A stretch of 64,000 nucleotides of DNA from Hyphomonas sp. (GTDB lineage: Bacteria; Pseudomonadota; Alphaproteobacteria; Caulobacterales; Hyphomonadaceae). The stretch spans positions 62,001 to 126,000 of the forward strand of contig NZ_PNMA01000003.1 of assembly GCF_013823385.1 (NCBI RefSeq). The letters are read 5' to 3'. This document shows positions 1-64,000 of the stretch, piece after piece. The notes below the pieces were generated by a model, which searched no databases, was not told where the DNA came from, and saw nothing but the letters and a program-made list of their open reading frames with translations. Within the stretch, counting starts at the first letter, position 1, and each line of letters opens with the position of its first letter. A program made the position numbers and the translations under genes.

Positions 1-1148
1 GCAGAATGAGCCGCCGACACGCTGAGCCGGAGCAGGGATTTCGCATGCGGGGTTGCAGGCGGGACGGCGAGGTTCACATAGATGCCAGCCGCCAGAAGCT
101 GGTTCCATTCCCGCACAGCCGTCAACTCGTCCGGGCGCGGCAGGGCGATGATCGGCCCCGGCGGAGATGCCGGCGCGAAACCCGCTTCCGCCAATCCGGC
201 ATGAAGCTGGTGCGCCCGTGCCATCAGTTCACGGCTGAGATCGGGCCCATTCATCATCTCGCCCATTGCCGCGCGGGCGGCGGCGACGTTTGAAGGGGAT
301 CCCGACGCCGTGAAAAGGTAAGGCCGGCTCACCAGCCGCATCAGATCAAGGCCGGAATGGCGCGATACGCAGAAGCCGCCAATCGAGGCAAAGCTCTTCG
401 AGAAGGTGCCGGAGAGAAAGTCGATCTTGTCGAGCACGCCAAGCGCGTCGGCAAGTCCGCGCCCACGTTCGCCATAGCAGCCAACCGAGTGGGCTTCATC
501 CACATAGAGATAGGCGCCATGCTCATGGGCCACCGCAACAAATTCATCCAGCGGCGCCACATCGCCGAGCATGGAATAAAGCCCTTCCACCACAACAAGG
601 CGCGCGCCTTCGTCAGGCAGGCGTGCCAACCGCTTGGCAAGGTCTTCGGGGCTATTGTGCCGGAAGCGGATGGTTTCAGCGTCGCTCAGACGGCACCCGT
701 CATAAATGCAGGCATGGCTGTCGGCATCGATCAGCAGATGGTCGCCGCGTCCTGCCAGCGTACTGATCGCGGCGAGGTTTGCCTGGTATCCGGTGGTGAA
801 GACGACCGCAGACTTTGCGCCGAAGAAGGTCTTCAGGTCTTCTTCAAGATCGATATGCTCGCGGAAAGTTCCGTTCGCCAGCCGGCTGCCGGTCGTCGCC
901 GTTCCCTGGCGGGCAATGGCGTCGATGGCGGCAGATTTAACGGCCTCGGAGAATGTCAGCCCCAGATAATTGTTCGTGCCGGCGAGGATGATTTCCCGCC
1001 CGTTCACAAGCGCGCGGGTGGGTGACAGGATCTCGTCAAAAGTCATGCCGAACGGCAGCTTGCCAAGCGACAACACTGCTTCGGCGCGTTGCCCGATCTT
1101 CTCGAACTTCTCGAAAATGTCGGACTTTTTGGCGTCACTATCGAACAT
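1..1148 (-). CDS. spt: Serine palmitoyltransferase, 3' end cut by window edge
   Basis: PLP-dependent alpha-oxoamine synthase that condenses serine with an acyl thioester to 3-ketosphinganine, the first step of bacterial sphingolipid synthesis. About 382 codons are present and the C-terminus runs off the left edge. Visible family signatures are an ATTGSRL segment near residue 85, DEAHSVG near 217 (the Asp contacts the PLP pyridine) and SGTFSKSFASIGG near 246-258, where the Lys is the PLP Schiff-base residue. The TFSKS form favours serine palmitoyltransferase over 8-amino-7-oxononanoate synthase (HTFSKA-like). The ATG at 1146-1148 lies inside the end of the upstream ACP gene (11-nt overlap), which implies translational coupling. 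The neighbouring ACP, reductase and acyl-ACP synthetase match the Caulobacter ceramide gene set, which supports the assignment strongly. Confidence 0.9.
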   Translation of the reverse strand, partial: MFDSDAKKSDIFEKFEKIGQRAEAVLSLGKLPFGMTFDEILSPTRALVNGREIILAGTNNYLGLTFSEAVKSAAIDAIARQGTATTGSRLANGTFREHIDLEEDLKTFFGAKSAVVFTTGYQANLAAISTLAGRGDHLLIDADSHACIYDGCRLSDAETIRFRHNSPEDLAKRLARLPDEGARLVVVEGLYSMLGDVAPLDEFVAVAHEHGAYLYVDEAHSVGCYGERGRGLADALGVLDKIDFLSGTFSKSFASIGGFCVSRHSGLDLMRLVSRPYLFTASGSPSNVAAARAAMGEMMNGPDLSRELMARAHQLHAGLAEAGFAPASPPGPIIALPRPDELTAVREWNQLLAAGIYVNLAVPPATPHAKSLLRLSVSAAHS

Positions 1149-1395
1149 TTGCGAGCTGTCCTATCTTTGCAACGAGGTCTTGAACGGTGTCGATATCGGA
1201 AGCCGCCTCGACGGGCAGGGAGATATTATAAAGATCCTCAAGTTCCATCACGATGTCGAATATCTCGACAGAATCGATCTCCAGATCGGCCCCTATACGC
1301 GTATCCGGACGGATGGCGGCCTGAGTGTGGCTGCGTGCCGAGAGCACTCTGGCAACGTCTTCAAAGATCGTTTTCTGATCTGTTCCTGAGTGCAT
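1138..1395 (-). CDS. acpR: Specialised acyl carrier protein for sphingolipid synthesis
   Basis: 85-residue acidic carrier protein. The phosphopantetheine attachment Ser is in the motif IDSVEIFD (residues 40-47), a variant of the usual DSLE. In rhodobacteria and Caulobacter a dedicated ACP (AcpR) is charged with long-chain fatty acid by its own acyl-ACP synthetase and feeds serine palmitoyltransferase. Its place between spt and the reductase/synthetase genes makes this the likely role. It overlaps spt by 11 nt and starts 2 nt after the reductase gene ends, so the genes probably form one transcript. A general fatty-acid-synthesis ACP (acpP) is unlikely given the divergent DSV motif and no fab neighbours. 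Confidence 0.85.
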   Translation of the reverse strand: MHSGTDQKTIFEDVARVLSARSHTQAAIRPDTRIGADLEIDSVEIFDIVMELEDLYNISLPVEAASDIDTVQDLVAKIGQLANVR

Positions 1396-1397
1396 CT

Positions 1398-2354
1398 TTA
1401 CGCTCGTTTCTTTCCAAACTTGTACATTTCCCTAGCAGACCGCCGAAAGGGGGCAATACATCGCTCCAGCGTTACGTCCAGCGGGGTGGGATCCGGAATC
1501 TGGGTGTCCGCGAGCCAGTCGCCAGAGAGCAGTTCCTTCACCTTGCCGCTGGAAAACACCTGCGGCTCTCCGTTCAGCTTCACAGCAAGGTCTGCCGCCT
1601 GACCAGCCACTTTCATCAGTAGGGGAGGCATCACAATGCGGCGCACTCGGCGGAGCAGCACGCGCTGCGCGCTCTCGGCGATATCATCCCAGCTGAGGTT
1701 TAGGTGGCCGGCGGGAGCCATGGTTCGAATGCCGCTCGCAGTCTTGTGGGCACAGGCGGCAAGGCATCGCGAAGCATCGGCTACATCAATCACGGAAAAA
1801 CGGAACTTCGCCGCCGCCCCGCTGGGGCTGGGCAGAAAACCTTTGGCCAGAGCCGAAAACAGCGCCTGTGTCGCCTCGTCATCCGGGCCAAGAACGGCGG
1901 GGGCGCGGAAAATGGTAAGCGCCATGCCTCCTGCATTTTCGATGGCCAGTATCTCACTGTCAGCCTTGGAGCGCGCATAGTCCGAAGCATCAGGCCGCTG
2001 TGCGGTAAGGGAGGAAACGTGGATGAAGTGCTTCACCCCCGCTGCCCGTGCGCGCCGCACAAGTTCACCTGTGCGAACGGCATTCACCTCATGAAATGTC
2101 GCGGTATTCCTGGCCTTGGTTGCGCCGGCCAGATGGATGACAATGTCTGTGTTCTGCACAAGTGAGGAAAGCGCTTCCCCGGAAGAGAGATCGCCCGTGA
2201 TCCATTCCACGCCTGCATGTGCGGGCAGGGCTCTCCCCGGTATTGCGCGGGCCAATGCGCGCACGGGCTGGCCGCTCTGTAGGAGGTCCGTCAGCAATAC
2301 CTTGCCGACAAATCCCGTGGCGCCGGTCAGTGCGATGAGCGGCCGATCCTTCAT
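1398..2354 (-). CDS. cerR: NAD(P)-dependent epimerase/reductase, CerR-like
   Basis: 318-residue extended SDR protein. The dinucleotide-binding motif TGATGFVG is at residues 10-17 and the catalytic pair Tyr-Lys in YARSK at 126-130, with Ser114/115 upstream. In Caulobacter an SDR encoded beside spt (CerR) is needed for ceramide synthesis and is proposed to reduce the 3-keto group of the sphingoid base or its N-acylated form. The same position here supports this role. The gene follows the acyl-ACP synthetase by 18 nt and precedes the ACP by 2 nt. No strong ribosome binding site is visible, consistent with coupled translation. A nucleotide-sugar epimerase is the generic alternative, made unlikely by the neighbourhood. 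Confidence 0.8.
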   Translation of the reverse strand: MKDRPLIALTGATGFVGKVLLTDLLQSGQPVRALARAIPGRALPAHAGVEWITGDLSSGEALSSLVQNTDIVIHLAGATKARNTATFHEVNAVRTGELVRRARAAGVKHFIHVSSLTAQRPDASDYARSKADSEILAIENAGGMALTIFRAPAVLGPDDEATQALFSALAKGFLPSPSGAAAKFRFSVIDVADASRCLAACAHKTASGIRTMAPAGHLNLSWDDIAESAQRVLLRRVRRIVMPPLLMKVAGQAADLAVKLNGEPQVFSSGKVKELLSGDWLADTQIPDPTPLDVTLERCIAPFRRSAREMYKFGKKRA

Positions 2355-2372
2355 GGCGTTGACAGCGCGCTA

Positions 2373-4112
2373 TCAGGGTAAGGCGGCGGCCCGGCTAGAG
2401 GCCTCCGCCTTATCCTGGTTGATCAGCCCCGACAGATACGCATTGCGCGATGCCGCCCGGCTGAGCTTGCCGGAGCTGGTCAAGGGAAGCGTCTTTATAC
2501 TGACGAGTTCAACGCTCACCGGCGCGCCTGCAACTGAGCGCGCAGCCGCCGCGATGTCGCCCGCGAGCGTCTCGCGAGTATCTGTCTCCTGCGACCGGCA
2601 CTCGACAAGCAGAATAATCCTCGATGCGTCGGCCGTCTCCCGGATCTCGAACGCCGCCGATCGCGCCACGAGCCGTCCGCCGACTTTCTGGGCGACCCAC
2701 TCGATATCTTGCGGCCAGATATTGCGGCCATTGGAGAGGATCATGTCCTTTGAGCGGCCGGTGACAACGATTTCATCGTCCAGCCAATAACCAAGATCAC
2801 CCGTGTCCAGCCAGCCAGACTCGTCCGTGAGCGGTTGAAGATCGCGGTCTGCCCGGAAGTATCCCGCCGCCAGAGACGCGCTCCGGATCAGGATCCTGCC
2901 GACCTGTCTGAAGCCAAGATCAGCTCCGTCTTCGTCAACGATCTTGAGTTCCGTGGAGGGCAGGGGGCGCCCGCAGCTGACGAATGACCGGTCGGCCCCG
3001 TCCCGCGTCAGGTCTGATGCCGGCACGGCACGTCCCGAAGCCTGCATCCGCGTAACATCAACCCGGTCGCTATTCAGCCCGGTATCCAACGGCGCAAAGC
3101 TCACCGCCAGTGTGGACTCGGCGAGACCATAGCTGGCGACAAAGGACGTGCGGCGAAAACCACAGCCCGCAAAGGTTTCGCTGAACTGGTCGAGCGCATC
3201 TGCCCGCACCATATCGCCGCCGATGCCCGCAGCCCGCCAGCTGGAGAGGTCCAGTGCTTCGCCGCGATGCCGCCGCACGCAGAGTTCGTAACCAAAGCTC
3301 GGGCTGTAAGAGAGCGTGCCCTTGTTGGCGCTGATCAGCTTCAGCCAGGTGCCAGGCCGGCGGGCAAAATCTGTCGGCGAGAGAAAGTCGATCGAGAGCT
3401 GTGAGTAGAGCGGGGCAATGAAGAACCCGACGAGGCCCATGTCATGATAAAGCGGTAGCCAGGAGACGGCCCGGTCGCCTGCGCGCACCTGCAGGCCTTC
3501 CTGGATGATCGCCCGGCAGTTTGCCGAGAGGCTCGCCTGCGTGGCGACGATGCCCTTCGGCTCGCTGGTGCTGCCGGACGAGAACTGTATATAAGACAAT
3601 TCATCCGGACCGTGAGGAATTGGTCGTGCCGTTTCCAGGGGCAGGTTGTCACCGCTGAGGTCGAACAGGTCAATGTCCTGATTGGCGGTGGCCGACCGCA
3701 AGATCTCGTGCAGGGCAGGGGGCGCAAACACTGCCGAGAGGCCTGCACTGCGGACCATATTGCTGACCTGCCACTCATAAGTCTGGCGCCCGCCAAAGGC
3801 TGCCGGCAGACTGAGGGGCGCAGGCACCATGCCCGCATACTGGCACGCCATGAAAGCGGTGACGAAATCGGGAGAGGTCTCGGCCAGCACGCCAATCCGC
3901 GCGCCTCGCTGAAATCGCGCGGCCATACGGCCAGCGATGTCCAGAGCCCTCTCGCGCAGCTCGCGATAGGAGAGGCTTCGGGTCAGCAAGCCCTCTGAGT
4001 TGTAGAAGTTGACACCGCTCTGGCCGGTCGCTGCGTAATCTAATGCGTCGCAAGTCGACTGAAAGGTGCCGAGACGCGCGGGTATCCCCGCCTCTGTCGC
4101 AGTTGGTTCCAA
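2373..4112 (-). CDS. aasR: Fatty acyl-AMP ligase / acyl-ACP synthetase
   Basis: 579-residue adenylate-forming enzyme of the fatty acyl-AMP ligase class. The P-loop motif FSSGSTSEPKG is at residues 177-187. LDTGDLGYW and a downstream GRSKDMI...NGRNIWPQD segment are the usual ATP/acyl-adenylate contacts. Such enzymes activate free fatty acids and load them on an ACP rather than CoA. Beside acpR and spt, it probably charges AcpR as in the AcpR/AasR system described for rhodobacteria. It is the first gene of the minus-strand operon, with about 260 bp of upstream non-coding DNA that contains a palindrome. Generic annotation would be AMP-binding protein or acyl-CoA synthetase. Confidence 0.85.
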   Translation of the reverse strand: MEPTATEAGIPARLGTFQSTCDALDYAATGQSGVNFYNSEGLLTRSLSYRELRERALDIAGRMAARFQRGARIGVLAETSPDFVTAFMACQYAGMVPAPLSLPAAFGGRQTYEWQVSNMVRSAGLSAVFAPPALHEILRSATANQDIDLFDLSGDNLPLETARPIPHGPDELSYIQFSSGSTSEPKGIVATQASLSANCRAIIQEGLQVRAGDRAVSWLPLYHDMGLVGFFIAPLYSQLSIDFLSPTDFARRPGTWLKLISANKGTLSYSPSFGYELCVRRHRGEALDLSSWRAAGIGGDMVRADALDQFSETFAGCGFRRTSFVASYGLAESTLAVSFAPLDTGLNSDRVDVTRMQASGRAVPASDLTRDGADRSFVSCGRPLPSTELKIVDEDGADLGFRQVGRILIRSASLAAGYFRADRDLQPLTDESGWLDTGDLGYWLDDEIVVTGRSKDMILSNGRNIWPQDIEWVAQKVGGRLVARSAAFEIRETADASRIILLVECRSQETDTRETLAGDIAAAARSVAGAPVSVELVSIKTLPLTSSGKLSRAASRNAYLSGLINQDKAEASSRAAALP

Positions 4113-4283
4113 GTTGAAAGACCCCTGAACGTCTACTCTGCAGACCGCTGTTCCCGGAAATGGTCACAGGCCGCTCGTATGAATTCACGTGTCCGACATT
4201 TATCGTCAAGATGAATAGAGTTCTTTTGTTGGAAACTTGCTGCTTCTTTTGACAAACCTTACGATAGTCTGACGAAGACTTGT

Positions 4284-4308
4284 AGTTACGCTCCGAAAAC
4301 ACGTAACT
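4284..4308. promoter_or_regulatory. Perfect 7-bp inverted repeat upstream of the sphingolipid operon
   Basis: AGTTACG (4284-4290) and CGTAACT (4302-4308) form a perfect inverted repeat around an 11-nt spacer, about 170 bp upstream of the acyl-ACP synthetase start. The size and spacing fit an operator for a dimeric regulator, but no regulator gene is adjacent and no clear -10/-35 pair was found. Function is inferred only from position. Confidence 0.35.
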
Positions 4309-4373
4309 TTGCTCCGGAAAGCGGAATCATCCGGCTGCGGAGAGACCCCAGCTTCCGGTCACTCAGGAGCTTT

Positions 4374-5678
4374 TCAGCGATCGCTCTGCTTCCGGAAAGC
4401 GGCGTAGAGCAGAATGAGCATGAGCAGGGATGCCCCCGCCGTTGCCACCGCGGCGCCAAGGCTTCCATAGACCAGCACGGCGCCAGCCAACACGGCGGCA
4501 TAAACAATCGACACCATGCCCCGCACCCAAAGCACGGTGCCTGGCCGCCCCAGCGCCACCAGTGCCGGCTCGATCGCCACGCCGCTCAGATCAAACACGG
4601 CCGCCACCGAAAGGATCAGCAGAACCGGGAAAACGAACAGGTAATCCTCTCCGCCCACCAGCCGCAGAACGCTTTGCCCGGCAACCAGCACCGCCACCAG
4701 CGCAATTGCCCCCGCCAGCGCGCCGATCAGGCAGGCCCGCAGCACCGTCCTGTTGATGGCGGCTCTGTCGGCAATCGCCAGCTTTGCAAATTCCGGATAG
4801 ATCGCCCGTGCCAGCGCAATTGTCGGCTTGTTCAGCGCCCCGACCAGCTGCGTGGCAATCCGGAAACCGCCAGCTGCCACCGCGTCCACAGCCCAGCCTA
4901 CAGCCAGCACCGGGAATTGTTTCCAGATCAGGTTAAGCGATGTGTTGAGATTGGTTGTCCAGGCAAACACCCAGAGGCCCTCATTCTCTGCCACCACACC
5001 GCTGACGCGCGGTCCTGCTACTGGCTCCCGGAACCGCTTGCGTATCTCCCGCACGCTCGCCCACCACATCGCTGCGGTCGTCACAAGTTCCGCCACCGCC
5101 CAGGCTGCGAGGTATCCCGCAATCGACGCGCCACTCGCCCAGGCTATCAAGGCGCCAGCCATCCGGGTGGCGGGCAGCACGGTTTCGGCATAAGCGGCGA
5201 CATCAAACCGGTCGAACAGACGCAGCACGCCGGTCGGCGCCCCCCGCACGCCGAACAGCAGCGACAGGCAGAACAGCGCCGCCAGATCCTGTTCGGGCCG
5301 CGACCAGCCAAATTGCCCGCCAATCAGATATACCCCGGCCACAGAGAGAAGCGTGCCGGCCAGCGCTGCGCCAAGGTCCAGCAGGGTGGCAAAGACAATG
5401 ATGCGCCGCAGCTTGTCAGGCGCCGCTTCTGCCTCATGCTGTGCGCCATAGCGCACCACTGTCTGCCAGGATTGGAACTGCGCCAGATTGGTCACTGCCT
5501 GGCCGTATGAGAGGATCAGCGCGAAGATCCCGAACTGTTCGGCGCCCAGGCTCCGGGCGGTCAGTGCGAGATAGAACAGGCTGAAAAAGCCTCCGGCGCC
5601 CTTGCCCGCCAGCAGCCAGCCCGCATTCCGGATCGCCCGCCTGATCGGCCCTTCAGACTTGGTTCCTGTCGTGGCCAC
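4374..5678 (-). CDS. Oligosaccharide/polysaccharide flippase family membrane protein
   Basis: 434-residue, strongly hydrophobic protein with roughly 12 predicted membrane segments, like Wzx-type flippases of the MOP superfamily. The N-terminal pattern (R-N-A-G-W-L-L-A-G-K-G followed by LGAEQFGIFAL near residue 45) is typical of these proteins, which flip lipid-linked glycans across the inner membrane. The GTG start at 5678 is preceded by GAAGG at a normal distance. It is separated from the sphingolipid operon by about 260 bp and has no glycosyltransferase neighbours, so its substrate cannot be named. A link to glycosylated ceramide export is possible but only a guess. Confidence 0.75.
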   Translation of the reverse strand: MATTGTKSEGPIRRAIRNAGWLLAGKGAGGFFSLFYLALTARSLGAEQFGIFALILSYGQAVTNLAQFQSWQTVVRYGAQHEAEAAPDKLRRIIVFATLLDLGAALAGTLLSVAGVYLIGGQFGWSRPEQDLAALFCLSLLFGVRGAPTGVLRLFDRFDVAAYAETVLPATRMAGALIAWASGASIAGYLAAWAVAELVTTAAMWWASVREIRKRFREPVAGPRVSGVVAENEGLWVFAWTTNLNTSLNLIWKQFPVLAVGWAVDAVAAGGFRIATQLVGALNKPTIALARAIYPEFAKLAIADRAAINRTVLRACLIGALAGAIALVAVLVAGQSVLRLVGGEDYLFVFPVLLILSVAAVFDLSGVAIEPALVALGRPGTVLWVRGMVSIVYAAVLAGAVLVYGSLGAAVATAGASLLMLILLYAAFRKQSDR

Positions 5679-5808
5679 CCGAAAACCTTCTTTGTCAGAC
5701 CGAACATGGTTTTATGCCTCAGAACGGATTCCGATAGTCATCCGAAGAAAAATCACGCCTCTGTGGAAGTCAGTGGCATCTAACCCTGTGAATCGATGGA
5801 TTTGGCGG

Positions 5809-5837
5809 TTGACGAGACCGTATCCCATGGATAAATC
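5809..5837 (+). promoter_or_regulatory. Candidate promoter of tRNA-Leu
   Basis: TTGACG at 5809-5814 matches the -35 consensus in five of six positions. An AT-rich -10 candidate (ATAAAT/TAAATC, 5831-5837) lies 16-17 nt downstream, placing the start of transcription a few bases before the mature tRNA at 5856. The -10 match is poor, so confidence is moderate. Confidence 0.45.
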
Positions 5838-5855
5838 CCCGCCTCTCTACCCCGT

Positions 5856-5940
5856 GCCCAGATGGCGGAATTGGTAGACGCACTGCTTTCAGGTAGCAGC
5901 GCTGCAAGGCGTGGAGGTTCGAGTCCTCTTCTGGGCACCA
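5856..5940 (+). tRNA. tRNA-Leu, anticodon CAG
   Basis: An 85-nt class II tRNA. Acceptor stem GCCCAGA (5856-5862) pairs with TCTGGGC (5930-5936), followed by discriminator A and an encoded CCA (5938-5940). The anticodon stem CTGCT/AGCAG (5883-5887 / 5895-5899) encloses loop TTCAGGT with anticodon CAG at 5890-5892. The T-loop sequence GGTTCGAGTCC is present, and a variable arm of leucine type lies between the anticodon and T arms. It reads CUG codons. Confidence 0.97.
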
Positions 5941-5942
5941 AA

Positions 5943-5958
5943 CTGCTCTTCGGGGCAG
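5943..5958 (+). terminator. Hairpin just downstream of tRNA-Leu
   Basis: CTGCTC (5943-5948) and GGGCAG (5953-5958) form a 6-bp stem capped by a stable TTCG tetraloop, two bases after the tRNA CCA end. No T-run follows, so it may be a processing or RNA-stability element rather than an intrinsic terminator. Confidence 0.4.
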
Positions 5959-5996
5959 CTCATTGCGTCCGAAGACAGGACCAGAAATCAGCAAAA

Positions 5997-6248
5997 TCAA
6001 TAACTTGTGCTTTTCCGATGCTTGAGGCTCTTGGCTGGCGTCTGCCTGCAGTCAGCTGATTTTCTGGTATCGTTTCTGGCATTCAGGGGATCCGTATGTC
6101 GGGGTGCCACCAGAGATGCTGCTGACCCACCCGAAAGTTCGATCGCCCCTGGAAGCTTGAGCGCACTTGATTGAACACCCGACTGGACGAGAGAAGCCAG
6201 GGAGCCCTTGCTGTAATCTCCGGTCTTCGATACCGCCGAGACTATCAT
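5997..6248 (-). CDS. Small hypothetical protein, 83 residues
   Basis: Not recognised. The ATG at 6248 is preceded by GAGAGG eight bases upstream, a good ribosome binding site, which is the main reason to list it. The product is polar, with a segment LKLPGAIELSGG in the middle and a basic C-terminus (KSLKHRKS). It is convergent with the tRNA-Leu gene and divergent from sbtA. It lies in a 400-bp interval between tRNA-Leu and sbtA with no other gene. tRNA-flanking positions are common insertion sites, so it could be a remnant of an integrated element, but no integrase or att repeat was seen. Confidence 0.35.
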   Translation of the reverse strand: MIVSAVSKTGDYSKGSLASLVQSGVQSSALKLPGAIELSGGSAASLVAPRHTDPLNARNDTRKSADCRQTPAKSLKHRKSTSY

Positions 6249-6276
6249 AGCTTTTTCCTCTCAATCTGCCCGCATA

Positions 6277-6348
6277 AAGTGATTGGAGGCTCAGCTGGCA
6301 GCAGCGCTAGAGGCTTGCGCCGGGATCATTCTCGGGAGCCAATCACTT
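6277..6348 (+). promoter_or_regulatory. Inverted repeat that pairs with the sbtA start region
   Basis: AAGTGATTGG (6277-6286) is perfectly complementary to CCAATCACTT (6339-6348). The right arm reaches into the TTG start codon of sbtA (6347-6349) and lies next to its ribosome binding site GGGAG (6334-6338). A further CTC/GAG pairing (6290-6292 with 6336-6338) would bury part of that site too. In mRNA this would be a start-sequestering stem with a loop of about 50 nt. It could instead be an operator palindrome. The complementarity is directly visible; the control role is inferred. Confidence 0.5.
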
Positions 6349-7333
6349 GGACATAGCCCTCGCAACGCTTTTGTCGCCGATCGTTCTCTTCTTCCTTTTG
6401 GGGCTCGGCGCCGCGTTGCTGCGTTCCCAGATGACGATACCGGAGGCCTTTGCCAAAGGCCTGGCCATCTATCTGATGATGTCGATAGGCCTGAAAGGCG
6501 GCGTTGAAATCTCCAAGGGCCAACTCGGTTGGGATGCCGGGCTGGTGATGATGTCAGCCGTCGGATTGTCCTTTCTCCTGCCCGTGATTGCTTTCGCGTT
6601 GCTGCGGCTGACTACACGGCTCGACCGGATCGATGCGGCTGCCGCCGCCGCGCATTACGGGTCAATTTCGATTGTCACCTTTGTGGCTGCGGGACAGGCC
6701 ATCGCGGCCGCAGGGCTCGAAGCGGCAGGTTATCTGGTGGCCGTGGCAGCCTTGATGGAGGTTCCGGCAATCATCTCTGCGCTCGTCATCGCCAATCGCG
6801 GCGGCGTCAGTTCGGAAGTGGTGGCAGGCTCCGACAAGGGAGAGCTTGCCAGAGAGGTGCTGCTGAACGCGTCGGTGGTCGTCCTCCTCGGCGCGCTTGT
6901 GATCGGGTGGATCACCGGCGAAGCCGGCATGCAGTCTGTCGCCCCGTTCTTCGTGACGCCTTTCCAGGGGGTGCTCTGCCTGTTCCTGCTGGATATGGGG
7001 CTCTCCGCCGGGCGCGGTCTCCGGAATGGCTGGCGCCAGCTTGGCCCCGGAACAATCGCGTTCGGCGTATATATGCCTCTGGTTTCGGCGCTCCTTGCCA
7101 CCGGGGTGGCGGCCCTCAATGCCATGCCTGCAGGCGACGCGGCGCTGCTGATAACCCTTGCCGCCTCGGCATCCTACATCGCCGTCCCGGCCGCCATGCG
7201 CCTTGCCATGCCGAAGGCCAGGCCCTCCATTTATTTGACATTGTCGCTTGGAATAACCTTCCCGTTCAACCTTATCCTTGGACTGCCGCTATATATATGG
7301 CTGGCGAAAATGGTGTCTGCTGGAGTGGCCTGA
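6347..7333 (+). CDS. sbtA: SbtA-type sodium-dependent bicarbonate transporter
   Basis: 328-residue inner-membrane protein with about ten hydrophobic segments in two repeated halves, matching the SbtA (formerly DUF897) family that imports HCO3- with Na+. Recognisable segments are FLLGLGAAL near residue 15, IPEAFAKGLAIYLM...IGLKGG near 31-52 and HYGSISIVTF...A near 102. The start is a TTG with GGGAG eight bases upstream; the next ATG would remove the first membrane segment. The gene after it, 2 nt downstream, encodes the PII-like partner SbtB, which confirms the family. In a heterotroph it may supply bicarbonate for carboxylases under low CO2 or alkaline marine conditions. Confidence 0.9.
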   Translation: MDIALATLLSPIVLFFLLGLGAALLRSQMTIPEAFAKGLAIYLMMSIGLKGGVEISKGQLGWDAGLVMMSAVGLSFLLPVIAFALLRLTTRLDRIDAAAAAAHYGSISIVTFVAAGQAIAAAGLEAAGYLVAVAALMEVPAIISALVIANRGGVSSEVVAGSDKGELAREVLLNASVVVLLGALVIGWITGEAGMQSVAPFFVTPFQGVLCLFLLDMGLSAGRGLRNGWRQLGPGTIAFGVYMPLVSALLATGVAALNAMPAGDAALLITLAASASYIAVPAAMRLAMPKARPSIYLTLSLGITFPFNLILGLPLYIWLAKMVSAGVA

Positions 7334-7335
7334 TC

Positions 7336-7641
7336 ATGCATGTGCGTTATCGCTGTGAACTCATCATTGAGCGGATGGCCGCTCCGCGGGCCTGCCGGAT
7401 TCTGGAAGAGGCGGGGCTTACCGGCTATACTGTCTTGCCGGCCATTTCCGGGCTCGGGCGGCAAGCCCGCTGGAACCGGGATACGGACATTTCCGCCTCA
7501 AGCGACATGGTGGTCGTCGTGTCAATCGGTGCGCAGGATCAGATCGAAGCCGCGCTCAAGGAGATTGAAAGCCTGCTGAGCAATCACATTGGTGTGCTGA
7601 GTATCGGTGAAGTAAAAGTGCTCCGTCCAGACCGGTTCTGA
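7336..7641 (+). CDS. sbtB: PII-like signalling protein SbtB
   Basis: 101-residue ferredoxin-like protein of the nitrogen-regulatory PII superfamily. In cyanobacteria SbtB binds adenine nucleotides, including cAMP, and docks on SbtA to control bicarbonate uptake. The segment LTGYTVLPAISGLGRQ near residues 28-43 corresponds to the T-loop entry, and VVVSIGAQDQIEAAL is the second beta-alpha unit. The C-terminal redox Cys motif of some cyanobacterial SbtBs is absent. The ATG at 7336 begins 2 nt after the sbtA stop, so the two genes are almost certainly co-translated. Confidence 0.88.
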   Translation: MHVRYRCELIIERMAAPRACRILEEAGLTGYTVLPAISGLGRQARWNRDTDISASSDMVVVVSIGAQDQIEAALKEIESLLSNHIGVLSIGEVKVLRPDRF

Positions 7642-7652
7642 AAACAGAATTT

Positions 7653-7683
7653 CCGGTGCCGCCCCGCGTGGAGGCGGCACCGG
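7653..7683. terminator. Strong GC hairpin after sbtB
   Basis: CCGGTGCCGCC (7653-7663) and GGCGGCACCGG (7673-7683) form an 11-bp perfect stem with a 9-nt loop, 12 nt after the sbtB stop. No proper T-run follows on either strand, so it may be an attenuator, an RNA-stability hairpin or a factor-assisted terminator shared with the convergent small gene. Confidence 0.45.
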
Positions 7684-7745
7684 TCATTCCGGCGCGGCAG
7701 GACGGGATCAGAAGGGCCTTCCCACAATCAGATCGGGAGAGCCTT

Positions 7746-7922
7746 CTATTCAGCCCGGACAAGCGCCTTGCGCAGATCCCGAAGCCGGCGGCGGCGGCGC
7801 CAGGCGCGGCGGTCGTGCGCGCTGAAGCGCGGCGGCGCCGGGTCGTTGCCGGTGGTGGGCACAGCCGAATTGAAGTTCCTCTCGTCAGACAGGGGAGCCG
7901 AGACAGGGAATGAGGGGGACAT
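7746..7922 (-). CDS. Small arginine-rich protein, 58 residues
   Basis: Not recognised. The ATG at 7922 has a near-ideal ribosome binding site, AAAGGAG, six bases upstream. The first half is Pro/Ser-rich and neutral. The second half is very basic (DRRAWRRRRRLRDLRKAL), suggesting a nucleic-acid or membrane-surface contact. It is transcribed away from the LysR gene starting at 8031, with about 108 bp between starts, the classic arrangement of a LysR regulator and its target. No function can be assigned from sequence alone. The strong start signal and divergent placement argue that it is real despite its size. Confidence 0.6.
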   Translation of the reverse strand: MSPSFPVSAPLSDERNFNSAVPTTGNDPAPPRFSAHDRRAWRRRRRLRDLRKALVRAE

Positions 7923-8030
7923 TTTTATCTCCTTTCTAGCAAACCACTCTTGGTCTGCACGGGAGATGGGGTTGAATTGGAATAGCTCCAATCTAACTAT
8001 TCTCTCGATCTGATAGGAGAAAGCTATCAA

Positions 8031-8933
8031 ATGCGCCCCACATTGCGACAGATGCAATATCTCATCGCCATCGCGGACACCGGCAAGTTCGGGGATGCTG
8101 CGCGTGCCGTCAATGTCAGTCAGCCAAGCCTGTCTGCTCAGATTGCGGAAATGGAAGCCGGGCTTGGAGTAGCGCTGGTCGAACGGTCGCGCCGCGGGGC
8201 GATGCTCACCCCGGCCGGGGAAGAACTTGTCCGCCGCGCCAGGATCATACTCCGCGAGGTCGAAGATCTGAAGGCCGTGGCGAAGCTCGGCCGGACAGAG
8301 CTTTCCGGCCGCCTGCGTCTTGGGGTTCTGCCGACGATCGGGCCTTATCTTCTGCCGCAAACTACCGGCGACCTGCGGGCCCGCTTTCCGGCGCTGCGCC
8401 TGAGCGTCCGGGAGGAGCGAACAGTCGATCTGGATGAGCATCTGCAGGCCGGCCTATTCGACACCGTGATATCGACGCCGGAAGATCATCCCGATACAGA
8501 ATATGCGCACCTGTTTACCGAGAGGCTTTATGCGTGCGCCCCTCCGGAGGATGAGCTGACGCAGGGCGAAGGCCCGATCCGGCTTGAACATCTCAGGGGG
8601 CGGCAGCTGCTGACGCTCGGCCAGGGGCACAGGTTGAGCGAGATCACCCAGGATCTGGCGACAGCGGCCGGGGCCGCCGTCAGTTCCGAATATGAAGGCA
8701 CGTCCCTCGACGCAATCCGTCTCATGTCGCAACTGGGCGCCGGTATTGCGATTCTTCCAAGCCTCTATGCGCTTTCGGAGGCCAAGCGCGACCGCGGGCT
8801 TCACGTCCGTCTCATCGATCACCCAATGGCGCGGAGAGATATCGCACTCATCTGGCGGGAGACTTCCCCTCTTGCCGCAAGTCTTCTGTCACTATCCGGC
8901 TGCCTGCAGAACGCCGCCAGCAAACTGCTATGA
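8031..8933 (+). CDS. LysR-family regulator, OxyR-like but without redox cysteine
   Basis: 300-residue LysR regulator. The N-terminal winged helix (LRQMQYLIAIADTGKFGDAA...SQPSLSAQI) and the following linker and effector domain resemble OxyR closely. In OxyR the peroxide-sensing Cys199 lies in a GHCL motif. The matching place here reads GQGHRLSEI, with Arg instead of Cys, and the partner Cys is also missing. It is therefore unlikely to sense peroxide by disulfide formation. It is divergent from the 58-residue basic protein gene and downstream of sbtAB, either of which may be its target. Confidence 0.85.
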   Translation: MRPTLRQMQYLIAIADTGKFGDAARAVNVSQPSLSAQIAEMEAGLGVALVERSRRGAMLTPAGEELVRRARIILREVEDLKAVAKLGRTELSGRLRLGVLPTIGPYLLPQTTGDLRARFPALRLSVREERTVDLDEHLQAGLFDTVISTPEDHPDTEYAHLFTERLYACAPPEDELTQGEGPIRLEHLRGRQLLTLGQGHRLSEITQDLATAAGAAVSSEYEGTSLDAIRLMSQLGAGIAILPSLYALSEAKRDRGLHVRLIDHPMARRDIALIWRETSPLAASLLSLSGCLQNAASKLL

Positions 8934-9038
8934 TCTGTCGCCGGAACAAAACTGCGACGCCTCTTGCGCATGTGCTCATGTCCCGCGCATTAGAAACTAA
9001 GATACGCATTTGGAAAACAGCTTTGAGCGGAACTCACA

Positions 9039-9935
9039 ATGAATATCGACTGGCTTGAGGATTTTCTGGCCCTGATCGAGGCTGGCGGTTTTGCCCGGGC
9101 GGCAGAGCGCAGGGCGCTAACCCAGCCAACCTTCAGCCGGCGCATAAAGGCGCTGGAAGAATGGGCCGGTGTCACGCTGGTTGATCGGGGTACGCATACA
9201 ATAAGGCTGACCCCTGCCGGGGAAAGTTTCAAACTTGTTGCCGAGCAGACAACCCGGCGCCTGCAGCTGGGCAGGGAAGAGGCGCGCGCCATCGGAAAAG
9301 CTTCGTCTGAAACTCTGCGATTTGTGGCAACCCATGCCCTGTCGCTTACGTTTTTTCCCGACTGGTTGCGCCAGCTTGAGAAAGACGAACCCACCAACGT
9401 TACCGTTGAGCTGACGGCAGATCACATGGTCGCCTGCGAAAGGCTGATGGTCGAAGGGCGCGCCCAGTTTCTGCTATGTCACCATCATCCGGCGGCCCCG
9501 ACCCGATTTGGCAAGGATTTCCGCTCAGTTCTTCTTGGCGAGGACGTGCTTCTGCCGGTGATCTCCCCTCAACTGGCTGCAGAGATGCCGCCCGAAGCCG
9601 CGCCTCAGCTTGCCTTTTCCGCCGAGTCCGGGATGGGCCGCATCCTGGCGGCGGCATGGGCTATGACGGGCAGTGCGCCGCCGTCGAGGCCGGCCTTCAC
9701 TTCGCATCTGGCAAGTGTCCTGACCGCCATGGCCAGAAATGGCCGCGGCGTTGCCTGGACGGCGCTCAGCCTGGTGAGTGACGATATCGAGATGGGCACG
9801 CTGATGCGCGCTGGCACACCCGCTCAGGAGATCCCGATCGAGGTCCGCCTGTGGCGGCCGGCGGCCCGCCAGTCACCGGCTGCAGAGGCTCTCTGGGCGA
9901 AGATCCTGAAAAGTCAGAAGTCTGAGCAGCCCTGA
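9039..9935 (+). CDS. LysR-family transcriptional regulator, HypT-like
   Basis: 298-residue LysR regulator. The DNA-binding domain begins IDWLEDFLALIEAGGFARAAERRALTQPTFSRRIKALE-like (broken here for length) and carries a NRG/DRG turn before the linker. The overall pattern, with FSRRI in the recognition helix and LSLTFFPDWL at the start of the effector domain, resembles E. coli YjiE/HypT. Its target is not apparent. It follows the previous LysR gene by 105 bp and precedes a convergent Crp/Fnr gene. It might control the TonB receptor and catabolic genes from 10.9 kb, but this is conjecture. Confidence 0.82.
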   Translation: MNIDWLEDFLALIEAGGFARAAERRALTQPTFSRRIKALEEWAGVTLVDRGTHTIRLTPAGESFKLVAEQTTRRLQLGREEARAIGKASSETLRFVATHALSLTFFPDWLRQLEKDEPTNVTVELTADHMVACERLMVEGRAQFLLCHHHPAAPTRFGKDFRSVLLGEDVLLPVISPQLAAEMPPEAAPQLAFSAESGMGRILAAAWAMTGSAPPSRPAFTSHLASVLTAMARNGRGVAWTALSLVSDDIEMGTLMRAGTPAQEIPIEVRLWRPAARQSPAAEALWAKILKSQKSEQP

Positions 9936-10001
9936 AGGCAGCAGACCAGATGAAGTCAGAAAAGATGGTCCGTGTGCGGTGGAGGAATTGCGGCTCAGGA
10001 A

Positions 10002-10703
10002 TCAGACAAGCGCGTTCAATTCATCGTCTGCTGGCGCCAGCATGCTCAGCGCCGCCATGTCCCGCACCGTCCAGGATCCTTGTGACTTTGCGATCACGTT
10101 ACGGCGTTTCAACGCGGATATCTCTTTCTGCACGGTCTGGCGCGTAAGCCCAAGGAAACTCGATAATTCAGCAATCGTGATCGGGACATCAATAGTCCGG
10201 CGAGACCCGATCTGGGGCGTCTCGCTCATTTCTGCGAGGTTTCGCAGAACCAGCGCAACGCGCTGCGCAACCGTTGTTTCATTCTGTTTCTCCCGATAGG
10301 CAATCATGGAGCTCAGAGCCTTCGCAAACTTGCGGCACAGCGCTTCAGGAATGGCCGGATGCGCGCGGTAAAGCTCGTCGAAATCCTCCTGCTTCAGAAA
10401 CCCGATCCGCACCGGCGTGGCGGCGATGGTCGTATGGTGATGCGGCCGGCGCGCGATCAGGGTCGATTCTCCAAAGCAGTTGCCGCGAATATAGATCAGG
10501 AGGAGAGACTGTTCCCCGTCGGGACGGTCTGCCAGCAACTTAATATAGCCCGACTGGATCTGGTACATGCCTTCGGCGGGCTGCCCGCTTTCCTTGATGA
10601 CGTCCCCAGGCTGGAGATCCCGATAGGAGAAACGTTCCCTGACGGCCGCTCGGGTGGCGTCTGGCAATTCATTGATCCAGTTCAGCTGACCGGCAATATG
10701 CAT
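10002..10703 (-). CDS. Crp/Fnr-family transcriptional regulator
   Basis: 233-residue protein with an N-terminal cyclic-nucleotide-binding-like beta roll (GDVIKESGQPAEGMYQIQSG near residues 33-52, then GNCFGES) and a C-terminal Crp-type helix-turn-helix (ITIAELSSFLGLTRQTVQKEI near 174-194). The Cys cluster that binds the Fe-S centre of Fnr is absent at the N-terminus, so an oxygen-sensing Fnr role is unlikely. It is divergent from the TonB receptor gene, with 160 bp between them, so it may regulate that gene. Confidence 0.85.
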   Translation of the reverse strand: MHIAGQLNWINELPDATRAAVRERFSYRDLQPGDVIKESGQPAEGMYQIQSGYIKLLADRPDGEQSLLLIYIRGNCFGESTLIARRPHHHTTIAATPVRIGFLKQEDFDELYRAHPAIPEALCRKFAKALSSMIAYREKQNETTVAQRVALVLRNLAEMSETPQIGSRRTIDVPITIAELSSFLGLTRQTVQKEISALKRRNVIAKSQGSWTVRDMAALSMLAPADDELNALV

Positions 10704-10863
10704 GACGTTCTCCAGACCAAGACTTGCCGCCGAAGCGGGCTGACAGAACGCCTTTTATCTCAAAATGTAAAATCCTTGCCACGGAAATCCCAGCCGCCTG
10801 TCCTAAGAGCGTACTGATGGCGGGCTACACGCCATACTGAAAATCTATCGGGAGGACGACCTA

Positions 10864-13089
10864 ATGAAACCACTTGCGATCCGCCTTGCGGCGGGCGCCT
10901 GTTCTGTAAGCGTGATGGCTTTCTGCGCGTCCGCTCAGGCACAGGGGACTGCCGGGCAAGCCGGTGCTGAGACGTCCGTGATCGAAGAGTCCGCTGAGGC
11001 TGGAGAGAGTGCCCGGACTTTGGCGACGGTCACGGTTACGGCACAGCGCCGGAGCGAGAGCCTCCAGGAGGTTCCCGTGATGATCACGGTGTTCGGCGCA
11101 GACGAAATTGCAGCCGCGCGTATCCAGCAGATTGACGACATCGTAACCCGTACGCCGGGTTTGAACTTCGACGCCTTTCCCGCCTCTCAACCCCGCCTTT
11201 ATATCCGCGGAATCGGCTCGGCCGACCGGGGCGCTTCGGGAGATCCAAGCTCGGCGGTCTTCCTTGATGAGGTGTATCTGGGCCGGCCCGCTGCGGTGGC
11301 GTTTGATGCGTTCGATGTCGAGCGGATCGAAGTGCTCAAAGGGCCCCAGGGCACCCTTTACGGACGAAATGTCGTCGGCGGCGCCATCAATGTCATTTCC
11401 AAACGGCCCGTCACCGATCAGTTCGGGGCAGGCGCTACCGCAACGGTCGGCAATTATGGCCGGCTTGACGGGGCTGGCTTCGTCAACATCCCGCTCGCGG
11501 GCAACACCAGCGCGCTCCGGCTCAGTGGTTCCTACCGGTCCAATGATGGCTACGTCGAAAACCCGTTTCTCGGGCGTGATGTAGATGACCAGGAGACGGT
11601 CAGTGGCCGCCTGCAATTCTACGCCGAACCTGCAGACAATCTGCGTGTGCATTTCACGCTCGACGGCACGCGGGACCGCGCAACCGGCACGGCCAACCAT
11701 GTGCTTGAGCTGGATGAATCCAATCCGTTGTCAAACTTCTACAGCCAGAACTTCGATCCGGATGTTACCTATGGTTCTGACCCTGGCTTCCTGAACCGGG
11801 ATACCTGGGGCGTCCGGGGGGAGGTGGCCTATGATTTCAGTTTCGCCACCCTCACTGCGCTCGCCTCTTACAGAGACCTGGACTATGGCTTCCGGTATGA
11901 TTTTGATGGCGGCAATGCAGATCCGGCCTCGCCCGGCTTCAACGGCGTTAATATCGGCGGTGGAAATGATGAGGTTGCGGAGCTGTCGAGCCAGGAAATC
12001 CGCCTCTCGTCATTGCCGGAAAGTCCTTGGACATGGGTTGTCGGCCTCTATCGATACAATCAGAGTGTCCAGCGATCAGACATACTCACGCTCGACTCCG
12101 CCCTGATCGCTCCCATTGAGCTTTATGAGGCCTTCATTGCCGACGCTGAACTCGACAGTCATGCTCTGTTTGGGGATCTATCCGTTCCGCTTACGGATAA
12201 ATTGACCGCATTCGGCGGGCTTCGCTATTCCAGGGATGAGAAGACCCAGCGCGTGTTCAACACCGACAGCGACGCGCCGCTGAGGGCCGATGAGTTCTTT
12301 GACGCGACCGCTTCGGCTGATTTCGAGGACTGGACCTACCGGGCCGGTCTCGAATACCAGCTCGCCCGGGATCATATGGTCTATGGCAGCGTTTCCAGAG
12401 GCTTCAAGAGCGGCGGATTCAACGGCGAGCCGCCAGATGCAATCGCGGCGGCCACCCCCTTCGATCCCGAAGTGGCCGTGCAATACGAGATCGGCCAGAA
12501 AAGTACTTTCCTGGATGGAAGGATGATCTGGAACAACTCGCTGTTCTACGTCGACTATACGGACCTTCAGACAACCCAGAGCGTCGATGGTGTCCGCCTG
12601 ATCACGAATGCGGGCGAAGCCCATATCCAGGGCTATGAAACCCAGTTGCAGCTGACCCCGTCGGAGAATTTCACCGTTGCCATGGCGTATGCCTATACGG
12701 ACGCGGTGTTTGACGACTTTGTGGAAGATGGCGTCGATTATTCCGGCAACCGCATTTCCCGCTCTCCGGAACACAAACTCACCCTGTCCCCGGCCTACAC
12801 GCGCACTCTGGCAAATGGGGCCGGTCTGACCCTTGCGGTAGACTATCAGTACACAAGCAAAATATTCGACGACAACAGCAACCAGCCCCCGGAGGTCCGG
12901 GACGCGACCAGTTTTGTCGATGCGCGGATAGTGCTGGACAATATCGGCAGGGGAATGGGTCTTTCCATCTGGGGAAAGAACCTTACCGACGAGCGCACGC
13001 GCACCTTCCAGGGCAGCTTCCTCGGGGCCACCTTTGGCGCCTTCAATCCTCCCCGCACTTATGGCGTTACCCTCTCCTGGGATTTCTGA
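10864..13089 (+). CDS. TonB-dependent outer-membrane receptor
   Basis: 741-residue receptor. It has a signal peptide ending at ASAQAQ (about residue 27), a TonB box (LATVTVTAQRR near 52-62), a plug domain (RLYIRGIG, then VERIEVLKGPQGTLYGRN) and a 22-strand-type barrel ending in an aromatic residue (SWDF). It imports a ligand across the outer membrane using TonB-ExbBD energy. The gene has a GGGAGG ribosome binding site and a strong terminator after it, so it is transcribed alone. It lies next to a catabolic gene group at 13.1-20.2 kb, suggesting the ligand is an organic acid or related carbon source rather than a siderophore. No Fur box was seen upstream. Confidence 0.9.
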   Translation: MKPLAIRLAAGACSVSVMAFCASAQAQGTAGQAGAETSVIEESAEAGESARTLATVTVTAQRRSESLQEVPVMITVFGADEIAAARIQQIDDIVTRTPGLNFDAFPASQPRLYIRGIGSADRGASGDPSSAVFLDEVYLGRPAAVAFDAFDVERIEVLKGPQGTLYGRNVVGGAINVISKRPVTDQFGAGATATVGNYGRLDGAGFVNIPLAGNTSALRLSGSYRSNDGYVENPFLGRDVDDQETVSGRLQFYAEPADNLRVHFTLDGTRDRATGTANHVLELDESNPLSNFYSQNFDPDVTYGSDPGFLNRDTWGVRGEVAYDFSFATLTALASYRDLDYGFRYDFDGGNADPASPGFNGVNIGGGNDEVAELSSQEIRLSSLPESPWTWVVGLYRYNQSVQRSDILTLDSALIAPIELYEAFIADAELDSHALFGDLSVPLTDKLTAFGGLRYSRDEKTQRVFNTDSDAPLRADEFFDATASADFEDWTYRAGLEYQLARDHMVYGSVSRGFKSGGFNGEPPDAIAAATPFDPEVAVQYEIGQKSTFLDGRMIWNNSLFYVDYTDLQTTQSVDGVRLITNAGEAHIQGYETQLQLTPSENFTVAMAYAYTDAVFDDFVEDGVDYSGNRISRSPEHKLTLSPAYTRTLANGAGLTLAVDYQYTSKIFDDNSNQPPEVRDATSFVDARIVLDNIGRGMGLSIWGKNLTDERTRTFQGSFLGATFGAFNPPRTYGVTLSWDF

Positions 13090-13096
13090 TGACCCG

Positions 13097-13128
13097 CGGG
13101 AGGCGTTCAGGCGCCTCCCGTTTTTTTT
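13097..13128 (+). terminator. Rho-independent terminator of the TonB receptor gene
   Basis: A 9-bp perfect GC-rich stem (13097-13105 with 13112-13120), a 6-nt loop, then eight consecutive T residues (13121-13128), starting 8 nt after the stop codon. Confidence 0.92.
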
Positions 13129-13146
13129 ACCTCAATCAGGTTTGAT

Positions 13147-14580
13147 ATGCGTGATGAACTGAAACTACCGGTCAAGATCCTGGTGCCCTGCGGGTCTCTG
13201 GGGGCAGGGGTACGGGAAGACGAAGTCGAGTATGGGCTGGCCAGGGGCGCCCATGCGATCGCCACTGATGCCGGGTCCACCGACAGCGGCGCCGCCTATC
13301 TCGCGACCGGAAAATCCAAGAACAGCCGCGGCGCCGTCAAGCGCGACCTGATGATCCTGATGAAGGCGCATGCGCGCACCGGCATACCTGTCATCATCGG
13401 GTCTGCCGGCCAGGCCGGGGGTGACCTCAATGTGGACTGGACACGCGACATCCTCCTCGAGGTTGCCGCCGAACTCGGCCTCTCGCCAAAGATCGCGCTG
13501 CTTTACAGCGAGCAGTCGCGCGAGACCATAAAGGCTTTCAACGCCGACGGCCGGATTTCGCCTCTGCCGCCGCTCGGGCCGCTTGATGACGCGGCGGTGG
13601 ACGCCTGCGCGCATATCGTCGCGCTGATGGGCGTCGAGCCCTACATCGCGGCGCTCGAGCAGGGCGCGGATGTGATCCTCGGCGGGCGCTCCACCGATCC
13701 GGCGGTCCTGGCAAGTTTCCCCATCTGGAAAGGCGCAGGCTGGGGCCCGTCCTGGCATGCGGGCAAGGTCGGCGAATGCGGCGCGCAGTGTACGGAGAAA
13801 CGGGATTCTTCCGGCGTCCTCCTGAGTGTTGGCCGGGACGGGTTCGATGTCGAACCGCTCGCCAAGGATAATTACTGCGCGCGCAACGGGGTATCCGCGC
13901 ACATGCTCTACGAGAACACCGATCCCTACCTCCTGACCGAGCCGGGCGGTCAGCTCGACGTCAGACAGGTGACGTATGAAGAACTCGGCGACGGGCGCTC
14001 CGTCCGCGTCACCGGCGCCGTCTGGAACCCCCGTCCGTATACGATGAAGCTGGAGGGCGCGGGCGGGGGAAAGTTTCAGACGATCATGCTGGTCGGGATT
14101 CAGGATCCCGATGTGCTCGCCGATGTCTCCGGCTTTGAGAGCCGCTTCCTGGACGCGCTGTATGCGCGCGCGCGACAGACGCTTCCCCCGGAGGAGCAGG
14201 ACGACTTCCATATCTCCATCCGGATGTATGGCTGGAACGCCGTCGATGGCAGGCCGGTGCCGGAAGGAACACCGCCGCCGCGCGAACTGGGCGTGCTGTT
14301 CATAGCCACCGCCCGCACGCAGGATCTTGCCAATTCCATCGCGCATGCCTGCAACCCCTACTTCTTCCATTACCCCGCCCGGATGGACAAGGAACTGCCA
14401 AGCTACGGCTTTGCCTTCTCACCGGCCGATGTACCGCGGGGGCAGGTCTATGAGTTCAAGCTGAACCATGTGGTGTCAGTCAGTGACCCACTGGAGCTTG
14501 TCCGGTTCGAATGGGTGCAAGCGGACGCGCAGACCCAACCAGCAGGCGGCCAGGAAAATCACTATGCCAAAACTGAGTGA
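13147..14580 (+). CDS. AtuA-family (DUF1446) protein
   Basis: 477-residue protein of the acyclic terpene utilisation AtuA / DUF1446 family. Characteristic segments are CGSLGAGVRE near residue 17, DAGSTDSGAAYLATGKS near 41-57 and the GGRSTDPA motif near 178-185. The biochemical reaction of this family is not firmly established; members are found in degradation operons for branched or hydroxylated acids. The last four bases overlap the start region of a DUF4387 gene (17 nt), and these two families are common partners, probably forming one complex. The start is the first in-frame ATG 18 nt after the preceding terminator. Confidence 0.82.
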   Translation: MRDELKLPVKILVPCGSLGAGVREDEVEYGLARGAHAIATDAGSTDSGAAYLATGKSKNSRGAVKRDLMILMKAHARTGIPVIIGSAGQAGGDLNVDWTRDILLEVAAELGLSPKIALLYSEQSRETIKAFNADGRISPLPPLGPLDDAAVDACAHIVALMGVEPYIAALEQGADVILGGRSTDPAVLASFPIWKGAGWGPSWHAGKVGECGAQCTEKRDSSGVLLSVGRDGFDVEPLAKDNYCARNGVSAHMLYENTDPYLLTEPGGQLDVRQVTYEELGDGRSVRVTGAVWNPRPYTMKLEGAGGGKFQTIMLVGIQDPDVLADVSGFESRFLDALYARARQTLPPEEQDDFHISIRMYGWNAVDGRPVPEGTPPPRELGVLFIATARTQDLANSIAHACNPYFFHYPARMDKELPSYGFAFSPADVPRGQVYEFKLNHVVSVSDPLELVRFEWVQADAQTQPAGGQENHYAKTE

Positions 14581-14872
14581 CGTTTCGCGGCATGTCCGCT
14601 CAAAACAGGCGGGGCCTTTCTGGGTCACCATTGATATCTGGTTTGACGGCGAGGAAAATTTTGAGCGCTACAGGGAGAGCCGGGGGCTTTCTCCGGAGGT
14701 GTTTGCCAGCCTGTTTGGAACAGATCCCGCTCTGGTCAAAAAGATCCCGGTGCCGGAACTTCACCTTGTGAAAATTTCCTATCCCCGCGCAACGCCGCAA
14801 GGCGGGGTGGTCGAACGCGATATGCATTCCGGGCAACAATATGTGCGTCTTCTGGATGTTGAGCTCGGTTGA
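14564..14872 (+). CDS. DUF4387-family small subunit
   Basis: 102-residue protein matching DUF4387, which in many genomes follows or is fused to AtuA/DUF1446. Typical features are the early SKQAGPFWVTIDIWF segment near residues 11-25 and the ...LVKISYPRATPQGG segment near 68-81. Its ATG at 14564 lies within the 3' end of the AtuA gene, in another frame, giving translational coupling. It is likely a subunit of the same enzyme. Catalytic function is unknown. Confidence 0.8.
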   Translation: MPKLSDVSRHVRSKQAGPFWVTIDIWFDGEENFERYRESRGLSPEVFASLFGTDPALVKKIPVPELHLVKISYPRATPQGGVVERDMHSGQQYVRLLDVELG

Positions 14873-14929
14873 GCCGGCCCGCATAACCCCCGAAGATTTC
14901 ATCAGACGTCAGACAGGAATTATCCGATC

Positions 14930-15688
14930 ATGAATGTGTCAGCCAGGGCCGCCGAAATGTCTATCTCAGATGCCGAGTGGAAAGTCCGCTGCGACCTTGC
15001 TGCAGCCTACCGCCTTGTCGCCATGTTCGGCTGGGACGACCTTGTGTTTACGCACATATCCGCGCGTGTTCCGGGGCCTGAGCATCACTTCCTGATCAAT
15101 CCCTATGGATGGCTGTTTGAGGAAATCACCGCGTCCTCGCTCCTCAAGGTCGGGCTGGATGGCCAGAAGGTGGGCGCCGCAGACGGAATGGTCAATCCGG
15201 CAGGCTTCACGATCCATTCCGCCGTCCATGAAGCGCGCGAGGACGCCCAGTGCGTCCTGCATCTGCATACGGTGGACGGTGTTGCTGTCTCCTGCCAGGA
15301 AGGCGGGCTGCTGCCAGTCAACCAGACCGCCATGCTGCTGAACGGCCAGCTTGCCTATCACGATTATGAAGGCGTCGCGCTCAATCATGATGAGCGCCCC
15401 CGCCTGGTCGCAGATCTCGGCCAGAGCAATGTCATGATCCTCCGCAATCACGGCACGCTGTCGGTCGGTCATTCGGTGGGCGCGGCTTTTTCCTTCATGT
15501 ACCTGCTCGAGCGGGCCTGCTCGATCCAGATTGCCGCGCAGGGCGGGGGCAAGCTCATCATCCCGAAAGGCGAGATCCAGGCCGTCGTCGAGGAACAGTC
15601 CCGCAGCATGGCTATAGCTGCTGATAGGCTTGTCTGGCCCGCGCTGCTGCGCCGGCTCAGCCGGGTTAATCCGGGCTATGATAGCTGA
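14930..15688 (+). CDS. Class II aldolase/adducin-fold protein
   Basis: 252-residue protein of the class II aldolase/adducin family. The metal-binding histidines are visible in VLHLHTVDG (near residues 105-113) and ILRNHGTL (near 170-177). Typical reactions are retro-aldol cleavage of phosphorylated sugars or, for non-phosphorylated relatives, decarboxylation or lysis of hydroxy-keto acids. With AtuA, DUF4387, a sugar/acid-type MFS transporter and LeuCD-type enzymes nearby, it is probably a catabolic step, but its substrate cannot be deduced. Confidence 0.85.
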   Translation: MNVSARAAEMSISDAEWKVRCDLAAAYRLVAMFGWDDLVFTHISARVPGPEHHFLINPYGWLFEEITASSLLKVGLDGQKVGAADGMVNPAGFTIHSAVHEAREDAQCVLHLHTVDGVAVSCQEGGLLPVNQTAMLLNGQLAYHDYEGVALNHDERPRLVADLGQSNVMILRNHGTLSVGHSVGAAFSFMYLLERACSIQIAAQGGGKLIIPKGEIQAVVEEQSRSMAIAADRLVWPALLRRLSRVNPGYDS

Positions 15689-15730
15689 ACTCTGCCCTCG
15701 GGCAGCGCCGTACAAAACAGCGCGATTGGA

Positions 15731-17137
15731 ATGCCTTCCAGAATCGGACCGAGAATGCCCGCCAAATCATCCAAACCCGGTCGCCTGCCCCTCTACCAGC
15801 TTCTGGCCTATTGCAGCCTGACGATCCCGATCACCGCTGTGGGCATGCCGGTCACTACCTATCTTCCGCCGTTGTATGCGGGGCAGGGCGGGCTGGGCCT
15901 GGCCACCATCGGCCTGATCTTCATGGTCGCGCGGATATGGGATGTGATTACCGATCCCATCGTCGGCATTCTTGTAGACAGATACCAGTGGCGGCACGGC
16001 CCGCGGAAACTCTGGATTGCCTTCAGCGTTCCGCTGCTCTGCGTCACCGCTTTCTTCCTCTTCATGCCGGCGAGAGACGAGCCCGCCAGCGCGCTGGCGC
16101 TCCTCTTCCAGCTCCTCATTCTCTATACGGGCTGGACATTTCTTCAGACCACGCACCAGGCCTGGGGCGCAGACCTGACGCCGGACTATGATGAGCGCTC
16201 AAAACTCTTCGGCTACCGGGAAATGATGAGCGCGGGCGGAACACTGCTCATCCTTTCCTTGCCAGCTCTCCTGGGGTCATGGTTTGCCTTCGATGCCTAT
16301 GCGGAAGTCGCTTCCATGGGCTGGTTCCTGGCACTGATCCTTCCCCTGACGATCCTCATCGCTTTCAGCCTTGTGCCTGACAAGGCACTTGCGCCGCTTC
16401 CCAAGCAGCGGCCGAAAATGGATCTTTCCCAGGTCCTCGCCGGGATGAAAGAGCGGGCCATCTGGCGTATTCTGGCGGTCGAGATCTGCGTCGGGATCGG
16501 CGTGGGGGTCACGGCTTCAACCTTCCTGTTTGTGGCACGTGGCGTGGTCGGCCTGCATAGCGGGGCCAGCAGTGTGCTGCTGATCTTCTTCGTCGCCTCC
16601 ATCGTTGGTATTCCAGCCTGGCTATGGGTCAGCCGGCGCCTCGAAAAGCACACGGCGCTACAGCTGGTCTGCGTGTATTCGCTCGCCTGCAATCTGGTGC
16701 TCATTCCTATGCTGCTGCTGGGCCATGCCTGGCTGTTCATTCCGATGGTCGCCCTCCTGGGTCTCAGTTTCGGCGCGCCTCAGGCGCTGCTGCGGTCGAT
16801 GATTGCAGACCAGGTCGACCGCGAGGAGGTCCGCTCCGACCTCAACAAAGCCGGGTTCTACTTCGCCTTCATGGGAACCTCCTACAAGGTCGGCCAGGCC
16901 GCCGCGATCGGGGTCAGCTTCCTGTTGCTCGCCCTGATCGGTTTCAATCCGGAAGTTCCTGAGAATCCGGACCATCGAATCGGGCTGATCCTGGTTTTCA
17001 CGCTGGTGCCGGCCATCATCTTTGCCCTGTGCATTCTGCTGTGCCGGAACTATCCGTTGACGCGAGATGCCCATGAGAAAGACCGCGCCATCCTGCGCGC
17101 CCGGTTTGCGGCGAAGACATTGTCGCAGGATAGCTGA
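15731..17137 (+). CDS. MFS transporter of the GPH (glycoside-pentoside-hexuronide) type
   Basis: 468-residue inner-membrane protein with 12 predicted helices. Early helices contain the GPH pattern LATIGLIFMVARIWDVITDP (near residues 55-74) and RWKWRHGPRK-like loop (here QWRHGPRK). These transporters are cation symporters for sugars, sugar acids or related compounds. It likely imports the substrate of the surrounding catabolic genes after outer-membrane passage through the 10.9-kb TonB receptor. An internal ATG at 15755 is an alternative start. It is convergent with the minus-strand dehydrogenase gene, with 7 nt between stops. Confidence 0.85.
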   Translation: MPSRIGPRMPAKSSKPGRLPLYQLLAYCSLTIPITAVGMPVTTYLPPLYAGQGGLGLATIGLIFMVARIWDVITDPIVGILVDRYQWRHGPRKLWIAFSVPLLCVTAFFLFMPARDEPASALALLFQLLILYTGWTFLQTTHQAWGADLTPDYDERSKLFGYREMMSAGGTLLILSLPALLGSWFAFDAYAEVASMGWFLALILPLTILIAFSLVPDKALAPLPKQRPKMDLSQVLAGMKERAIWRILAVEICVGIGVGVTASTFLFVARGVVGLHSGASSVLLIFFVASIVGIPAWLWVSRRLEKHTALQLVCVYSLACNLVLIPMLLLGHAWLFIPMVALLGLSFGAPQALLRSMIADQVDREEVRSDLNKAGFYFAFMGTSYKVGQAAAIGVSFLLLALIGFNPEVPENPDHRIGLILVFTLVPAIIFALCILLCRNYPLTRDAHEKDRAILRARFAAKTLSQDS

Positions 17138-17144
17138 AAGACGA

Positions 17145-18143
17145 TCAGCGCCCGTCCACAACAAGGCAGGCAGCCGGCGGCGTGCGCCCGTCGATCACTT
17201 CGGCTGCGCACAGCGCCGCAATCATATTGGTGCGGGCCAGCGCTTCCTGCGTCGAGGCGCCTGCATGCGGCGCGGCCACAACATCATGGCGCGCGATCAG
17301 CGCATCGGTGACGTGCTGTTTCGACGGGTCGCTTTCACTCTCATATACGTCGAGGCCCGCGCCCAGAATTTCGCCGTTTTCAAGCGCCGCAAGAAGCGCC
17401 TGATCATCCACAAGCCCGCCCCGCGCGGTATTGATCAGCACGGCGGAAGTCTTCATCCGGCGGAAGGTTTCTGCGTTGAACATGTGGCGCGTATCCGGGG
17501 TCAGTGGCGCGTGAACGGAGATATAGTCCGCCTCTTCCAGCAGAGTTTCAAAACCCACATGCCGTAGCCCGAAACGCTCGATATCTTCCTGCGCCAGGCG
17601 CGGCGCGCAGACCAGAATTTCGGCCTCAAACCCGCTGAGGCGCTGCGCAAGGCTCCTGCCTATGCGCCCGAACCCCACAATGCCGGCTTTCTTCCGGTAG
17701 AGTTCGGTGCCCACCAGGATCGTCCAGTTGCCGGCATTCATGGCGCGCTGGGCCTCCTGAAACCGGCGGCCGATGGAAATCATCATGCCGATCACCTGGT
17801 CGGCAACCGAGGCGTCATTGCCGCCCGCTGCAATCGCCACAACCCGCCCCAGATCTCTGGCGGCCTGAATGTCGACCTTTTCATAGCCCACCCCGCGGCG
17901 GGATATCACGGCCAGATCGGGAAGGGCCTGAAACACCTCGCGGGTGATGCGGGCATGACCGACAATCCAGCCACCAGCGCCGGCCAGCAAGGTGCGGATA
18001 TCGTCCACGTCCAGATCGCCTTCGCCCTTGCCCTCGGGCGGTTTCGCGATGGCCACCTCTATGTTCCTGTCCTGAAGAAAGGCGATGGCCGCATCATCAA
18101 AGAATTTTTGCGTGACGACCACCTTCCGGGGAGGATTGCTCAT
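17145..18143 (-). CDS. D-2-hydroxyacid dehydrogenase (NAD-dependent)
   Basis: 332-residue protein of the D-isomer-specific 2-hydroxyacid dehydrogenase family. The Rossmann motif GIVGFGRIGRSLA is near residues 152-164. The catalytic Arg is in NTARGGLVDD (near 239), the Glu in the following segment, and the His in APHAGAST near 291. It lacks the C-terminal ACT domain of long SerA, so general glyoxylate/phosphoglycerate-type or other keto-acid reduction is possible. It lies 22 nt downstream of leuD and is probably part of the same minus-strand operon. Confidence 0.86.
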   Translation of the reverse strand: MSNPPRKVVVTQKFFDDAAIAFLQDRNIEVAIAKPPEGKGEGDLDVDDIRTLLAGAGGWIVGHARITREVFQALPDLAVISRRGVGYEKVDIQAARDLGRVVAIAAGGNDASVADQVIGMMISIGRRFQEAQRAMNAGNWTILVGTELYRKKAGIVGFGRIGRSLAQRLSGFEAEILVCAPRLAQEDIERFGLRHVGFETLLEEADYISVHAPLTPDTRHMFNAETFRRMKTSAVLINTARGGLVDDQALLAALENGEILGAGLDVYESESDPSKQHVTDALIARHDVVAAPHAGASTQEALARTNMIAALCAAEVIDGRTPPAACLVVDGR

Positions 18144-18164
18144 GTCGATTGTCCTTGAATGTCT

Positions 18165-18770
18165 TCAGGCCAGCCAGGCGCGCGCGCCCAGATAGCGGGA
18201 TTGGAATGCTTCGATCTCGGCGCGCCATTGCAACGTCATCCCGACGGCGTCGAGCCCCTTAAGGAGCATGAATTTACGCCGCTGGCTGATCTCAAATCCG
18301 GCCGTGCCCGTCTCTGCCTTGATGGTCTGGGCTTCCAGATCAATCGTGATCTCCTCGCCATTCGCGGCGCATTCGGTCAGCATGCGAACGGTAGGGTCAT
18401 CCGCTTCAATGGCCAAGAGGCCATTGCGGGCGCAATTGTCAAAGAATATTCCGGCAAAGGAGGGCGCGATAATTGCCCTGATCCCGAATTGCCGCAGCCC
18501 CCAGACAGCATGTTCGCGTGATGATCCACAACCGAAATTGGCCCCGGTCACCAGAAACGCCGCCCTGGTCCAGGGCGCCTGGTTCAGCACGAAATCCGGC
18601 CGCACCGCGCCTTCTTCGTCAAACCGCAGATCATGGAACACGCCCCTCTCAAGGCCGTTCCGGTCGATGCCCTTCAGGAACGTCTTGGGCATGATGACAT
18701 CGGTATCGATATTGGCAGCGGGCAGGGCGGCGACGAAGCCAGACACCCGCGTAAACGGCTCAACGGGCAT
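18165..18770 (-). CDS. leuD: LeuD-type hydro-lyase small subunit
   Basis: About 201-residue small subunit of the isopropylmalate isomerase / aconitase-like family, with NIDTDVIMPKTFLK near residues 20-33, FGCGSSREHAVWGL near 82-95 and the IIAPSFAGIFFDN region. The start MPVEPF at 18770 is preferred over the 9-residue upstream extension because it matches the family N-terminus and overlaps the leuC stop by 11 nt. With LeuC it would interconvert hydroxy diacids by dehydration/rehydration. No leuA or leuB is adjacent and the neighbours look catabolic, so a role outside leucine synthesis, such as a methylmalate- or citramalate-type dehydratase, is quite possible. Confidence 0.85.
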   Translation of the reverse strand: MPVEPFTRVSGFVAALPAANIDTDVIMPKTFLKGIDRNGLERGVFHDLRFDEEGAVRPDFVLNQAPWTRAAFLVTGANFGCGSSREHAVWGLRQFGIRAIIAPSFAGIFFDNCARNGLLAIEADDPTVRMLTECAANGEEITIDLEAQTIKAETGTAGFEISQRRKFMLLKGLDAVGMTLQWRAEIEAFQSRYLGARAWLA

Positions 18771-20190
18771 CGCGCACCTCCAGCTTGCGAACATCACACA
18801 GATGGCCCGACACCGCTGCGGCCGCCACCATCGCCGGGCTCATCAGATGCGTCCGGCTGCCCGCGCCCTGGCGCCCTTCAAAATTCCGGTTGGTGCTGGA
18901 AGCGCAGCGTTTGCCCGGCGCAATCACGTCATCATTCATCGCAAGACACATCGAACATCCGGGCTCCCGCCATTCAAAGCCGGCCTCACGGAACACCCGG
19001 TCAAGCCCCTCCGCCTCGGCCATCCGCCGGACCTCCCTTGATCCGGGTACGACCATTGCGCTGACGCCGGGGGCGACCCTTCGGCCCTTCACTACAGCTC
19101 CGGCCGCCCGCAGGTCTTCAATCCGGGCGTTCGTGCACGAGCCGATGAAGGCGTGATCAATCCGGATGTCCTCCAGCCGCGTGCCCGGCGACAATCCCAT
19201 ATAGCCGAGCGCGCGCTCTGCATCCCGGCGCCGGGCAGGGCTCGCTTCCAGCGCAGGATCGGGAACGGCGCCTGAAATCGGCGCGGCCTGATCCGGGCTC
19301 GTGCCCCAGGTGACCATCGGTTCAATATCACCTGCATCGATCTCCGCACGCGCATCAAACACGGCGCCGGCATCCGTGCGCAGCGACCGCCAGTCTTCCA
19401 GCGCCGCTGTCAGCTGCTTTCCCTTGGGCGCGCGGGGTTTGCCCTCAAGATAGGCATAGGTCTTTGCGTCCGGCGCGATCAGCGCGCCCCGTGCCCCGCA
19501 TTCCACCGCCATATTGCAGACCGTCATCCGCCCCTCGATCGACAGTCCACGGATCGCCGGTCCGGTAAACTCCACCGCATGCCCCTGCGCGCCATCCGCC
19601 CCGATCTGGCGGATAACGGCCATGATCAGATCCTTTGCGGTCACCCCGGCCGGCAGGTCACCGCGCACGGCAATCTCCATATTGCGCAGCCGGCGGTAAA
19701 CCACCGTCTGTGTCGCCAGGAAATGCTCAATGTCCGACGTGCCGATCCCGAACCCCAGCGCTCCGAAGGCGCCATAAGTGGTCGTATGGCTGTCGCCTGC
19801 CGCGATCACGAGGCCGGGCAGGGCCAGTCCAAGCTCGGGCATCACCACATGTTCGATGCCCTGCTGGCGATGATAGAGGTCGAACAGCTCGATGCCGAAG
19901 TCCCGGCAATTCCTCACGAAATACGCCATCTGAAGATCGTCCGCCTGCGCTTGCGGTGACGCAATCTTCTCCGGCCGTGTGGAATTGACGTGGTCGATCA
20001 CGCCCAGCGCCGAGGCGGGCCGGAAAACCGGCCGCCCCGCCTCGCGCAGGCCGGTGAACGCCTGAGGGCTCGTATATTCATTGAGCACCGTGCGATCGAC
20101 GTAGAGCAGCATGTCACGCCCATCCGCATCCAGCGGCCGGACCGTGTGGCTACCCACCAGCTTGTCGTACAGGGTTCTGAGCGCCGCCAT
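18760..20190 (-). CDS. leuC: LeuC-type hydro-lyase large subunit
   Basis: 476-residue [4Fe-4S] protein. It has the cluster ligands in GSCTNARIEDL (Cys near 348) and CSMCLAMN (two Cys near 408-411), plus the GDSHTTTYGAFG motif near 132-143 that defines the 3-isopropylmalate dehydratase group. It forms the large subunit of an isomerase with the overlapping leuD product. It is the first gene of a three-gene minus-strand unit (leuC-leuD-dehydrogenase). The unit faces AtuA-DUF4387-aldolase-MFS on the plus strand, so both may belong to one degradation pathway. Confidence 0.88.
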   Translation of the reverse strand: MAALRTLYDKLVGSHTVRPLDADGRDMLLYVDRTVLNEYTSPQAFTGLREAGRPVFRPASALGVIDHVNSTRPEKIASPQAQADDLQMAYFVRNCRDFGIELFDLYHRQQGIEHVVMPELGLALPGLVIAAGDSHTTTYGAFGALGFGIGTSDIEHFLATQTVVYRRLRNMEIAVRGDLPAGVTAKDLIMAVIRQIGADGAQGHAVEFTGPAIRGLSIEGRMTVCNMAVECGARGALIAPDAKTYAYLEGKPRAPKGKQLTAALEDWRSLRTDAGAVFDARAEIDAGDIEPMVTWGTSPDQAAPISGAVPDPALEASPARRRDAERALGYMGLSPGTRLEDIRIDHAFIGSCTNARIEDLRAAGAVVKGRRVAPGVSAMVVPGSREVRRMAEAEGLDRVFREAGFEWREPGCSMCLAMNDDVIAPGKRCASSTNRNFEGRQGAGSRTHLMSPAMVAAAAVSGHLCDVRKLEVRDAR

Positions 20191-20351
20191 GAAGTCCGAT
20201 CGATAAATGCGTTTCGTGCCGCAGCTGTAGCAGCGGCAAATCCCGCGGTGGCGCGCAAAAACTGCATGAATTCATGTCTTGTCCCGCATGCCCTCACCGG
20301 CGGCTGGAACGCTGGCCCGTTTCGATTCTTCCGTGGTGCCAGAATCAGGGC

Positions 20352-20386
20352 TTGACTTGTCACCGGGAAAAGAACATTAAGAGAAC
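20352..20386 (+). promoter_or_regulatory. LexA (SOS) operator overlapping a promoter
   Basis: GAAC (20372-20375), seven bases (ATTAAGA), then GAAC (20383-20386) exactly match the alphaproteobacterial LexA box GAAC-N7-GAAC. A -35 element TTGACT (20352-20357) lies 17 nt before a possible -10 (CATTAA, 20375-20380), so the operator covers the -10, as expected for repression. The next plus-strand gene starts at 20418, 31 nt downstream. Confidence 0.75.
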
Positions 20387-20417
20387 ATTAAGTCAGCGAA
20401 CTGGGAAGGTGGCACCG

Positions 20418-20684
20418 ATGATGGATTATCCGGGTATTTCTGAAGAGTTTCGTTCCTGGATCCGGGCCGGCATTACGCGCAATGCCAAATGGCTTCTGGT
20501 GTTCTCCGATATGGTGGACTTTGTGGATTTCTGCGACTTCTGCGAGGATGACGCGGCGCTGGAGCTGGAAATCGCGGCGGATGAAGCGCATGGCGACGAG
20601 GTGCGCCTGGTGGGTGTCTACAAGCTTTGTGGCACCGAAGAAGAGATCATCGATCGCGTGCGCGGCAAATGGGCTGTGGCCTGA
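20418..20684 (+). CDS. Small acidic protein under probable LexA control
   Basis: 88-residue protein, not recognised. It is acidic and soluble, with an aromatic/Asp-rich stretch (DMVDFVDFCDFCEDDAA near residues 31-47) containing a CDFC motif. Two Cys spaced by two residues could bind metal or form a disulfide; a further Cys follows near residue 70. GGGAAGGTGG lies just upstream of ATGATG at 20418, a good ribosome binding site. It sits directly behind a LexA box and a plausible promoter, so it may be a DNA-damage-induced effector, like the small SOS division inhibitors SidA/DidA of Caulobacter, although it has no membrane segment like SidA. Confidence 0.7.
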   Translation: MMDYPGISEEFRSWIRAGITRNAKWLLVFSDMVDFVDFCDFCEDDAALELEIAADEAHGDEVRLVGVYKLCGTEEEIIDRVRGKWAVA

Positions 20685-20812
20685 AGCTCGGCGCGGGGGA
20701 TCCATCGGGAGGGAAGAGTGGCTGCGTTCGCAGCCTCTCCGGCTTGACTGCCGCAAAGTCATGTCTCTGAACAGCGGCCCAAACTGCTCACAGTCAAACA
20801 GGGCCCCTGCCT

Positions 20813-21274
20813 ATGAAACCTCCCGCCTGGCGCCAGGATCGCGCTGTCTATCCTTTCTCCTGTTCCATCCAAACCCGCTATACGGATGAAGACAGCCTCG
20901 GCCATATCAACAACATCTCGGTTGCGGCCTATTATGATGAGGCGCGGTCGAAATTCTCCCGGCATGTCTTTTCCAAGGTCGATCCGGCAGAAATGACCCG
21001 CATCGTCACCGCAGACAGCCGCGTCACCTATCTCGCCGAAGTGTTTCACAAGGAAAGCGTAGAGGTCTGCACCGGCATCCTGCGGATCGGCACAGCGTCT
21101 TACGAGATCGGCCAGGCGATGTATCAGGACGGCCGCTGCGTTGGCATCTGCACCACGATCTTCGTTCAGGCGACCCCGGAAGGCTCAAGCCCCCTGTCTG
21201 AAAGCCTCAAGGCCGCGCTGCAGGACATGTTCATCCACGCCCCGCCGGTGCTGGCTGGAGGCGTGGCAGGCTAG
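20813..21274 (+). CDS. Acyl-CoA thioesterase, 4HBT hotdog family
   Basis: 153-residue hotdog-fold protein. The 4-hydroxybenzoyl-CoA thioesterase signature is visible as TDEDSLGHINNISVAAYYDEAR near residues 24-45 (split reading: Asp, then GHINN, then YYDEAR). It hydrolyses acyl-CoA thioesters in the cytoplasm; chain preference cannot be read. It is convergent with the acetyl-CoA hydrolase/transferase gene (31 nt between stops), a second CoA-ester enzyme. Confidence 0.82.
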   Translation: MKPPAWRQDRAVYPFSCSIQTRYTDEDSLGHINNISVAAYYDEARSKFSRHVFSKVDPAEMTRIVTADSRVTYLAEVFHKESVEVCTGILRIGTASYEIGQAMYQDGRCVGICTTIFVQATPEGSSPLSESLKAALQDMFIHAPPVLAGGVAG

Positions 21275-21305
21275 GGCCTTCTGGCGCCGCCGCGCCGGCG
21301 ATCGC

Positions 21306-23165
21306 TCACCGCGTCTTCGCCAGCGCCTGCAGCACCAGCCTCTGCGTCAGCCGCTCTTTCCAACTCGCCGGCGCTTCCAGAGCCAGCCGCTCCAGGTGCG
21401 GCCGGAAAGCAGCCTGGGCGGCATTGCCGGGCCCGGCAATGAGCGCGCCCAGAATGAATCCGGCGCGCTTTATCGGCGTCGCCATCTGCGCGCTCAGATA
21501 GGCCAGCGCAGGCGCAATCTCGCGTTCGGTCTCGGTCAGCTCGGTGCCAAACGGATAAGCGGGCAGGTTTGCGGCGTGAGGCGCCAGCGCGCGGCGGAGG
21601 GTCTCCGGCGTATTCGCCCGCCAGGCGGCCGGCACCGTGAAATCCGCCGGCAGCTTCTTCGCGGCAATGGCGTCGCGGACCAACCCATCGATGAAGCGCG
21701 CATCGGTGATGGCCAGCATGGCCCGCACGCATTCTTCGTCTGTCTTCCCGCGCAGATCGGCTACGCCATATTCGGTGATGATGATGTCGCGCAGATGCCT
21801 CGGCACGGTCGTGTGGCCATAGGACCAGACGATATTGGACTCCACCTTGCCCCCCGCCTCGCGCACGGCTTTCACCAGGATGATCGACCGGGCGTCTTCC
21901 AGCTCATGCGCCTGCGCCACGAAATTGTATTGCCCGCCAACACCGCTCACCACGCGCCCATCCTCCAGCGCGTCGGAGATTACAGCGCCCAGGCAGGTCG
22001 CCTTCATGGCAATGTTGATGAAACGCGCATGGGCGCGTTCGCGGCGGCGGTTGGCCTCATCGCCGTAAAGCGCGTTCACATCCGCCACGCTCGTCATGTT
22101 GATCGCCGCCAGCAGATCCGGCCCCGCCTCGCGCAGGGCCTGATAGAAGCTCTGCGGGCCAAGATAGAACCCGCCATCAATCGTCACCGCGCTGCCCTCG
22201 CGCACGCGCCGCGTGAAGATGCCCGCGCGCAGCAGTTCCAGCATGCCTTGGGTGAACATCTCCGTGCAGCCATAGAGGCCTTCCCTGAAGGCGCCGTCGC
22301 CGCCTTCCTCCACCGGTCCGGCCGGGCCGGGCAGGGCGCTGATCGCAGCATTGAAGGCAGGCGGGTTCAAATGCCGTAGACGGACGGATTGCGCCGCCCC
22401 ATCGCCCAGCGATCCGATGCCGATCTGCAGCGTCCCGCCATCTTTCACCAGCCGCGCCGCGCGCAGGCCGATGGCATGGCTCAGCAGGTCCACCTGCGCC
22501 GCAGGCAGCCCCGCGAGGTCATAGCCGCCCCCGTCGAGCAGCAGGTCAAACTCGCTGGCAGGCACCTCGGCATCATTGATCATGAAGGGCAGGCGGTCAT
22601 TCACCTCGCCCACCACCACAAAGCTCTCCCGGCCAGCTTTCCGCTGAAGCTCGGGGATGAGGTCCAGCGTGATGTCGGTATTGCAGGAAAGGCTGTAGCG
22701 CCCCTCCTGCGCGGCGATCATCTGGCCGATCACATTGGCCCGCGCCGAAACGATGCGCCTCATCGCATGGGTATAGTTGACGCTGTTGTAGTGGCGCTGG
22801 GCATAGGCGTTGTTCAGCAGCGTGCCCGTCGCCAGGAAGAACTCCTCCACCTGCACATTGGGCGGCAGGGCGCCCCGCGCCCGGTCCACGGCATAGGTGA
22901 GGTCCGGATAGTCCCCGAACAATCGCGCCACCACCGGCCCGCCGAACTGCGCCGGCAATCCCGCCCCCAGCTTCGGGCGCACCAGCGTCAGCGCCGTATA
23001 GATCGTCAGCGTCACCGAAGGGTCGGCCTTGGCAATCTCGTAGAGGGCGTTGGTCAGGCGGTTCGCCTTGCCCAGGCCAAGGGGCAGGGCGAGGCGCACA
23101 TCCTTGCCCACCCGGTTGATCACCTCCCGCGCGCAGGCCTCGGGCGAAGTGTGGCGCCGCGTCAT
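21306..23165 (-). CDS. Acetyl-CoA hydrolase/transferase family protein
   Basis: About 620-residue protein of the acetyl-CoA hydrolase / 4-hydroxybutyrate CoA-transferase family. The N-terminal half begins MTRRHTSPEACA with a GLGKANRL segment near residue 30. The C-terminal half has ...EGGDGAFREGLYGCTEMF and the later ITEYGVADLRGKT motif typical of the family. The ATG at 23165 is chosen because GGAGAG lies six bases before it; a longer reading to 23321 would run through the TGTCC repeat array and lacks family similarity. It likely moves CoA between small carboxylates. Confidence 0.84.
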   Translation of the reverse strand: MTRRHTSPEACAREVINRVGKDVRLALPLGLGKANRLTNALYEIAKADPSVTLTIYTALTLVRPKLGAGLPAQFGGPVVARLFGDYPDLTYAVDRARGALPPNVQVEEFFLATGTLLNNAYAQRHYNSVNYTHAMRRIVSARANVIGQMIAAQEGRYSLSCNTDITLDLIPELQRKAGRESFVVVGEVNDRLPFMINDAEVPASEFDLLLDGGGYDLAGLPAAQVDLLSHAIGLRAARLVKDGGTLQIGIGSLGDGAAQSVRLRHLNPPAFNAAISALPGPAGPVEEGGDGAFREGLYGCTEMFTQGMLELLRAGIFTRRVREGSAVTIDGGFYLGPQSFYQALREAGPDLLAAINMTSVADVNALYGDEANRRRERAHARFINIAMKATCLGAVISDALEDGRVVSGVGGQYNFVAQAHELEDARSIILVKAVREAGGKVESNIVWSYGHTTVPRHLRDIIITEYGVADLRGKTDEECVRAMLAITDARFIDGLVRDAIAAKKLPADFTVPAAWRANTPETLRRALAPHAANLPAYPFGTELTETEREIAPALAYLSAQMATPIKRAGFILGALIAGPGNAAQAAFRPHLERLALEAPASWKERLTQRLVLQALAKTR

Positions 23166-23201
23166 GAGCATCTCTCCGATCTGACCCGCCCTGCGCCAGA
23201 C

Positions 23202-23268
23202 TGGCCAAGGGTGTCCTGCATCTGTCCGAAACTGTCCGGAAGTGTCCGGATTTGTCCATCGGGTGTCA
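23202..23268. repeat. Helically phased TGTCC array A
   Basis: TGTCC occurs at 23212, 23223, 23233, 23243 and 23253, followed by TGTCA at 23264: spacings 11, 10, 10, 10, 11. A one-mismatch unit (TGGCC) sits at 23202, in phase. The 5-6 bases between units differ, so these are not simple tandem copies. It lies in the 250-bp gap between the divergent acetyl-CoA hydrolase (start 23165) and nitronate monooxygenase-like (start 23417) genes. Same architecture as arrays B and C. Confidence 0.85.
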
Positions 23269-23416
23269 CAGCCTGGCAGGCAGATTACCGAAAACAGCCC
23301 GGCATTTCCGCTGGGTGACACCTTCCAAACGCCTTCCCGCCTGTGCCATGTCTCATCCGTGAAACCAAGGCGCTGCGGCCCTCAACCCCCGCTGCAGCCA
23401 GAGACAGGGGAGTGAC

Positions 23417-24385
23417 ATGGCAAAACTCAAGACACGTCTGACCGAAATGTTCGGCGTCGAAACACCCATCTGCATGGGCGGCATGACCGGCGTCGGCTAC
23501 GGCGAACTCGTTGCCGCTGTTGCAAATGCAGGGGCTCTCGGCTTCATCACGGCGCACATGTTCAAGTCCGGCGAAGAACTGCTGGCAGAGATCGAGAAGA
23601 CCAAGAAGCTCACCGACAAGCCCTTCGGCGTGAACCTCACCCTGCTGCCCTCGATCAACCCGATCCCCTATGACGAATACCGCGAAGCGATCATCCATAG
23701 CGGCGTCAAGATCGTCGAAACCGCTGGCCGCGCCCCCACCGATCACCTGCCGCGTTTCAAGGAAAACGGCGTCAAGGTCATCCACAAGTGCACCTCGGTC
23801 CGCCACGCGGTTTCTGCAGTAAACAAAGGCGTTGATGTCATCTCGATCGACGGTTTCGAATGCGCCGGCCACCCCGGTGAGGATGATGTCGGCCTGATCG
23901 TGCTGCTGCCGGCAACCGTTGACGCGGTTGACGTTCCGGTCATCGCCTCGGGCGGTATGGCCGACGGGCGCGGCCTCGCTGCTGCCATCGTGCTGGGCGC
24001 CGACGGCGTCAACATGGGCACCCGTTTCTGCGCCACCGTGGAAGCAAAGATCCATGAAAACGTGAAGAAAAAGATCGTTGAAAACAACGAGCTCGACACC
24101 GTCCTCGTTGGCCGCTCACTGCGCAACACGGCCCGCGTCGCCAAGAACGACATCTCGGTTCAGGTGGCCGAAATCCAGAAGGATCCGACCAAGACCTTCG
24201 CAGACGTGAAGGAACTGATGGCCGGTGTCCGCGGCCGTGAGAACGTGCTGCGCGACGGCGATATGGACGGCGGCATCTGGACCACCGGCCAGAGCCAGGC
24301 GCTGATCCATGACATCCCGACCTGCCAGGAACTCGTCAGCAACATCATGAAGCAGTACGAGCAGGCTCGCGCCCGCATCCTCTGA
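23417..24385 (+). CDS. Nitronate monooxygenase-family FMN enzyme
   Basis: 322-residue TIM-barrel flavoprotein of the nitronate monooxygenase / FabK-like family. Visible signatures are the N-terminal PICMGGMTGVGYGELVAAV (near residues 17-35), the GVNLTLLPS strand near 74, the DGFECAGHPGE motif with the putative catalytic His near 151-161, and the phosphate-binding VIASGGMADGRG segment near 173-184. It oxidises alkyl nitronates or acts on related substrates. It has its own upstream region (carrying array A) and a terminator immediately after. Confidence 0.85.
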   Translation: MAKLKTRLTEMFGVETPICMGGMTGVGYGELVAAVANAGALGFITAHMFKSGEELLAEIEKTKKLTDKPFGVNLTLLPSINPIPYDEYREAIIHSGVKIVETAGRAPTDHLPRFKENGVKVIHKCTSVRHAVSAVNKGVDVISIDGFECAGHPGEDDVGLIVLLPATVDAVDVPVIASGGMADGRGLAAAIVLGADGVNMGTRFCATVEAKIHENVKKKIVENNELDTVLVGRSLRNTARVAKNDISVQVAEIQKDPTKTFADVKELMAGVRGRENVLRDGDMDGGIWTTGQSQALIHDIPTCQELVSNIMKQYEQARARIL

Positions 24386-24412
24386 TCGCGGCAAGGTATT
24401 GTAATTACAAAG

Positions 24413-24447
24413 AAAGCCGGGCGTGCCTCCTGCCGCCCGGCTTTTTT
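24413..24447 (+). terminator. Rho-independent terminator after the nitronate monooxygenase-like gene
   Basis: An 8-bp GC stem (24416-24423 with 24434-24441), extended by A-T pairs at its base, is followed by six T residues (24442-24447). Confidence 0.9.
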
Positions 24448-24469
24448 GTGCCGGCTTGTAGCGGCTGTT

Positions 24470-26002
24470 TCAGTCGGCGGCCGCCGGCGTATCCGGCGCG
24501 TCCTTCAGAACCTTGAGAAGGCCTGCGGGCGAGAGCGTTTCGGTTTCGCCCTGGCCGGCCGGGCGGCGCACCACCACGCGCGCCACCGCAGGCGCCGGGC
24601 GCATCACCGGCCTCGCCGGATCATGAAACGGGTTGGCATCATACATGCCCGCAAAGGCCGGATCTGTCAGATAGCTCGGCAGGCGCGCCAGCACGGGCGC
24701 GTCGCCTGAAAGCTGCAGCAGCATTTCATGATCGGCCAGATCCAGCAGCCTTTCAGCGGGCCGGAAACCGACAATCGCCGCCATCGATTCTGCCGCCAGC
24801 ATGGTGTTGGCCCCGAAACACTGCACAGCCCGGCAATTGTTCACCATCGTCTGCCAGTCATCAGGATAGAGATTGCGAAGCTGGCTCGGATCCTGCCAGA
24901 AACTCCAGGTCTGCAGGCCATAGCCCCGCATCAGCGTCACCGCCCGGCGCAGCGGCGTGAACGTTCCCAGCTGCGCGGCCTCATCCAGCAGGAACAGCGT
25001 CGATTTCTCCGGCCGCGCATTCCGCCGCGTGATCAGCGTCATCAGCGTATGCACCCACAGGCGCAGCAGTTTCCCGTGGCTGTCCAGCATATGCGGGGGC
25101 AGCACCAGATAGATCGACAGCGGGTCGCCCCGCGTCACGGCGTCGAGTTCGAACCCGGTGGACGACAGGCTTTTCGTGATCGCTTCCCCGCGTGCCACCT
25201 CCACAATGGATTGCGCAAAGGAAAGGATCCCGCCCAGCGTGGACACCGCGCCCAGCCGCAGCATCTGCCCGATCCGGACGGCTTCGGCATTGCGCGAGCG
25301 TTCCAGTGCCCCCAGAACCGTTGTGGCGCTGGAAAGCGTGGCCGAAGGATTTTCCGCCATTTGCGAATAGATGCCCGCTTCGCCCATGGCCTGCGCCACC
25401 AGTTCGCGGACCGTTCCCAGATGCCGGCGGGCAGGGGGCAGATCGCTCACCACATGCAGTATCACCCCCAGAACAAAGGTCGCTCCGCGCTCGGACCAGT
25501 AGTCCCCATCGCTTGTGTTCCGCCCCATTCGGTTGTCGATCATCGTGGCAATGATCGCCATCGCGTCATCAACCAGTGTCGGGCTTGCCGTGTCCAGCAG
25601 ATCCAGCGGGTTGATCGGCGTAGAGGGCAGGCCGGTCACGCCAATCGGGTCGACGATGGCCACAGTATGGCCAAGCTCCTTGCGGCGCCGGGCGGTAATC
25701 AGCGCGTTTTCTCCCTTGGGATCGATCACGATCAGCGGCCCGTCAAACCGCAGAAGCGCGGGGATGATACAGCCGACCCCTTTGCCTGCGCCGGTCGGCG
25801 CAATGGTCATCAGATGCCCCTCCATCTCCATCAGGATCGGGTCAATGAAGCCTGTCGCCGGTGTGCGTTCGGGATCGCCAAAAGAAAATCCTATGGGGGT
25901 CTTCTTGTGTTCAAGTTCCATCGACCAGCCGACAAGCAGGCGGTTGCCCCCGAGCTCTGATGGCAGTTCGAGTTTCGATTGAATGGGTACTAGGTCCAGC
26001 AT
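24470..26002 (-). CDS. Orphan VirD4/TraG-like coupling ATPase
   Basis: 510-residue AAA-type ATPase of the type IV secretion coupling-protein family. Walker A is APTGAGKG (near residues 68-75), Walker B LFLLDEAAQLG (near 343-353), and the family segment VIDPKGENA lies near 92-100. Unlike VirD4 and TraD, no N-terminal membrane helices are evident and no relaxase, pilus or VirB genes are nearby. It starts 15 nt after an unknown gene with which it probably forms an operon. It could be a remnant of a conjugative element or a domesticated DNA or protein pump. Confidence 0.82.
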   Translation of the reverse strand: MLDLVPIQSKLELPSELGGNRLLVGWSMELEHKKTPIGFSFGDPERTPATGFIDPILMEMEGHLMTIAPTGAGKGVGCIIPALLRFDGPLIVIDPKGENALITARRRKELGHTVAIVDPIGVTGLPSTPINPLDLLDTASPTLVDDAMAIIATMIDNRMGRNTSDGDYWSERGATFVLGVILHVVSDLPPARRHLGTVRELVAQAMGEAGIYSQMAENPSATLSSATTVLGALERSRNAEAVRIGQMLRLGAVSTLGGILSFAQSIVEVARGEAITKSLSSTGFELDAVTRGDPLSIYLVLPPHMLDSHGKLLRLWVHTLMTLITRRNARPEKSTLFLLDEAAQLGTFTPLRRAVTLMRGYGLQTWSFWQDPSQLRNLYPDDWQTMVNNCRAVQCFGANTMLAAESMAAIVGFRPAERLLDLADHEMLLQLSGDAPVLARLPSYLTDPAFAGMYDANPFHDPARPVMRPAPAVARVVVRRPAGQGETETLSPAGLLKVLKDAPDTPAAAD

Positions 26003-26017
26003 GTTTCCCCCCCAGGG

Positions 26018-26755
26018 TCAGATCCGGCTCACAATCATGGGTCCGATGAGGCTTTCCTCCCGGACCGGCAATTCCGACAGCAGCACGTCGTCATCAATCA
26101 TCTCCACAATCCCCTGTGGAAAGATGGCCATGACAGCCCGGAACAGGCTGCCGCCATAAAGGACTGTCCCCGCATAGTGCGCCAGGGCCTTGGTCTCTTC
26201 TTCCGGCGCTGTCTCGGTAAACGGGATCAGGTCAGCCGTTGCGGCCGCCTCAATGCCGTCCGGCAGCAGCCGCGCGTGCAGCTCCGCTTGTGTGGAGACC
26301 GGCTGAAACCGCCCCTCACTGGCATGCACCCAGTTCATGAACAGGTGCAGATAGTCCAGCCGCTGATGATGGGTGTCCAGCAGCGGCGGCAGTTCGGCGT
26401 TGAGGTCATGGATGACGGCAGATGTGCCGTTGAGCAGGGCCATGCCGTCTTCATGCACGATAACGTTGATCAGCCCCGGCCGTCCGTAACCGGCATGCCC
26501 TGCCAGTTCCACCAGCACGGTGTCTTCATAGCAGGAGAGGTTGCGAACCCGTGCCCGGTCAATGCACCAGTTGATGGCCAGATTCCTGATGTCGCGCTCG
26601 TCTTCCAGCCATTCGCAAATGGCGATGACGGTGCTCAGGGCCATGTCGCCGGAAAGAGTGCGCCAGCTGCCGGGTATGATCGGCGGCGCGGTCCAGCCCT
26701 CATAGCGGGGCTGGGACAGCGCAAAGCGGAGTTGTTCAATCTCTGTCGGCGTCAT
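26018..26755 (-). CDS. Hypothetical protein co-encoded with the VirD4-like ATPase
   Basis: About 245 residues, not recognised. It appears soluble and slightly acidic, with segments ICEWLEDERDIRNLAINWCIDRA (residues about 45-67, shown in part) and VNVIVHEDGMALLNGTSAV-like stretches. No signal peptide or membrane helix. The ATG at 26755 is used; an upstream TTG (26773) is possible. It lies directly before the VirD4-like gene (15-nt gap), so the products probably work together, for example as substrate adaptor and motor, though this is inference. Confidence 0.65.
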   Translation of the reverse strand: MTPTEIEQLRFALSQPRYEGWTAPPIIPGSWRTLSGDMALSTVIAICEWLEDERDIRNLAINWCIDRARVRNLSCYEDTVLVELAGHAGYGRPGLINVIVHEDGMALLNGTSAVIHDLNAELPPLLDTHHQRLDYLHLFMNWVHASEGRFQPVSTQAELHARLLPDGIEAAATADLIPFTETAPEEETKALAHYAGTVLYGGSLFRAVMAIFPQGIVEMIDDDVLLSELPVREESLIGPMIVSRI

Positions 26756-26836
26756 GTCTGGGCTTTTTAGCAATCCGGATCGTCTTGCCTACCGGAAGAT
26801 GAACGGCGTTGGAACGTATAGACGCACGCTCGCCCA

Positions 26837-26870
26837 AAGAAAAACGGGAGGGCCCGCCAAGCCCTCCCGT
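26837..26870 (-). terminator. Rho-independent terminator after the superoxide dismutase gene
   Basis: ACGGGAGGGC (26844-26853) and GCCCTCCCGT (26861-26870) form a 10-bp stem with a 7-nt loop. Read on the minus strand it ends in a T-rich tail, 15 nt beyond the sod stop codon. Confidence 0.85.
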
Positions 26871-26884
26871 CATCTGTTCGCGGG

Positions 26885-27613
26885 CTATTTTGCCGCTGCG
26901 TAGAGGCTGTTCGCCTCATTCCAGTTCACCACGTCCCACCAGGAATTCAGATAGTCGGCGCGGCGGTTCTGGTATTGCAGATAGTAGGCGTGCTCCCACA
27001 CATCGACGGCAAGGATCGGCGCCCCTTTGACGGCGGCCACATCCATCAGCGGATTGTCCTGATTGGGGGTGGACGTGATCTTCAGGCCGTCATCCGTCAT
27101 GACCAGCCAGGCCCAGCCTGATCCGAATTGTCCGGTTGCGGCCTTGTTGAACGCCTCCTTGAATGCGTCCATCGATCCGAAAGTGGCGTCGATGTCGGCG
27201 GCAAGTTCTGCCGAAGGCGTGCCGCCCTGGCCGGCAGGCGCCATCAGCTTCCAGAACAGGCTGTGATTATAATGGCCGCCGCCATTGTTGCGGATGGCCG
27301 GCGAGAGCGTCGAGATTTTTGCCATCAGCGTTTCCAGCGGCTCGGCCGCCAGGGCAGGCTCTGAGGCCAGCGCCGCATTCAGGTTGTTCACATAGGCGGC
27401 GTGGTGCTTGCCGTGATGGATTTCCATCGTCTTCGCATCAATGGCGCCTTCCAGCGCGTCATAGGCATAAGGCAGATCGGGCAGGGTGTAGGTGATGGCG
27501 GCGGTCTGCGCCGCGGCTGGCGCAGCAGGCTCGCTGGCAAGCGCAGTGGTGCTCATGCTGGTGCAGGCGACGGCCCCCAGGGCGGCAGTGGCGATGGCGA
27601 GGGGTCTCAACAT
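26885..27613 (-). CDS. Exported Fe/Mn superoxide dismutase
   Basis: 242-residue superoxide dismutase with an extra N-terminal export signal. Metal ligands are visible: His in [12 protein letters not shown] (near 64-75), His in HYNHSLFW (near 114-121), and Asp and His in [12 protein letters not shown] (near 204-215). The signal peptide has a hydrophobic core ([11 protein letters not shown]) followed by a Cys and by a type I cleavage site (STTALA/SE); a lipoprotein form is possible but the lipobox is weak. It removes superoxide in the periplasm. The ATG at 27613 has GGGAG upstream; a terminator follows. Confidence 0.93.
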
Positions 27614-27814
27614 TTGATCTTCTCCCTGATCTGAAAGCAGTTTATGAAAACGACGGGGCGCAACGGATGTACCCCGCCCATATGGGGCAAGGTGGCAGGT
27701 AGGTCACGGTTCAAATTGCGAAAAGTCAGCCTGTCGTCAGTCATCTGCCTTGGAAAACTGCATGCGAGGCGTGGTTGTTCCCAGCTCACCGGAATGTGAA
27801 CCGGCCGACTCCCC

Positions 27815-28489
27815 TCAAGCATCTGCCCACATTCTGATCAGGTTGGCTTCAGTTTTCGCAAGGCTCAGCAATTCGGGAGAGCCCGCGGGAAAGGCGCGCG
27901 CCAGCCCTACTTTCAGGTTTGCAATGTCAAACAGGATAGCGCGCTGCGCAGCGTCGCGGATAGCGCTCTGAATCCAGCTGACAAACACGTATCGCTCACC
28001 CGAGATCACGGGCGCCACCCGGTGCAACTCCGTAGACGGATAAATGACCATGCTGCCCGCAGGCAACTTGACTGACTCTGTCCTGAACACGGTCTCGATT
28101 TCCAGTTCGCCGCCTTCATAATTTTCCGGCGGTGAGAGGAACAAGGTGAAGGACAGATCCGTGCGGATCCGCGCGTCGCCTTTGCCCATCACCGGATTGT
28201 CGATGTGCAGGCCATAGGTGTCCCCGGCGCCGGTCCGGCTGATCAGGGGCGGGGCGAATTTCAGCGGCCGGGCATAGGCCTCCACCACAGGATGACGCTT
28301 CACGGTATCCAGCAGCATGTCGCGCACTTTGGTGCCCGTCCGGCTGGTGAGGTCTGCCTGCTGGTTCTGCTTCACGCGGCGCGCGGTTGCCCCAGCGGTC
28401 TTGCGGCCATCCTCCCAGCGCATCTCGGCGAGCGCCTTTGTAACCTCCGCCAGCACATCCGGGCTCAGCACGTTTTCAATGACAATCAT
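27815..28489 (-). CDS. piuC: PiuC/YbiX-type Fe(II)/2-oxoglutarate hydroxylase
   Basis: 224-residue PKHD-type dioxygenase. The iron-binding facial triad appears as YGLHIDNPVMG (His and Asp near 92-94) and STELHRVAPV (His near 155), with the 2-oxoglutarate Arg in GERYVFVSW near 165. PiuC proteins are typically iron-regulated and encoded with siderophore receptors. A Fur-like box lies 52 bp upstream, shared with a divergent lipoprotein gene. The N-terminal MIVIENVLSPDVL matches the family start. Confidence 0.9.
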   Translation of the reverse strand: MIVIENVLSPDVLAEVTKALAEMRWEDGRKTAGATARRVKQNQQADLTSRTGTKVRDMLLDTVKRHPVVEAYARPLKFAPPLISRTGAGDTYGLHIDNPVMGKGDARIRTDLSFTLFLSPPENYEGGELEIETVFRTESVKLPAGSMVIYPSTELHRVAPVISGERYVFVSWIQSAIRDAAQRAILFDIANLKVGLARAFPAGSPELLSLAKTEANLIRMWADA

Positions 28490-28540
28490 ATCGGGCCTTC
28501 CACGCCTCTGGTCTTGCGGCGCAGCACTATTTGCTTTAAC

Positions 28541-28561
28541 TGCAACTCATTCTCAATCACA
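28541..28561. promoter_or_regulatory. Fur-like box between piuC and lipoprotein gene
   Basis: Read on the minus strand this is TGAGAATGAGTTGCAGTT, almost identical to TGAGAATGACTTGCAATT at 44897 upstream of the PepSY operon. It matches the iron-regulator (Fur) sites of alphaproteobacteria. It lies 24 bp before the lipoprotein start and 52 bp before piuC, so it could repress both. Confidence 0.65.
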
Positions 28562-28584
28562 AACAGCATATGCGGAGCGCATGA

Positions 28585-29424
28585 ATGAGCAAGTCGTACA
28601 GAGCCTGGACCGGTCTTGGCCTTGGCCTCGCCATTATTTCTACCGGGCTTGGCGCCTGCGGAAAGGCCACGCCCCCTGCGGCCGATGCGCCTGCCGAACA
28701 GTCTGCGGCGGCGGCTCCCGCAGCCTCCTTTGAGGAAACGGTCGAGGCCGTTGCCTCGGGCGGGGAAGGCGAAGGCGGTATTTCGCTTGATCAGGCGGCG
28801 ACCGACCCGGTCATCTATGGCGCCGCTCTGGGCGTGACCGAAGCTCACGTCATCGCCGCGCGGGACGCCTTTGCGCTGGGTGAAAAAGACGCTGCCGCCG
28901 AGATGTTTGCCCATCCGGTCAGCGAAGTGCTGATCGAACTGGAAGACCTGTTCAAGGCCCGCGGCGTGACGCTGTTTGACAATCTTCTGCTGGAGGCCTC
29001 CCAGGCCGTGATGGCCGGGGAAAGTGCTGAGCAGATCAGCGCCCGCACCGAAGCCATCATCGCGGCGCTGCGCGCAGCAGGCACGAAGGCGCCGGAATCT
29101 TCCCGCAGCCCGGTTTCCATCCGCGCCGCGATCGCGGCGGACCAGGCAGACCGCGCCGCCGCCATGTATCGCATCGCCCGGGAAGCAGGCACCTATGAGC
29201 CCTATCTGGACGGTTACGGCTTCTACAAGGCAGGCCTCTCCCTCTTCAAGGATCAGGAAGCTCAGATTGCCGCCGCCAACCCGGCCGGCGCCGCTGCGCT
29301 GAACGAAGCCTTTGCAGAACTCGCCAAAGCCTATCCGGATGCAGGCCCTCAGGCTGAACTGAACGCGGATCTCTCGGCGATCACGGTATCAGCGTCCAAC
29401 GCCATGCTGGCCAACAGCCACTGA
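28585..29424 (+). CDS. Putative iron-regulated lipoprotein
   Basis: 279-residue protein, family not recognised. A lipoprotein signal peptide ends in the lipobox LGAC (Cys near residue 25), followed by an Ala/Pro-rich linker, then an alpha-helical domain. The segment EMFAHPVSEVLIELEDLF near 109-126 resembles in general style the helical periplasmic iron-uptake proteins (imelysin or EfeO type), but no HxxE metal motif is clear. It is divergent from piuC and 24 bp after a Fur-like box, so a periplasmic role in iron uptake is a reasonable inference. Confidence 0.7.
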   Translation: MSKSYRAWTGLGLGLAIISTGLGACGKATPPAADAPAEQSAAAAPAASFEETVEAVASGGEGEGGISLDQAATDPVIYGAALGVTEAHVIAARDAFALGEKDAAAEMFAHPVSEVLIELEDLFKARGVTLFDNLLLEASQAVMAGESAEQISARTEAIIAALRAAGTKAPESSRSPVSIRAAIAADQADRAAAMYRIAREAGTYEPYLDGYGFYKAGLSLFKDQEAQIAAANPAGAAALNEAFAELAKAYPDAGPQAELNADLSAITVSASNAMLANSH

Positions 29425-29457
29425 CGGGCGCATCCGAAATCTGGATATGAACAGGAT

Positions 29458-29478
29458 AGGCCGGGCAAGTCCCGGCCT
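29458..29478. terminator. Hairpin between convergent lipoprotein and ArsR genes
   Basis: AGGCCGGG (29458-29465) and CCCGGCCT (29471-29478) form an 8-bp stem with a 5-nt loop in the gap between two converging genes. Only GTTT follows on the plus strand, so termination strength is uncertain; it could serve both directions. Confidence 0.6.
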
Positions 29479-29481
29479 GTT

Positions 29482-29805
29482 TCATCTTGTCCCGTAGTAA
29501 TCGCAGAGCGTGTCGATCAGCGCCTGCGAGATGCCGGGCCGGCACCGGTAATAGATCGTCTGGGCGTCGCGGCGGCTTTCCACAAGTCCGGCTGCGCGCA
29601 GCTTGGCGAGGTGCTGGGAAACGGCAGACTGGGATTGCCCTGTCATCTCGGCGAGATGGTTGACGGGCAGCTCTCCCTCGCTCAGGGCGCACATGATCTT
29701 CAGCCGGGTTTCGCTGGCCATTGCCTTGAGCACGCCGGCGGCTTCGTGAACCCTTTCGGTGACCACGGCAATGCTGCTCGCCTTTTTGCGCTTGGCAATT
29801 ACCAT
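29482..29805 (-). CDS. ArsR-family regulator, BigR/SqrR-like
   Basis: 107-residue winged-helix repressor. The ASETRLKIMCALSEGELPV and QSQSAVSQHLAKLRAAGLV segments are typical of ArsR proteins. The ELCVCD arsenic site is absent. Cys residues occur in KIMC (near 39) and TLCDYY (near 102), close to the Cys pair that forms a tetrasulfide in the persulfide sensors BigR, YgaV and SqrR. A reactive-sulfur sensor is therefore plausible, but no sulfide-oxidation genes are adjacent, and a third Cys (YYRC) lies between. It is followed upstream by the Mn exporter gene on the same strand. Confidence 0.78.
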   Translation of the reverse strand: MVIAKRKKASSIAVVTERVHEAAGVLKAMASETRLKIMCALSEGELPVNHLAEMTGQSQSAVSQHLAKLRAAGLVESRRDAQTIYYRCRPGISQALIDTLCDYYGTR

Positions 29806-29892
29806 GAAGTATTCTCCTCGGAAGGGCCAGACCGGTGCGAAGTCGAGGTGGGGCGCTTCTGCGCACCTGTCCAGCCCACCAGATGGGAAAAC

Positions 29893-30462
29893 TTACACAA
29901 GGCCAGCAGTTTGAGCAGCCAGCCACAGACCGATAACGAGGAATAGAAGCGCCGCGATCATCCGCACCACCTTCAGGGGAACGCGCCGGATCAGCTCATT
30001 TCCCAGGAACACCGCCGGCACATTTGCCAGCATCATGCCAAGGGTCGTTCCCATGGTAACCATCAGGAGGTCGTTGAAGCGGGCACTGAGAGCCACAGTC
30101 GCCAGCTGCGTCTTGTCGCCCATCTCCACCAGGAAGAAGGCAAACACTGTCGTTAGGAAGGCGCCAAAGCGGGCGGGCTTGTCCTCGATATCGTCGAGCT
30201 TGTCGGGGATCAGCGTCCAGGCGCCCATGGCGATGAACGAGGCGGCGATCAGGTAGCGGAACCAGTCGCCCTCAAGGAAAGCGGCTGCCTGAGCCCCGAC
30301 GAAGGCTGCCAGGAAGTGGTTGGCAAGCGTTGCCACCAGAATGCCGAGAATGATGGGAACAGGCCGCTTGAACCGCGTCGCCAGCACGATGGCCAGCAAC
30401 TGGGTCTTGTCGCCAATCTCGGCGAGCGCGACCACGGCGGTCGAAGTGAAGAGGGCTTCCAT
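29893..30462 (-). CDS. Mn2+ exporter of the TMEM165/Gdt1 (UPF0016) family
   Basis: About 189-residue inner-membrane protein with two repeats of the family motif: ALAEIGDKTQL near residues 12-22 and FLVEMGDKTQL near 111-121. Acidic residues in E-x-G-D-K-T bind Mn2+ or Ca2+. Bacterial members such as MneA/MntX export excess Mn2+. The ATG at 30462 (MEALFTSTAV) is chosen because it matches family length; an earlier in-frame start would lie inside the riboswitch. The yybP-ykoY leader just upstream strongly supports manganese export. Confidence 0.92.
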   Translation of the reverse strand: MEALFTSTAVVALAEIGDKTQLLAIVLATRFKRPVPIILGILVATLANHFLAAFVGAQAAAFLEGDWFRYLIAASFIAMGAWTLIPDKLDDIEDKPARFGAFLTTVFAFFLVEMGDKTQLATVALSARFNDLLMVTMGTTLGMMLANVPAVFLGNELIRRVPLKVVRMIAALLFLVIGLWLAAQTAGLV

Positions 30463-30514
30463 GAGGGTCGTCTCCGGGCCGGGCAGTTGTTGAGTCCAAC
30501 GACATCGCATCCTC

Positions 30515-30650
30515 GCCCGGCAAGGCAGGAGGCAATGTCATTGGTCTCGCCCGAACGGTATGACCGCTCCTCCCGCACCATGGCCTCTCGACCAAGTATG
30601 TTGACGCGGAAGCCCACCTTGCGGTGGCTGGCTACTCCCCAGATGACCCG
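30515..30650 (-). ncRNA. yybP-ykoY manganese riboswitch
   Basis: On the minus strand the leader contains, in order, GGGGAGTAGCC (from 30640), GTCAACATACT and GAGACC (30543-30548), the conserved blocks of the yybP-ykoY aptamer that senses Mn2+. It lies about 60-180 nt upstream of the Gdt1-type exporter start, on the same strand. Binding of Mn2+ would be expected to turn on exporter expression. Exact ends are approximate. Confidence 0.85.
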
Positions 30651-30779
30651 CGCCGATTATCCCGGAAGCGCCGCCCATGCAAGAGATGTCTGAAGCGGCG
30701 CCCTGAAACGGATGAACTGCGCCACTGGCCATACCGTCCAAACCCGTGGAATCTACACATCAGACCGATGGACAGGCGA

Positions 30780-30796
30780 ATGTTACTTTATTACAT
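30780..30796. promoter_or_regulatory. Zur-like AT-rich imperfect palindrome
   Basis: ATGTTACTTTATTACAT is a 17-bp imperfect palindrome 21 bp before the DUF3299 lipoprotein start. It resembles Zur-type sites (TGTTATN..ATAACA) but with mismatches. Zinc regulation is suggested mainly because DUF3299 proteins often occur in zinc-regulated clusters. Confidence 0.3.
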
Positions 30797-30817
30797 TTGT
30801 GGCCGATATTGCGTGGA

Positions 30818-31531
30818 ATGAGGTGCTTTGTGGTGAGAGCTTTTGCGGCGGCGCTGACGGTTTTCCTGCTCGCTGCGTGCGGTGGAGCGCCTGACGGCCA
30901 GGGCGGCGCACACAGCGACCCCCCTCCCATGCCGGACGGCGCCGTCAGCGAAACCTTCGAGCGGCCGTCTCCCTCCGCATACCTCCGCGAGCCGGCGCAG
31001 GCAGCCCCGCAATCGAGCGGCGAGAATGGCTATTGGGGTGTCGAGGAAGGGGAGGCGCTGCCCATCATCTGGGAAGACCTGATGCCCACCGGCGCCGGCG
31101 AAGCACTGGAGGAGGAGTATGCCGAGTTCTACAAGGCGCTGGAAGCGCGCTATGCCAGCCAGCCGCTCGAGATGATCGAGGAAGGCTCCGATCTTGACTA
31201 CATGCCGCAGCTGGGCGGGTTCGACACGGTTCCAGAACTTGACGGCATGCTGATCCGCATACCCGGTTATGTCGTGCCCTTCGACTTCAATCTGAAGAAC
31301 AGGCAGGCGAGTTTTCTGCTCGCCCCCTATATGGGCGCCTGCATTCATACCCCACCGCCGCCGCCCAATCAGATCATCTATGTCGAGGCCGATCCCGCCG
31401 TGAGGATTGATGACATCTGGACCGCCTACTGGCTTGAAGGGACGCTGAGTGCGCAGACCCGGGAAAGCGACCTTGCTGCGGCCGCCTACACGCTGAAACT
31501 CACCAGCATCGAGCCATACGGTGTCCCCTGA
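30818..31531 (+). CDS. DUF3299 lipoprotein
   Basis: About 237-residue lipoprotein. The signal peptide ends in the lipobox LAAC (Cys near residue 21). The DUF3299 domain is visible in the C-terminal half, with GYVVPFDFNLKNRQASFLL near 150-168 and MGACIHTPPPPPNQII near 174-189, the latter containing Cys-x-His next to a Pro run. The start at 30818 places the signal peptide directly at the N-terminus; an upstream in-frame Met lies in non-coding-like sequence. DUF3299 proteins are often linked to metal transport operons, but here the gene stands alone. Confidence 0.82.
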   Translation: MRCFVVRAFAAALTVFLLAACGGAPDGQGGAHSDPPPMPDGAVSETFERPSPSAYLREPAQAAPQSSGENGYWGVEEGEALPIIWEDLMPTGAGEALEEEYAEFYKALEARYASQPLEMIEEGSDLDYMPQLGGFDTVPELDGMLIRIPGYVVPFDFNLKNRQASFLLAPYMGACIHTPPPPPNQIIYVEADPAVRIDDIWTAYWLEGTLSAQTRESDLAAAAYTLKLTSIEPYGVP

Positions 31532-31590
31532 ACTGGGTGCAAGGCTGGTGTGACCCGAAGAGGCTTCTGCCTGCCACTCGTTGATACTTC

Positions 31591-32121
31591 TCAGCGCGGC
31601 TCGGCCGGGCCTCCGGGCAGGTCGGTCACCGGGCCGACATCCAGAACGGGCGAGGCGTCAATGTCTGCTGCTCCGAGCAGGGAGACGAGCCGCGTCAGGG
31701 CGGCATTGATGTATGCCTGTTCCCAATCGGGCAGCTGCGCAAACCGGGCGCCAAACTCCGCCTGCAGAAGATCTGGCGCGGCATTGAGAATCTCGCGGCC
31801 TTCGGGCGTGATCTGAACTTTCACGGTGCGCCGGTCAGCGTCCCCCCGATTGCGCAGGACGAGGCCGCGCGCCTGCAGCTTGTCGAGCAGGATGGAGATT
31901 GTCGCCTGCTTCAGCCCCGCCGCCCGCGCCAGTTCGCCTGGCTGCGCGCCGCCGCGCTGCGCCAGTTCCTTCAGCACAACGAGCTGGGAGGGGGTAAGGC
32001 TGGTATCGCGGGCCAGGGAACGCGACTGGGCCTCCACAACCTTGAGAATGCGGCGGAGGGAAATCAGCGCCGCTTCAGAGGCCGGATGGTGCGATTCGAG
32101 AGAGTCAGTTGCAGCAATCAT
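31591..32121 (-). CDS. ectR: MarR-family repressor of ectoine genes, EctR-like
   Basis: About 176-residue MarR-type winged-helix protein. The segment LTPSQLVVLKELAQRGGAQPGELARA (in part), the recognition helix KQATISILLDKLQARGLV near 70-87 and the wing RNRGDADRRTVKV near 89-101 are typical. It is divergent from ectABCD-ask, exactly where EctR is found in many ectoine producers, and likely represses them at low osmolarity. The ATG at 32121 is used; an upstream TTG (32130) is possible. Palindromic candidate operators lie in the shared promoter region. Confidence 0.88.
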   Translation of the reverse strand: MIAATDSLESHHPASEAALISLRRILKVVEAQSRSLARDTSLTPSQLVVLKELAQRGGAQPGELARAAGLKQATISILLDKLQARGLVLRNRGDADRRTVKVQITPEGREILNAAPDLLQAEFGARFAQLPDWEQAYINAALTRLVSLLGAADIDASPVLDVGPVTDLPGGPAEPR

Positions 32122-32153
32122 GGGAGCCAATTTAGGTCAATTCCATTGATCAA

Positions 32154-32164
32154 CAAATAATTTG
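32154..32164. promoter_or_regulatory. Candidate EctR operator, proximal to ectR
   Basis: CAAATAATTTG is a perfect 11-bp palindrome (5-bp arms around a central base) in the AT-rich ectR-ectA gap, a typical MarR-family target. The half-site TAATTTG recurs at the second candidate near 32266. Confidence 0.4.
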
Positions 32165-32245
32165 TATATCTAAATATCTGCCGGATGGCCTGTCATCGCC
32201 TGACATTAGAGCGTTTCATGATGCAACCAATCAAGGCGCTCGGGG

Positions 32246-32287
32246 TTGACATTCCAGTCAGGATAATAATTTGACGAACAAAATAAT
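32246..32287 (+). promoter_or_regulatory. Candidate ectA promoter and second EctR operator
   Basis: A consensus -35 hexamer TTGACA (32246-32251) is followed by AT-rich sequence (GATAATAA) 11-17 nt downstream, with no ideal -10 at standard spacing. Overlapping it, ATAATTTG (32266-32273) and CAAAATAAT (32279-32287) form an imperfect inverted repeat that shares TAATTTG with the other palindrome. Repressor binding here would block ectA transcription. Confidence 0.4.
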
Positions 32288-32305
32288 AAACCAATGGGAG
32301 CCGTC

Positions 32306-32872
32306 ATGCCCGATGAGGCCACCACGATAGACGGAAGCGATTCCGTCCCGGACCGAAGTCAGACCGCAGGTGCCGCTATCCAGATCGGATCGCCGGCGGC
32401 TGAAGATGCCGCTGAAATTCATGCGCTGATTGCCGCCTGTCCGCCACTCGATACCAATTCGCTCTACGCGAACCTGATCCAGTGCACCCATTTTTCCGCT
32501 TCCTGCGCTGTGGCGCGCATGAATGGCAAGGTCGTGGGCTGGATTTCCGGCCATCGCCCGCCCGGCAAGGGTGACACCTATTTCCTCTGGCAGGTCGCCG
32601 TGCATGCAGATGCGCGCGGCCAGCGGCTGCCCCGCCGGATGCTGGCAGACATTCTCTCCCGGCGTGCACAATCGGGCGTATCCCAGATCGAAACCTCCAT
32701 CACGCGCGCCAATGACGCCTCCTGGGCGTTGTTCCGCAGCGTGGCGGGCTGGCTGTCTGCGCCGCTGCGCGAGGAGCCCTGGTTTGATCGCCACCGGCAC
32801 TTCGCCGGCCAGCACGATACCGAATTTCTCGTCACCATTGGCCCATTCCAGGCGCCGAAGGCTTCGGGCTGA
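32306..32872 (+). CDS. ectA: L-2,4-diaminobutyrate acetyltransferase
   Basis: About 188-residue GNAT acetyltransferase that acetylates L-2,4-diaminobutyrate at the gamma-amino group with acetyl-CoA, the second ectoine step. Family segments are DTNSLYANLIQC...FSASC near 49-67, GWISGHRPPG near 78-87, and the acetyl-CoA loop QVAVHADARGQRLPRRML near 97-114. The ATG at 32306 is favoured by GGGAG 5 bases upstream; 32294 is possible. It is the first gene of the ectoine operon. Confidence 0.93.
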   Translation: MPDEATTIDGSDSVPDRSQTAGAAIQIGSPAAEDAAEIHALIAACPPLDTNSLYANLIQCTHFSASCAVARMNGKVVGWISGHRPPGKGDTYFLWQVAVHADARGQRLPRRMLADILSRRAQSGVSQIETSITRANDASWALFRSVAGWLSAPLREEPWFDRHRHFAGQHDTEFLVTIGPFQAPKASG

Positions 32873-32918
32873 ACCCGTCAGCCCCCTGTCAAATCAGAGC
32901 AAAAAAAGGAGCCATCCA

Positions 32919-34214
32919 ATGGCCTATGAACATGCATCTGCACCCTCGAATATTTTTGAACGCCGCGAATCCCGCGTGCGCAGCTATTGCCGCGCATTCC
33001 CGGCGGTGTTCCGCTCCGCACGCGGCGCTGAACTGATCGCCGAAGATGGCGCACGCTATATCGATTTTCTGGCTGGTTGTTCCACGCTGAATTACGGCCA
33101 CAACCATCCCGAACTGAAGCGCGCACTGCTCGACTATATCGAGGCAGACGGCGTCGCCCATGGTTTGGACATGCATACCCGCGCCAAGGCGCGCTTCCTT
33201 GAAACCTTCGAGCGCCGCATTCTGAAGCCACGCGGCATGGACTATCGCGTCCTGTTTCCGGGGCCGACGGGGGCGAACGCTGTTGAGGCGGCGCTGAAGA
33301 CGGCGCGGAAAGTCACAGGGCGGACGAATGTGATCGCTTTCACCAATGGCTTTCACGGCATGACGCTCGGCGCACTGGCCGCCACCGGCAATTCCGGCAA
33401 GCGCGGCGGGGCCGGCGTCCCGCTCACCGGCGTCACCCATGAAGCCTATGACGGCTATTTCGGTGAGGAAACCGACACGGCCGATCAGCTCGACCGGCGC
33501 CTCTCCGATCCGTCTTCGGGCCTCGATAAGCCAGCAGCGATCATCGTTGAAACGGTGCAGGGCGAAGGCGGCCTCAATGTGGCGTCGGATGCCTGGCTGC
33601 GGAAGATCGAGAAGATCGCCCGCAAGCATGGCGCGCTCTTCATCATCGATGATATCCAGGCCGGCATCGGCCGCACGGGCGGTTTCTTCAGCTTCGAGAA
33701 GGCAGGCGTGACGCCGGATATCGTGACGCTGGCGAAATCCCTTTCCGGGCTTGGCCTGCCCATGGCGCTGACACTCATCCGTCCACAGCATGATCAATGG
33801 AAGCCCGGCGAACATAACGGCACCTTCCGGGGCAACAACCACGCCTTCGTGACGGCTGCCAAAGCGCTTGATCTCTTCTGGAGCGACGATGCGTTCGAGA
33901 AGGAGACAGCCCAGAAGGCGGCCCGTCTGCGCGCGGGGCTGGAAAAAATTGCCGCCTCGGCGCCGTTTGCCGGCCGCCTCAAGGGGCGGGGCATGATGTC
34001 GGGCATCGAGATGGAAAGCGGCGAGATTGCCACAGAAATCTGCGCGGCCTGCTTCGCCAATGGGCTCATCATCGAGACCAGCGGCAGCCGGGATGAGGTG
34101 GTCAAGGTGCTGGCGCCCCTCACCATCAGCGACGAACAACTCGACGCCGGACTTGAAATTCTCGCGGATGCCGTGCGCGCAGTGAATGCGCGTCAGCAGA
34201 AATCCGCAGCCTGA
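32919..34214 (+). CDS. ectB: L-2,4-diaminobutyrate:2-oxoglutarate aminotransferase
   Basis: 431-residue class III aminotransferase that makes L-2,4-diaminobutyrate from aspartate semialdehyde. Signatures are [15 protein letters not shown] near 49-63, [13 protein letters not shown] near 111-123, [13 protein letters not shown] near 246-258 (the Asp contacts PLP) and the PLP Lys in [10 protein letters not shown] near 275. AAGGAG lies upstream of the ATG at 32919. Longer upstream reading overlaps ectA and is not used. Confidence 0.95.
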
Positions 34215-34225
34215 AGGAGACAAGA

Positions 34226-34633
34226 ATGATTGTACGAGACCTTGCAAAGGAAATCCTCACCGAGCGCCGCGTCGACAGCGATGGGTGGTCTTCCGTCCGC
34301 CTGCTGCTCAAAGATGACGGTATGGGGTTTTCCTTCCACATCACCACCATCCACGCCGGCGCTGAGCTGCACATGCATTACAAGAACCATCTTGAAAGCG
34401 TGTTCTGCATGGAAGGGACCGGTTCGATCACCGATCTGGCAACTGGTGAAACCCATCAGATCCGCCCCGGCGTGATGTATGCGCTCAACAAGAATGACAA
34501 GCACATCCTGCGGGCTGATGCGGGCGCGCCGATGATGATGGCGTGTGTATTCAACCCACCGGTGACCGGCAAGGAAGTGCACGGCGCAGATGGCGCCTAT
34601 CCGGCCGATGCAGCCCTCGAAAACTCTGCCTGA
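34226..34633 (+). CDS. ectC: Ectoine synthase
   Basis: 135-residue cupin that cyclises N-gamma-acetyl-diaminobutyrate to ectoine. Family features are [16 protein letters not shown] at the start, [20 protein letters not shown] (iron/metal-binding region, near 38-57) and [10 protein letters not shown] near 58-67. Length is normal. It starts 11 nt after ectB. Confidence 0.95.
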
Positions 34634-34646
34634 AGGGAGATATTCC

Positions 34647-35591
34647 ATGATGACGGACACTGAACAGGATCTATATCCTTCCCGCCAGAAACCCCGGCCA
34701 GAATGGTTGGAACGCCGCGACCCCGTCGTGCATGGCCAGCCGGGGCAGGAGCCGCCGGTAGACCGTGAACTGATCGATCAGTTTGTGCGTGATGGCTTTG
34801 TCGTGCTCGAAGATGTCTTTTCGCAAGAAGAGGTGAAGGCTCTGACGCGCGAAGCAAACGCCCTGCGCGAGCGCGGCGGACTCATCCCTGAAAGCCGGAT
34901 CACCGAACGCGGCATGGAAGGGGCAGATGCAGTGCGCTCTGTTTTTGCGCCGCATCGCCAGTCAGAGGTGTTCGAACGTTTGGCAGCCGATGAGCGCCTG
35001 TCGGGCCTCGCCCAGTTTATCCTCGGCGATGAGGTCTACATCCATCAATCGCGCATCAACTACAAGCCCGCCTTCCGCGGCAAGGATTTCTACTGGCATT
35101 CGGATTTTGAAACCTGGCACACCGAAGATGGCATGCCGCGCATGCGGGCGATCTCCATGTCGGTGATGCTCACGGACAATCATCCCCATTCCGGGCCGAC
35201 GATGTTCATGCCGGGCAGCCATATGAATTATGTGACCTGCGTGGGCGAAACGCCCGATGAGCACTATCGGGAATCCCTGAAGAAGCAGGAATATGGCGTG
35301 CCCGACGGCGAAAGCCTCGCGCGCCTGGCAAAGCTCGGCGGAATTGAAGGCCCGGCGCCAAAGGCGGGTTCTGTCGTCGTGTTCGATTGCAACACCATGC
35401 ACGGCTCCAACAGCAACATCACGCCGTACGAGCGTATCAACGCCTTCTTCGTGTTCAATGCCTGGTGCAACCGGCTGCGCGATCCGTTTGGCAATACGAA
35501 GCCGCGCCCGGAATTTGTGGCCCACCGTCAGGTGAAGGAACCGATCCGCCCCCTGAAGGCCTTGCCACCATTACCCCTGGGAGGCCGATGA
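34647..35591 (+). CDS. ectD: Ectoine 5-hydroxylase
   Basis: 314-residue Fe(II)/2-oxoglutarate dioxygenase that converts ectoine to 5-hydroxyectoine. The EctD signature FYWHSDFETWHTEDGMPRMR is near residues 149-168 with the iron-binding His and Asp (HSD). The second iron His is in DCNTMHGSNSN near 248-258. GAAGGGA precedes the ATG at 34647, 13 nt after ectC. Its presence shows that the strain can make hydroxyectoine as well as ectoine. Confidence 0.95.
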   Translation: MMTDTEQDLYPSRQKPRPEWLERRDPVVHGQPGQEPPVDRELIDQFVRDGFVVLEDVFSQEEVKALTREANALRERGGLIPESRITERGMEGADAVRSVFAPHRQSEVFERLAADERLSGLAQFILGDEVYIHQSRINYKPAFRGKDFYWHSDFETWHTEDGMPRMRAISMSVMLTDNHPHSGPTMFMPGSHMNYVTCVGETPDEHYRESLKKQEYGVPDGESLARLAKLGGIEGPAPKAGSVVVFDCNTMHGSNSNITPYERINAFFVFNAWCNRLRDPFGNTKPRPEFVAHRQVKEPIRPLKALPPLPLGGR

Positions 35592-35592
35592 C

Positions 35593-37041
35593 ATGAAACG
35601 TACCGTGGAAAAGATCGGCGGCACGTCGATCTCCAATACGCAGGCCGTGCTCGAAAATGTGCTGATCGGCGGCCGCAGGGGCGCAGAGCTTTACAACCGC
35701 ATCTTCGTCGTCTCCGCCTATTCGGGCATGACAAACCGGCTTCTGGAACACAAGAAATCTGGCGAGCCGGGCGTGTTCAGCCTCTTCTCTGGCGCTGGCA
35801 ACAAATGGGCCTGGACCGAGGCACTCGGCACCGTGGCTGCTGCCATGGAAGAAAAAAACGCCGAAATGTTTGGCGGCGAGCCCGAGCAGGCCGTTGCCGA
35901 CAATTTCGTGCAGGAACGGATCGAAGACGTTCGCAACTGCCTGATCGATCTGCACCGCCTCTGTTCCTACGGCCAGTTCCGGCTCGACGAAAATCTCGCC
36001 ACCGTGAAGGAAGTTCTCTCCTCCCTCGGCGAGGCGCATTCAGCCTTCAACACCGCGCTTCTGCTCCAGAAGCATGGCGTCAATGCCAAGGCCGTTGATC
36101 TCACCGCCTGGCGGGATGAGCGCGACCTGACGATGGAAGCGCGGATGCAGGACGCGCTCGACAAGATCGACCTTGAGACAGAACTCCCCATCGTCACTGG
36201 CTATGCCAGCTGCCGCGACGGCCTCGTGCGCCAGTTCGGACGTGGGTATACGGAGGTAACCTTCTCCCGCCTTGCCGCCTTGATCGGCGCGGATGAAGCG
36301 ATCATCCACAAGGAGTTCCACCTTTCCAGCGCCGATCCAAACCTTGTCGGCAGCGACAAGGTCTGCAAGATCGGCCTGACGAATTTCGATGTGGCTGACC
36401 AGCTCTCGAATATGGGTATGGAAGCGGTTCACCCGAAAGCGGCTAAAATTCTGCGTCAGGCAGGCATTCCTCTGCGGGTAAAGAACACCTTTGATCCCAA
36501 GGATGGTGGCACGGTCATTTCGGCGGACTATGCGCCGGAAAAACCGCGCGCGGAAATCGTCACCGGCCTCAAGGGCGTGTTTGCGCTGGAAGTTTTCGAT
36601 CAGGATATGGTCGGAGAGAAGGGCTATGACGCCGCCGTGCTGGAGGCGCTCACACGCCATTCCATCCGTATCGTGTCGAAATGTTCCAATGCCAACACGA
36701 TCACCCACTATGTCGAAGGCAGCCGCAAGGCTCTCAAGCGCGCCACCGCCGACATCGAGGCGCGGCTCTCTGGCGCCGCCGTCTCTACCAGCCGCGTAGC
36801 GATTGTCTCTGTCATCGGCGCGGACATAGACGTGCCCGGCATCACGGCGCGCGCGCTCACCTCTTTGCATGAGGCCGGCGTGCCGCTGATCGGTCTGCAG
36901 CAGGTCTCCCGCAAGACCGACATTCAGGCCGTCATCCAGGAAGAGCACTTCGACACCGCGATCTGCGCCCTGCATGAAGCGCTGGTGGAGCAGGCGGGCG
37001 CCTCTGTCACGTCTGCCGAGCGGCTGCGCCCGGCGGCGTGA
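35593..37041 (+). CDS. ask_ect: Ectoine-specific aspartokinase
   Basis: 482-residue aspartate kinase of the Ask_Ect group found in ectoine operons. It starts MKRTVEKIGGTSISNTQAV, with the KxGGTS nucleotide/aspartate motif, and has the FGRGYTEVTFSRLAALIGAD segment near 216-235 and two ACT-like domains at the C-terminus (VSVIGADIDVPGITARAL region). Ask_Ect is less feedback-inhibited than housekeeping kinases and supplies aspartyl phosphate during salt stress. The start is 1 nt after the ectD stop. Confidence 0.93.
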   Translation: MKRTVEKIGGTSISNTQAVLENVLIGGRRGAELYNRIFVVSAYSGMTNRLLEHKKSGEPGVFSLFSGAGNKWAWTEALGTVAAAMEEKNAEMFGGEPEQAVADNFVQERIEDVRNCLIDLHRLCSYGQFRLDENLATVKEVLSSLGEAHSAFNTALLLQKHGVNAKAVDLTAWRDERDLTMEARMQDALDKIDLETELPIVTGYASCRDGLVRQFGRGYTEVTFSRLAALIGADEAIIHKEFHLSSADPNLVGSDKVCKIGLTNFDVADQLSNMGMEAVHPKAAKILRQAGIPLRVKNTFDPKDGGTVISADYAPEKPRAEIVTGLKGVFALEVFDQDMVGEKGYDAAVLEALTRHSIRIVSKCSNANTITHYVEGSRKALKRATADIEARLSGAAVSTSRVAIVSVIGADIDVPGITARALTSLHEAGVPLIGLQQVSRKTDIQAVIQEEHFDTAICALHEALVEQAGASVTSAERLRPAA

Positions 37042-38378
37042 TGCAGCTCCTCGGCAGGCCGGGGCTGGTCCTGTCGGGACACGGCGGCTTTGCGGCTTAC
37101 CGGAACATCCTTGTTCTGGTGGCTGCGTTGACGCTGCTACAGGGCGCCATGGCGGCGCTGGCGATGGTCATGTCGCTGAAGCTGCTCGCGGCAGGTGTCG
37201 CCGGAGCAGGCATCGGTCTCGTCGCCTCGGCCTATTCGGCGGGTTTCCTGGGGGGCACACTGATTGCCCCGCATGAAATCCGCCGCATCGGCCATATCCG
37301 CACATTCACGCTGCTGGCAGGCATCTGCGCGCTGGCGGCGCTGATCCTGCCGGTTGTCGGCCGCGAGCTTGCCGGTTGGGCGCTGTTGCTGGCGCTGGCC
37401 GGGGCAGGGGCCGCCGGCATGCTGACGGCCGGCGAAAGCTGGATCGCTAATGCCGCCCCGCCTCAGAAACGCGGCGCCATACTCGGTTTCTATCACATGG
37501 TCTCCAAGACCGGTGCCATCGCTGCGCCATTCCTCGTCGCGGCGGCGCTGGCGGGGCTCGGCGCCTTCATGGTGGTGGCGGGTCTTTTCATCGCCGCGCT
37601 GCTGCCGGTCGCGGCGACCAATCGCAGCCAGCCTGAACTTGTCGCCGCCAAACCGTTCGGGCCCAGACGATTGCTCTCCCTGGCTCCGGCCTCCGTCTTT
37701 GCCGCCTTCTGCGCCGGCGCGGTCAACAATTCCGTGGCCCAGCTCTACCCCGTCTTCGCCGCAGCCATTCGCCCGGAAGATGCCGCCGGCTTTTCCGCGC
37801 AGCTCAACGGCGCGATCCTCGCGGGCGCCATGATTGGCCTCTGGCCCATCGGCCTCGTCTCCGACAGGTTCGACCGCCGCATCGTTATCGCCGCCGCCGC
37901 CGGCATCGGCGCGGTCGCGGCCATTTTCCTGTTCATCACCGCCGCCCTCAATGTCCCGCAGATCACGCTGCTCCTCGCCGCCATCTTCGGTGCCGGATCG
38001 CTGAGCTACTATGCCGTTGCCGTGGCCAATGCGGCAGATCGTGCGGCCCCGGAGGAAATCACGTCGATGATGGCAGGCATCCTCGTCGTCTGGGGCATTG
38101 GATCGGTCATCGGCCCGCTGATTGCTGGCGGCTTCCTTCAGCTCATTCCGGGTGGGGGCGGCCTCTTCCTGTTTGCCGGCCTTGCGCTTGCGGGGCTCGC
38201 CATCGCGTGCCTCTCCCGCGCTGCCGTCTCGGCGCCTGTGCCCACCCAGGCACGCGAACCCTTCTCCGTATCCCCGGCCACCAGCCTTGCCATCGCGGAG
38301 TTCGACCCGCGCGGCGAGCCTGAGCAGCCGGATCTGTTCTCCGGGCCAGCCTCCGGCCCGCAAGAGGCCGCCTCATGA
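37038..38378 (+). CDS. MFS transporter in the ectoine operon
   Basis: 446-residue inner-membrane protein with about 12 helices of the major facilitator superfamily, YcaD-like (segments VASAYSAGFLGGTLIAPHEIRRIGHIR, given in part, and TAGESWIANAAPPQKRGAILGFYHM, in part). The ATG overlaps the aspartokinase stop by 4 nt, so it belongs to the ectoine transcript. Not a standard ectoine gene. It may export or import an osmolyte or an amino acid precursor; substrate unknown. The C-terminal tail is polar. Confidence 0.82.
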   Translation: MMQLLGRPGLVLSGHGGFAAYRNILVLVAALTLLQGAMAALAMVMSLKLLAAGVAGAGIGLVASAYSAGFLGGTLIAPHEIRRIGHIRTFTLLAGICALAALILPVVGRELAGWALLLALAGAGAAGMLTAGESWIANAAPPQKRGAILGFYHMVSKTGAIAAPFLVAAALAGLGAFMVVAGLFIAALLPVAATNRSQPELVAAKPFGPRRLLSLAPASVFAAFCAGAVNNSVAQLYPVFAAAIRPEDAAGFSAQLNGAILAGAMIGLWPIGLVSDRFDRRIVIAAAAGIGAVAAIFLFITAALNVPQITLLLAAIFGAGSLSYYAVAVANAADRAAPEEITSMMAGILVVWGIGSVIGPLIAGGFLQLIPGGGGLFLFAGLALAGLAIACLSRAAVSAPVPTQAREPFSVSPATSLAIAEFDPRGEPEQPDLFSGPASGPQEAAS

Positions 38379-39829
38379 TCACCGCCATCAGCTTCGTCCT
38401 TATACTGCTCTCCTTCGTGGCGATCGGCCTCGCCTCAGGGCGAAAGGCCACCGGCAAGCGCAAGGACTATTACCTCGCCAGCAGCAGCGTCGCCCCCTGG
38501 CTTGCCGGCCTCTCCGCCGTCGCCACCAATAATTCCGGCTACATGTTCATCGGCGTCATCGGCTTCACCTACCAGACCGGCCTTGCGGCCATGTGGCTGA
38601 TGTTCGGCTGGATCGTGGGGGATTTCATCGGCTCCTCCTTCATTCACCGCCGCCTGCGCCAGGCCACCGCCCGCACGGGCGAAGCCTCCTTTTCCGCCGT
38701 CATCGCCCGCTGGTATGGCGAGACGTTCGGTGTCTGGCAGAAGATTGCCGCCGTCATCATGGTCGTCTTTCTCATTGCCTATGCCGCCGCGCAGATTTCG
38801 GCAGGCGGCAAGGCGCTGGAAGGCGTCCTCGGCATCAATCCATGGACGGGCGCAGTCATGGTCGCCGCCATGGTCCTGATCTATTCCATCGTCGGGGGCA
38901 TTCGCGCCTCCATCTGGACGGACGGCGCCCAGTCGATCACCATGATGGCCGCTATGACGCTGCTGCTGATCGCCGCCTTCGCGGGCGTGGGCGGGGTCAG
39001 CGGCGCGCTCGAGCTCTGGCGCGCGATCCCCGGATTCCTCGATCCGTTCCCGGACGATCTGCTCTTTCCTGGCGCGCTCGGCATGGCGCTGTTCGTTGTC
39101 GGCTGGTTGTTTGCAGGCTTCTCCGTGGTGGGCCAGCCGCATGTGATGGTGCGCTTCATGGCGCTCGATGACGACCGCAATATGGGCCGCGCCCGGGCCT
39201 GGTATTATGGCTACTTCACGATTTTCTATCTGCTGGCCACCGGGGTAGGGATGCTCTCGCGTCTCTACCTGCCGGACCTTGCGGATATTGACCCCGAACT
39301 CGCCCTGCCGATGATGGCGACGGAGCTGCTTCCCCCCGTCCTCGTCGGGCTGATCCTCGCCGGCATCTTCGCGGCTACCATGTCGACCGCCGACTCCCTC
39401 GTTCTTTCCTGCTCGGCGGCCTTCACCCACGATCTGGCGCCCAAGCGGCTGGAGACGACCTTCATGCTGAAGGCGGCAACGGCGGTCTCCATCCTCATTG
39501 CGCTCGGCCTTGCCCTCTCGGGCAATCAGAGCGTGTTCAGCCTGGTGATCCTCGCCTGGTCGACGCTTGCCTCGGCCTTCGCGCCGCTGCTGGCGCTCCA
39601 TGCCCTGGGCCGCCGGGTGTCGGAGCCGGCGGCGATCTTCATGCTCGTGCTGGGTGTCAGCGTGGCGCTCTTCTGGCGCTTTGGCCTTGGCTGGCATGAA
39701 AGCATCTATGAAGGCCTGCCGGGCATTCTCGTGCCGCTCATCCTGGGCTGGTTCCTGTCCCAGCGCCGCGAACTGGCCAGCGCGCCTGCCCAGCCTCCTG
39801 CCGCCATCAGAAGCGGCCCGGCCGAATAA
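38375..39829 (+). CDS. Sodium:solute symporter (SSS/PutP family)
   Basis: 484-residue inner-membrane protein with about 13 helices of the sodium:solute symporter family. The N-terminal LASGRKATGKRKDYYLASSSVAPWLAGLSAVATN region (read in pieces, near 17-50) and AATMSTADSLVLSCSAAFTHD near 330-350 are typical of PutP-like carriers. Start and stop overlap (4 nt) with the MFS gene. In the ectoine operon it is likely an osmolyte uptake system (ectoine, proline or similar), a role seen for some SSS carriers. Confidence 0.87.
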   Translation: MITAISFVLILLSFVAIGLASGRKATGKRKDYYLASSSVAPWLAGLSAVATNNSGYMFIGVIGFTYQTGLAAMWLMFGWIVGDFIGSSFIHRRLRQATARTGEASFSAVIARWYGETFGVWQKIAAVIMVVFLIAYAAAQISAGGKALEGVLGINPWTGAVMVAAMVLIYSIVGGIRASIWTDGAQSITMMAAMTLLLIAAFAGVGGVSGALELWRAIPGFLDPFPDDLLFPGALGMALFVVGWLFAGFSVVGQPHVMVRFMALDDDRNMGRARAWYYGYFTIFYLLATGVGMLSRLYLPDLADIDPELALPMMATELLPPVLVGLILAGIFAATMSTADSLVLSCSAAFTHDLAPKRLETTFMLKAATAVSILIALGLALSGNQSVFSLVILAWSTLASAFAPLLALHALGRRVSEPAAIFMLVLGVSVALFWRFGLGWHESIYEGLPGILVPLILGWFLSQRRELASAPAQPPAAIRSGPAE

Positions 39830-40092
39830 CCCGCCTGCGCGGCTGAAACGGCGGTTGCGGCGCCTTCAGACCGCCTTCGGATTGCGCCAATTCCCCCTTC
39901 AGCGGCGGGAAGATGCCGTCTTTTGTGGCGTCTTCGCCATGAATTCCCGCATTCGTGACAATAAAATCTCAGATGAAATCGGCTATGGCGCGAACACCAG
40001 CGACACAATTGCAGACTTCTGGCAGTTGCGCGCGACGGAATACCGCCGGGCCTGCGTTCAAGCCCAGAGAAATCATTTGAAGCTGAGCCTCC

Positions 40093-41469
40093 ATGTCAAA
40101 GACCCATCTGCTGAAAACCCGCTGGACCTGGATCATTATTGCCGCTGTCGCCGTGCTGGCCGGGTGGCTCGCCTGGCAGGCCATCTGGGGCGGAGAGAAG
40201 GCCCCCGAATACCAGACCGCAGAGGTCACACGCGGTGACATCGAGGTATCGATCTCCTCGGCCGGCAAGGTTGCCCCGAAAGATACCGTCACCGTGGGCG
40301 CGCAGGTCTCCGGCCAGCTGACAGAGCTGCTGGTGGAGGCCGGCGACCTTGTGGAGCAGGGCCAGCTTCTGGCGCGCATCGATGCCACCATCGCGGAAAC
40401 CAATGTGGAAGGCAGCCAGGCCCAGCTTATGGAGCTTCAGGCGAGCCGCCGGCAGCAACAGGCGTCTCTGGAACTCGCCAAGGCAAATGCAGACCGCGCC
40501 AAGATGCTGTTCGAGAATGACGCCCTCGCCCGCGCCGATTTTGAAAGCGCGCAGGCCGAATACACCATCGCGGTAGGCCGCCTCGAGGCGATCAACGCCC
40601 AGATCACGCGCCAGAGTTCCACCCTGCGGGCCCAGCAGGCCACGCTGGAATTCACCAACATCTACGCCCCGATTTCCGGCACAGTCGTCTCGCTGGCCGC
40701 CGTGGAAGGCCAGACGCTGAACGCCAACCAGACGGCGCCCACCATCCTGACACTCGCTGACCTCACCATCATGACGGTGGAGACCGATGTGTCCGAGGCC
40801 GATGTACTGCGCGTGAAGCCGGGGCAGGCGGCCTGGTTCTCGACGCTGGGGGATTCCACCCGGCGCTGGGAAACCTCCGTCCGCCAGATCCTCCCGACAC
40901 CGGAAGTTCTCAATGATGTCGTCCTCTACAAGGCGATGCTCGACATCGCCAATCCCGACAATCTGCTGAAGCCGGAAATGACCGCGCAGGTCTTCTTCAT
41001 CACCGGCTCTGCCAAGGATGCGGTGCTTGTTCCAGTCACCGCGTTGCAGTCTACGCCCCAGCGCGGTCAGCGCCCGCAGGGGCAGAGCCGCGAAGGTGGC
41101 CGTGAACGTGCCGAAGGCAGCGCGCGGGAAGGGCGTACCGGTGGAGGCATGATGCAGGCCGAAGCCAGCGAGCGCGCCGGCGCCCCGCAGCAGGATGACA
41201 GCCAGCGCCGCGCCTTCATGGAAGCGCGCAAGGCCTATCCGGAGGCTGAAGTCGCAACCGTTCTTGTCATGGGCCCCGATGGCACCCCGCGCCCGCGCCC
41301 GGTCCTGATCGGCCTCAAAACGCGCACGCAGGCGGAAGTCCTCTTCGGGCTCGAGCCAGGGCAGACGGTTGTGACCGGGGAAGTCTCGGCCCGGAGCACC
41401 GCCACGGCCACGCAATCGCAGCAGCGCGCGCAACAGGGACCGATGGGCCCGCCGCCGGGCCGTATGTAG
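40093..41469 (+). CDS. macA: MacA-like periplasmic adaptor (HlyD family)
   Basis: 458-residue membrane-fusion protein. One N-terminal membrane helix (WIIIAAVAVLAGWLAW near 13-28), a split biotinyl-lipoyl domain (VGAQVSGQLTELLVEAGDLVEQG near 68-90, given in part), a coiled-coil hairpin (about 105-185) and beta-barrel domains. A low-complexity Arg/Gly/Gln-rich insert (about residues 320-365) and tail are unusual. It links the MacB-type transporter and the outer-membrane channel encoded next. About 260 bp of non-coding sequence precedes it, with no feature recognised. Confidence 0.9.
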   Translation: MSKTHLLKTRWTWIIIAAVAVLAGWLAWQAIWGGEKAPEYQTAEVTRGDIEVSISSAGKVAPKDTVTVGAQVSGQLTELLVEAGDLVEQGQLLARIDATIAETNVEGSQAQLMELQASRRQQQASLELAKANADRAKMLFENDALARADFESAQAEYTIAVGRLEAINAQITRQSSTLRAQQATLEFTNIYAPISGTVVSLAAVEGQTLNANQTAPTILTLADLTIMTVETDVSEADVLRVKPGQAAWFSTLGDSTRRWETSVRQILPTPEVLNDVVLYKAMLDIANPDNLLKPEMTAQVFFITGSAKDAVLVPVTALQSTPQRGQRPQGQSREGGRERAEGSAREGRTGGGMMQAEASERAGAPQQDDSQRRAFMEARKAYPEAEVATVLVMGPDGTPRPRPVLIGLKTRTQAEVLFGLEPGQTVVTGEVSARSTATATQSQQRAQQGPMGPPPGRM

Positions 41470-41495
41470 GCCCCCGGTAACCCGCAGGTATCCTG

Positions 41496-43433
41496 ATGAC
41501 CCCTCCCTTGATCGAACTGAAAGATGTGACCCGTTATTACGGGTCCGGCGATACCGAAGTCCGCGCGCTGGACGGCGTGTCGCTGACCATCGAGACCGGC
41601 GAGTTCGTCGCGATCGTCGGCCAGTCCGGCTCCGGCAAGTCGACGCTGATGAACATGCTCGGCTGTCTCGACCGGCCGACCACCGGCGTCTATTCCATCC
41701 GGGGGCAGAGCGTTTCGGAGCTTGATCCGGATCGTCTCGCCGCCCTGCGCCGCCAGACCTTCGGCTTCATCTTCCAGCGCTACAACCTGCTCGCCAGTGT
41801 CACGGCTTCGGAGAACGTCGAAATCCCCGCCGTCTATGCTGGTCTCAAACTCTCGGAGCGGCGCGAGAAGGCCGCGGGTCTGCTCGCCAAACTCGGCCTG
41901 GGCGACCGCATCCACCACAAGCCCGGCCAGCTCTCCGGCGGCCAGCAGCAGCGCGTCGCCGTCGCCCGCGCGCTCGTCAACGATGCCGAAGTCATTCTCG
42001 CCGATGAACCAACCGGCGCGCTCGATTCCGGCTCCAGTAACGACCTTCTGAATCTGCTCGAAGAACTCCACGCTTCGGGCCGCACCATCATCCTGATCAC
42101 CCATGATCAAAATGTCGCCGCCCGCGCCAAGCGCGTGATCGAGATCCGCGACGGCAAGATCGTCTCCGACACCGGCAATCATCAGGCCGCTGCCGAAGAA
42201 GCGCCCCAGTATCGCTACGACCGGAAAGGCCCGTCGCCGCTCGCCCAGGTGGTGGAGTCGGTCAAGATGGCGTTCCGCTCGCTGCGGGCCAATCTCTTCC
42301 GCACGGCGCTCACCCTGCTGGGCGTGGTCATCGGCGTTTCCGCCGTGGTCGCCATGCTGGCCATCGGGGAGGGCAGCCGCGCCGACGTGATGGCGCGGTT
42401 TGAGTCCATGGGCCCCAACCTCCTCTTCGTGCGCCCCGGCGCGCCCGGCACCCGGATGCGGGGCGGGGCCATCGCGACGCTCACCCTGGAAGACGCCCAG
42501 GCCCTCGGCGAACTCGACAACATCCTGGCTGCCGTGCCCTCGCGTTCCACCAACGCCACCCTGCGCAATGGCGGCAAGGATTATTCCAGTTCCGTCGAAG
42601 GCGTCTCGGAAACCTGGCCCATCGCCCAGAACCGCGACATGCTCTACGGCACCTTCTTCGAGAAGGAGGATGTCGACCACCGCATGGGCGTTGTCGTTCT
42701 TGGCACCACCACGGCGGGCAACCTCTTCGGCAATCTGGAGAGCGCCGTTGGCCAGTACGTATTCCTCGGCGGCGCGCCCTTCGAAGTTGCCGGCATCCTC
42801 GAATCCAAAGGCGCCACCTCCTGGGGCCAGGATCAGGACGACGTCGCCCTCATCCCGATCACCACCGGCATGATGCGCCTTTTCGGCCAGAGTTACCTCT
42901 CCTCGATCACCATCGCCGTGGACGATACCAAACGCATCACCGAAACCGAAGCTGCGGCGCATGCCCTTCTGCTCGCCCGTCATGGCACGGAAGATTTTCA
43001 GATCCGCAACACCGCCTCCATCCTCGCCTCGGTCGAGGAAACGCAGAACTCCTTCTCCATCCTCCTCGGCTCGGTTGCCGCCATTTCGCTGCTGGTCGGC
43101 GGCATCGGGGTGATGAACATCATGCTGGTCAGCGTGTCTGAACGCACCCGCGAGATCGGCGTGCGCATGGCCACCGGCGCCCGGCGCTCTGACATCCAGA
43201 CCCAGTTCATCGTGGAATCCCTCGTCGTCGGCGGCCTCGGCGGCATCGCGGGCGTTGGCATCGGCTTTGGCATTGTCTTCATCCTCTCCCAGATAGGCAT
43301 GACCGTCGCGGTCACGCCGCTTCCCGCCATCCTCGCCTTCAGTTCGGCGCTGGCCACCGGCCTCGTCTTCGGCCTGCTGCCAGCCCGCCAGGCATCGCGC
43401 CTCGACCCCGTCGCCGCGCTCGCTTCGGAGTAA
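41496..43433 (+). CDS. macB: MacB-type ABC transporter, ATPase-permease fusion
   Basis: 645-residue fusion of an N-terminal ABC ATPase (Walker A GQSGSGKSTL near 43-52, signature LSGGQQQRVAVARAL near 148-162, Walker B VILADEPTGALD) and a C-terminal FtsX/MacB permease with four membrane helices and a large periplasmic domain. It works with MacA and a TolC-like protein to move substrates such as peptides, lipids, macrolides or siderophores from the periplasm outward. Substrate cannot be read; nearby iron genes make siderophore export one option. Confidence 0.92.
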   Translation: MTPPLIELKDVTRYYGSGDTEVRALDGVSLTIETGEFVAIVGQSGSGKSTLMNMLGCLDRPTTGVYSIRGQSVSELDPDRLAALRRQTFGFIFQRYNLLASVTASENVEIPAVYAGLKLSERREKAAGLLAKLGLGDRIHHKPGQLSGGQQQRVAVARALVNDAEVILADEPTGALDSGSSNDLLNLLEELHASGRTIILITHDQNVAARAKRVIEIRDGKIVSDTGNHQAAAEEAPQYRYDRKGPSPLAQVVESVKMAFRSLRANLFRTALTLLGVVIGVSAVVAMLAIGEGSRADVMARFESMGPNLLFVRPGAPGTRMRGGAIATLTLEDAQALGELDNILAAVPSRSTNATLRNGGKDYSSSVEGVSETWPIAQNRDMLYGTFFEKEDVDHRMGVVVLGTTTAGNLFGNLESAVGQYVFLGGAPFEVAGILESKGATSWGQDQDDVALIPITTGMMRLFGQSYLSSITIAVDDTKRITETEAAAHALLLARHGTEDFQIRNTASILASVEETQNSFSILLGSVAAISLLVGGIGVMNIMLVSVSERTREIGVRMATGARRSDIQTQFIVESLVVGGLGGIAGVGIGFGIVFILSQIGMTVAVTPLPAILAFSSALATGLVFGLLPARQASRLDPVAALASE

Positions 43434-43438
43434 GTTCC

Positions 43439-44791
43439 ATGATCCGCTCACTGCTCATCTCCGCGTCCGCGCTCACCCTTGCCGGCTGCGCCAGCCTGAG
43501 CGCCGTCCAGCGGGAAACCACCCCCGATACGGGCCTCACCATGCCCGGCGGCTATGACTACGCCTCCGAAGTCGCCGCCCTCACCGCGCCGGAACAGGCC
43601 TGGTGGGCCGGCTTCAGCTCCGCCGATCTCGACGCCCTGATCGCCGAGGCGCTCGCCGCCAACAATTCGCTCGCCCAGGGCCTCGCCAATGTCGACGCCT
43701 CCCGCGCCGCGCTGAAAACCGCCAATGCCGCCTTCCTCCCGCAGGCCAGCGGCAGCCTTTCCTCCAGCAGCAACACCCAGTCCGGCCTCGATGATGTCGA
43801 CGCCAGCGCCCGCCTCTCGGCCAGCTATCAGCTCGATCTCTTCGGCGCCAATGCCGCCAGCCGCAATGCCGCCCTCGCCAATCTCGACGCCGCCGTCTTC
43901 GCCCAGCGCGCGCTGGAGCTGACGGTCCAGTCGGATGTCGCCGCAGGCTGGTTCAACCTCCTGGCCGCCCGTGAACAGCTCGCCGTTGCCCGGCGCAACC
44001 TTGAAATCTCCGAACGCGTCTTCGAGATTGTCCGGGTACGGTATGAGGCAGGCACGATCTCCGGCTTCGATGTGTCCAGCCAGTCGGCCCAGCTCGCCAA
44101 TGCCCGCGCGCGCATCCCGCAGCTGGAATCCCAGATCACCAGCCAGGAAACCGCCCTCGCCATCCTCCTCGGCCGCGTCCCGCAGGGATACGCCGCGCCG
44201 CAGGCCGATGTGCTGGCCATTGCTCTGCCCACGGCCGATCCCGGCCTGCCATCAGACCTGTTGCTGCGCCGGCCGGACCTGATGCAGTCCGAAGCCAGCC
44301 TGCGCGCCGCCAATGCCAATATTGACGCTGCCCGCGCCGCCTTCTTCCCCAGCGTCGATCTCGGGGCAGGGCTCTCCACCGTGCTGACCGGGGGCACCGA
44401 TCTCATCGGCTCGCTGTCGGCCTCGGTCGCGCAGACGATCTTCTCCGGCGGCCGCCTCGACGCCCAGCTTGAAAGCGCCCAGGCTCGCCGCGAAGGGCAA
44501 CTGGCAGCCTATCGCCAATCGATCCTCAGCGCCCTGCGGGACGTTGATGTCAGCCTGAAAGCCATCGACGCCAACGCCGCGCGGGAGGAGCAGCTGCTCA
44601 TCGCCCGGGATGCGGCCCAGGACGCATTGCGCGCCGCCGAAATCCGCTACCAGGCCGGCACGGGAGACCTCACAAGCCTTCTCACTGCCCAGCAAAACTA
44701 TTTCGACGCCGCCAACAGCTATGTCCTCGGCCGGCTCGACCGGCTGACAGCGGCGATCAACCTCTATGTGGCGGTGGGCGGCGGCTACTGA
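43439..44791 (+). CDS. TolC/NodT-family outer-membrane efflux lipoprotein
   Basis: 450-residue outer-membrane factor. The lipobox LAGC gives a Cys near residue 17. The two repeated alpha-helical segments (for example ALIAEALAANNSLAQGLANVDASRAAL, in part, near 75-100) are typical of the NodT/OprM group. It starts 5 nt after macB and completes a tripartite efflux pump. An adjacent CCGGCC/GGCCGG hairpin follows at about 44806-44821, without a T-run. Confidence 0.92.
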   Translation: MIRSLLISASALTLAGCASLSAVQRETTPDTGLTMPGGYDYASEVAALTAPEQAWWAGFSSADLDALIAEALAANNSLAQGLANVDASRAALKTANAAFLPQASGSLSSSSNTQSGLDDVDASARLSASYQLDLFGANAASRNAALANLDAAVFAQRALELTVQSDVAAGWFNLLAAREQLAVARRNLEISERVFEIVRVRYEAGTISGFDVSSQSAQLANARARIPQLESQITSQETALAILLGRVPQGYAAPQADVLAIALPTADPGLPSDLLLRRPDLMQSEASLRAANANIDAARAAFFPSVDLGAGLSTVLTGGTDLIGSLSASVAQTIFSGGRLDAQLESAQARREGQLAAYRQSILSALRDVDVSLKAIDANAAREEQLLIARDAAQDALRAAEIRYQAGTGDLTSLLTAQQNYFDAANSYVLGRLDRLTAAINLYVAVGGGY

Positions 44792-44896
44792 CCTGCCAGC
44801 TCCGGCCAAGTGGCCGGGGCGAGAGGCGCGCCCTGACGGGGCAGGGGAAGCCGCCCAAATTCCCTGCAACACCCTGCACAAATGCAATTTTACACA

Positions 44897-44917
44897 TGAG
44901 AATGACTTGCAATTGCG
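44897..44917 (+). promoter_or_regulatory. Fur-like box upstream of the PepSY operon
   Basis: TGAGAATGACTTGCAATTGCG matches, with one or two differences, the minus-strand site at 28541-28561 next to piuC. It lies about 54 bp upstream of the PepSY gene start. Two separate iron-related operons sharing this motif supports a Fur-type operator. Confidence 0.65.
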
Positions 44918-44970
44918 AATAAACTCGGGCACTGCCTCTAATACGTCACCACGGGTTCGGGCTTTCCGCA

Positions 44971-45657
44971 TTGAAACAGATTTTCGCCGCCGCACGCTCT
45001 TCCCCCACCTGGAGCAAGTCGCCCCTCCGCCATCTGGAGAAGTGGCGGACCTATGCGTTCTGGAAGCGGCAAGCGCGCACCTGGCACTGGATGTCGGGCG
45101 CCATCTGCCTCATCGGCATGCTGCTGTTTGCGCTCACCGGCATCACCCTCAACCATGCCCACCAGATCCCCGCCAAGCCGAAGGTGACAGAGCTGGAAAT
45201 GGTGCTCTCCGAAACAGCCCTCGCGGCGCTTTCGCCTGAAATCGAGATTGCCGGCGGGGCCCCCGTGCCGCCCGAAGCGGCCGGAGAAATCCGCCGCCAG
45301 CTCGGCGCCGATCTCTCCGGCAAGAAGGGCGAATGGACCGATATCGATGTCTATGTCAGCCTCCCGCGTCCCGGCGGCGACGCCTGGCTCAGCATCGACC
45401 GGGAAACCGGCGACGTGCTCTACGAGGTCACTTCGCGCGGCCCGATTTCCTATCTGAACGACCTCCACAAGGGGCGCAGCGCCGGGGCCATCTGGTCGCT
45501 GTTCCTCGATGTGTTTGCGGTTGCCTGCATCGTCTTCTGCATGACCGGCCTCTGGCTCCTCCAGATCCATTCCCAGCGGCGCGGGTCCACCTGGCCGCTC
45601 GTTCTGGGCGGGCTCGCCATTCCTGTCGTCATCCTTCTTTTCTTCCTACACATATGA
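44971..45657 (+). CDS. PepSY-associated transmembrane protein
   Basis: 228-residue inner-membrane protein of the PepSY/PepSY_TM type. Helices are visible near residues 42-60 (SGAICLIGMLLFALTGITL) and in the C-terminal part (DVFAVACIVFCMTGLWLLQIH and LVLGGLAIPVVILLFFL, each given in part), with a periplasmic PepSY-like domain between. His residues in WHWMSG, LNHAHQ and LHKGRS could ligate heme or metal, as in related ferric reductases. It starts with TTG. It heads a four-gene cluster with DUF2271, DUF4198 and ApbE that has been linked to extracytosolic flavin-based redox and iron uptake. Confidence 0.8.
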   Translation: MKQIFAAARSSPTWSKSPLRHLEKWRTYAFWKRQARTWHWMSGAICLIGMLLFALTGITLNHAHQIPAKPKVTELEMVLSETALAALSPEIEIAGGAPVPPEAAGEIRRQLGADLSGKKGEWTDIDVYVSLPRPGGDAWLSIDRETGDVLYEVTSRGPISYLNDLHKGRSAGAIWSLFLDVFAVACIVFCMTGLWLLQIHSQRRGSTWPLVLGGLAIPVVILLFFLHI

Positions 45658-45667
45658 GGTGCTCTGT

Positions 45668-46183
45668 ATGCGTGCAGTTCTGACAATTGCCGGTCTTTCC
45701 CTGCTCACGGGGCAGGCGATGGCGGAGGATGTGTCGATCGAAGTCGCCATTCCCCGCCTCGATGTGGCCGAATATCACCGCCCCTATGTCGCCATCTGGA
45801 TTGCCAATCCGGATCACTCGGTCGTCTCCAATATCGCGGTCTGGTATCAGCAGGGCGAAACCGGCGAGGGCAAGGGCGAAACCTGGCTGAAGGACATCCG
45901 CCAGTGGTGGCGCCGCACAGGCCGCGAGCTCTCCATGCCCGTGGACGGCGTGTCCGGCCCCACCAAGGCGCCAGGCACTCACGAAATCGTTCTGCCAACG
46001 GATAAAGGTCCCTTCGGAAACCTGAAACCCGGCAGCTACCAGCTTGTCGTCGAAGCCGCGCGCGAAGTTGGCGGCCGCGAACTCGTCAGCGTGCCGTTCA
46101 CCTGGCCGCTGAAGGGCGCCGCTGAGACTGCCACCGGAGAACGCGAACTCGGTAAAGTCACCCTCCGCCTTGCGAGCAAATAG
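45668..46183 (+). CDS. DUF2271 protein with a flavinylation motif
   Basis: 171-residue exported protein. Signal peptide MRAVLTIAGLSLLTGQAMA ends near residue 19. The segment DGVSGPT (residues 93-99) fits the DxxSGxT motif to which ApbE attaches FMN covalently on the Thr. An ApbE gene lies two genes downstream. It probably carries electrons in the periplasm, between the PepSY membrane protein and a ferric or siderophore substrate. The ATG at 45668 has GAGGTG upstream; an in-frame GTG at 45659 is less likely. Confidence 0.82.
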   Translation: MRAVLTIAGLSLLTGQAMAEDVSIEVAIPRLDVAEYHRPYVAIWIANPDHSVVSNIAVWYQQGETGEGKGETWLKDIRQWWRRTGRELSMPVDGVSGPTKAPGTHEIVLPTDKGPFGNLKPGSYQLVVEAAREVGGRELVSVPFTWPLKGAAETATGERELGKVTLRLASK

Positions 46184-46219
46184 CGCCCAGCCGGGCGACA
46201 CCATCACGGGAGTCACGAA

Positions 46220-47035
46220 ATGAAAACGACCTTTCTCAAAGCCTGCGCCGTCGCCGCTCTGGCGCTCACCATCGCCGGTTCGGCCAGCGCCCACCGCGCC
46301 TGGATGTTGCCGTCCTCCTTCACCCTCTCGGGTGAAAACCAGTGGGTGACGGTCGACGGCGCCATCTCCAACAACCTCTTCTATCCCAACCACCACGCCA
46401 TGAACCTCGATACGGTCACCGTGTTCGGCCCCGATGGCAAACCGGTGGAAGCGCAGAACAAGGCTTCGGGCAAATACCGCTCGGTCTTCGATATCGCGCT
46501 GGAGAAGGAAGGCACCTACCGCATCTCCTCCGGCGGCGCGGGCTATATGGCCAGCTGGGAAGAAGGCGGCGAGCGCAAGCGCTGGCGCGGCACGGCAGAG
46601 ACGCTGAAATCGGAAGGCATCGAAGGCAAGCCCGGTGTCCAGCTGTCCGGCAATGTGCGCCGTATCGAAACCTTCGTCACCCTCGGCTCGCCCACAACCA
46701 CGGTCTTCGCCACCGAGGGCACAGGTCTTGAGCTGAAACCGGTCACCCATCCCAACGATGTGTTTGCCGGCGAGGAAGTCTCCTTCCAGCTGCTCCTCGA
46801 TGGCAAGCCCGCCCAGGGCGTCGAGGTAGACATCATTCGTGGCAGCGACCGCTACCGCGATTCCGAAGATGGCCTGAAGCTCACTACGGACGCCGCCGGC
46901 ACGATCAAATTCACCCCGGAAGAAGCGGGCGCCTACTGGCTAAGCGCAGACAGTGAAGGCAAGGGCCTGCTGAACGGCAAGGAAATCCCGGTCCGCGCCA
47001 GCTATGTCTTCACCTTCGAGGCCCTGCCTCTTTGA
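46220..47035 (+). CDS. DUF4198 periplasmic protein
   Basis: 271-residue exported protein. A signal peptide ends near AHRAW (SASA/HR), giving a mature N-terminus that starts with His, a feature of this family that may bind metal. The DUF4198 domain has LPSSFTLSGENQWVTVDGAISN (near 31-52, in part) and an Ig-like C-terminal half, with a YHRD-like acidic end. DUF4198 proteins are found in nickel/cobalt and iron-related operons. Here it sits between DUF2271 and ApbE, overlapping the latter's start by 4 nt. Confidence 0.82.
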   Translation: MKTTFLKACAVAALALTIAGSASAHRAWMLPSSFTLSGENQWVTVDGAISNNLFYPNHHAMNLDTVTVFGPDGKPVEAQNKASGKYRSVFDIALEKEGTYRISSGGAGYMASWEEGGERKRWRGTAETLKSEGIEGKPGVQLSGNVRRIETFVTLGSPTTTVFATEGTGLELKPVTHPNDVFAGEEVSFQLLLDGKPAQGVEVDIIRGSDRYRDSEDGLKLTTDAAGTIKFTPEEAGAYWLSADSEGKGLLNGKEIPVRASYVFTFEALPL

Positions 47036-48006
47036 GCGAAGTCCGCCTTCTCATTCCAGACGATTTCGGCCGCGGCGATATCACGCCGCGGCCGGATGCC
47101 TTTATGGGCCTGCGCCTTCAGGGCCAGACCATGGGCACAAGCTGGTCGGCGAGCTGGTGCGCTGCGCCGGGCCTGCGGGAAGAAACGGTGCTGCAGGCGC
47201 TCGAAGCGGGCTTTGCCCGCATGATTGCCTCGATGAGCCCGTGGGAGGCCTCCTCGCTGATCTCGCGCTATAACCGGCTACCCCCCGGCGAGAGCCTCGC
47301 CATCGACGCTCCGTTTGCGGAAGTCATGGCCCTTGCACTGGAAGTCGCGCGGGCAAGCGGCGGCGCGCTTGATCCCTGCCTCGGCGGCGAAGTCATGCGC
47401 CGGGGCTTTGGCCCCGCAGGCATCGGCGCCGGGGAAGAGGGCAGGGCGCATGGCCCCGCCATCTGGGAACAGCTCCTGCCCGAACCTGCCTGCCTCTACC
47501 AGCCGGGCGGCGTGACCCTCGATCTCAACGCCGTCGCAAAGGGCTACGCGGTGGACCAGATGGCCGCCACGCTGGAGCGCTTCGGCGTCACCCAATACCT
47601 GGTCGAGATCGGCGGCGAGTTCGCCGGGCGGGGCGTCAAGCCGGACCGGTCTCCCTGGTGGGTTGATCTGGAAAACCCGTCACCGGAAGAGGCGCCCTGG
47701 CGGCTTGCCCTGGTTGCCCATGGCGTGGCCACTTCTGGCGATTATCGTCAGCAGATTGTCCGGGATTGTCACAAACTGTCCCATATTGTCCCCGCTCTGT
47801 CCCGAACCTGCCGGTTCGGGGATCTGGCAAGTCTCTCTGTGATCCACGAAACCTGCGCCCTGGCAGACGCCTGGGCCACGGCCCTCTTCGCCATGGGGGA
47901 TGCGGAGGGGCTTGCCCTCGCAGACCGTCTCGGCCTCGCTGTCCTCGCCCAGTACCGCAACGCGCCCGCCCGTGCCTCCACCCGCCTCATTAGCTGGCAA
48001 GACTGA
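47032..48006 (+). CDS. apbE: FAD:protein FMN transferase, ApbE-like, carrying a phased repeat array
   Basis: 324-residue ApbE-family protein that would transfer FMN from FAD to the Thr of the DUF2271 protein. Family motifs include QGTMGTSW-like (here QTMGTSWSA), DLNAVAKGYAVDQ near 165-177, VEIGGE near 192, VATSGDY near 230 and the Mg2+ site ADAWATALF (Asp and Thr). The segment that normally reads SHxIDPxTG is altered to SHIVPALSRT exactly where the TGTCC array B lies (47746-47802). The catalytic metal residues remain. Start is a TTG overlapping the DUF4198 stop. No signal peptide is seen, unlike most ApbE proteins. Confidence 0.85.
   Translation: MSEVRLLIPDDFGRGDITPRPDAFMGLRLQGQTMGTSWSASWCAAPGLREETVLQALEAGFARMIASMSPWEASSLISRYNRLPPGESLAIDAPFAEVMALALEVARASGGALDPCLGGEVMRRGFGPAGIGAGEEGRAHGPAIWEQLLPEPACLYQPGGVTLDLNAVAKGYAVDQMAATLERFGVTQYLVEIGGEFAGRGVKPDRSPWWVDLENPSPEEAPWRLALVAHGVATSGDYRQQIVRDCHKLSHIVPALSRTCRFGDLASLSVIHETCALADAWATALFAMGDAEGLALADRLGLAVLAQYRNAPARASTRLISWQD
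47746..47802. repeat. Helically phased TGTCC array B, inside apbE
   Basis: TGTCC occurs at 47757, 47777, 47787 and 47798, and TGTCA at 47767; CGTCA at 47746 is in phase. Spacings are 11, 10, 10, 10, 11. Weaker units (TGCCC at 47715, TGGCC at 47726) extend the phase leftward. Intervening bases differ between units. The array covers the codons that encode the poorly conserved SHIVPALSRT stretch of ApbE. Confidence 0.85.
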
Positions 48007-48138
48007 ACGGGGAAGGAGCTTCTGGGGGCCCAACCGAGCTCTGCGCTCCGGAGGCGAGATGCCTGCGTCAAAATGGACGAAAATCCATTATCTTCACATG
48101 ATATCCGTAAGGCATTGAAAATAAATGATTTTAAAACT

Positions 48139-48157
48139 GCGAATGATAATCATTAAA
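48139..48157. promoter_or_regulatory. Fur box 1 upstream of siderophore-type receptor
   Basis: The core AATGATAATCATT (48142-48154) is a perfect palindrome around a central base and matches the classic Fur box GATAATGATAATCATTATC closely. It is about 70 bp before the TonB receptor start. Confidence 0.82.
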
Positions 48158-48189
48158 ACTTGAGTCTTCTGCCCCGCCCCTATAGGGAG

Positions 48190-48208
48190 ATTGAGACTAA
48201 TTCTCAAT
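48190..48208. promoter_or_regulatory. Fur box 2 upstream of siderophore-type receptor
   Basis: ATTGAGA (48190-48196) and TCTCAAT (48202-48208) form a perfect 7-bp inverted repeat with a 5-nt spacer, a 19-bp Fur-type site, ending 14 bp before the receptor start. Two tandem boxes suggest tight iron repression. Confidence 0.8.
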
Positions 48209-48222
48209 CGCAGAGGTCTGCC

Positions 48223-50691
48223 ATGAAAACCTATCTCGCCCGGAAAGCCGTTCTCAGCGGCGCCATCTTCGCCGCCCTCCTGTCCGGCCAGACCGTCCTT
48301 GCCCAGTCCGAAGCCCCGGCCGGGGAGGATGACGCCGGCGCCGATCGCCTGATGCGCCTGAGCGAGATCGTCGTCACCGCCGCCGGCTTCGAGCAGAAGC
48401 TCGTCGACGCCCCCGCCAGCATCAGCATCGTCACCGATGAGGAACTCAAGGAACGCCCCTACATGACCCTGATCGATGCGGTCCGTGATCTGGAAGGCGT
48501 CGATGTGGGCGAAACCTCCGACAAGACCGGCCAGCGGACCATCAGTATGCGGGGGATGGGATCGGACTACACGCTGATCCTCATCAATGGCAAACGCCAG
48601 AACAATCACGGCGACATCTACCCCAACAGCTTTGGCGGCAACCAGTTCAACCATATCCCGCCGCTGGACACGATCGAGCGGATCGAGGTCATCCGCGGCC
48701 CCGCCTCCACGCTTTACGGCTCCGACGCGCTGGGCGGTGTCATCAACATCATCACCAAGAAGACCCTCGACCGCTGGAGCGGATCAGCCACCGTCGGCCG
48801 CACCTTCCAGGAGAATGATGATTTCGGCGACGACACGACCATTGACCTCTTCGTCTCCGGCCCGCTGGTTCCGGGCAAGCTCAACTTCAGCGGACGGGGC
48901 AGTTGGTATGACCGGGAAGCCTCCAACCCCGAATATGCGCCGGTCACCGATCCGGCCGGGGTAGTGCAGACCCGCTCTCTCGGCTTCGGTGGCGGCGGCA
49001 AGACCGTGGACAACACCAATATCAGCTATGGCTTCACCCTCGACTGGCTGATCGCGGAGAACCAGACCCTCAGTTTCGACTTTGACGGCTCCAAGCAAGA
49101 CTATGACAACACCCCCACAGCCACTGCTTCAGGTGCTCTCGAATATCCGCTCGGTACTGTGGATGATTACGGCGCCATGCTCCGCATCGGCAGCACCGGC
49201 CGGATTGAGCCGCGCGCAGGCTATTCCGAAACGCAGGAGTTTACGCGCGACAGCTGGTCACTGACCCATACTGGCAGCTGGGACTTCGGAAATAGCTTTG
49301 TGTCGCTTGCCTATATCGAGACCAACAATGATGGCCGTACACTGCCGTTCAGCGTGTATGAACGCCAGGCGCTGCAGGGGCTGTGGAATGCGGCCTGCAC
49401 CAATGCCGGAGGTACGGTCAGAGCCAATGGGTTCTGCCCCACGGCTGGCACTGGCTTTGCCAATGTCAACGCCTGGAACAACCAGTCCGAGGAAGCCAAG
49501 CTCGCTTTCATGCAGGCTAATCTGACAACGGATCAATACACCGCGCTTCTTGCCAATCTGCCGCGTCCGAAGCGGACGCTGGAAAGCTCGCAATACACGC
49601 TGGATGCAAAACTCGACCTCCCTTTCCAGTATGCCGGGGAGCATATCGTTGTGGTCGGCACGCAGGTGATCCGGGGAGAGCTGACGGACGGTGTGTTCGG
49701 CCTTGAGGAGGGCCGCTCCGGCGCGGCCCAGGAGCACAACATGTATTCGCTCTTTGTCGAGGATACCTGGACCCCGATTGCGCCTTTCGCCATCACCGGC
49801 GGGGTGCGCTATGATGATCACGAGGTGTTCGGCGACCAACTCAGCCCGCGCCTCTATGGGGTCTATACGGTCTCTCCGAACCTGACGGTGAAGGGCGGTG
49901 TCAGCACCGGCTTCAAGACGCCGAAGACAACGCAGCTTTATGCCGGCGTAGTCGGCTTTGGCGCGCAGGGCACCTTGCCGATGTTCGGCAATCCGGACCT
50001 GAAGCCTGAAACCAGCACCAGCACCGAACTTGCCGTCTACTGGCAGCATTCGGCCGGGCACAATCTCAACGCGACCGTTTTCCGCAACGAGTTCGAGGAC
50101 AAGATCGCCTCCCAGCCCTGCGGCGGCAGCCTGGCGCTCAGCTGTGCCAGCACGGGCGATTATGCCGACCTTGGCTATGCCAACAGCAGCAAGACGGTGA
50201 ACATCGACAAGGTGGTGATCGAGGGCGCGGAGATCGCTGGCCGCTACATGATCCTCGACAGGCTGAGCCTTCGCGGCAACTACACCTATACCGACAGCGA
50301 GCAGAAGAGCGGCGCCAATGCCGGCCTGCCGCTGACCAATACGGCCAAGCATATGGCCAACGCCACGCTGGACTGGAGCGTCACCGACAAGTTCAGTACA
50401 CAGCTTTCCTCGGAGCTGCGCTCCAAGCGGTATCGCGGTGTCAGCAGCGTCACCGGTGAGCAGCTCTATTACAAGGATTATGTCGTCTACAATCTGGGCG
50501 CGCAATATCGTCTGAACGATACCGTGACGGTGAGTGGCCGGGTCAACAATCTGCTGGACGAGGATTTCACCTCTTACCAGTACAGCTTTACCGACAATGG
50601 CGATGGCAGCTGGGCCCTGTCGACCGAGGACGATTACAACAACAAGGACAAGGGCCGCAGCTTCTGGGTCAGCGTCAACATGAGCTTCTGA
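48223..50691 (+). CDS. Siderophore-type TonB-dependent receptor
   Basis: About 822-residue outer-membrane receptor. It has a signal peptide ending at VLAQ near residue 25, a TonB box in RLSEIVVTAAGFEQ (near 45-58), the plug with ISMRGMGSDYTLILINGKRQ near 108-127 and RIEVIRGPASTLYGSDALGG, and a 22-strand barrel ending SVNMSF. The long plug resembles FepA/CirA-type ferric-siderophore or heme receptors. Two Fur boxes upstream make iron regulation clear. The ATG at 48223 has GAGG upstream; earlier in-frame sequence contains the Fur sites and is not coding. It follows the flavinylation cluster and may deliver ferric chelates to it for reduction. Confidence 0.93.
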   Translation: MKTYLARKAVLSGAIFAALLSGQTVLAQSEAPAGEDDAGADRLMRLSEIVVTAAGFEQKLVDAPASISIVTDEELKERPYMTLIDAVRDLEGVDVGETSDKTGQRTISMRGMGSDYTLILINGKRQNNHGDIYPNSFGGNQFNHIPPLDTIERIEVIRGPASTLYGSDALGGVINIITKKTLDRWSGSATVGRTFQENDDFGDDTTIDLFVSGPLVPGKLNFSGRGSWYDREASNPEYAPVTDPAGVVQTRSLGFGGGGKTVDNTNISYGFTLDWLIAENQTLSFDFDGSKQDYDNTPTATASGALEYPLGTVDDYGAMLRIGSTGRIEPRAGYSETQEFTRDSWSLTHTGSWDFGNSFVSLAYIETNNDGRTLPFSVYERQALQGLWNAACTNAGGTVRANGFCPTAGTGFANVNAWNNQSEEAKLAFMQANLTTDQYTALLANLPRPKRTLESSQYTLDAKLDLPFQYAGEHIVVVGTQVIRGELTDGVFGLEEGRSGAAQEHNMYSLFVEDTWTPIAPFAITGGVRYDDHEVFGDQLSPRLYGVYTVSPNLTVKGGVSTGFKTPKTTQLYAGVVGFGAQGTLPMFGNPDLKPETSTSTELAVYWQHSAGHNLNATVFRNEFEDKIASQPCGGSLALSCASTGDYADLGYANSSKTVNIDKVVIEGAEIAGRYMILDRLSLRGNYTYTDSEQKSGANAGLPLTNTAKHMANATLDWSVTDKFSTQLSSELRSKRYRGVSSVTGEQLYYKDYVVYNLGAQYRLNDTVTVSGRVNNLLDEDFTSYQYSFTDNGDGSWALSTEDDYNNKDKGRSFWVSVNMSF

Positions 50692-50744
50692 GGGAAGCTG
50701 GAGCGCGCTTCTCCTTCGTCGAAAATACCCTTCCAGAATCCCCG

Positions 50745-50780
50745 GCAGGGGCCCGCATTGCGCGGGCGCCTGCTGTTTTT
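50745..50780 (+). terminator. Rho-independent terminator after siderophore-type receptor
   Basis: GCAGGGGCCCGC (50745-50756) pairs with GCGGGCGCCTGC (50762-50773) with one internal mismatch, followed by TG and five T residues (50776-50780). Confidence 0.85.
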
Positions 50781-50869
50781 CTGGGGAATTCTGCCGATCA
50801 ACTGCTATTGCAGGCGACGTTCTGCAGTCGTGTGGATGTCTGGAAAAATATTAATGATACCAAATCGCC

Positions 50870-52558
50870 ATGATTTCAGACGCCGCCTTGATTCGAGAGC
50901 TGAAAGCGATTGCCGGCGCCGGGCATGTGCACACCGGCGCTCAGGGAATGCGGCGGTTCGTGAAGGGATACCGGCACGGAGAGGGACGGGCGGTTGCGGT
51001 GGTCCTGCCGGGATCGCTGGTCGAACTCTGGCGCACGGCGCGGGCCTGCGTGCGGGCGGGCCGGATCATCATCATGCAGGCTGCCAATACCGGGCTGACG
51101 GGCGGATCCACCCCTGACGGCACATATGATCGCGGCGTGGTGGTGATCAACACGATGCGCCTCAAGGGCATCCACATGCTGAATGCCGGGGCGCAGGTGG
51201 TGTGCCTTCCCGGTGCGACGCTGTTCGAGCTGGAGCGGGAATTGCGGCCGCTCAACCGGGAACCCCATTCGGAGATTGGATCCTCCTGTCTCGGTGCCTC
51301 GGTGCCCGGCGGGGTTTGCAACAGTTCGGGCGGCGCGCTGGTGCGGCGGGGGCCGGCCTATACCGAGGCAGCGATCTATGCGCGGGTCGACGAGACAGGT
51401 GACCTTCGGCTGGTGAACGAACTCGGCATCGAGCTGGGCCGGGAGCCTGAGAAGCAGCTGGAGAATCTGGAACGCGGCAACTTTGCACGTGTGCTGAATG
51501 ACATGCATGAGCGCGCCTGTTCGGCGAAGGCGTATGTGGATCATGTGCGTGATGTGGATGCCGCCACGCCTGCGCGGTACAATGCCGATCCGCGTTTCCT
51601 CAAGGGCGTGAGCGGGAGTGCGGGCCGGGTGGTGGTGTTTGCCGTGCGGCTGGATACCTTCCCGAAGCCGGCGGGTTGCCAGGTGTTTCATGTGGCAACG
51701 GACGATGCGGCGGTGCTGAGCGACATTCGCCGGCGGATGCTGAAGGATGCGGCGCTTGTGCCGATTGCGGCCGAATACATGCATCGGGACATGTTCCGGT
51801 TGGCGGAGCGATATGGGAAGGATACCTTCCTGGCGGTGCGGATGCTGGGCGTTGACCGGCTGCCGGTTCTGGCCCGGTTGAAGGCCGCGGTTGACGGGCT
51901 GGCAGATAGGGTGGGGCTGGGCGGGCTGCATGTCAGCGACCGGACGCTGCAATGGCTGAGCCGCCTGGCGCCGCAGCACCTTCCGGAACGCTTCCGCCAG
52001 ATGGGCGCGCGCTATGAGCACCATCTGCTGATCAAGGTGGATGGAGGGCAGGTGGAGGCCGTCCGTACGCTGCTCGCCGGGATGCTGCCGCCGGCGAAGG
52101 GCGAGGTGAATGCATGCTGCCCGCGCGAGGGGCGGAAGGTTTTCCTGCACCGGTTCGTGGCGGCGGGCGCGGCCATCCGCTACGCTCTGCTGCGCGGAAG
52201 CTCAGCAGGCGGACTTGTGGCGCTGGATGTGGCGCTGCGCCGGAACGACAAGGTGTGGTGGTATGTGGTGCCCGATCACCTTCGGCAGATGGTGGACCGC
52301 ACCCTCGTTTACGGCCATTTTTTCTGTCATGTGTTCCATCAGGATTTCATCCTGAAGAAGGGCGTTGATCCGGAGGCCTTCAAGCGGGGGATGTTGCGTC
52401 ACTATGATTCCCGGGGCGCTCAATGCCCGGCGGAGCATAATGTGGGGCATCTCTACGAGGCCAAGCCCGCCCTGGCCGAGTTTTACCGCGACCTTGATCC
52501 GACAAACTCGCTCAATCCCGGTATCGGCAAGACATCCCGGCTGAAGAACTGGCGCTGA
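50870..52558 (+). CDS. dld: Quinone-dependent D-lactate dehydrogenase
   Basis: 562-residue FAD enzyme of the respiratory D-lactate dehydrogenase (Dld) type. The FAD-binding PCMH domain has IIMQAANTGLTGGSTPDG near 66-83 and SSCLGASVPGGVCNSSGG near 140-157. The C-terminal membrane-binding and cap regions contain VDHVRDVDAATPARYNADPR (near 225-244) and end with DPTNSLNPGIGK. It feeds electrons from D-lactate to quinone at the inner membrane. It is convergent with a FadR-type regulator (5 nt between stops). Confidence 0.92.
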   Translation: MISDAALIRELKAIAGAGHVHTGAQGMRRFVKGYRHGEGRAVAVVLPGSLVELWRTARACVRAGRIIIMQAANTGLTGGSTPDGTYDRGVVVINTMRLKGIHMLNAGAQVVCLPGATLFELERELRPLNREPHSEIGSSCLGASVPGGVCNSSGGALVRRGPAYTEAAIYARVDETGDLRLVNELGIELGREPEKQLENLERGNFARVLNDMHERACSAKAYVDHVRDVDAATPARYNADPRFLKGVSGSAGRVVVFAVRLDTFPKPAGCQVFHVATDDAAVLSDIRRRMLKDAALVPIAAEYMHRDMFRLAERYGKDTFLAVRMLGVDRLPVLARLKAAVDGLADRVGLGGLHVSDRTLQWLSRLAPQHLPERFRQMGARYEHHLLIKVDGGQVEAVRTLLAGMLPPAKGEVNACCPREGRKVFLHRFVAAGAAIRYALLRGSSAGGLVALDVALRRNDKVWWYVVPDHLRQMVDRTLVYGHFFCHVFHQDFILKKGVDPEAFKRGMLRHYDSRGAQCPAEHNVGHLYEAKPALAEFYRDLDPTNSLNPGIGKTSRLKNWR

Positions 52559-52563
52559 CTGCG

Positions 52564-53352
52564 TCAGCGATGCTCGTGCCAGAGGATGGGCCGGGCAATT
52601 TCGATGGGATATTCCGCACGCATCGTTGCCAGGTATGACCTTTCCAGCCGGCGCAGGGTTTTGGCGGCGAGCTCTTCGTCTCCGGCGGCGATGGCGTCCC
52701 GGATGCGGCAGAGGCCGCCCAGCGCAGCTTCCCGCTGGGCCGCGTTCGGGCGGATACCCGCAGTCCAGGTGATGCGGCGCAGGGCGGGCAACAGGAACAG
52801 GAAGAGCGGATTGCGGGCGGAAAGCGTCATCTGCTCCCAGAACTCCAGATAGAGTTCATAGTAGGCATCATAGTTGCCCAGATGGGCTCTGATCTCGTCC
52901 AGCAACGCGTTCATCTCTGCAATGTCCTGCGGGGTGGAGCGCTGGGCAGCGAGGGCGGCCATGCCGGGTTCGATGGCGATGCGGGCCTCGATCAGAGACT
53001 CGATGGTGGCATCGGAAAACTGCAGCAGCAGGGCGATCGTGGAGGCGAGGCTTTCCCAGTGGGGGAAGGCAACAAAGTGGCCGCCATTGGGGCCGGTGCG
53101 GATTTCCAGAACGCCCTGGATCTGAAGGTAGCGGAGGGCTTCGCGCAGCGTGCCGCGGGCGACGCGGTATTTATCCAGCGCCTCGGCCTCCGAGAGATAT
53201 TTCTGGCCGGCGGCGATACGCTCTTCATGGATATGGCGGACGATTTCGCGGGCGACCTTCAGGGCGCCTTTTTCTCGCGGCTTGCGGATAACCTGTGGCT
53301 GAGTGGCCGGCGGCGTTTCCGCCAGGCCATTTGAGAGCTGTTTGCTTTTCAT
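52564..53352 (-). CDS. GntR-family (FadR/FCD) transcriptional regulator
   Basis: About 262-residue regulator with an N-terminal GntR winged helix (YLSEAEALDKYRVARGTLREALRYLQIQG, in part, near 52-80) and a C-terminal all-helical FCD domain (IESLIEARIAIEPGMAALAA near 121-140, in part). FCD regulators respond to acyl-CoA, lactate or other acids. Its convergence with dld suggests it may control D-lactate use (LldR-like), but no operator was identified. The ATG at 53352 is used; 53463 would add 37 non-conserved residues. Confidence 0.82.
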   Translation of the reverse strand: MKSKQLSNGLAETPPATQPQVIRKPREKGALKVAREIVRHIHEERIAAGQKYLSEAEALDKYRVARGTLREALRYLQIQGVLEIRTGPNGGHFVAFPHWESLASTIALLLQFSDATIESLIEARIAIEPGMAALAAQRSTPQDIAEMNALLDEIRAHLGNYDAYYELYLEFWEQMTLSARNPLFLFLLPALRRITWTAGIRPNAAQREAALGGLCRIRDAIAAGDEELAAKTLRRLERSYLATMRAEYPIEIARPILWHEHR

Positions 53353-53612
53353 TCCCCATCCACACTTTCTAACCCGCGCTGCCCGGCTGCCGGGGTTCCG
53401 GCAGAGACAGCGCGCCCCTTGGTCATGAGGATGTCCTTTCGCTGTGATGGTTAATCCCGTCAACTATTCTGTAAGATTGCCGGAAGTTGGCGCAAGGGAA
53501 GGCGGGTCGGCGCAGCGGCCAGCAGCTTTGCCCGGAACACGCGGGGGGCGTGGCCGGTAAATGCGCCAGATTGCAGGCATGGCCGCAGGCGGCGGCCAGC
53601 GCGGGCCGCGTG

Positions 53613-54302
53613 TCAGGAGGTATCAGCGCGCAGGCCGGAAGAGGGCGCGGCAGGCGCCTGAGGGGCGGCGTGATTGAGGATCGCCCAGATCTCGCCATTC
53701 GGGACTACGGGTTTGAGGCGGCGCGCGCAGAAGCCGGCCGCCTTCAGAATGGCGGCCATGCGGGCGGCATGGGGATGAGGATCGGCCAGAACGGCCTTGA
53801 GCGCGGCAAGACGCGCTTCGAGCAGGCCGGCAGGATCGGCCGGGCATGAGAGGGGGACGGGGCGCGAAGCACTGGCGCGGGCTGCCGGCAGCGTGCGGGT
53901 CTGGCGGGCTTTCCAGGCCTCCAGCAGCGGATCGGTCTTGCCGGCCAGCTCAAAGCCTCTGGCGAGGCTCCAGAGGCTGAGGGAGAGCTGTCTGGACCTG
54001 CGGCGGGGCCGGGGCGCGCGATCGCCGGGGGCATGCGTGCGGGCCGGCACGAAGGGGGCGGGTTTGGGCGCCGCCGGGCGGGCGCGCAGAACGATCAGGA
54101 GGCAGCGGAAGATGTGTTCCAGCTCGCGGGTGCGCGCGGCGGCAAAGCGCAGCACGCCGGCGCGGGCTTTGCCCGGCGCCATCTGCCGCGCCCAGGCCGC
54201 CGTTGCCATCAGCATAAGGAGCAGCATCCGCGCAACCATCCACACGGCCGTGCCGGGTGGGCGCGGGCGCCGGGATGCAGAGGAAGGGCGGCGGGTGATC
54301 AT
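53613..54302 (-). CDS. Hypothetical protein with N-terminal hydrophobic segment
   Basis: 229-residue protein, not recognised. Arg/Pro/Ala-rich, with a hydrophobic segment VARMLLLMLMATAAW near residues 22-36 that may be a signal anchor. If the downstream ATG (54239) is the true start this would be the N-terminus. No catalytic motif is seen. It lies between the FadR-type regulator and cydX. Arg-rich composition and several shadow frames lower confidence, but its codon pattern fits the neighbouring genes. Confidence 0.5.
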   Translation of the reverse strand: MITRRPSSASRRPRPPGTAVWMVARMLLLMLMATAAWARQMAPGKARAGVLRFAAARTRELEHIFRCLLIVLRARPAAPKPAPFVPARTHAPGDRAPRPRRRSRQLSLSLWSLARGFELAGKTDPLLEAWKARQTRTLPAARASASRPVPLSCPADPAGLLEARLAALKAVLADPHPHAARMAAILKAAGFCARRLKPVVPNGEIWAILNHAAPQAPAAPSSGLRADTS

Positions 54303-54426
54303 GCCGCAAAGTTTGCCCGCTGCGGAATGCAGGCGGATAAGAGGGCCTGTTTTTCCGCCAGATCACCGATGGCAGCAGGAAAGAGACCCGTGGACAGGCA
54401 GGGCGCCTGTCCACGGAAATTTTCTG

Positions 54427-54549
54427 TCAGCGGTCGATTTCCAGATCGTTTTCGCCCGCTTCACTCATGGAGAATTCGTTCCAGAGCGCGTTGAGGATGC
54501 CGAAGGTCAGGGCAAAGCCGAGGCCGAGAATCCAGGTGAAGTACCACAT
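54427..54549 (-). CDS. cydX: CydX small subunit of cytochrome bd oxidase
   Basis: 40-residue single-span membrane peptide read from the minus strand: it begins MWYFTWILGLGFALTFGILN, with the conserved YFxWILG and WNE(F) (NALWNEF) signature of CydX, and a polar acidic tail. It starts 12 nt after cydB ends on the same strand. CydX stabilises the heme site of cytochrome bd. It is easily missed because of its length. Confidence 0.93.
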   Translation of the reverse strand: MWYFTWILGLGFALTFGILNALWNEFSMSEAGENDLEIDR

Positions 54550-54561
54550 TGTTCAATCTCC

Positions 54562-55704
54562 TCAGTATTTGCCTTCGCTTGTGGCTTCCTCGATGGAAAG
54601 CCGGCCCCAGAGCACCTTGAAAACCCAGGCCGTGTAAGCCAGCACGATGGGCAGGAAGATCGCAGTGGCGATCAGCATGATGAACAGCGTGATGTGGCTC
54701 GACGAGCTGTCCCAGACGGTGAGGCTGGCCGTGGGGTTGATGCTGCTGGGCAGGATGAAGGGGAACATCGACGCGCCAACCGACGAGATGATGCCGGTGG
54801 CGGCAAGGCCTGAGCCCACCATCGCCAGCGGCGATTTCCGCCCCAGTGCCCAGAAGGCAAGGAGGCTGCCGGCAAAACCTGCAAGCGGGGCGAGGATGAG
54901 CAGCGGGTATCTGCCGTAATTGCCCATCCAGGCACCTGCCTCGACGAGGACTTCCTTGCGCAGCGGGTTTGCCTGGCCCTGGGGATCGATGTCCGACACG
55001 ATGCGGTAGCCCATGCCGCTCTGCCACAGCCAGATGCCGGCCAGGGCATAGAAGACGATGACGGCGAGCGCGGCGATGCGGCCATATTTCACGGCGCGGT
55101 CCATCACCGGGCCATGCTCCAGCTTCACCACCAGCCAGGACGCGCCGTGGACCACCAGCATGGCGACCGAGGCGAGACCTGCGAGCAGGGCGAAGGGGTT
55201 GAGGAGGCCGAAGAGGCCGCCATCATAGCTTGCCCGCATGGTGCGGTCGATGTCGAAGGGGACGCCCTGCAGGACGTTTCCGAGCGCCACACCGAAGATC
55301 AGTGCCGGGACGAAACCGCCCACAAAGAGGGCCCAGTCCCAGTTGCGCCGCCAGGCCTTGCCGACACGTTTGGAGCGGTATTTGAAGCCGACCGGACGCA
55401 GGATGAGCGCGGCGAGCACCACGAACATGGCGAGGTAAAAGCCCGAGAAGCTGACCGCATAGACATAGGGCCAGGCGGCAAAGAGGGCGCCGCCGCCGGT
55501 GATCAGCCAGACCTGGTGACCTTCCCACATCGGGCCGATGGAGTTGATCACGAGGCGGCGTTCCTCATCCGTCTTGCCGATGAAGGGCAGGAGCGTGGCG
55601 ACGCCAAGGTCATACCCGTCGGTCAGGGCGTAGCCAATCAGGAGGATGCCGACGAGCGCCCACCAGATGACTTTCAGAGTGGCATAGTCGAGTGGGATAT
55701 CCAT
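54562..55704 (-). CDS. cydB: Cytochrome bd ubiquinol oxidase subunit II
   Basis: 380-residue membrane protein with about nine helices, typical length. Segments DYATLKVIWWALVGILLIGYALTDGYDLG (in part) near the N-terminus and GPMWEGHQVWLITGGGALFAAWP (near 51-73, in part) are strongly conserved in CydB. Together with CydA and CydX it reduces oxygen at high affinity. Located 12 nt after cydA. Confidence 0.96.
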   Translation of the reverse strand: MDIPLDYATLKVIWWALVGILLIGYALTDGYDLGVATLLPFIGKTDEERRLVINSIGPMWEGHQVWLITGGGALFAAWPYVYAVSFSGFYLAMFVVLAALILRPVGFKYRSKRVGKAWRRNWDWALFVGGFVPALIFGVALGNVLQGVPFDIDRTMRASYDGGLFGLLNPFALLAGLASVAMLVVHGASWLVVKLEHGPVMDRAVKYGRIAALAVIVFYALAGIWLWQSGMGYRIVSDIDPQGQANPLRKEVLVEAGAWMGNYGRYPLLILAPLAGFAGSLLAFWALGRKSPLAMVGSGLAATGIISSVGASMFPFILPSSINPTASLTVWDSSSSHITLFIMLIATAIFLPIVLAYTAWVFKVLWGRLSIEEATSEGKY

Positions 55705-55716
55705 TCTTGTTCTCCC

Positions 55717-57297
55717 TCAGACGTCGAACTGGACAGAGCGCCCGCCGGTCGGGCCTTCGCTGGTCACACCCTCGGGGAGGATGCGCCCGCCAGGCCCGGC
55801 CTTGATGGCGCGGAGCATGAGGCTGATCTCGATCACGGCGAGTGTGCCGTAGAGGAGGGTGAAGCCAACCATCGTCATGATGACCTGCGAGGCCGACAGG
55901 CTGGACACACCCAGGAAGGTGGGCAGCACGCCGTCAATCACCCAGGGCTGGCGGCCGACTTCGGCGAGGACCCAGCCGAGTTCTGCCGCGATCCAGGGCA
56001 GCGGGATCGCCAGGATCGCCACCCGCAGGAACCATTTGGGCACCTTGCGCTTCATGCTGATGAAGAAGAAGGCAAGGGCGAAAATGCCGATGAAGAGGAA
56101 GCCGAGGCCCGCCATGATGCGGAAGGAGAAGAAGGCCATCATCACATTCGGCACCGTGTCGAAGGAGGCCTTGGTGATGGTTTCCTTGTCGGCCATCAGC
56201 GGATCATCGACATAGCGCAGCAGGAGGAGGGCGTAGCCGAGATCCTGCTTGGTCTGCTCGAAGGTTTCGCGGGCGGCCACATCCTCCGGATTGTCGTTGA
56301 GACGCTGCACGGCTTCATAGGCGTGGAGACCGTTCTCGATGCGGCTTTCGGCGATGGCGACGAGCGGCAGGATGCCTTCGACCTCCCCGTCGAGCGAGCG
56401 GGTGGAGATCAGGCCGAGGATCCACGGGAACTTCACTTCGAAGTGGGTTTCGTGGGTTCTCTGGTCCGGAATGCCGATCAGCGTGAGGGGCGCGGGCGCT
56501 TCCTCCGTGTGCCACATGGCTTCCAGGGCGGCGAGCTTCATCTTCTGGTTATCGGTGAGGGCATAGCCGCTCTCGTCGCCCAGGACGACGACCGAGAAGG
56601 CAGAGAGAAGACCGAAGCTGGCGGCGACCGCCATGGAGCGCTTGGCGAGGCCAAGATGGCGGCCCTTCAGCACATACCAGGCCGAGATGCCGAGCACGAA
56701 GACCGAGGCGGTGACATAGCCGGCGCTGACGGTGTGGACGAACTTGGCCTGGGCGACGGGGTTGAAGATCACTTCCATGAAGTTGGTGATTTCCATCCGC
56801 ATCGTCTCGGGATTGAACTCCGATCCGACGGGGTTCTGCATCCAGCCATTGGCGACGAGAATCCAGAGGGCCGAGAGGTTCGAGCCCAGCGCGACGAGGA
56901 AGGTGACGAGCCAGTGAACCGGGCGGGAGAGCTTGTCCCAGCCGAAGAACATCAGGCCGACCAGCGTGGCCTCCAGGAAGAAGGCCATCAGGCCTTCGAT
57001 GGCGAGGGGGGCGCCGAAAATGTCGCCGACATAGTGGGAGTAGTAGGACCAGTTCATGCCGAACTGGAACTCCATCGTGATGCCGGTGGCGACGCCGAGC
57101 ACGAAATTGATGCCGAACAGCGTTCCCCAGAATTTGGTGATGCGTTTCCAGACTTCCTTGCCGGTCATCACATACGCGCCTTCCATGATCACGAGGATCA
57201 TCGAGAGGCCGAGCGTGAGCGGCACGAAGAGGAAGTGGTACATTGCGGTGAGGGCGAACTGCCAGCGAGACAGATCCGCTACGAGGAGATCGGGCAT
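55717..57297 (-). CDS. cydA: Cytochrome bd ubiquinol oxidase subunit I
   Basis: 526-residue membrane protein, a length that indicates the long Q-loop form of E. coli CydA. Heme ligands are visible: His in AMYHFLFVPL near residue 21 (heme b595), His in KFVHTVSAGYV near 185-195 and Met in FRIMAGLG near 392 (heme b558). The quinol-oxidation GRQPW motif is near 446. GGAG lies six bases before the ATG. It is divergent from cydDC, with 126 bp between starts. Confidence 0.96.
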   Translation of the reverse strand: MPDLLVADLSRWQFALTAMYHFLFVPLTLGLSMILVIMEGAYVMTGKEVWKRITKFWGTLFGINFVLGVATGITMEFQFGMNWSYYSHYVGDIFGAPLAIEGLMAFFLEATLVGLMFFGWDKLSRPVHWLVTFLVALGSNLSALWILVANGWMQNPVGSEFNPETMRMEITNFMEVIFNPVAQAKFVHTVSAGYVTASVFVLGISAWYVLKGRHLGLAKRSMAVAASFGLLSAFSVVVLGDESGYALTDNQKMKLAALEAMWHTEEAPAPLTLIGIPDQRTHETHFEVKFPWILGLISTRSLDGEVEGILPLVAIAESRIENGLHAYEAVQRLNDNPEDVAARETFEQTKQDLGYALLLLRYVDDPLMADKETITKASFDTVPNVMMAFFSFRIMAGLGFLFIGIFALAFFFISMKRKVPKWFLRVAILAIPLPWIAAELGWVLAEVGRQPWVIDGVLPTFLGVSSLSASQVIMTMVGFTLLYGTLAVIEISLMLRAIKAGPGGRILPEGVTSEGPTGGRSVQFDV

Positions 57298-57423
57298 TCC
57301 CAGCTCCGTTATCAGGCAGCGTCATGCTGCGTATTTCACGAATCTCTAAAGTAATCCGTGGGTGAAGTCACGCCGCGATAAGTCGCATGCGTCACTTGGA
57401 GCGTCCACAGTAGAACTACGTAC

Positions 57424-59106
57424 ATGGCATCGTCAGAACTGCAGAAACGGGGGCGCCCCCAAAGCCCCCTGAAACGCTGGAGCGCGGCTGCGAAAGCCGC
57501 GTCAGCACAGGTGTTCCTGTTGCAGATGACCGGGCTTCTGGCCTGGGTGGGGATTGCGTTCGGCATCGGCTATGGGGTGGACAATTTGTCCGCCGGCGCG
57601 CCGGCCGGAGGACTGCTGGCCCTGGCAGCCGGCGCCGCGCTGGTGCGGGCGCTGGCGGGATGGTTGCATGACGGCGCGGCGGCACGCGCAGGGATTGCGA
57701 TTGTGGCCGCAGCGCGCGGCGAGATCTTTCAGACGCTGAAGGCGCGCGGCGCCGGGATGCTGGAAGGCGCTGGCGCGGGCATGCGCACATCGCAGGTGAT
57801 CGACCGCACCGCGAAGCTTTCGGGCTATGCCGCGCGCTGGGTGCCGGGGCAGCGGATGGCGCTGGCCGGGCCGGTGATCGTGCTGGCGGCGGTGGCGACG
57901 CAGAGCTGGCTGTCGGCGGCGCTGCTGCTGGTTTCGGTGCTGGTGTTGCCGGCGTTCATCTGGCTGACGCTGAGCGAAGTGACGGCGGTGGCGCGGGCGC
58001 AGCAGACATCGCTGGATCAGCTATCGGGCGCGTTCCAGACGCGGGCGGCGCAGGCGGGCATCATCCGGGCGTTCCGGGCGGTGACGCGGGAGACGGCAGC
58101 ACTGGCGGAGGCGTCCTCAGACCTCCGTAGCCGGACGATGAAGGTGTTGCGGGTGGCGTTCCTTTCCACGGCGGTGCTGGAGTTCTTTGCCTCGGTCTCC
58201 GTGGCGATGGTGGCGGTGTATGTGGGGTTCAAGCTGCTGGGCGTGTTTCCGTTTGCGACCGGGGAGACGCTGACGCTGGCCGAAGGGATGACGATCCTGA
58301 TCCTGGTGCCGGAATTCTTTGCGCCGATCCGCAAACTGTCGGCGCTGCACCACGACCGGGCCGACGGAACGGCGGCGGCGGGGTTTCTGGGCGACTGGCT
58401 GGACGAAGCGGAGGCGCGGCCCCTGCCTGCGCGGCTGCCGGGACGGGGGGCGGCGCCGGTGATCGTGTTTCAGGATGTGTCGGTGGCGTTCGGCAATGGC
58501 GCCGGGCTGGGCGGGGTGAGCTTTACGGCGCGGCCGGGAGAGATGGTGGCGCTGACCGGGCCATCGGGTGTGGGCAAGACGACGCTGCTGAAACTGCTGC
58601 TGGGGCAAGGCGTTACGGCGGGCGGCGAGGTGCGGGTAGATGGCGCGGCGCTGGCGCCGGGGGATAGCCTGGCGGAGCGCGCGACCTGGATCAGCCAGAC
58701 GCCGTGGATGATCGAGGGGAGTGTCGCAGACAATCTGCGGCTGGCGGCGCCGGAGGCGGGGGAGGCGGAGCTGCGCGCGGCGCTGGTGGCGGTGGGGCTG
58801 GCGGAAGCCGGGGAGGCTGACGCGCTGCTGGGGCGGCAGCTGGGCCGGGGCGGCAGCGGGCTTTCGGGCGGGCAGCGGCAGCGGATCGGGCTGGCACGCG
58901 TGATCCTGCGGGGCTCGGGCCTCTTGCTTCTGGACGAGCCGACCGCGCACCTCGACGAGGGGGCAGAAGCGGACTTTATCCGGACACTTCGGGACATTTC
59001 CCGGACAAGGACGGTCATTCTGGGGACACATTCGGACAGTTTGCGCACAGCCTGTGACAGCGTGGTCGATCTGGCCGCCCATCGGCGGGAGGCGGCGCCA
59101 TGCTGA
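57424..59106 (+). CDS. cydD: CydD-like ABC exporter subunit, carrying a phased repeat array at its 3' end
   Basis: 560-residue fused membrane/ATPase half-transporter. Six helices in the N-terminal 320 residues are followed by an ABC ATPase: Walker A GPSGVGKTTLL near 379, signature LSGGQRQRIGLARV near 481-494, Walker B LLLLDEPTAHLDEG. With CydC it forms the CydDC glutathione/cysteine (and heme-related) exporter needed for cytochrome bd assembly, in keeping with cydABX next door. The last ~45 codons contain array C (58971-59059). Start codon at 57424, weak ribosome binding site. Confidence 0.93.
   Translation: MASSELQKRGRPQSPLKRWSAAAKAASAQVFLLQMTGLLAWVGIAFGIGYGVDNLSAGAPAGGLLALAAGAALVRALAGWLHDGAAARAGIAIVAAARGEIFQTLKARGAGMLEGAGAGMRTSQVIDRTAKLSGYAARWVPGQRMALAGPVIVLAAVATQSWLSAALLLVSVLVLPAFIWLTLSEVTAVARAQQTSLDQLSGAFQTRAAQAGIIRAFRAVTRETAALAEASSDLRSRTMKVLRVAFLSTAVLEFFASVSVAMVAVYVGFKLLGVFPFATGETLTLAEGMTILILVPEFFAPIRKLSALHHDRADGTAAAGFLGDWLDEAEARPLPARLPGRGAAPVIVFQDVSVAFGNGAGLGGVSFTARPGEMVALTGPSGVGKTTLLKLLLGQGVTAGGEVRVDGAALAPGDSLAERATWISQTPWMIEGSVADNLRLAAPEAGEAELRAALVAVGLAEAGEADALLGRQLGRGGSGLSGGQRQRIGLARVILRGSGLLLLDEPTAHLDEGAEADFIRTLRDISRTRTVILGTHSDSLRTACDSVVDLAAHRREAAPC
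58971..59059. repeat. Helically phased GGACA (TGTCC complement) array C, inside cydD
   Basis: On the plus strand GGACA or one-mismatch forms begin at 58971, 58982, 58992, 59003, 59013, 59024, 59034, 59045 and 59055. Spacings are 11,10,11,10,11,10,11,10, i.e. exactly 10.5 bp on average over eight turns. Exact GGACA occurs at 58982, 58992, 59003, 59024 and 59034. The 5-6 bases between units vary. The array overlaps the C-terminal codons of cydD, after Walker B. Confidence 0.9.
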
Positions 59107-60740
59107 AGCTCTGGTCAGCGCTTGGAGCGCCGGGGCGGCTTCAGTTCGGGCTGGCGATGGGGCTGGCCGCCATCGCCGCGATCGCGGGCGTGGTGCTGAT
59201 GGGGCTGTCGGGCTGGTTCCTGGTGGCGGGCGCGCTGGCGGGGGCGGCGGGGGCCGGGCACAGCTTCAACCACCTGTTCCCGAGCGCGGGTGTGCGCGGG
59301 GCCGCGTTTACGCGCGTGCTGGGACGGTATGGCGAGCAGCTGGCCGGGCATGACGCGATCCTCAGCCTGTCGGCGCAGCTGCGCTCACGTATCTTCGAGG
59401 CCGGGGCGCGCAGCCGCAGGGGGCTCTCACCGATGGCGTCGGCAGACCTGACGGCACTGGTGGAGGACATGGACGCCGCCGAGGGCGCGTTCCTGAAAGT
59501 GGTGCTGCCGGGCATCGGGGTGATCTCCGGCTTTTTGATCGCGCTGGGCCTGGCGCTGGCGAGCGATGTGGTGCTGTTTGCCCTGGCGGTGCTGGCCGCC
59601 GCGCTGGCGGCCGGGGCGCTGCCTTTCCTGGCGGTACAGGCGGCGCAGCGGCGCGCCGCCGTGCTGAGCCTTCAGGCGGACGCCGCGCGCGCGGATGTTG
59701 CGCGCCTGATCGAGAACGCCACCGAGCTGGACGTGTATGGCGCGCTGAGCCGGTATGCGGGCGAGGCGGAAGCGACCCTGAGGCGCTGGCAGGTAGAGAG
59801 TGAAGCGCTGGAGCGGCCGTTCCGGGGGCTTTCGGCCCTTCTGAGCGCGGTGGGCGTGGGGATGGGCGTGCTGGCCTTGTGGCGGGCAGCGGTGACGCAG
59901 GGCGACCTGCCGCTGGCGGCAGGCGCGGCACTGGCGCTGATGGCGGCGTTCGAGGCAGCATCCGCCATGCTGAAGGTGATGGAGGCGGCGCCGAAGGCGA
60001 AGGCCGCGTCCGGCCGGCTGGCGGCGCGTCTCGACGGCGGGGCCGCCGCGTGGGACGCGGCGCCCGAGACGGCGCAGGCGATTGACAGCGTGTTCCCGCT
60101 GGAAGTGCGTGGACTGACGGTATCGGCGGCGCCCGGCGCGCCGCAGACGCCGGTGGTGAGCTTCCGGATCGAGGCAGGCAGCGTGACCCAGCTGACTGGA
60201 GCATCGGGCGTAGGCAAGTCCACGCTGGCCGAGGCGCTGATGCGCCTGCATCCGGTGGCGCCGGGCATGGTGCGCTATGGCGGGGCGGAGGCGAGCGGTA
60301 CACGGATCGCATCGGTGCTGGAAAAGATTGCCATGAGCCCGCAGATGCCGGCCTTCCTGCCGGGCACGGTGGCTGACCAGTTGCGGCTGGCAAAACCGGA
60401 GGCGAGCGAAGAAGAGATGCGCGCGGCGCTCGCGGGGGCGCTGGCCGGCGAGTTTGTGTTTGCGCGGGCCGAGGGGCTCGAGAGCCTGATCGGCGAGGGC
60501 GGGGCAGGATTTTCGGGCGGCGAGTTGCGGCGGCTGGGGCTGGCGCGGGCGCTGCTGGCGGAGCCGGAACTTCTCATCCTGGACGAGCCCTTTGCGGGGC
60601 TGGACAAGGCGCTGGCAGACCGGCTGGCGGCGCGCCTGTCAGACTGGCTGGCAGGCGGGCAACGGGCGATCCTCATTCTGCAGCACAAGGCCGATGGCCG
60701 CAGCTGGCCTCAGAAGACGGCCTTTTCGGTGGTGCTGTAG
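59100..60740 (+). CDS. cydC: CydC-like ABC exporter subunit
   Basis: 546-residue ABC half-transporter. Six membrane helices, then an ATPase with Walker A GASGVGKSTL near 366, signature FSGGELRRLGLARAL near 474-488 and Walker B LLILDEPFAGLDK. The start overlaps the cydD stop by 7 nt with GGGAGG upstream. It forms the heterodimeric CydDC exporter with the preceding product. Its 3' end overlaps the convergent ATP-grasp-like gene by 31 bp. Confidence 0.93.
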   Translation: MLKLWSALGAPGRLQFGLAMGLAAIAAIAGVVLMGLSGWFLVAGALAGAAGAGHSFNHLFPSAGVRGAAFTRVLGRYGEQLAGHDAILSLSAQLRSRIFEAGARSRRGLSPMASADLTALVEDMDAAEGAFLKVVLPGIGVISGFLIALGLALASDVVLFALAVLAAALAAGALPFLAVQAAQRRAAVLSLQADAARADVARLIENATELDVYGALSRYAGEAEATLRRWQVESEALERPFRGLSALLSAVGVGMGVLALWRAAVTQGDLPLAAGAALALMAAFEAASAMLKVMEAAPKAKAASGRLAARLDGGAAAWDAAPETAQAIDSVFPLEVRGLTVSAAPGAPQTPVVSFRIEAGSVTQLTGASGVGKSTLAEALMRLHPVAPGMVRYGGAEASGTRIASVLEKIAMSPQMPAFLPGTVADQLRLAKPEASEEEMRAALAGALAGEFVFARAEGLESLIGEGGAGFSGGELRRLGLARALLAEPELLILDEPFAGLDKALADRLAARLSDWLAGGQRAILILQHKADGRSWPQKTAFSVVL

Positions 60741-61630
60741 ATATTGACCATGGCTTCGGCGAGGGCTTCGGCTAGGCGGATATAGGCGGGGGGCACGTAT
60801 CCGGGTTCCTTGCTCAGTGGCAGGACCGGCGAGCGGGCGATGCTGATGATGAAGGGCTTGCCGTCCATCTCGACGAAATCGATGCGGCCATAATCGAGGC
60901 CGAGACGGGCGCGCAGATCCAGGAATTCCTGAGGCGGGGTCCATTCTTCGAGGCTTTGCGGAACGGCGGTGCGGATGATGGCGGCGCCGGAAGTCTGCAG
61001 GCTGAGGAAATGCGTGTCGCCGAGGAAATGATACTGGCGCAGGACATAGCGGCCGGCATTTTCTTCCGGCAGGAATTTCTGGACGATATATCCGGGGGCG
61101 AACTTTTCGGCCGGGACATCATTGATGGACGGATAGATGCGGTAATTGTCGTTGGCGATGGCGGCCGCGCTGCGGCTCTCGGTGCGGGCAAGGCCGGTGA
61201 GGCGGCGCAGGAGGCTGGCGCGCGCGGGGGACGGCTGGCTGGCATAGCCATGGTCTGACTTGACGATGACGGCGCCCTTATAGGCGGCGCCTGCCTGCAA
61301 CAGGCCGCTGGAATAACGATGCTTGCGCAGGTCGCCCGCGCCGGCATTGAAGGTAACCGGGTATTGGGCGGCAAAGCGATTGTATTCTTCCGGCACGACA
61401 GGCCGGCTGAGATTGAGGAAGAGGAGGTCTGCCTCCACGAAGCTGCGCGTGCCGGAAAGCTCGATCACTTCGATCCCGCTGGCGCGCCAGTGTTCGGCCA
61501 GGAGGTCCGTCAGGTGGGTGCAATTGCCGGGCACATGGCCGGAATTGTTGAGGATCGCGATCCGGTCGAGCGTATGGCGCAGCGGGCGGGGCGGGGCCGG
61601 GCGGAGGCGAGGGGCAGTCTGATGGCGCAC
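60710..61630 (-). CDS. ATP-grasp-like protein
   Basis: 306-residue protein. The C-terminal segment LGLDYGRIDFVEMDGKPFII (near 247-266) and RYVLRQYHFLGDTHFL (near 192-207) resemble the ATP-binding part of ATP-grasp enzymes, which join carboxylates to amines or thiols. The N-terminal part (IAILNNSGHVPGNCTHLTDLL, in part) looks like a pre-grasp domain. The GTG at 61630 is supported by GGAAAGGA seven bases upstream. Substrate unknown. It overlaps the convergent cydC by 31 bp. Confidence 0.65.
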   Translation of the reverse strand: MRHQTAPRLRPAPPRPLRHTLDRIAILNNSGHVPGNCTHLTDLLAEHWRASGIEVIELSGTRSFVEADLLFLNLSRPVVPEEYNRFAAQYPVTFNAGAGDLRKHRYSSGLLQAGAAYKGAVIVKSDHGYASQPSPARASLLRRLTGLARTESRSAAAIANDNYRIYPSINDVPAEKFAPGYIVQKFLPEENAGRYVLRQYHFLGDTHFLSLQTSGAAIIRTAVPQSLEEWTPPQEFLDLRARLGLDYGRIDFVEMDGKPFIISIARSPVLPLSKEPGYVPPAYIRLAEALAEAMVNIYSTTEKAVF

Positions 61631-61922
61631 GGCGTGTCCTTTCCAGCAGTCACAGATGCAGAGCCGGTGGGTTCACCGGCAGGGTTCAGGGCGGCGTGTT
61701 GCAAGTTCGGCGCCAGTGAGGGGAGCGCTAGCGAATATTTTCGTGCTGTTGGTGAATATTCCGGGGCCGGGGATTAACGCAAAGCGGGACGGTGGCGGGC
61801 GCCTCTGCGCGGCAATTGACACCGTTCGTGCCAATAGATACCGTTTCCCCGATAACAGCCGCCCTGGCCCTGTGCCGGTATGGGGCGGTGAACAGACGGG
61901 CACGTTGCCGGGGGAGGCTCAA

Positions 61923-63191
61923 ATGTCATTGAAAACGCAGCTGGTCTCCCGTGTGGCGCAATATGTGACCGGGGAGGCGCGCGAGGCAAAGATGCGTGCG
62001 GCCGCCGAGCGCAAACGGCAAAGGGACGGGCGGATGCATCAGGCCGAGTATTTCCATGTGGCGGGCGACCCCTATTCGCATCTGATGCTCCAGGTGCTGC
62101 CGCTGCTGGCCGCGCGCTATGACATTGCCGTGAAGCCGAGGCTGGCGCCGCCGCCGCCCGATTGGGCCGCGCCGGAGCGGGCCAAACTGGAAGACTATTC
62201 GCGCCAGGATGCCGCGCGGCTGGCGGCGAAGGCGGGCCTGCGCTTTGCCGATCCGGGGGCGCAGCCTTCTGCTGAGAGATTGGCGCAGGCCGAAGCGGCT
62301 TTTGCGGGCATTCTGGACGCGCCGGAATTTGCCACGCGGGCGCTGGAGATCAGTGGGGCGCTCTGGTCTGGCGCGCCGCTGCCGGGCGGGGGCGCGGCGG
62401 CAGAGGCGGCGCTGGCCGAGGGCGGGGCACGGCGCGAGGCGCTGGGGCATTATCTGGGCGGGATGCTGCATTACGAAGGCGAATGGTATTGGGGCGTTGA
62501 CCGGCTGCACTATCTGGAGCGGCGCCTGCGGGCGCTGGGCGCGCAGAAGGCCGGGGCGCCGGAGGCTTTCATCTTTGTGCAACCTGATTGTCCGCAGGCG
62601 GAGGCAAAGCCGGGCGGGGCGGCGAAGGAGGTTCACTTCTACCTCTCTTTCCGCAGTCCTTACACCTACATTGCGGCCGAGCGCATCCGGGCGCTGGCGG
62701 CGGCCCATGGGGCGGCGCTGAAGCTGCGCTTCGTGTTGCCGATGGTGATGCGGGGGCTGCCGGTGCCGCGGATGAAGGGGATGTATATCTCCCGCGACGT
62801 GGCCCGCGAGGCGCGCCGGATGGGCATTCCCTTCGGCAAGATTGCCGATCCGGTCGGCACGCCGGTTGAGCGCGGCTATGCCATCCTGCCGATGGCGATG
62901 GAACAGGGCGCGGGGTTTGAATACTGCCAGTCTTTCCTGAAGGGCGTGTGGGCCGAGGGCATTGATGCGGGCAGTGATGCCGGTCTGCGGCAGATCGTGG
63001 AGCGCGCGGGACTGGACTGGAGCAAGGCGCGGACGCTGATTGGCGGAGACCATTGGCGCGCGGAGGCAGAGGCCAACCGCGCGGAGATGATGGGGCTGGG
63101 CATCTGGGGCGTGCCGAGTTTCCGGGTGGGCGATGTGGCCACCTGGGGGCAGGACAGGATGTGGATCATCGAAGATGCGCTTTCGGAATAG
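61923..63191 (+). CDS. Tandem DsbA-fold protein (HCCA isomerase/DsbA family)
   Basis: 422-residue protein with two thioredoxin-like (DsbA/HCCA-isomerase-type) segments. The first begins near VAGDPYSHLMLQVLPLLAARY (about residues 45-65, in part) and the second near FYLSFRSPYTYIAAERIRALA (about 240-260, in part). The second matches 2-hydroxychromene-2-carboxylate isomerase, and ends with GVPSFRVGD near 398. A CxxC disulfide motif is absent, so glutathione-dependent isomerisation or transferase activity is more likely than disulfide exchange. The ATG at 61923 is preceded by GGGGGAGG; longer upstream reading is not supported. Fusion or duplication of the fold is unusual. Confidence 0.78.
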   Translation: MSLKTQLVSRVAQYVTGEAREAKMRAAAERKRQRDGRMHQAEYFHVAGDPYSHLMLQVLPLLAARYDIAVKPRLAPPPPDWAAPERAKLEDYSRQDAARLAAKAGLRFADPGAQPSAERLAQAEAAFAGILDAPEFATRALEISGALWSGAPLPGGGAAAEAALAEGGARREALGHYLGGMLHYEGEWYWGVDRLHYLERRLRALGAQKAGAPEAFIFVQPDCPQAEAKPGGAAKEVHFYLSFRSPYTYIAAERIRALAAAHGAALKLRFVLPMVMRGLPVPRMKGMYISRDVAREARRMGIPFGKIADPVGTPVERGYAILPMAMEQGAGFEYCQSFLKGVWAEGIDAGSDAGLRQIVERAGLDWSKARTLIGGDHWRAEAEANRAEMMGLGIWGVPSFRVGDVATWGQDRMWIIEDALSE

Positions 63192-63219
63192 GCGAATAAA
63201 TCCGTACAGGGAGGAATGA

Positions 63220-63675
63220 ATGCAGGTTGTCAATGAAGTGTTTCCCACAGATCCGGCGGTGGTGCAGGAGCTGATGAAGCCGGGGCCCGATGGGCCGATC
63301 TTCATGGTGAACCTCCTGAAGTTCAAGGAGAAGGCCGAGTATGAGGATGGCCGGGCCACCGATCTTTCCGGGCGCGACGCGTATATGATCTATGGCCGGG
63401 CGGTGACCGACATCCTGCCGAAGTTTGGCGGCAAGGCGATCTTTGCCGCAGACGTGACCTTCCTGTCGCTGGGCAAGGCCGAGGAGCTGTGGGATGAGGT
63501 GGCCATCGCGATGTATCCCAAACGTGCCGATATGGTACGCATGTCGATGTCGGCCGAATGGCAGGCGGCGGCGGTGCACCGCACGGCGGGCCTCAAAGGG
63601 CAATTGAACATTGAAACGGTGCTTCAGGAGAGCATGAAGGCGGCCCTGCTGTCACAAATGGGCATCAAGGCATAG
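63220..63675 (+). CDS. DUF1330-like small protein
   Basis: 151-residue soluble protein. The segment GPIFMVNLLKFKEKAEYED (near 25-43) and the Arg-Asp-Ala-Tyr context that follows (GRDAYMIYGRAV) are like DUF1330 proteins, dimeric ferredoxin-like folds of unknown role. It begins 28 nt after the tandem DsbA-fold gene and may be co-transcribed with it. GGGAGG precedes the start. Confidence 0.7.
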   Translation: MQVVNEVFPTDPAVVQELMKPGPDGPIFMVNLLKFKEKAEYEDGRATDLSGRDAYMIYGRAVTDILPKFGGKAIFAADVTFLSLGKAEELWDEVAIAMYPKRADMVRMSMSAEWQAAAVHRTAGLKGQLNIETVLQESMKAALLSQMGIKA

Positions 63676-63734
63676 GCAGGCACGGACTTAACCGCTATTA
63701 AAGCGCCAGAAAACTGGCCTAGCAAGGAAGCGGA

Positions 63735-64000
63735 ATGGCAGACCTTCTCGAAAATGAGCCCGATCTCATCGACCCGGCAACCGAAAGCGAAGACGGCCGC
63801 AAACGCCGCTCCGAGCGCAGCCGGGAGCAGATCATCGAAGCGATGTTCGAGCTTGTGGCTCAGGGCGAGCTTGACCCCGGCGCCGCGCGGATCGCTGAGG
63901 TGGCAAATGTCAGCCTGCGCACGGTGTTCCGTCACTTCGAGGAGGTTGACGGGCTCTACCAGGAGATGAACCGCCGCGTGAAGGCGGAGGTGATGCCGAT
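63735..64000 (+). CDS. TetR-family regulator, 3' end cut by window edge
   Basis: About 88 N-terminal residues are present. After a short acidic leader, a TetR helix-turn-helix is visible: RSREQIIEAMFELVAQG near 27-43 and IAEVANVSLRTVFRHFEEVDGLYQEM near 51-76 (in part), where SLRTVFRHF is the recognition helix. AAGGAAG lies just before the ATG. The ligand-binding domain is outside the window, so its target is unknown. It may regulate the two upstream genes. Confidence 0.85.
   Translation, partial: MADLLENEPDLIDPATESEDGRKRRSERSREQIIEAMFELVAQGELDPGAARIAEVANVSLRTVFRHFEEVDGLYQEMNRRVKAEVMP

Follow-up and report, generated by a model that had tools for sequence, protein, structure and literature searches.

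Helically phased GGACA arrays in a clade of Hyphomonas genomes, putative platforms for a DNA-binding protein

The genomes of one clade within the genus Hyphomonas carry a class of DNA arrays built from the word GGACA, which is repeated in direct orientation about once per turn of the helix. This class of arrays is real, unexpected and conserved, and it is new to our knowledge. The arrays consist of 3 to 10 units and number about 70 per genome, an estimate made from the arrays sampled in two genomes, G000 and G015. On balance, we favour the reading that they are platforms for a protein that would oligomerise head to tail and have a dispensable role at the level of the chromosome. Among the papers listed by a literature search that took in few subscription journals, none describes such arrays, and words beginning with GGACA were absent from the main texts of PMC6650430 and PMC7200025, a result that does not extend to words holding GGACA inside. 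Budding is studied in H. neptunium as a model organism, as is its chromosome segregation, which proceeds in two steps and is unusual (PMC6650430).

Arrays of the window

The window, that is, the whole stretch of 64,000 nucleotides that was analysed, contains the following arrays and host genes:

58971..59059, + strand: nine-unit phased GGACA array inside cydD, characterised by its unit positions and by synonymous shuffles
57424..59106, + strand: cydD, host of the nine-unit array (open reading frame; NCBIfam TIGR02857, 511 bits, cut-off 435)
47757..47802, - strand: second array, four exact GGACA units with spacings of 11, 10 and 20, within the ApbE-like gene of the + strand
47032..48006, + strand: ApbE-like gene (FAD:protein FMN transferase), host of the second array; its sole NCBIfam match is PRK10461 ApbE (E 2.7e-37), at 128 bits below the model cut-off of 498
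23212..23257, - strand: third array, five GGACA units with spacings of 10, 10, 10 and 11, between divergent genes according to our own gene calls; an alternative longer start would place it within an ORF of 671 aa

The array in cydD had been described in a sequence-only reading, and its nine units were all found again at the same positions: GGACT at 58971, GGACA at 58982, 58992 and 59003, GGTCA at 59013, GGACA at 59024 and 59034, GCACA at 59045 and TGACA at 59055. Five units are exact and four (GGACT, GGTCA, GCACA and TGACA) have one mismatch, with spacings of 11, 10, 11, 10, 11, 10, 11 and 10 bp. The assignment of the host gene to cydD was also correct, as TIGR02857 matched well above its cut-off. 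That reading had further held that such an alignment would be very unlikely to arise by chance, and the shuffle control agreed: when the codons of cydD were permuted among synonymous positions (n = 2000), the chain score of 15 of the array was reached by none of the shuffles, whose maximum was 11. TRF gave no tandem-repeat row at the cydD array.

Genome-wide family and helical phase

The sequence-only reading had described one element, that in cydD. This element belongs to a much larger family within one clade. In G000, the genome of the window (4.18 Mb in 172 contigs), a scan for an excess of arrays with the pattern GGACA-N5/6-GGACA-N5/6-GGACA returned 215 matches (116 + 99), against none (0 + 0) for the reversed pattern and a rough chance expectation of 0.02-0.05.

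The distances between pairs of GGACA in G000 and G015 cluster at 10/11, 20/21, 30-32, 40-42, 51-52 and 61-63 bp, and the gaps between these values are near-empty. This comb was obtained from 229 kb of G000, where one locus overlaps another and was counted twice, and from 586 kb of G015; the stretches had been chosen as array-bearing in most cases for G000 and in 20 of 40 for G015. A total of 33 arrays with 166 units was sampled in G000, and 25 arrays with 117 units in G015; adjacent units were spaced by 10 rather than 11 bases in 108 versus 25 cases in the former genome and in 77 versus 15 in the latter.

Spacers vary within most arrays, while the cores are kept. The commonest spacers of ten-base units in G000 were AATCC (29 of 108), GTTTC (9) and CTTCC (9); those of G015 were more mixed, with GATCA in 6 of 77, AATCC in 5 and five others in 4 each. 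Each species has its own dialect in the base that precedes GGACA: within ten-base spacers, G000 had C in 81 of 108 cases, and G015 had G or A in 50 of 77. Outside their exact units, the arrays run on in phase as near-matches, mainly GGTCA and TGACA.

Samples of 400 kb were also searched for phased 5-mers. GGACA formed 16 pairs versus 2.3 expected in G015, in a sample lying mostly between the listed arrays. The best phased words gave 5 pairs versus 0.7 expected in G043, a genome poor in arrays, and 4 versus 0.3 in the outgroup G018, and no word in these two samples was phased as strongly as GGACA in G015.

Distribution of the arrays

Among the 42 Hyphomonas genomes scanned, four were rich in arrays, with 215 (G000), 203 (G022), 188 (G015, a closed genome in a single contig of 3,705,021 bases) and 129 (G042) three-unit matches. 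Three sister genomes were poor in arrays, with 6 (G043), 4 (G052) and 0 (G046) matches. Any match at all was found in 7 of the 42 genomes, the seventh being G002 with a single match, and the other 35 had none. Of 398 evenly sampled genomes of the order, 24 had a match, with a maximum of 2 outside the clade; in an even sample of 385 genomes of the class, 21 had a match, with a maximum of 3 outside the clade, and the reversed-pattern control reached 30 matches in G585 and 16 in G532.

The closest relatives of the CydD protein were those of H. polymorpha PS728 (L031, 89%), of the metagenome assembly HGW-Alphaproteobacteria-18 (L032, 73%) and of Hyphomonas sp. 34-62-18 (L033, 83%, partial), and they place the host of the window in the genus Hyphomonas.

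Origin and decay

The gene ispDF, whose product is present in 42 of the 42 Hyphomonas genomes, allowed the origin of one array to be traced. A tree of this single gene was built from the 30 genomes with a returned locus, after the array columns had been taken out. The seven clade genomes were grouped with a support of 100; the array-free G046 was placed with G000 and G042 (97, 95), the array-poor G052 with G015 and G022 (94, 100), and G043 was the first branch (92). The branch of G046 was long (0.166 versus 0.030 for G000 and 0.049 for G042), as if its substitution rate were raised.

At the ispDF site three phased units were present in six of the seven clade genomes, and G046 had 0 of 3. The array was absent from the 23 outgroups, in which the length was unchanged except for one outgroup with an extra codon. 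Because the outgroups are array-free at constant length, the array was made in place by substitution, with changes of amino acids.

Insertion or deletion also occurs at array sites: at the intergenic site L143, G000 exceeds G043 in length by about 64 bases, and two arrays also differ by insertion or deletion between G000 and G015 (L008 and L012 versus L129). Near 3940-4060 of L129 (G015), a short tandem run of the GATCAGGCCC type adjoins an array and is absent from G000.

For the comparison of orthologous sites, 93 arrays were collected. The few arrays of the array-poor genomes lie mostly at sites that carry an array in other species (4 of 6 in G043 and 3 of 4 in G052, 7 of 10 in all), and the outgroup G018 had 0 units at the two array sites that could be aligned. 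The common ancestor therefore had arrays, which have eroded at least in G052 and in G046, whose sequence was examined at the ispDF site alone, and probably in G043.

Conservation of cores and synonymous sites

In orthologous arrays, cores are better conserved than spacers. In these comparisons most pairs had been chosen with arrays at both sites, so that the figures of core conservation are inflated: from G042 to G015 (six orthologous arrays) 21 of 22 units were kept, with an identity of 0.99 in the core, 0.72 in the spacer and 0.77-0.86 in the flanks; from G015 to G000 (seven arrays) identity was 0.96 in the core and 0.63 in the spacer, with 25 of 28 units kept. Against this, array units turn over between species: from G000 to G015 27 of 38 units were kept, core 0.87 and spacer 0.61; from G015 to G042 21 of 30 units, core 0.79 (not above the flanks) and spacer 0.57; and from G000 to G042 8 of 11 units, core 0.78.

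L031 and L032, a less biased comparison, were chosen by CydD homology and not by their arrays. Both kept 9 of 9 units, with a core identity of 1.00 and a spacer identity of 0.95 and 0.84, respectively, the spacers being conserved as much as the flanks or more. The five exact units of the cydD array were all kept in L031 and L032, and one of them in L033; the four units of the second array, in the ApbE-like gene, were all kept in L031 and L032.

Synonymous constraint was assessed as the proportion of identical codons at positions with the same amino acid, inside the array versus the rest of the gene, with one-sided p values uncorrected for multiplicity. For the ApbE-like gene the proportions were 14/14 versus 109/161 in L031 (p = 0.006) and 12/13 versus 136/237 in L032 (p = 0.009). 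For cydD they were 21/27 versus 194/370 in L032 (p = 0.008) and 24/27 versus 338/454 in L031 (p = 0.065, not significant), and in L033, where the array has eroded, 14/22 versus 158/277 (p = 0.36). Two array-free distant relatives showed no excess of synonymous identity at the array region. The conservation in relatives that the sequence-only reading called for is thus found in part: there is a synonymous excess in L032 for both genes and in L031 for the ApbE-like gene, but cydD of L031 falls short of significance and the phase is eroded in L033. Its view that the array is not a duplicated tandem repeat, but was built base by base on one face of the helix, is upheld by the distance comb, the in-place origin at ispDF and the synonymous constraint.

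Placement on the chromosome

Genes were called with our own simple caller based on codon usage, which is non-standard and whose coding scores may be lowered by the arrays themselves. By these calls, 35 of 59 arrays in the sampled sequence of G000 and G015 were intergenic, 21 intragenic and 3 across a gene edge, while intergenic gaps of at least 30 bases made up 13.9% of a 462-kb background lying mostly between the listed arrays. Compared with the expectation by length, intergenic arrays numbered 20 versus 22.8 in tandem gaps, 9 versus 1.8 in convergent gaps (a class with only 16 members in the background) and 6 versus 10.4 in divergent gaps. In tandem gaps, 16 of the 20 arrays were closer to the upstream stop than to the downstream start (medians of 51 versus 118.5 bp). 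Orientation relative to the genes was mixed: 14 intragenic arrays run with the gene and 7 against it, the corresponding counts for tandem gaps being 6 and 14. Arrays avoid promoters and use both strands. Host or neighbour genes identified by family search include ispDF, trmD, rsmE, thiL, priA, ftsZ, lpxC, recR, cydD and the ApbE-like gene.

For the 54 arrays of G015 with four units at the spacing searched, the coefficient of variation of the gaps was 1.02 versus a random mean of 0.98, and the largest gap was 325 kb. Domains of + and - strand arrays in this genome had been suggested among the matches first listed, but they were removed by the listing of four-unit arrays and by permutation: the two-arc strand polarity of these 54 longer arrays was 14 versus a permuted mean of 16.9, with the origin not located, and no replichore bias was found.

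Proposed mechanism

According to the explanation that we prefer, to which taken as a whole we incline, if narrowly, the arrays would be platforms to which a single DNA-binding protein attaches in a sequence-specific manner. A protein presumably reads the arrays and, by analogy with binding of the ArcA and BldC types, would oligomerise head to tail, one monomer being added per helical turn, because the direct units recur once per turn. The 3-10 GGACA units on one face would nucleate a short nucleoprotein filament, which the weaker end units GGTCA and TGACA would allow to extend. Its job would lie at the level of the chromosome, as nucleoid anchoring, bridging or other DNA handling, and not in local promoter control; this structural role would be independent of position and strand, since promoters are avoided, both strands are used and placement is random. 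The reader protein would be dispensable because the arrays decay in the sister lineages, which seem to have lost it before their arrays eroded. Several points count against the platform model: the candidates examined yielded no reader; the 21 intragenic arrays of 59 would be costly for a dispensable system; units turn over between species; the constraint on cydD of L031 falls short of significance, and the spacers of L031 and L032 are no less conserved than the flanks; and placement in G015 is no more regular than random, so that there is no architectural spacing in support of a nucleoid role.

A fuller version is put forward tentatively, with a probability that we place a little below even. 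In it, the arrays would be an undescribed chromosomal code specific to this clade, about 70 of them per genome assembling a filament-forming nucleoid or DNA-handling protein; they would have been written into genes by selection strong enough to alter proteins, the dialect of each species would evolve together with the reader, and in sister lineages the arrays would have eroded after the reader was lost.

The strict helical phase across the genome should make the reader protein directly fishable with an array, and the three array-poor or array-free sister genomes are natural losses for comparison. Should the reader serve to organise or handle the chromosome, the arrays would represent a dispersed binding code of a new type; should they serve gene transfer, they would act as a transfer signal, and we know of no such signal in this group.

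Alternative explanations

The arrays could instead be transfer signals kept by molecular drive, similar to the DNA uptake sequences (DUS) of Neisseriaceae, better arrays leading to preferential uptake, packaging or transfer followed by recombination and spreading at permissive sites in per-species dialects. The use of both strands, the permissive intergenic and 3' positions, the in-place origin at ispDF, the dialects and the decay after loss all resemble the DUS of Neisseria, which are likewise genome-wide, at permissive sites and different among species (PMC3630211). DUS are, however, single short words in 2245-5918 copies (PMC3630211), whereas the arrays are multi-unit and phased and, at an estimated 70 or so per genome, far less numerous. 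The machinery does not track the arrays either. Among ten genomes, ComEC (PF03772) had no match in the array-rich, closed G015 but had matches in the array-poor G043 and G046; the HK97 capsid (PF05065) was absent from the array-rich G015 and G042 but present in the array-poor G043 and, as a partial match, in G046, although G000 and G022, both rich in arrays, carry this gene. We therefore regard this explanation as unlikely. The sequence-only reading had proposed a protein array on one face of the DNA with a nucleoid, segregation, packaging or uptake role. The protein array remains the best inference, but the distribution of the arrays agrees neither with an HK97-type capsid machine for packaging nor with uptake of the ComEC type.

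Operators of a response regulator of the OmpR/PhoB type with a large regulon, which bind as direct repeats about one helical turn apart, would account for the unit size, the direct orientation and the degenerate end units, and the distance comb holds the direct repeats of 10-11 bp expected of them. ArcA of E. coli, a member of this family, binds sites of two to five direct repeats of differing strength, mostly 11 bp from centre to centre (PMC3798270). ArcA sites serve transcription; in contrast, the arrays have 3-10 units, favour 10 bp over 11, are enriched in convergent gaps and at 3' ends and depleted in divergent gaps, and in 21 of 59 cases are intragenic. Moreover, the arrays of tandem gaps lie closer to stops than to starts (16 of 20), their orientation to genes is mixed, and the CtrA motif of H. 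neptunium is a different one, TTAA-N7-TTAAC (PMC7200025). A regulon of this kind has, in our view, a rather low probability. The binding mode that we propose also resembles that of the winged-helix proteins BldC, RdfS and Xis, which bind direct repeats of variable number asymmetrically and head to tail, BldC being able to bind with one turn between molecules (PMC5859096, PMC11963761). BldC recognises repeats of 9 bp that include an AT-rich part, and RdfS lacks a consensus motif (PMC5859096, PMC11963761), whereas the arrays have a strict GGACA core.

A third explanation, which we consider improbable, is that the arrays label the own DNA for a nuclease-like defence protein, or sequester a harmful free protein by titration. 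Such systems are often gained and lost, and the gain restricted to one clade, the decay in sister genomes and the seeming irrelevance of position and strand would agree with them; against them, neighbouring longer arrays of G015 (54 in all) are, with their random spacing, as much as 325 kb apart.

Proteins such as Noc, SlmA, MatP (with matS) and the reader of KOPS each have tens of copies of their site scattered over the chromosome, as single sites patterned from origin to terminus. The arrays differ from these in being multi-unit and in showing neither polarity nor patterning among the 54 longer arrays of G015. REP and BIME elements are interspersed and mostly intergenic. REPs are palindromic and copied (PMC12306157), whereas the arrays consist of phased units in direct orientation and, at ispDF, the single site traced, arose in place. 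The identical or palindromic copies that define REPs, MITEs and tandem repeats were not found, given that spacers vary and the ispDF array was made by substitution, with the exception of one G022 array of identical units.

Non-functional repeats, that is, drifting 10-bp units produced by slippage, a miniature mobile element or biased mutation, would fit this G022 array, which contains exact tandem copies of GGACAGATCA, and the palindromic repeats adjoining three of the four G022 contig-start arrays examined, but they are disfavoured as very improbable by spacers that differ within most arrays while the cores are kept, by the origin of the ispDF array through substitution at constant length, by the synonymous constraint and by a comb with 11 besides 10.

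Candidate readers and other observations

A protein of about 400 aa combining a helix-turn-helix domain (HTH_17) with citrate synthase was first found in exactly the four array-rich genomes among the seven of the clade, but a protein search then found it in the array-poor G043 and in many others. Both HTH_17 matches of G015 also occur in array-poor genomes, and diverged readers below the search threshold could escape. The coding regions at G000:C24:40130-42370 and G015:C1:3589557-3591802 form a divergent citrate-synthase-like pair, one member with an N-terminal HTH_17-like domain, that is patchy across Hyphomonas. The phage regulator family phrog_36, with sigma region 4, was uninformative, having matches in 42 of 42 genomes and 14 of 14 controls, and its two top places were sigma-factor-like proteins. 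The neighbours of 11 long arrays, inspected with autoregulation in mind, included no obvious reader; ftsZ, lpxC and recR were among them by family search. G015 lacks both PF05065 and PF03772, and G000, G022, G043, G046 (with the capsid partial) and G018 have both.

The arrays at contig ends of G022 were considered as ends of mobile elements, three of four lying beside palindromic repeats, but this sample had been picked at contig ends and the idea was discarded. At contig starts of G022 and G042 (L420-L424 and L434), interspersed palindromic repeats with the arms CCCTCCCCAT..ATGGGGAGGG and GTTGGAGTTTTT were observed, several of which adjoin arrays.

In viral contigs, four GGACA units at 10 bp were found in at least 120 stretches, and a full scan for the reversed ACAGG gave 38, GGACA thus being at least three times commoner. 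No link between these viral arrays and Hyphomonas was found. Within 80 viral loci (L241-L320), some arrays have a gene for terminase, portal, a late regulator or a PrimPol/RepA-type protein as a neighbour, and many are flanked by no seed gene. In one group of viral contigs, the arrays form divergent pairs within PrimPol/AAA_25 (RepA-type) genes or next to them, and in a few other contigs arrays are flanked by a late-regulator-like gene on one side and by that of the small terminase subunit on the other.
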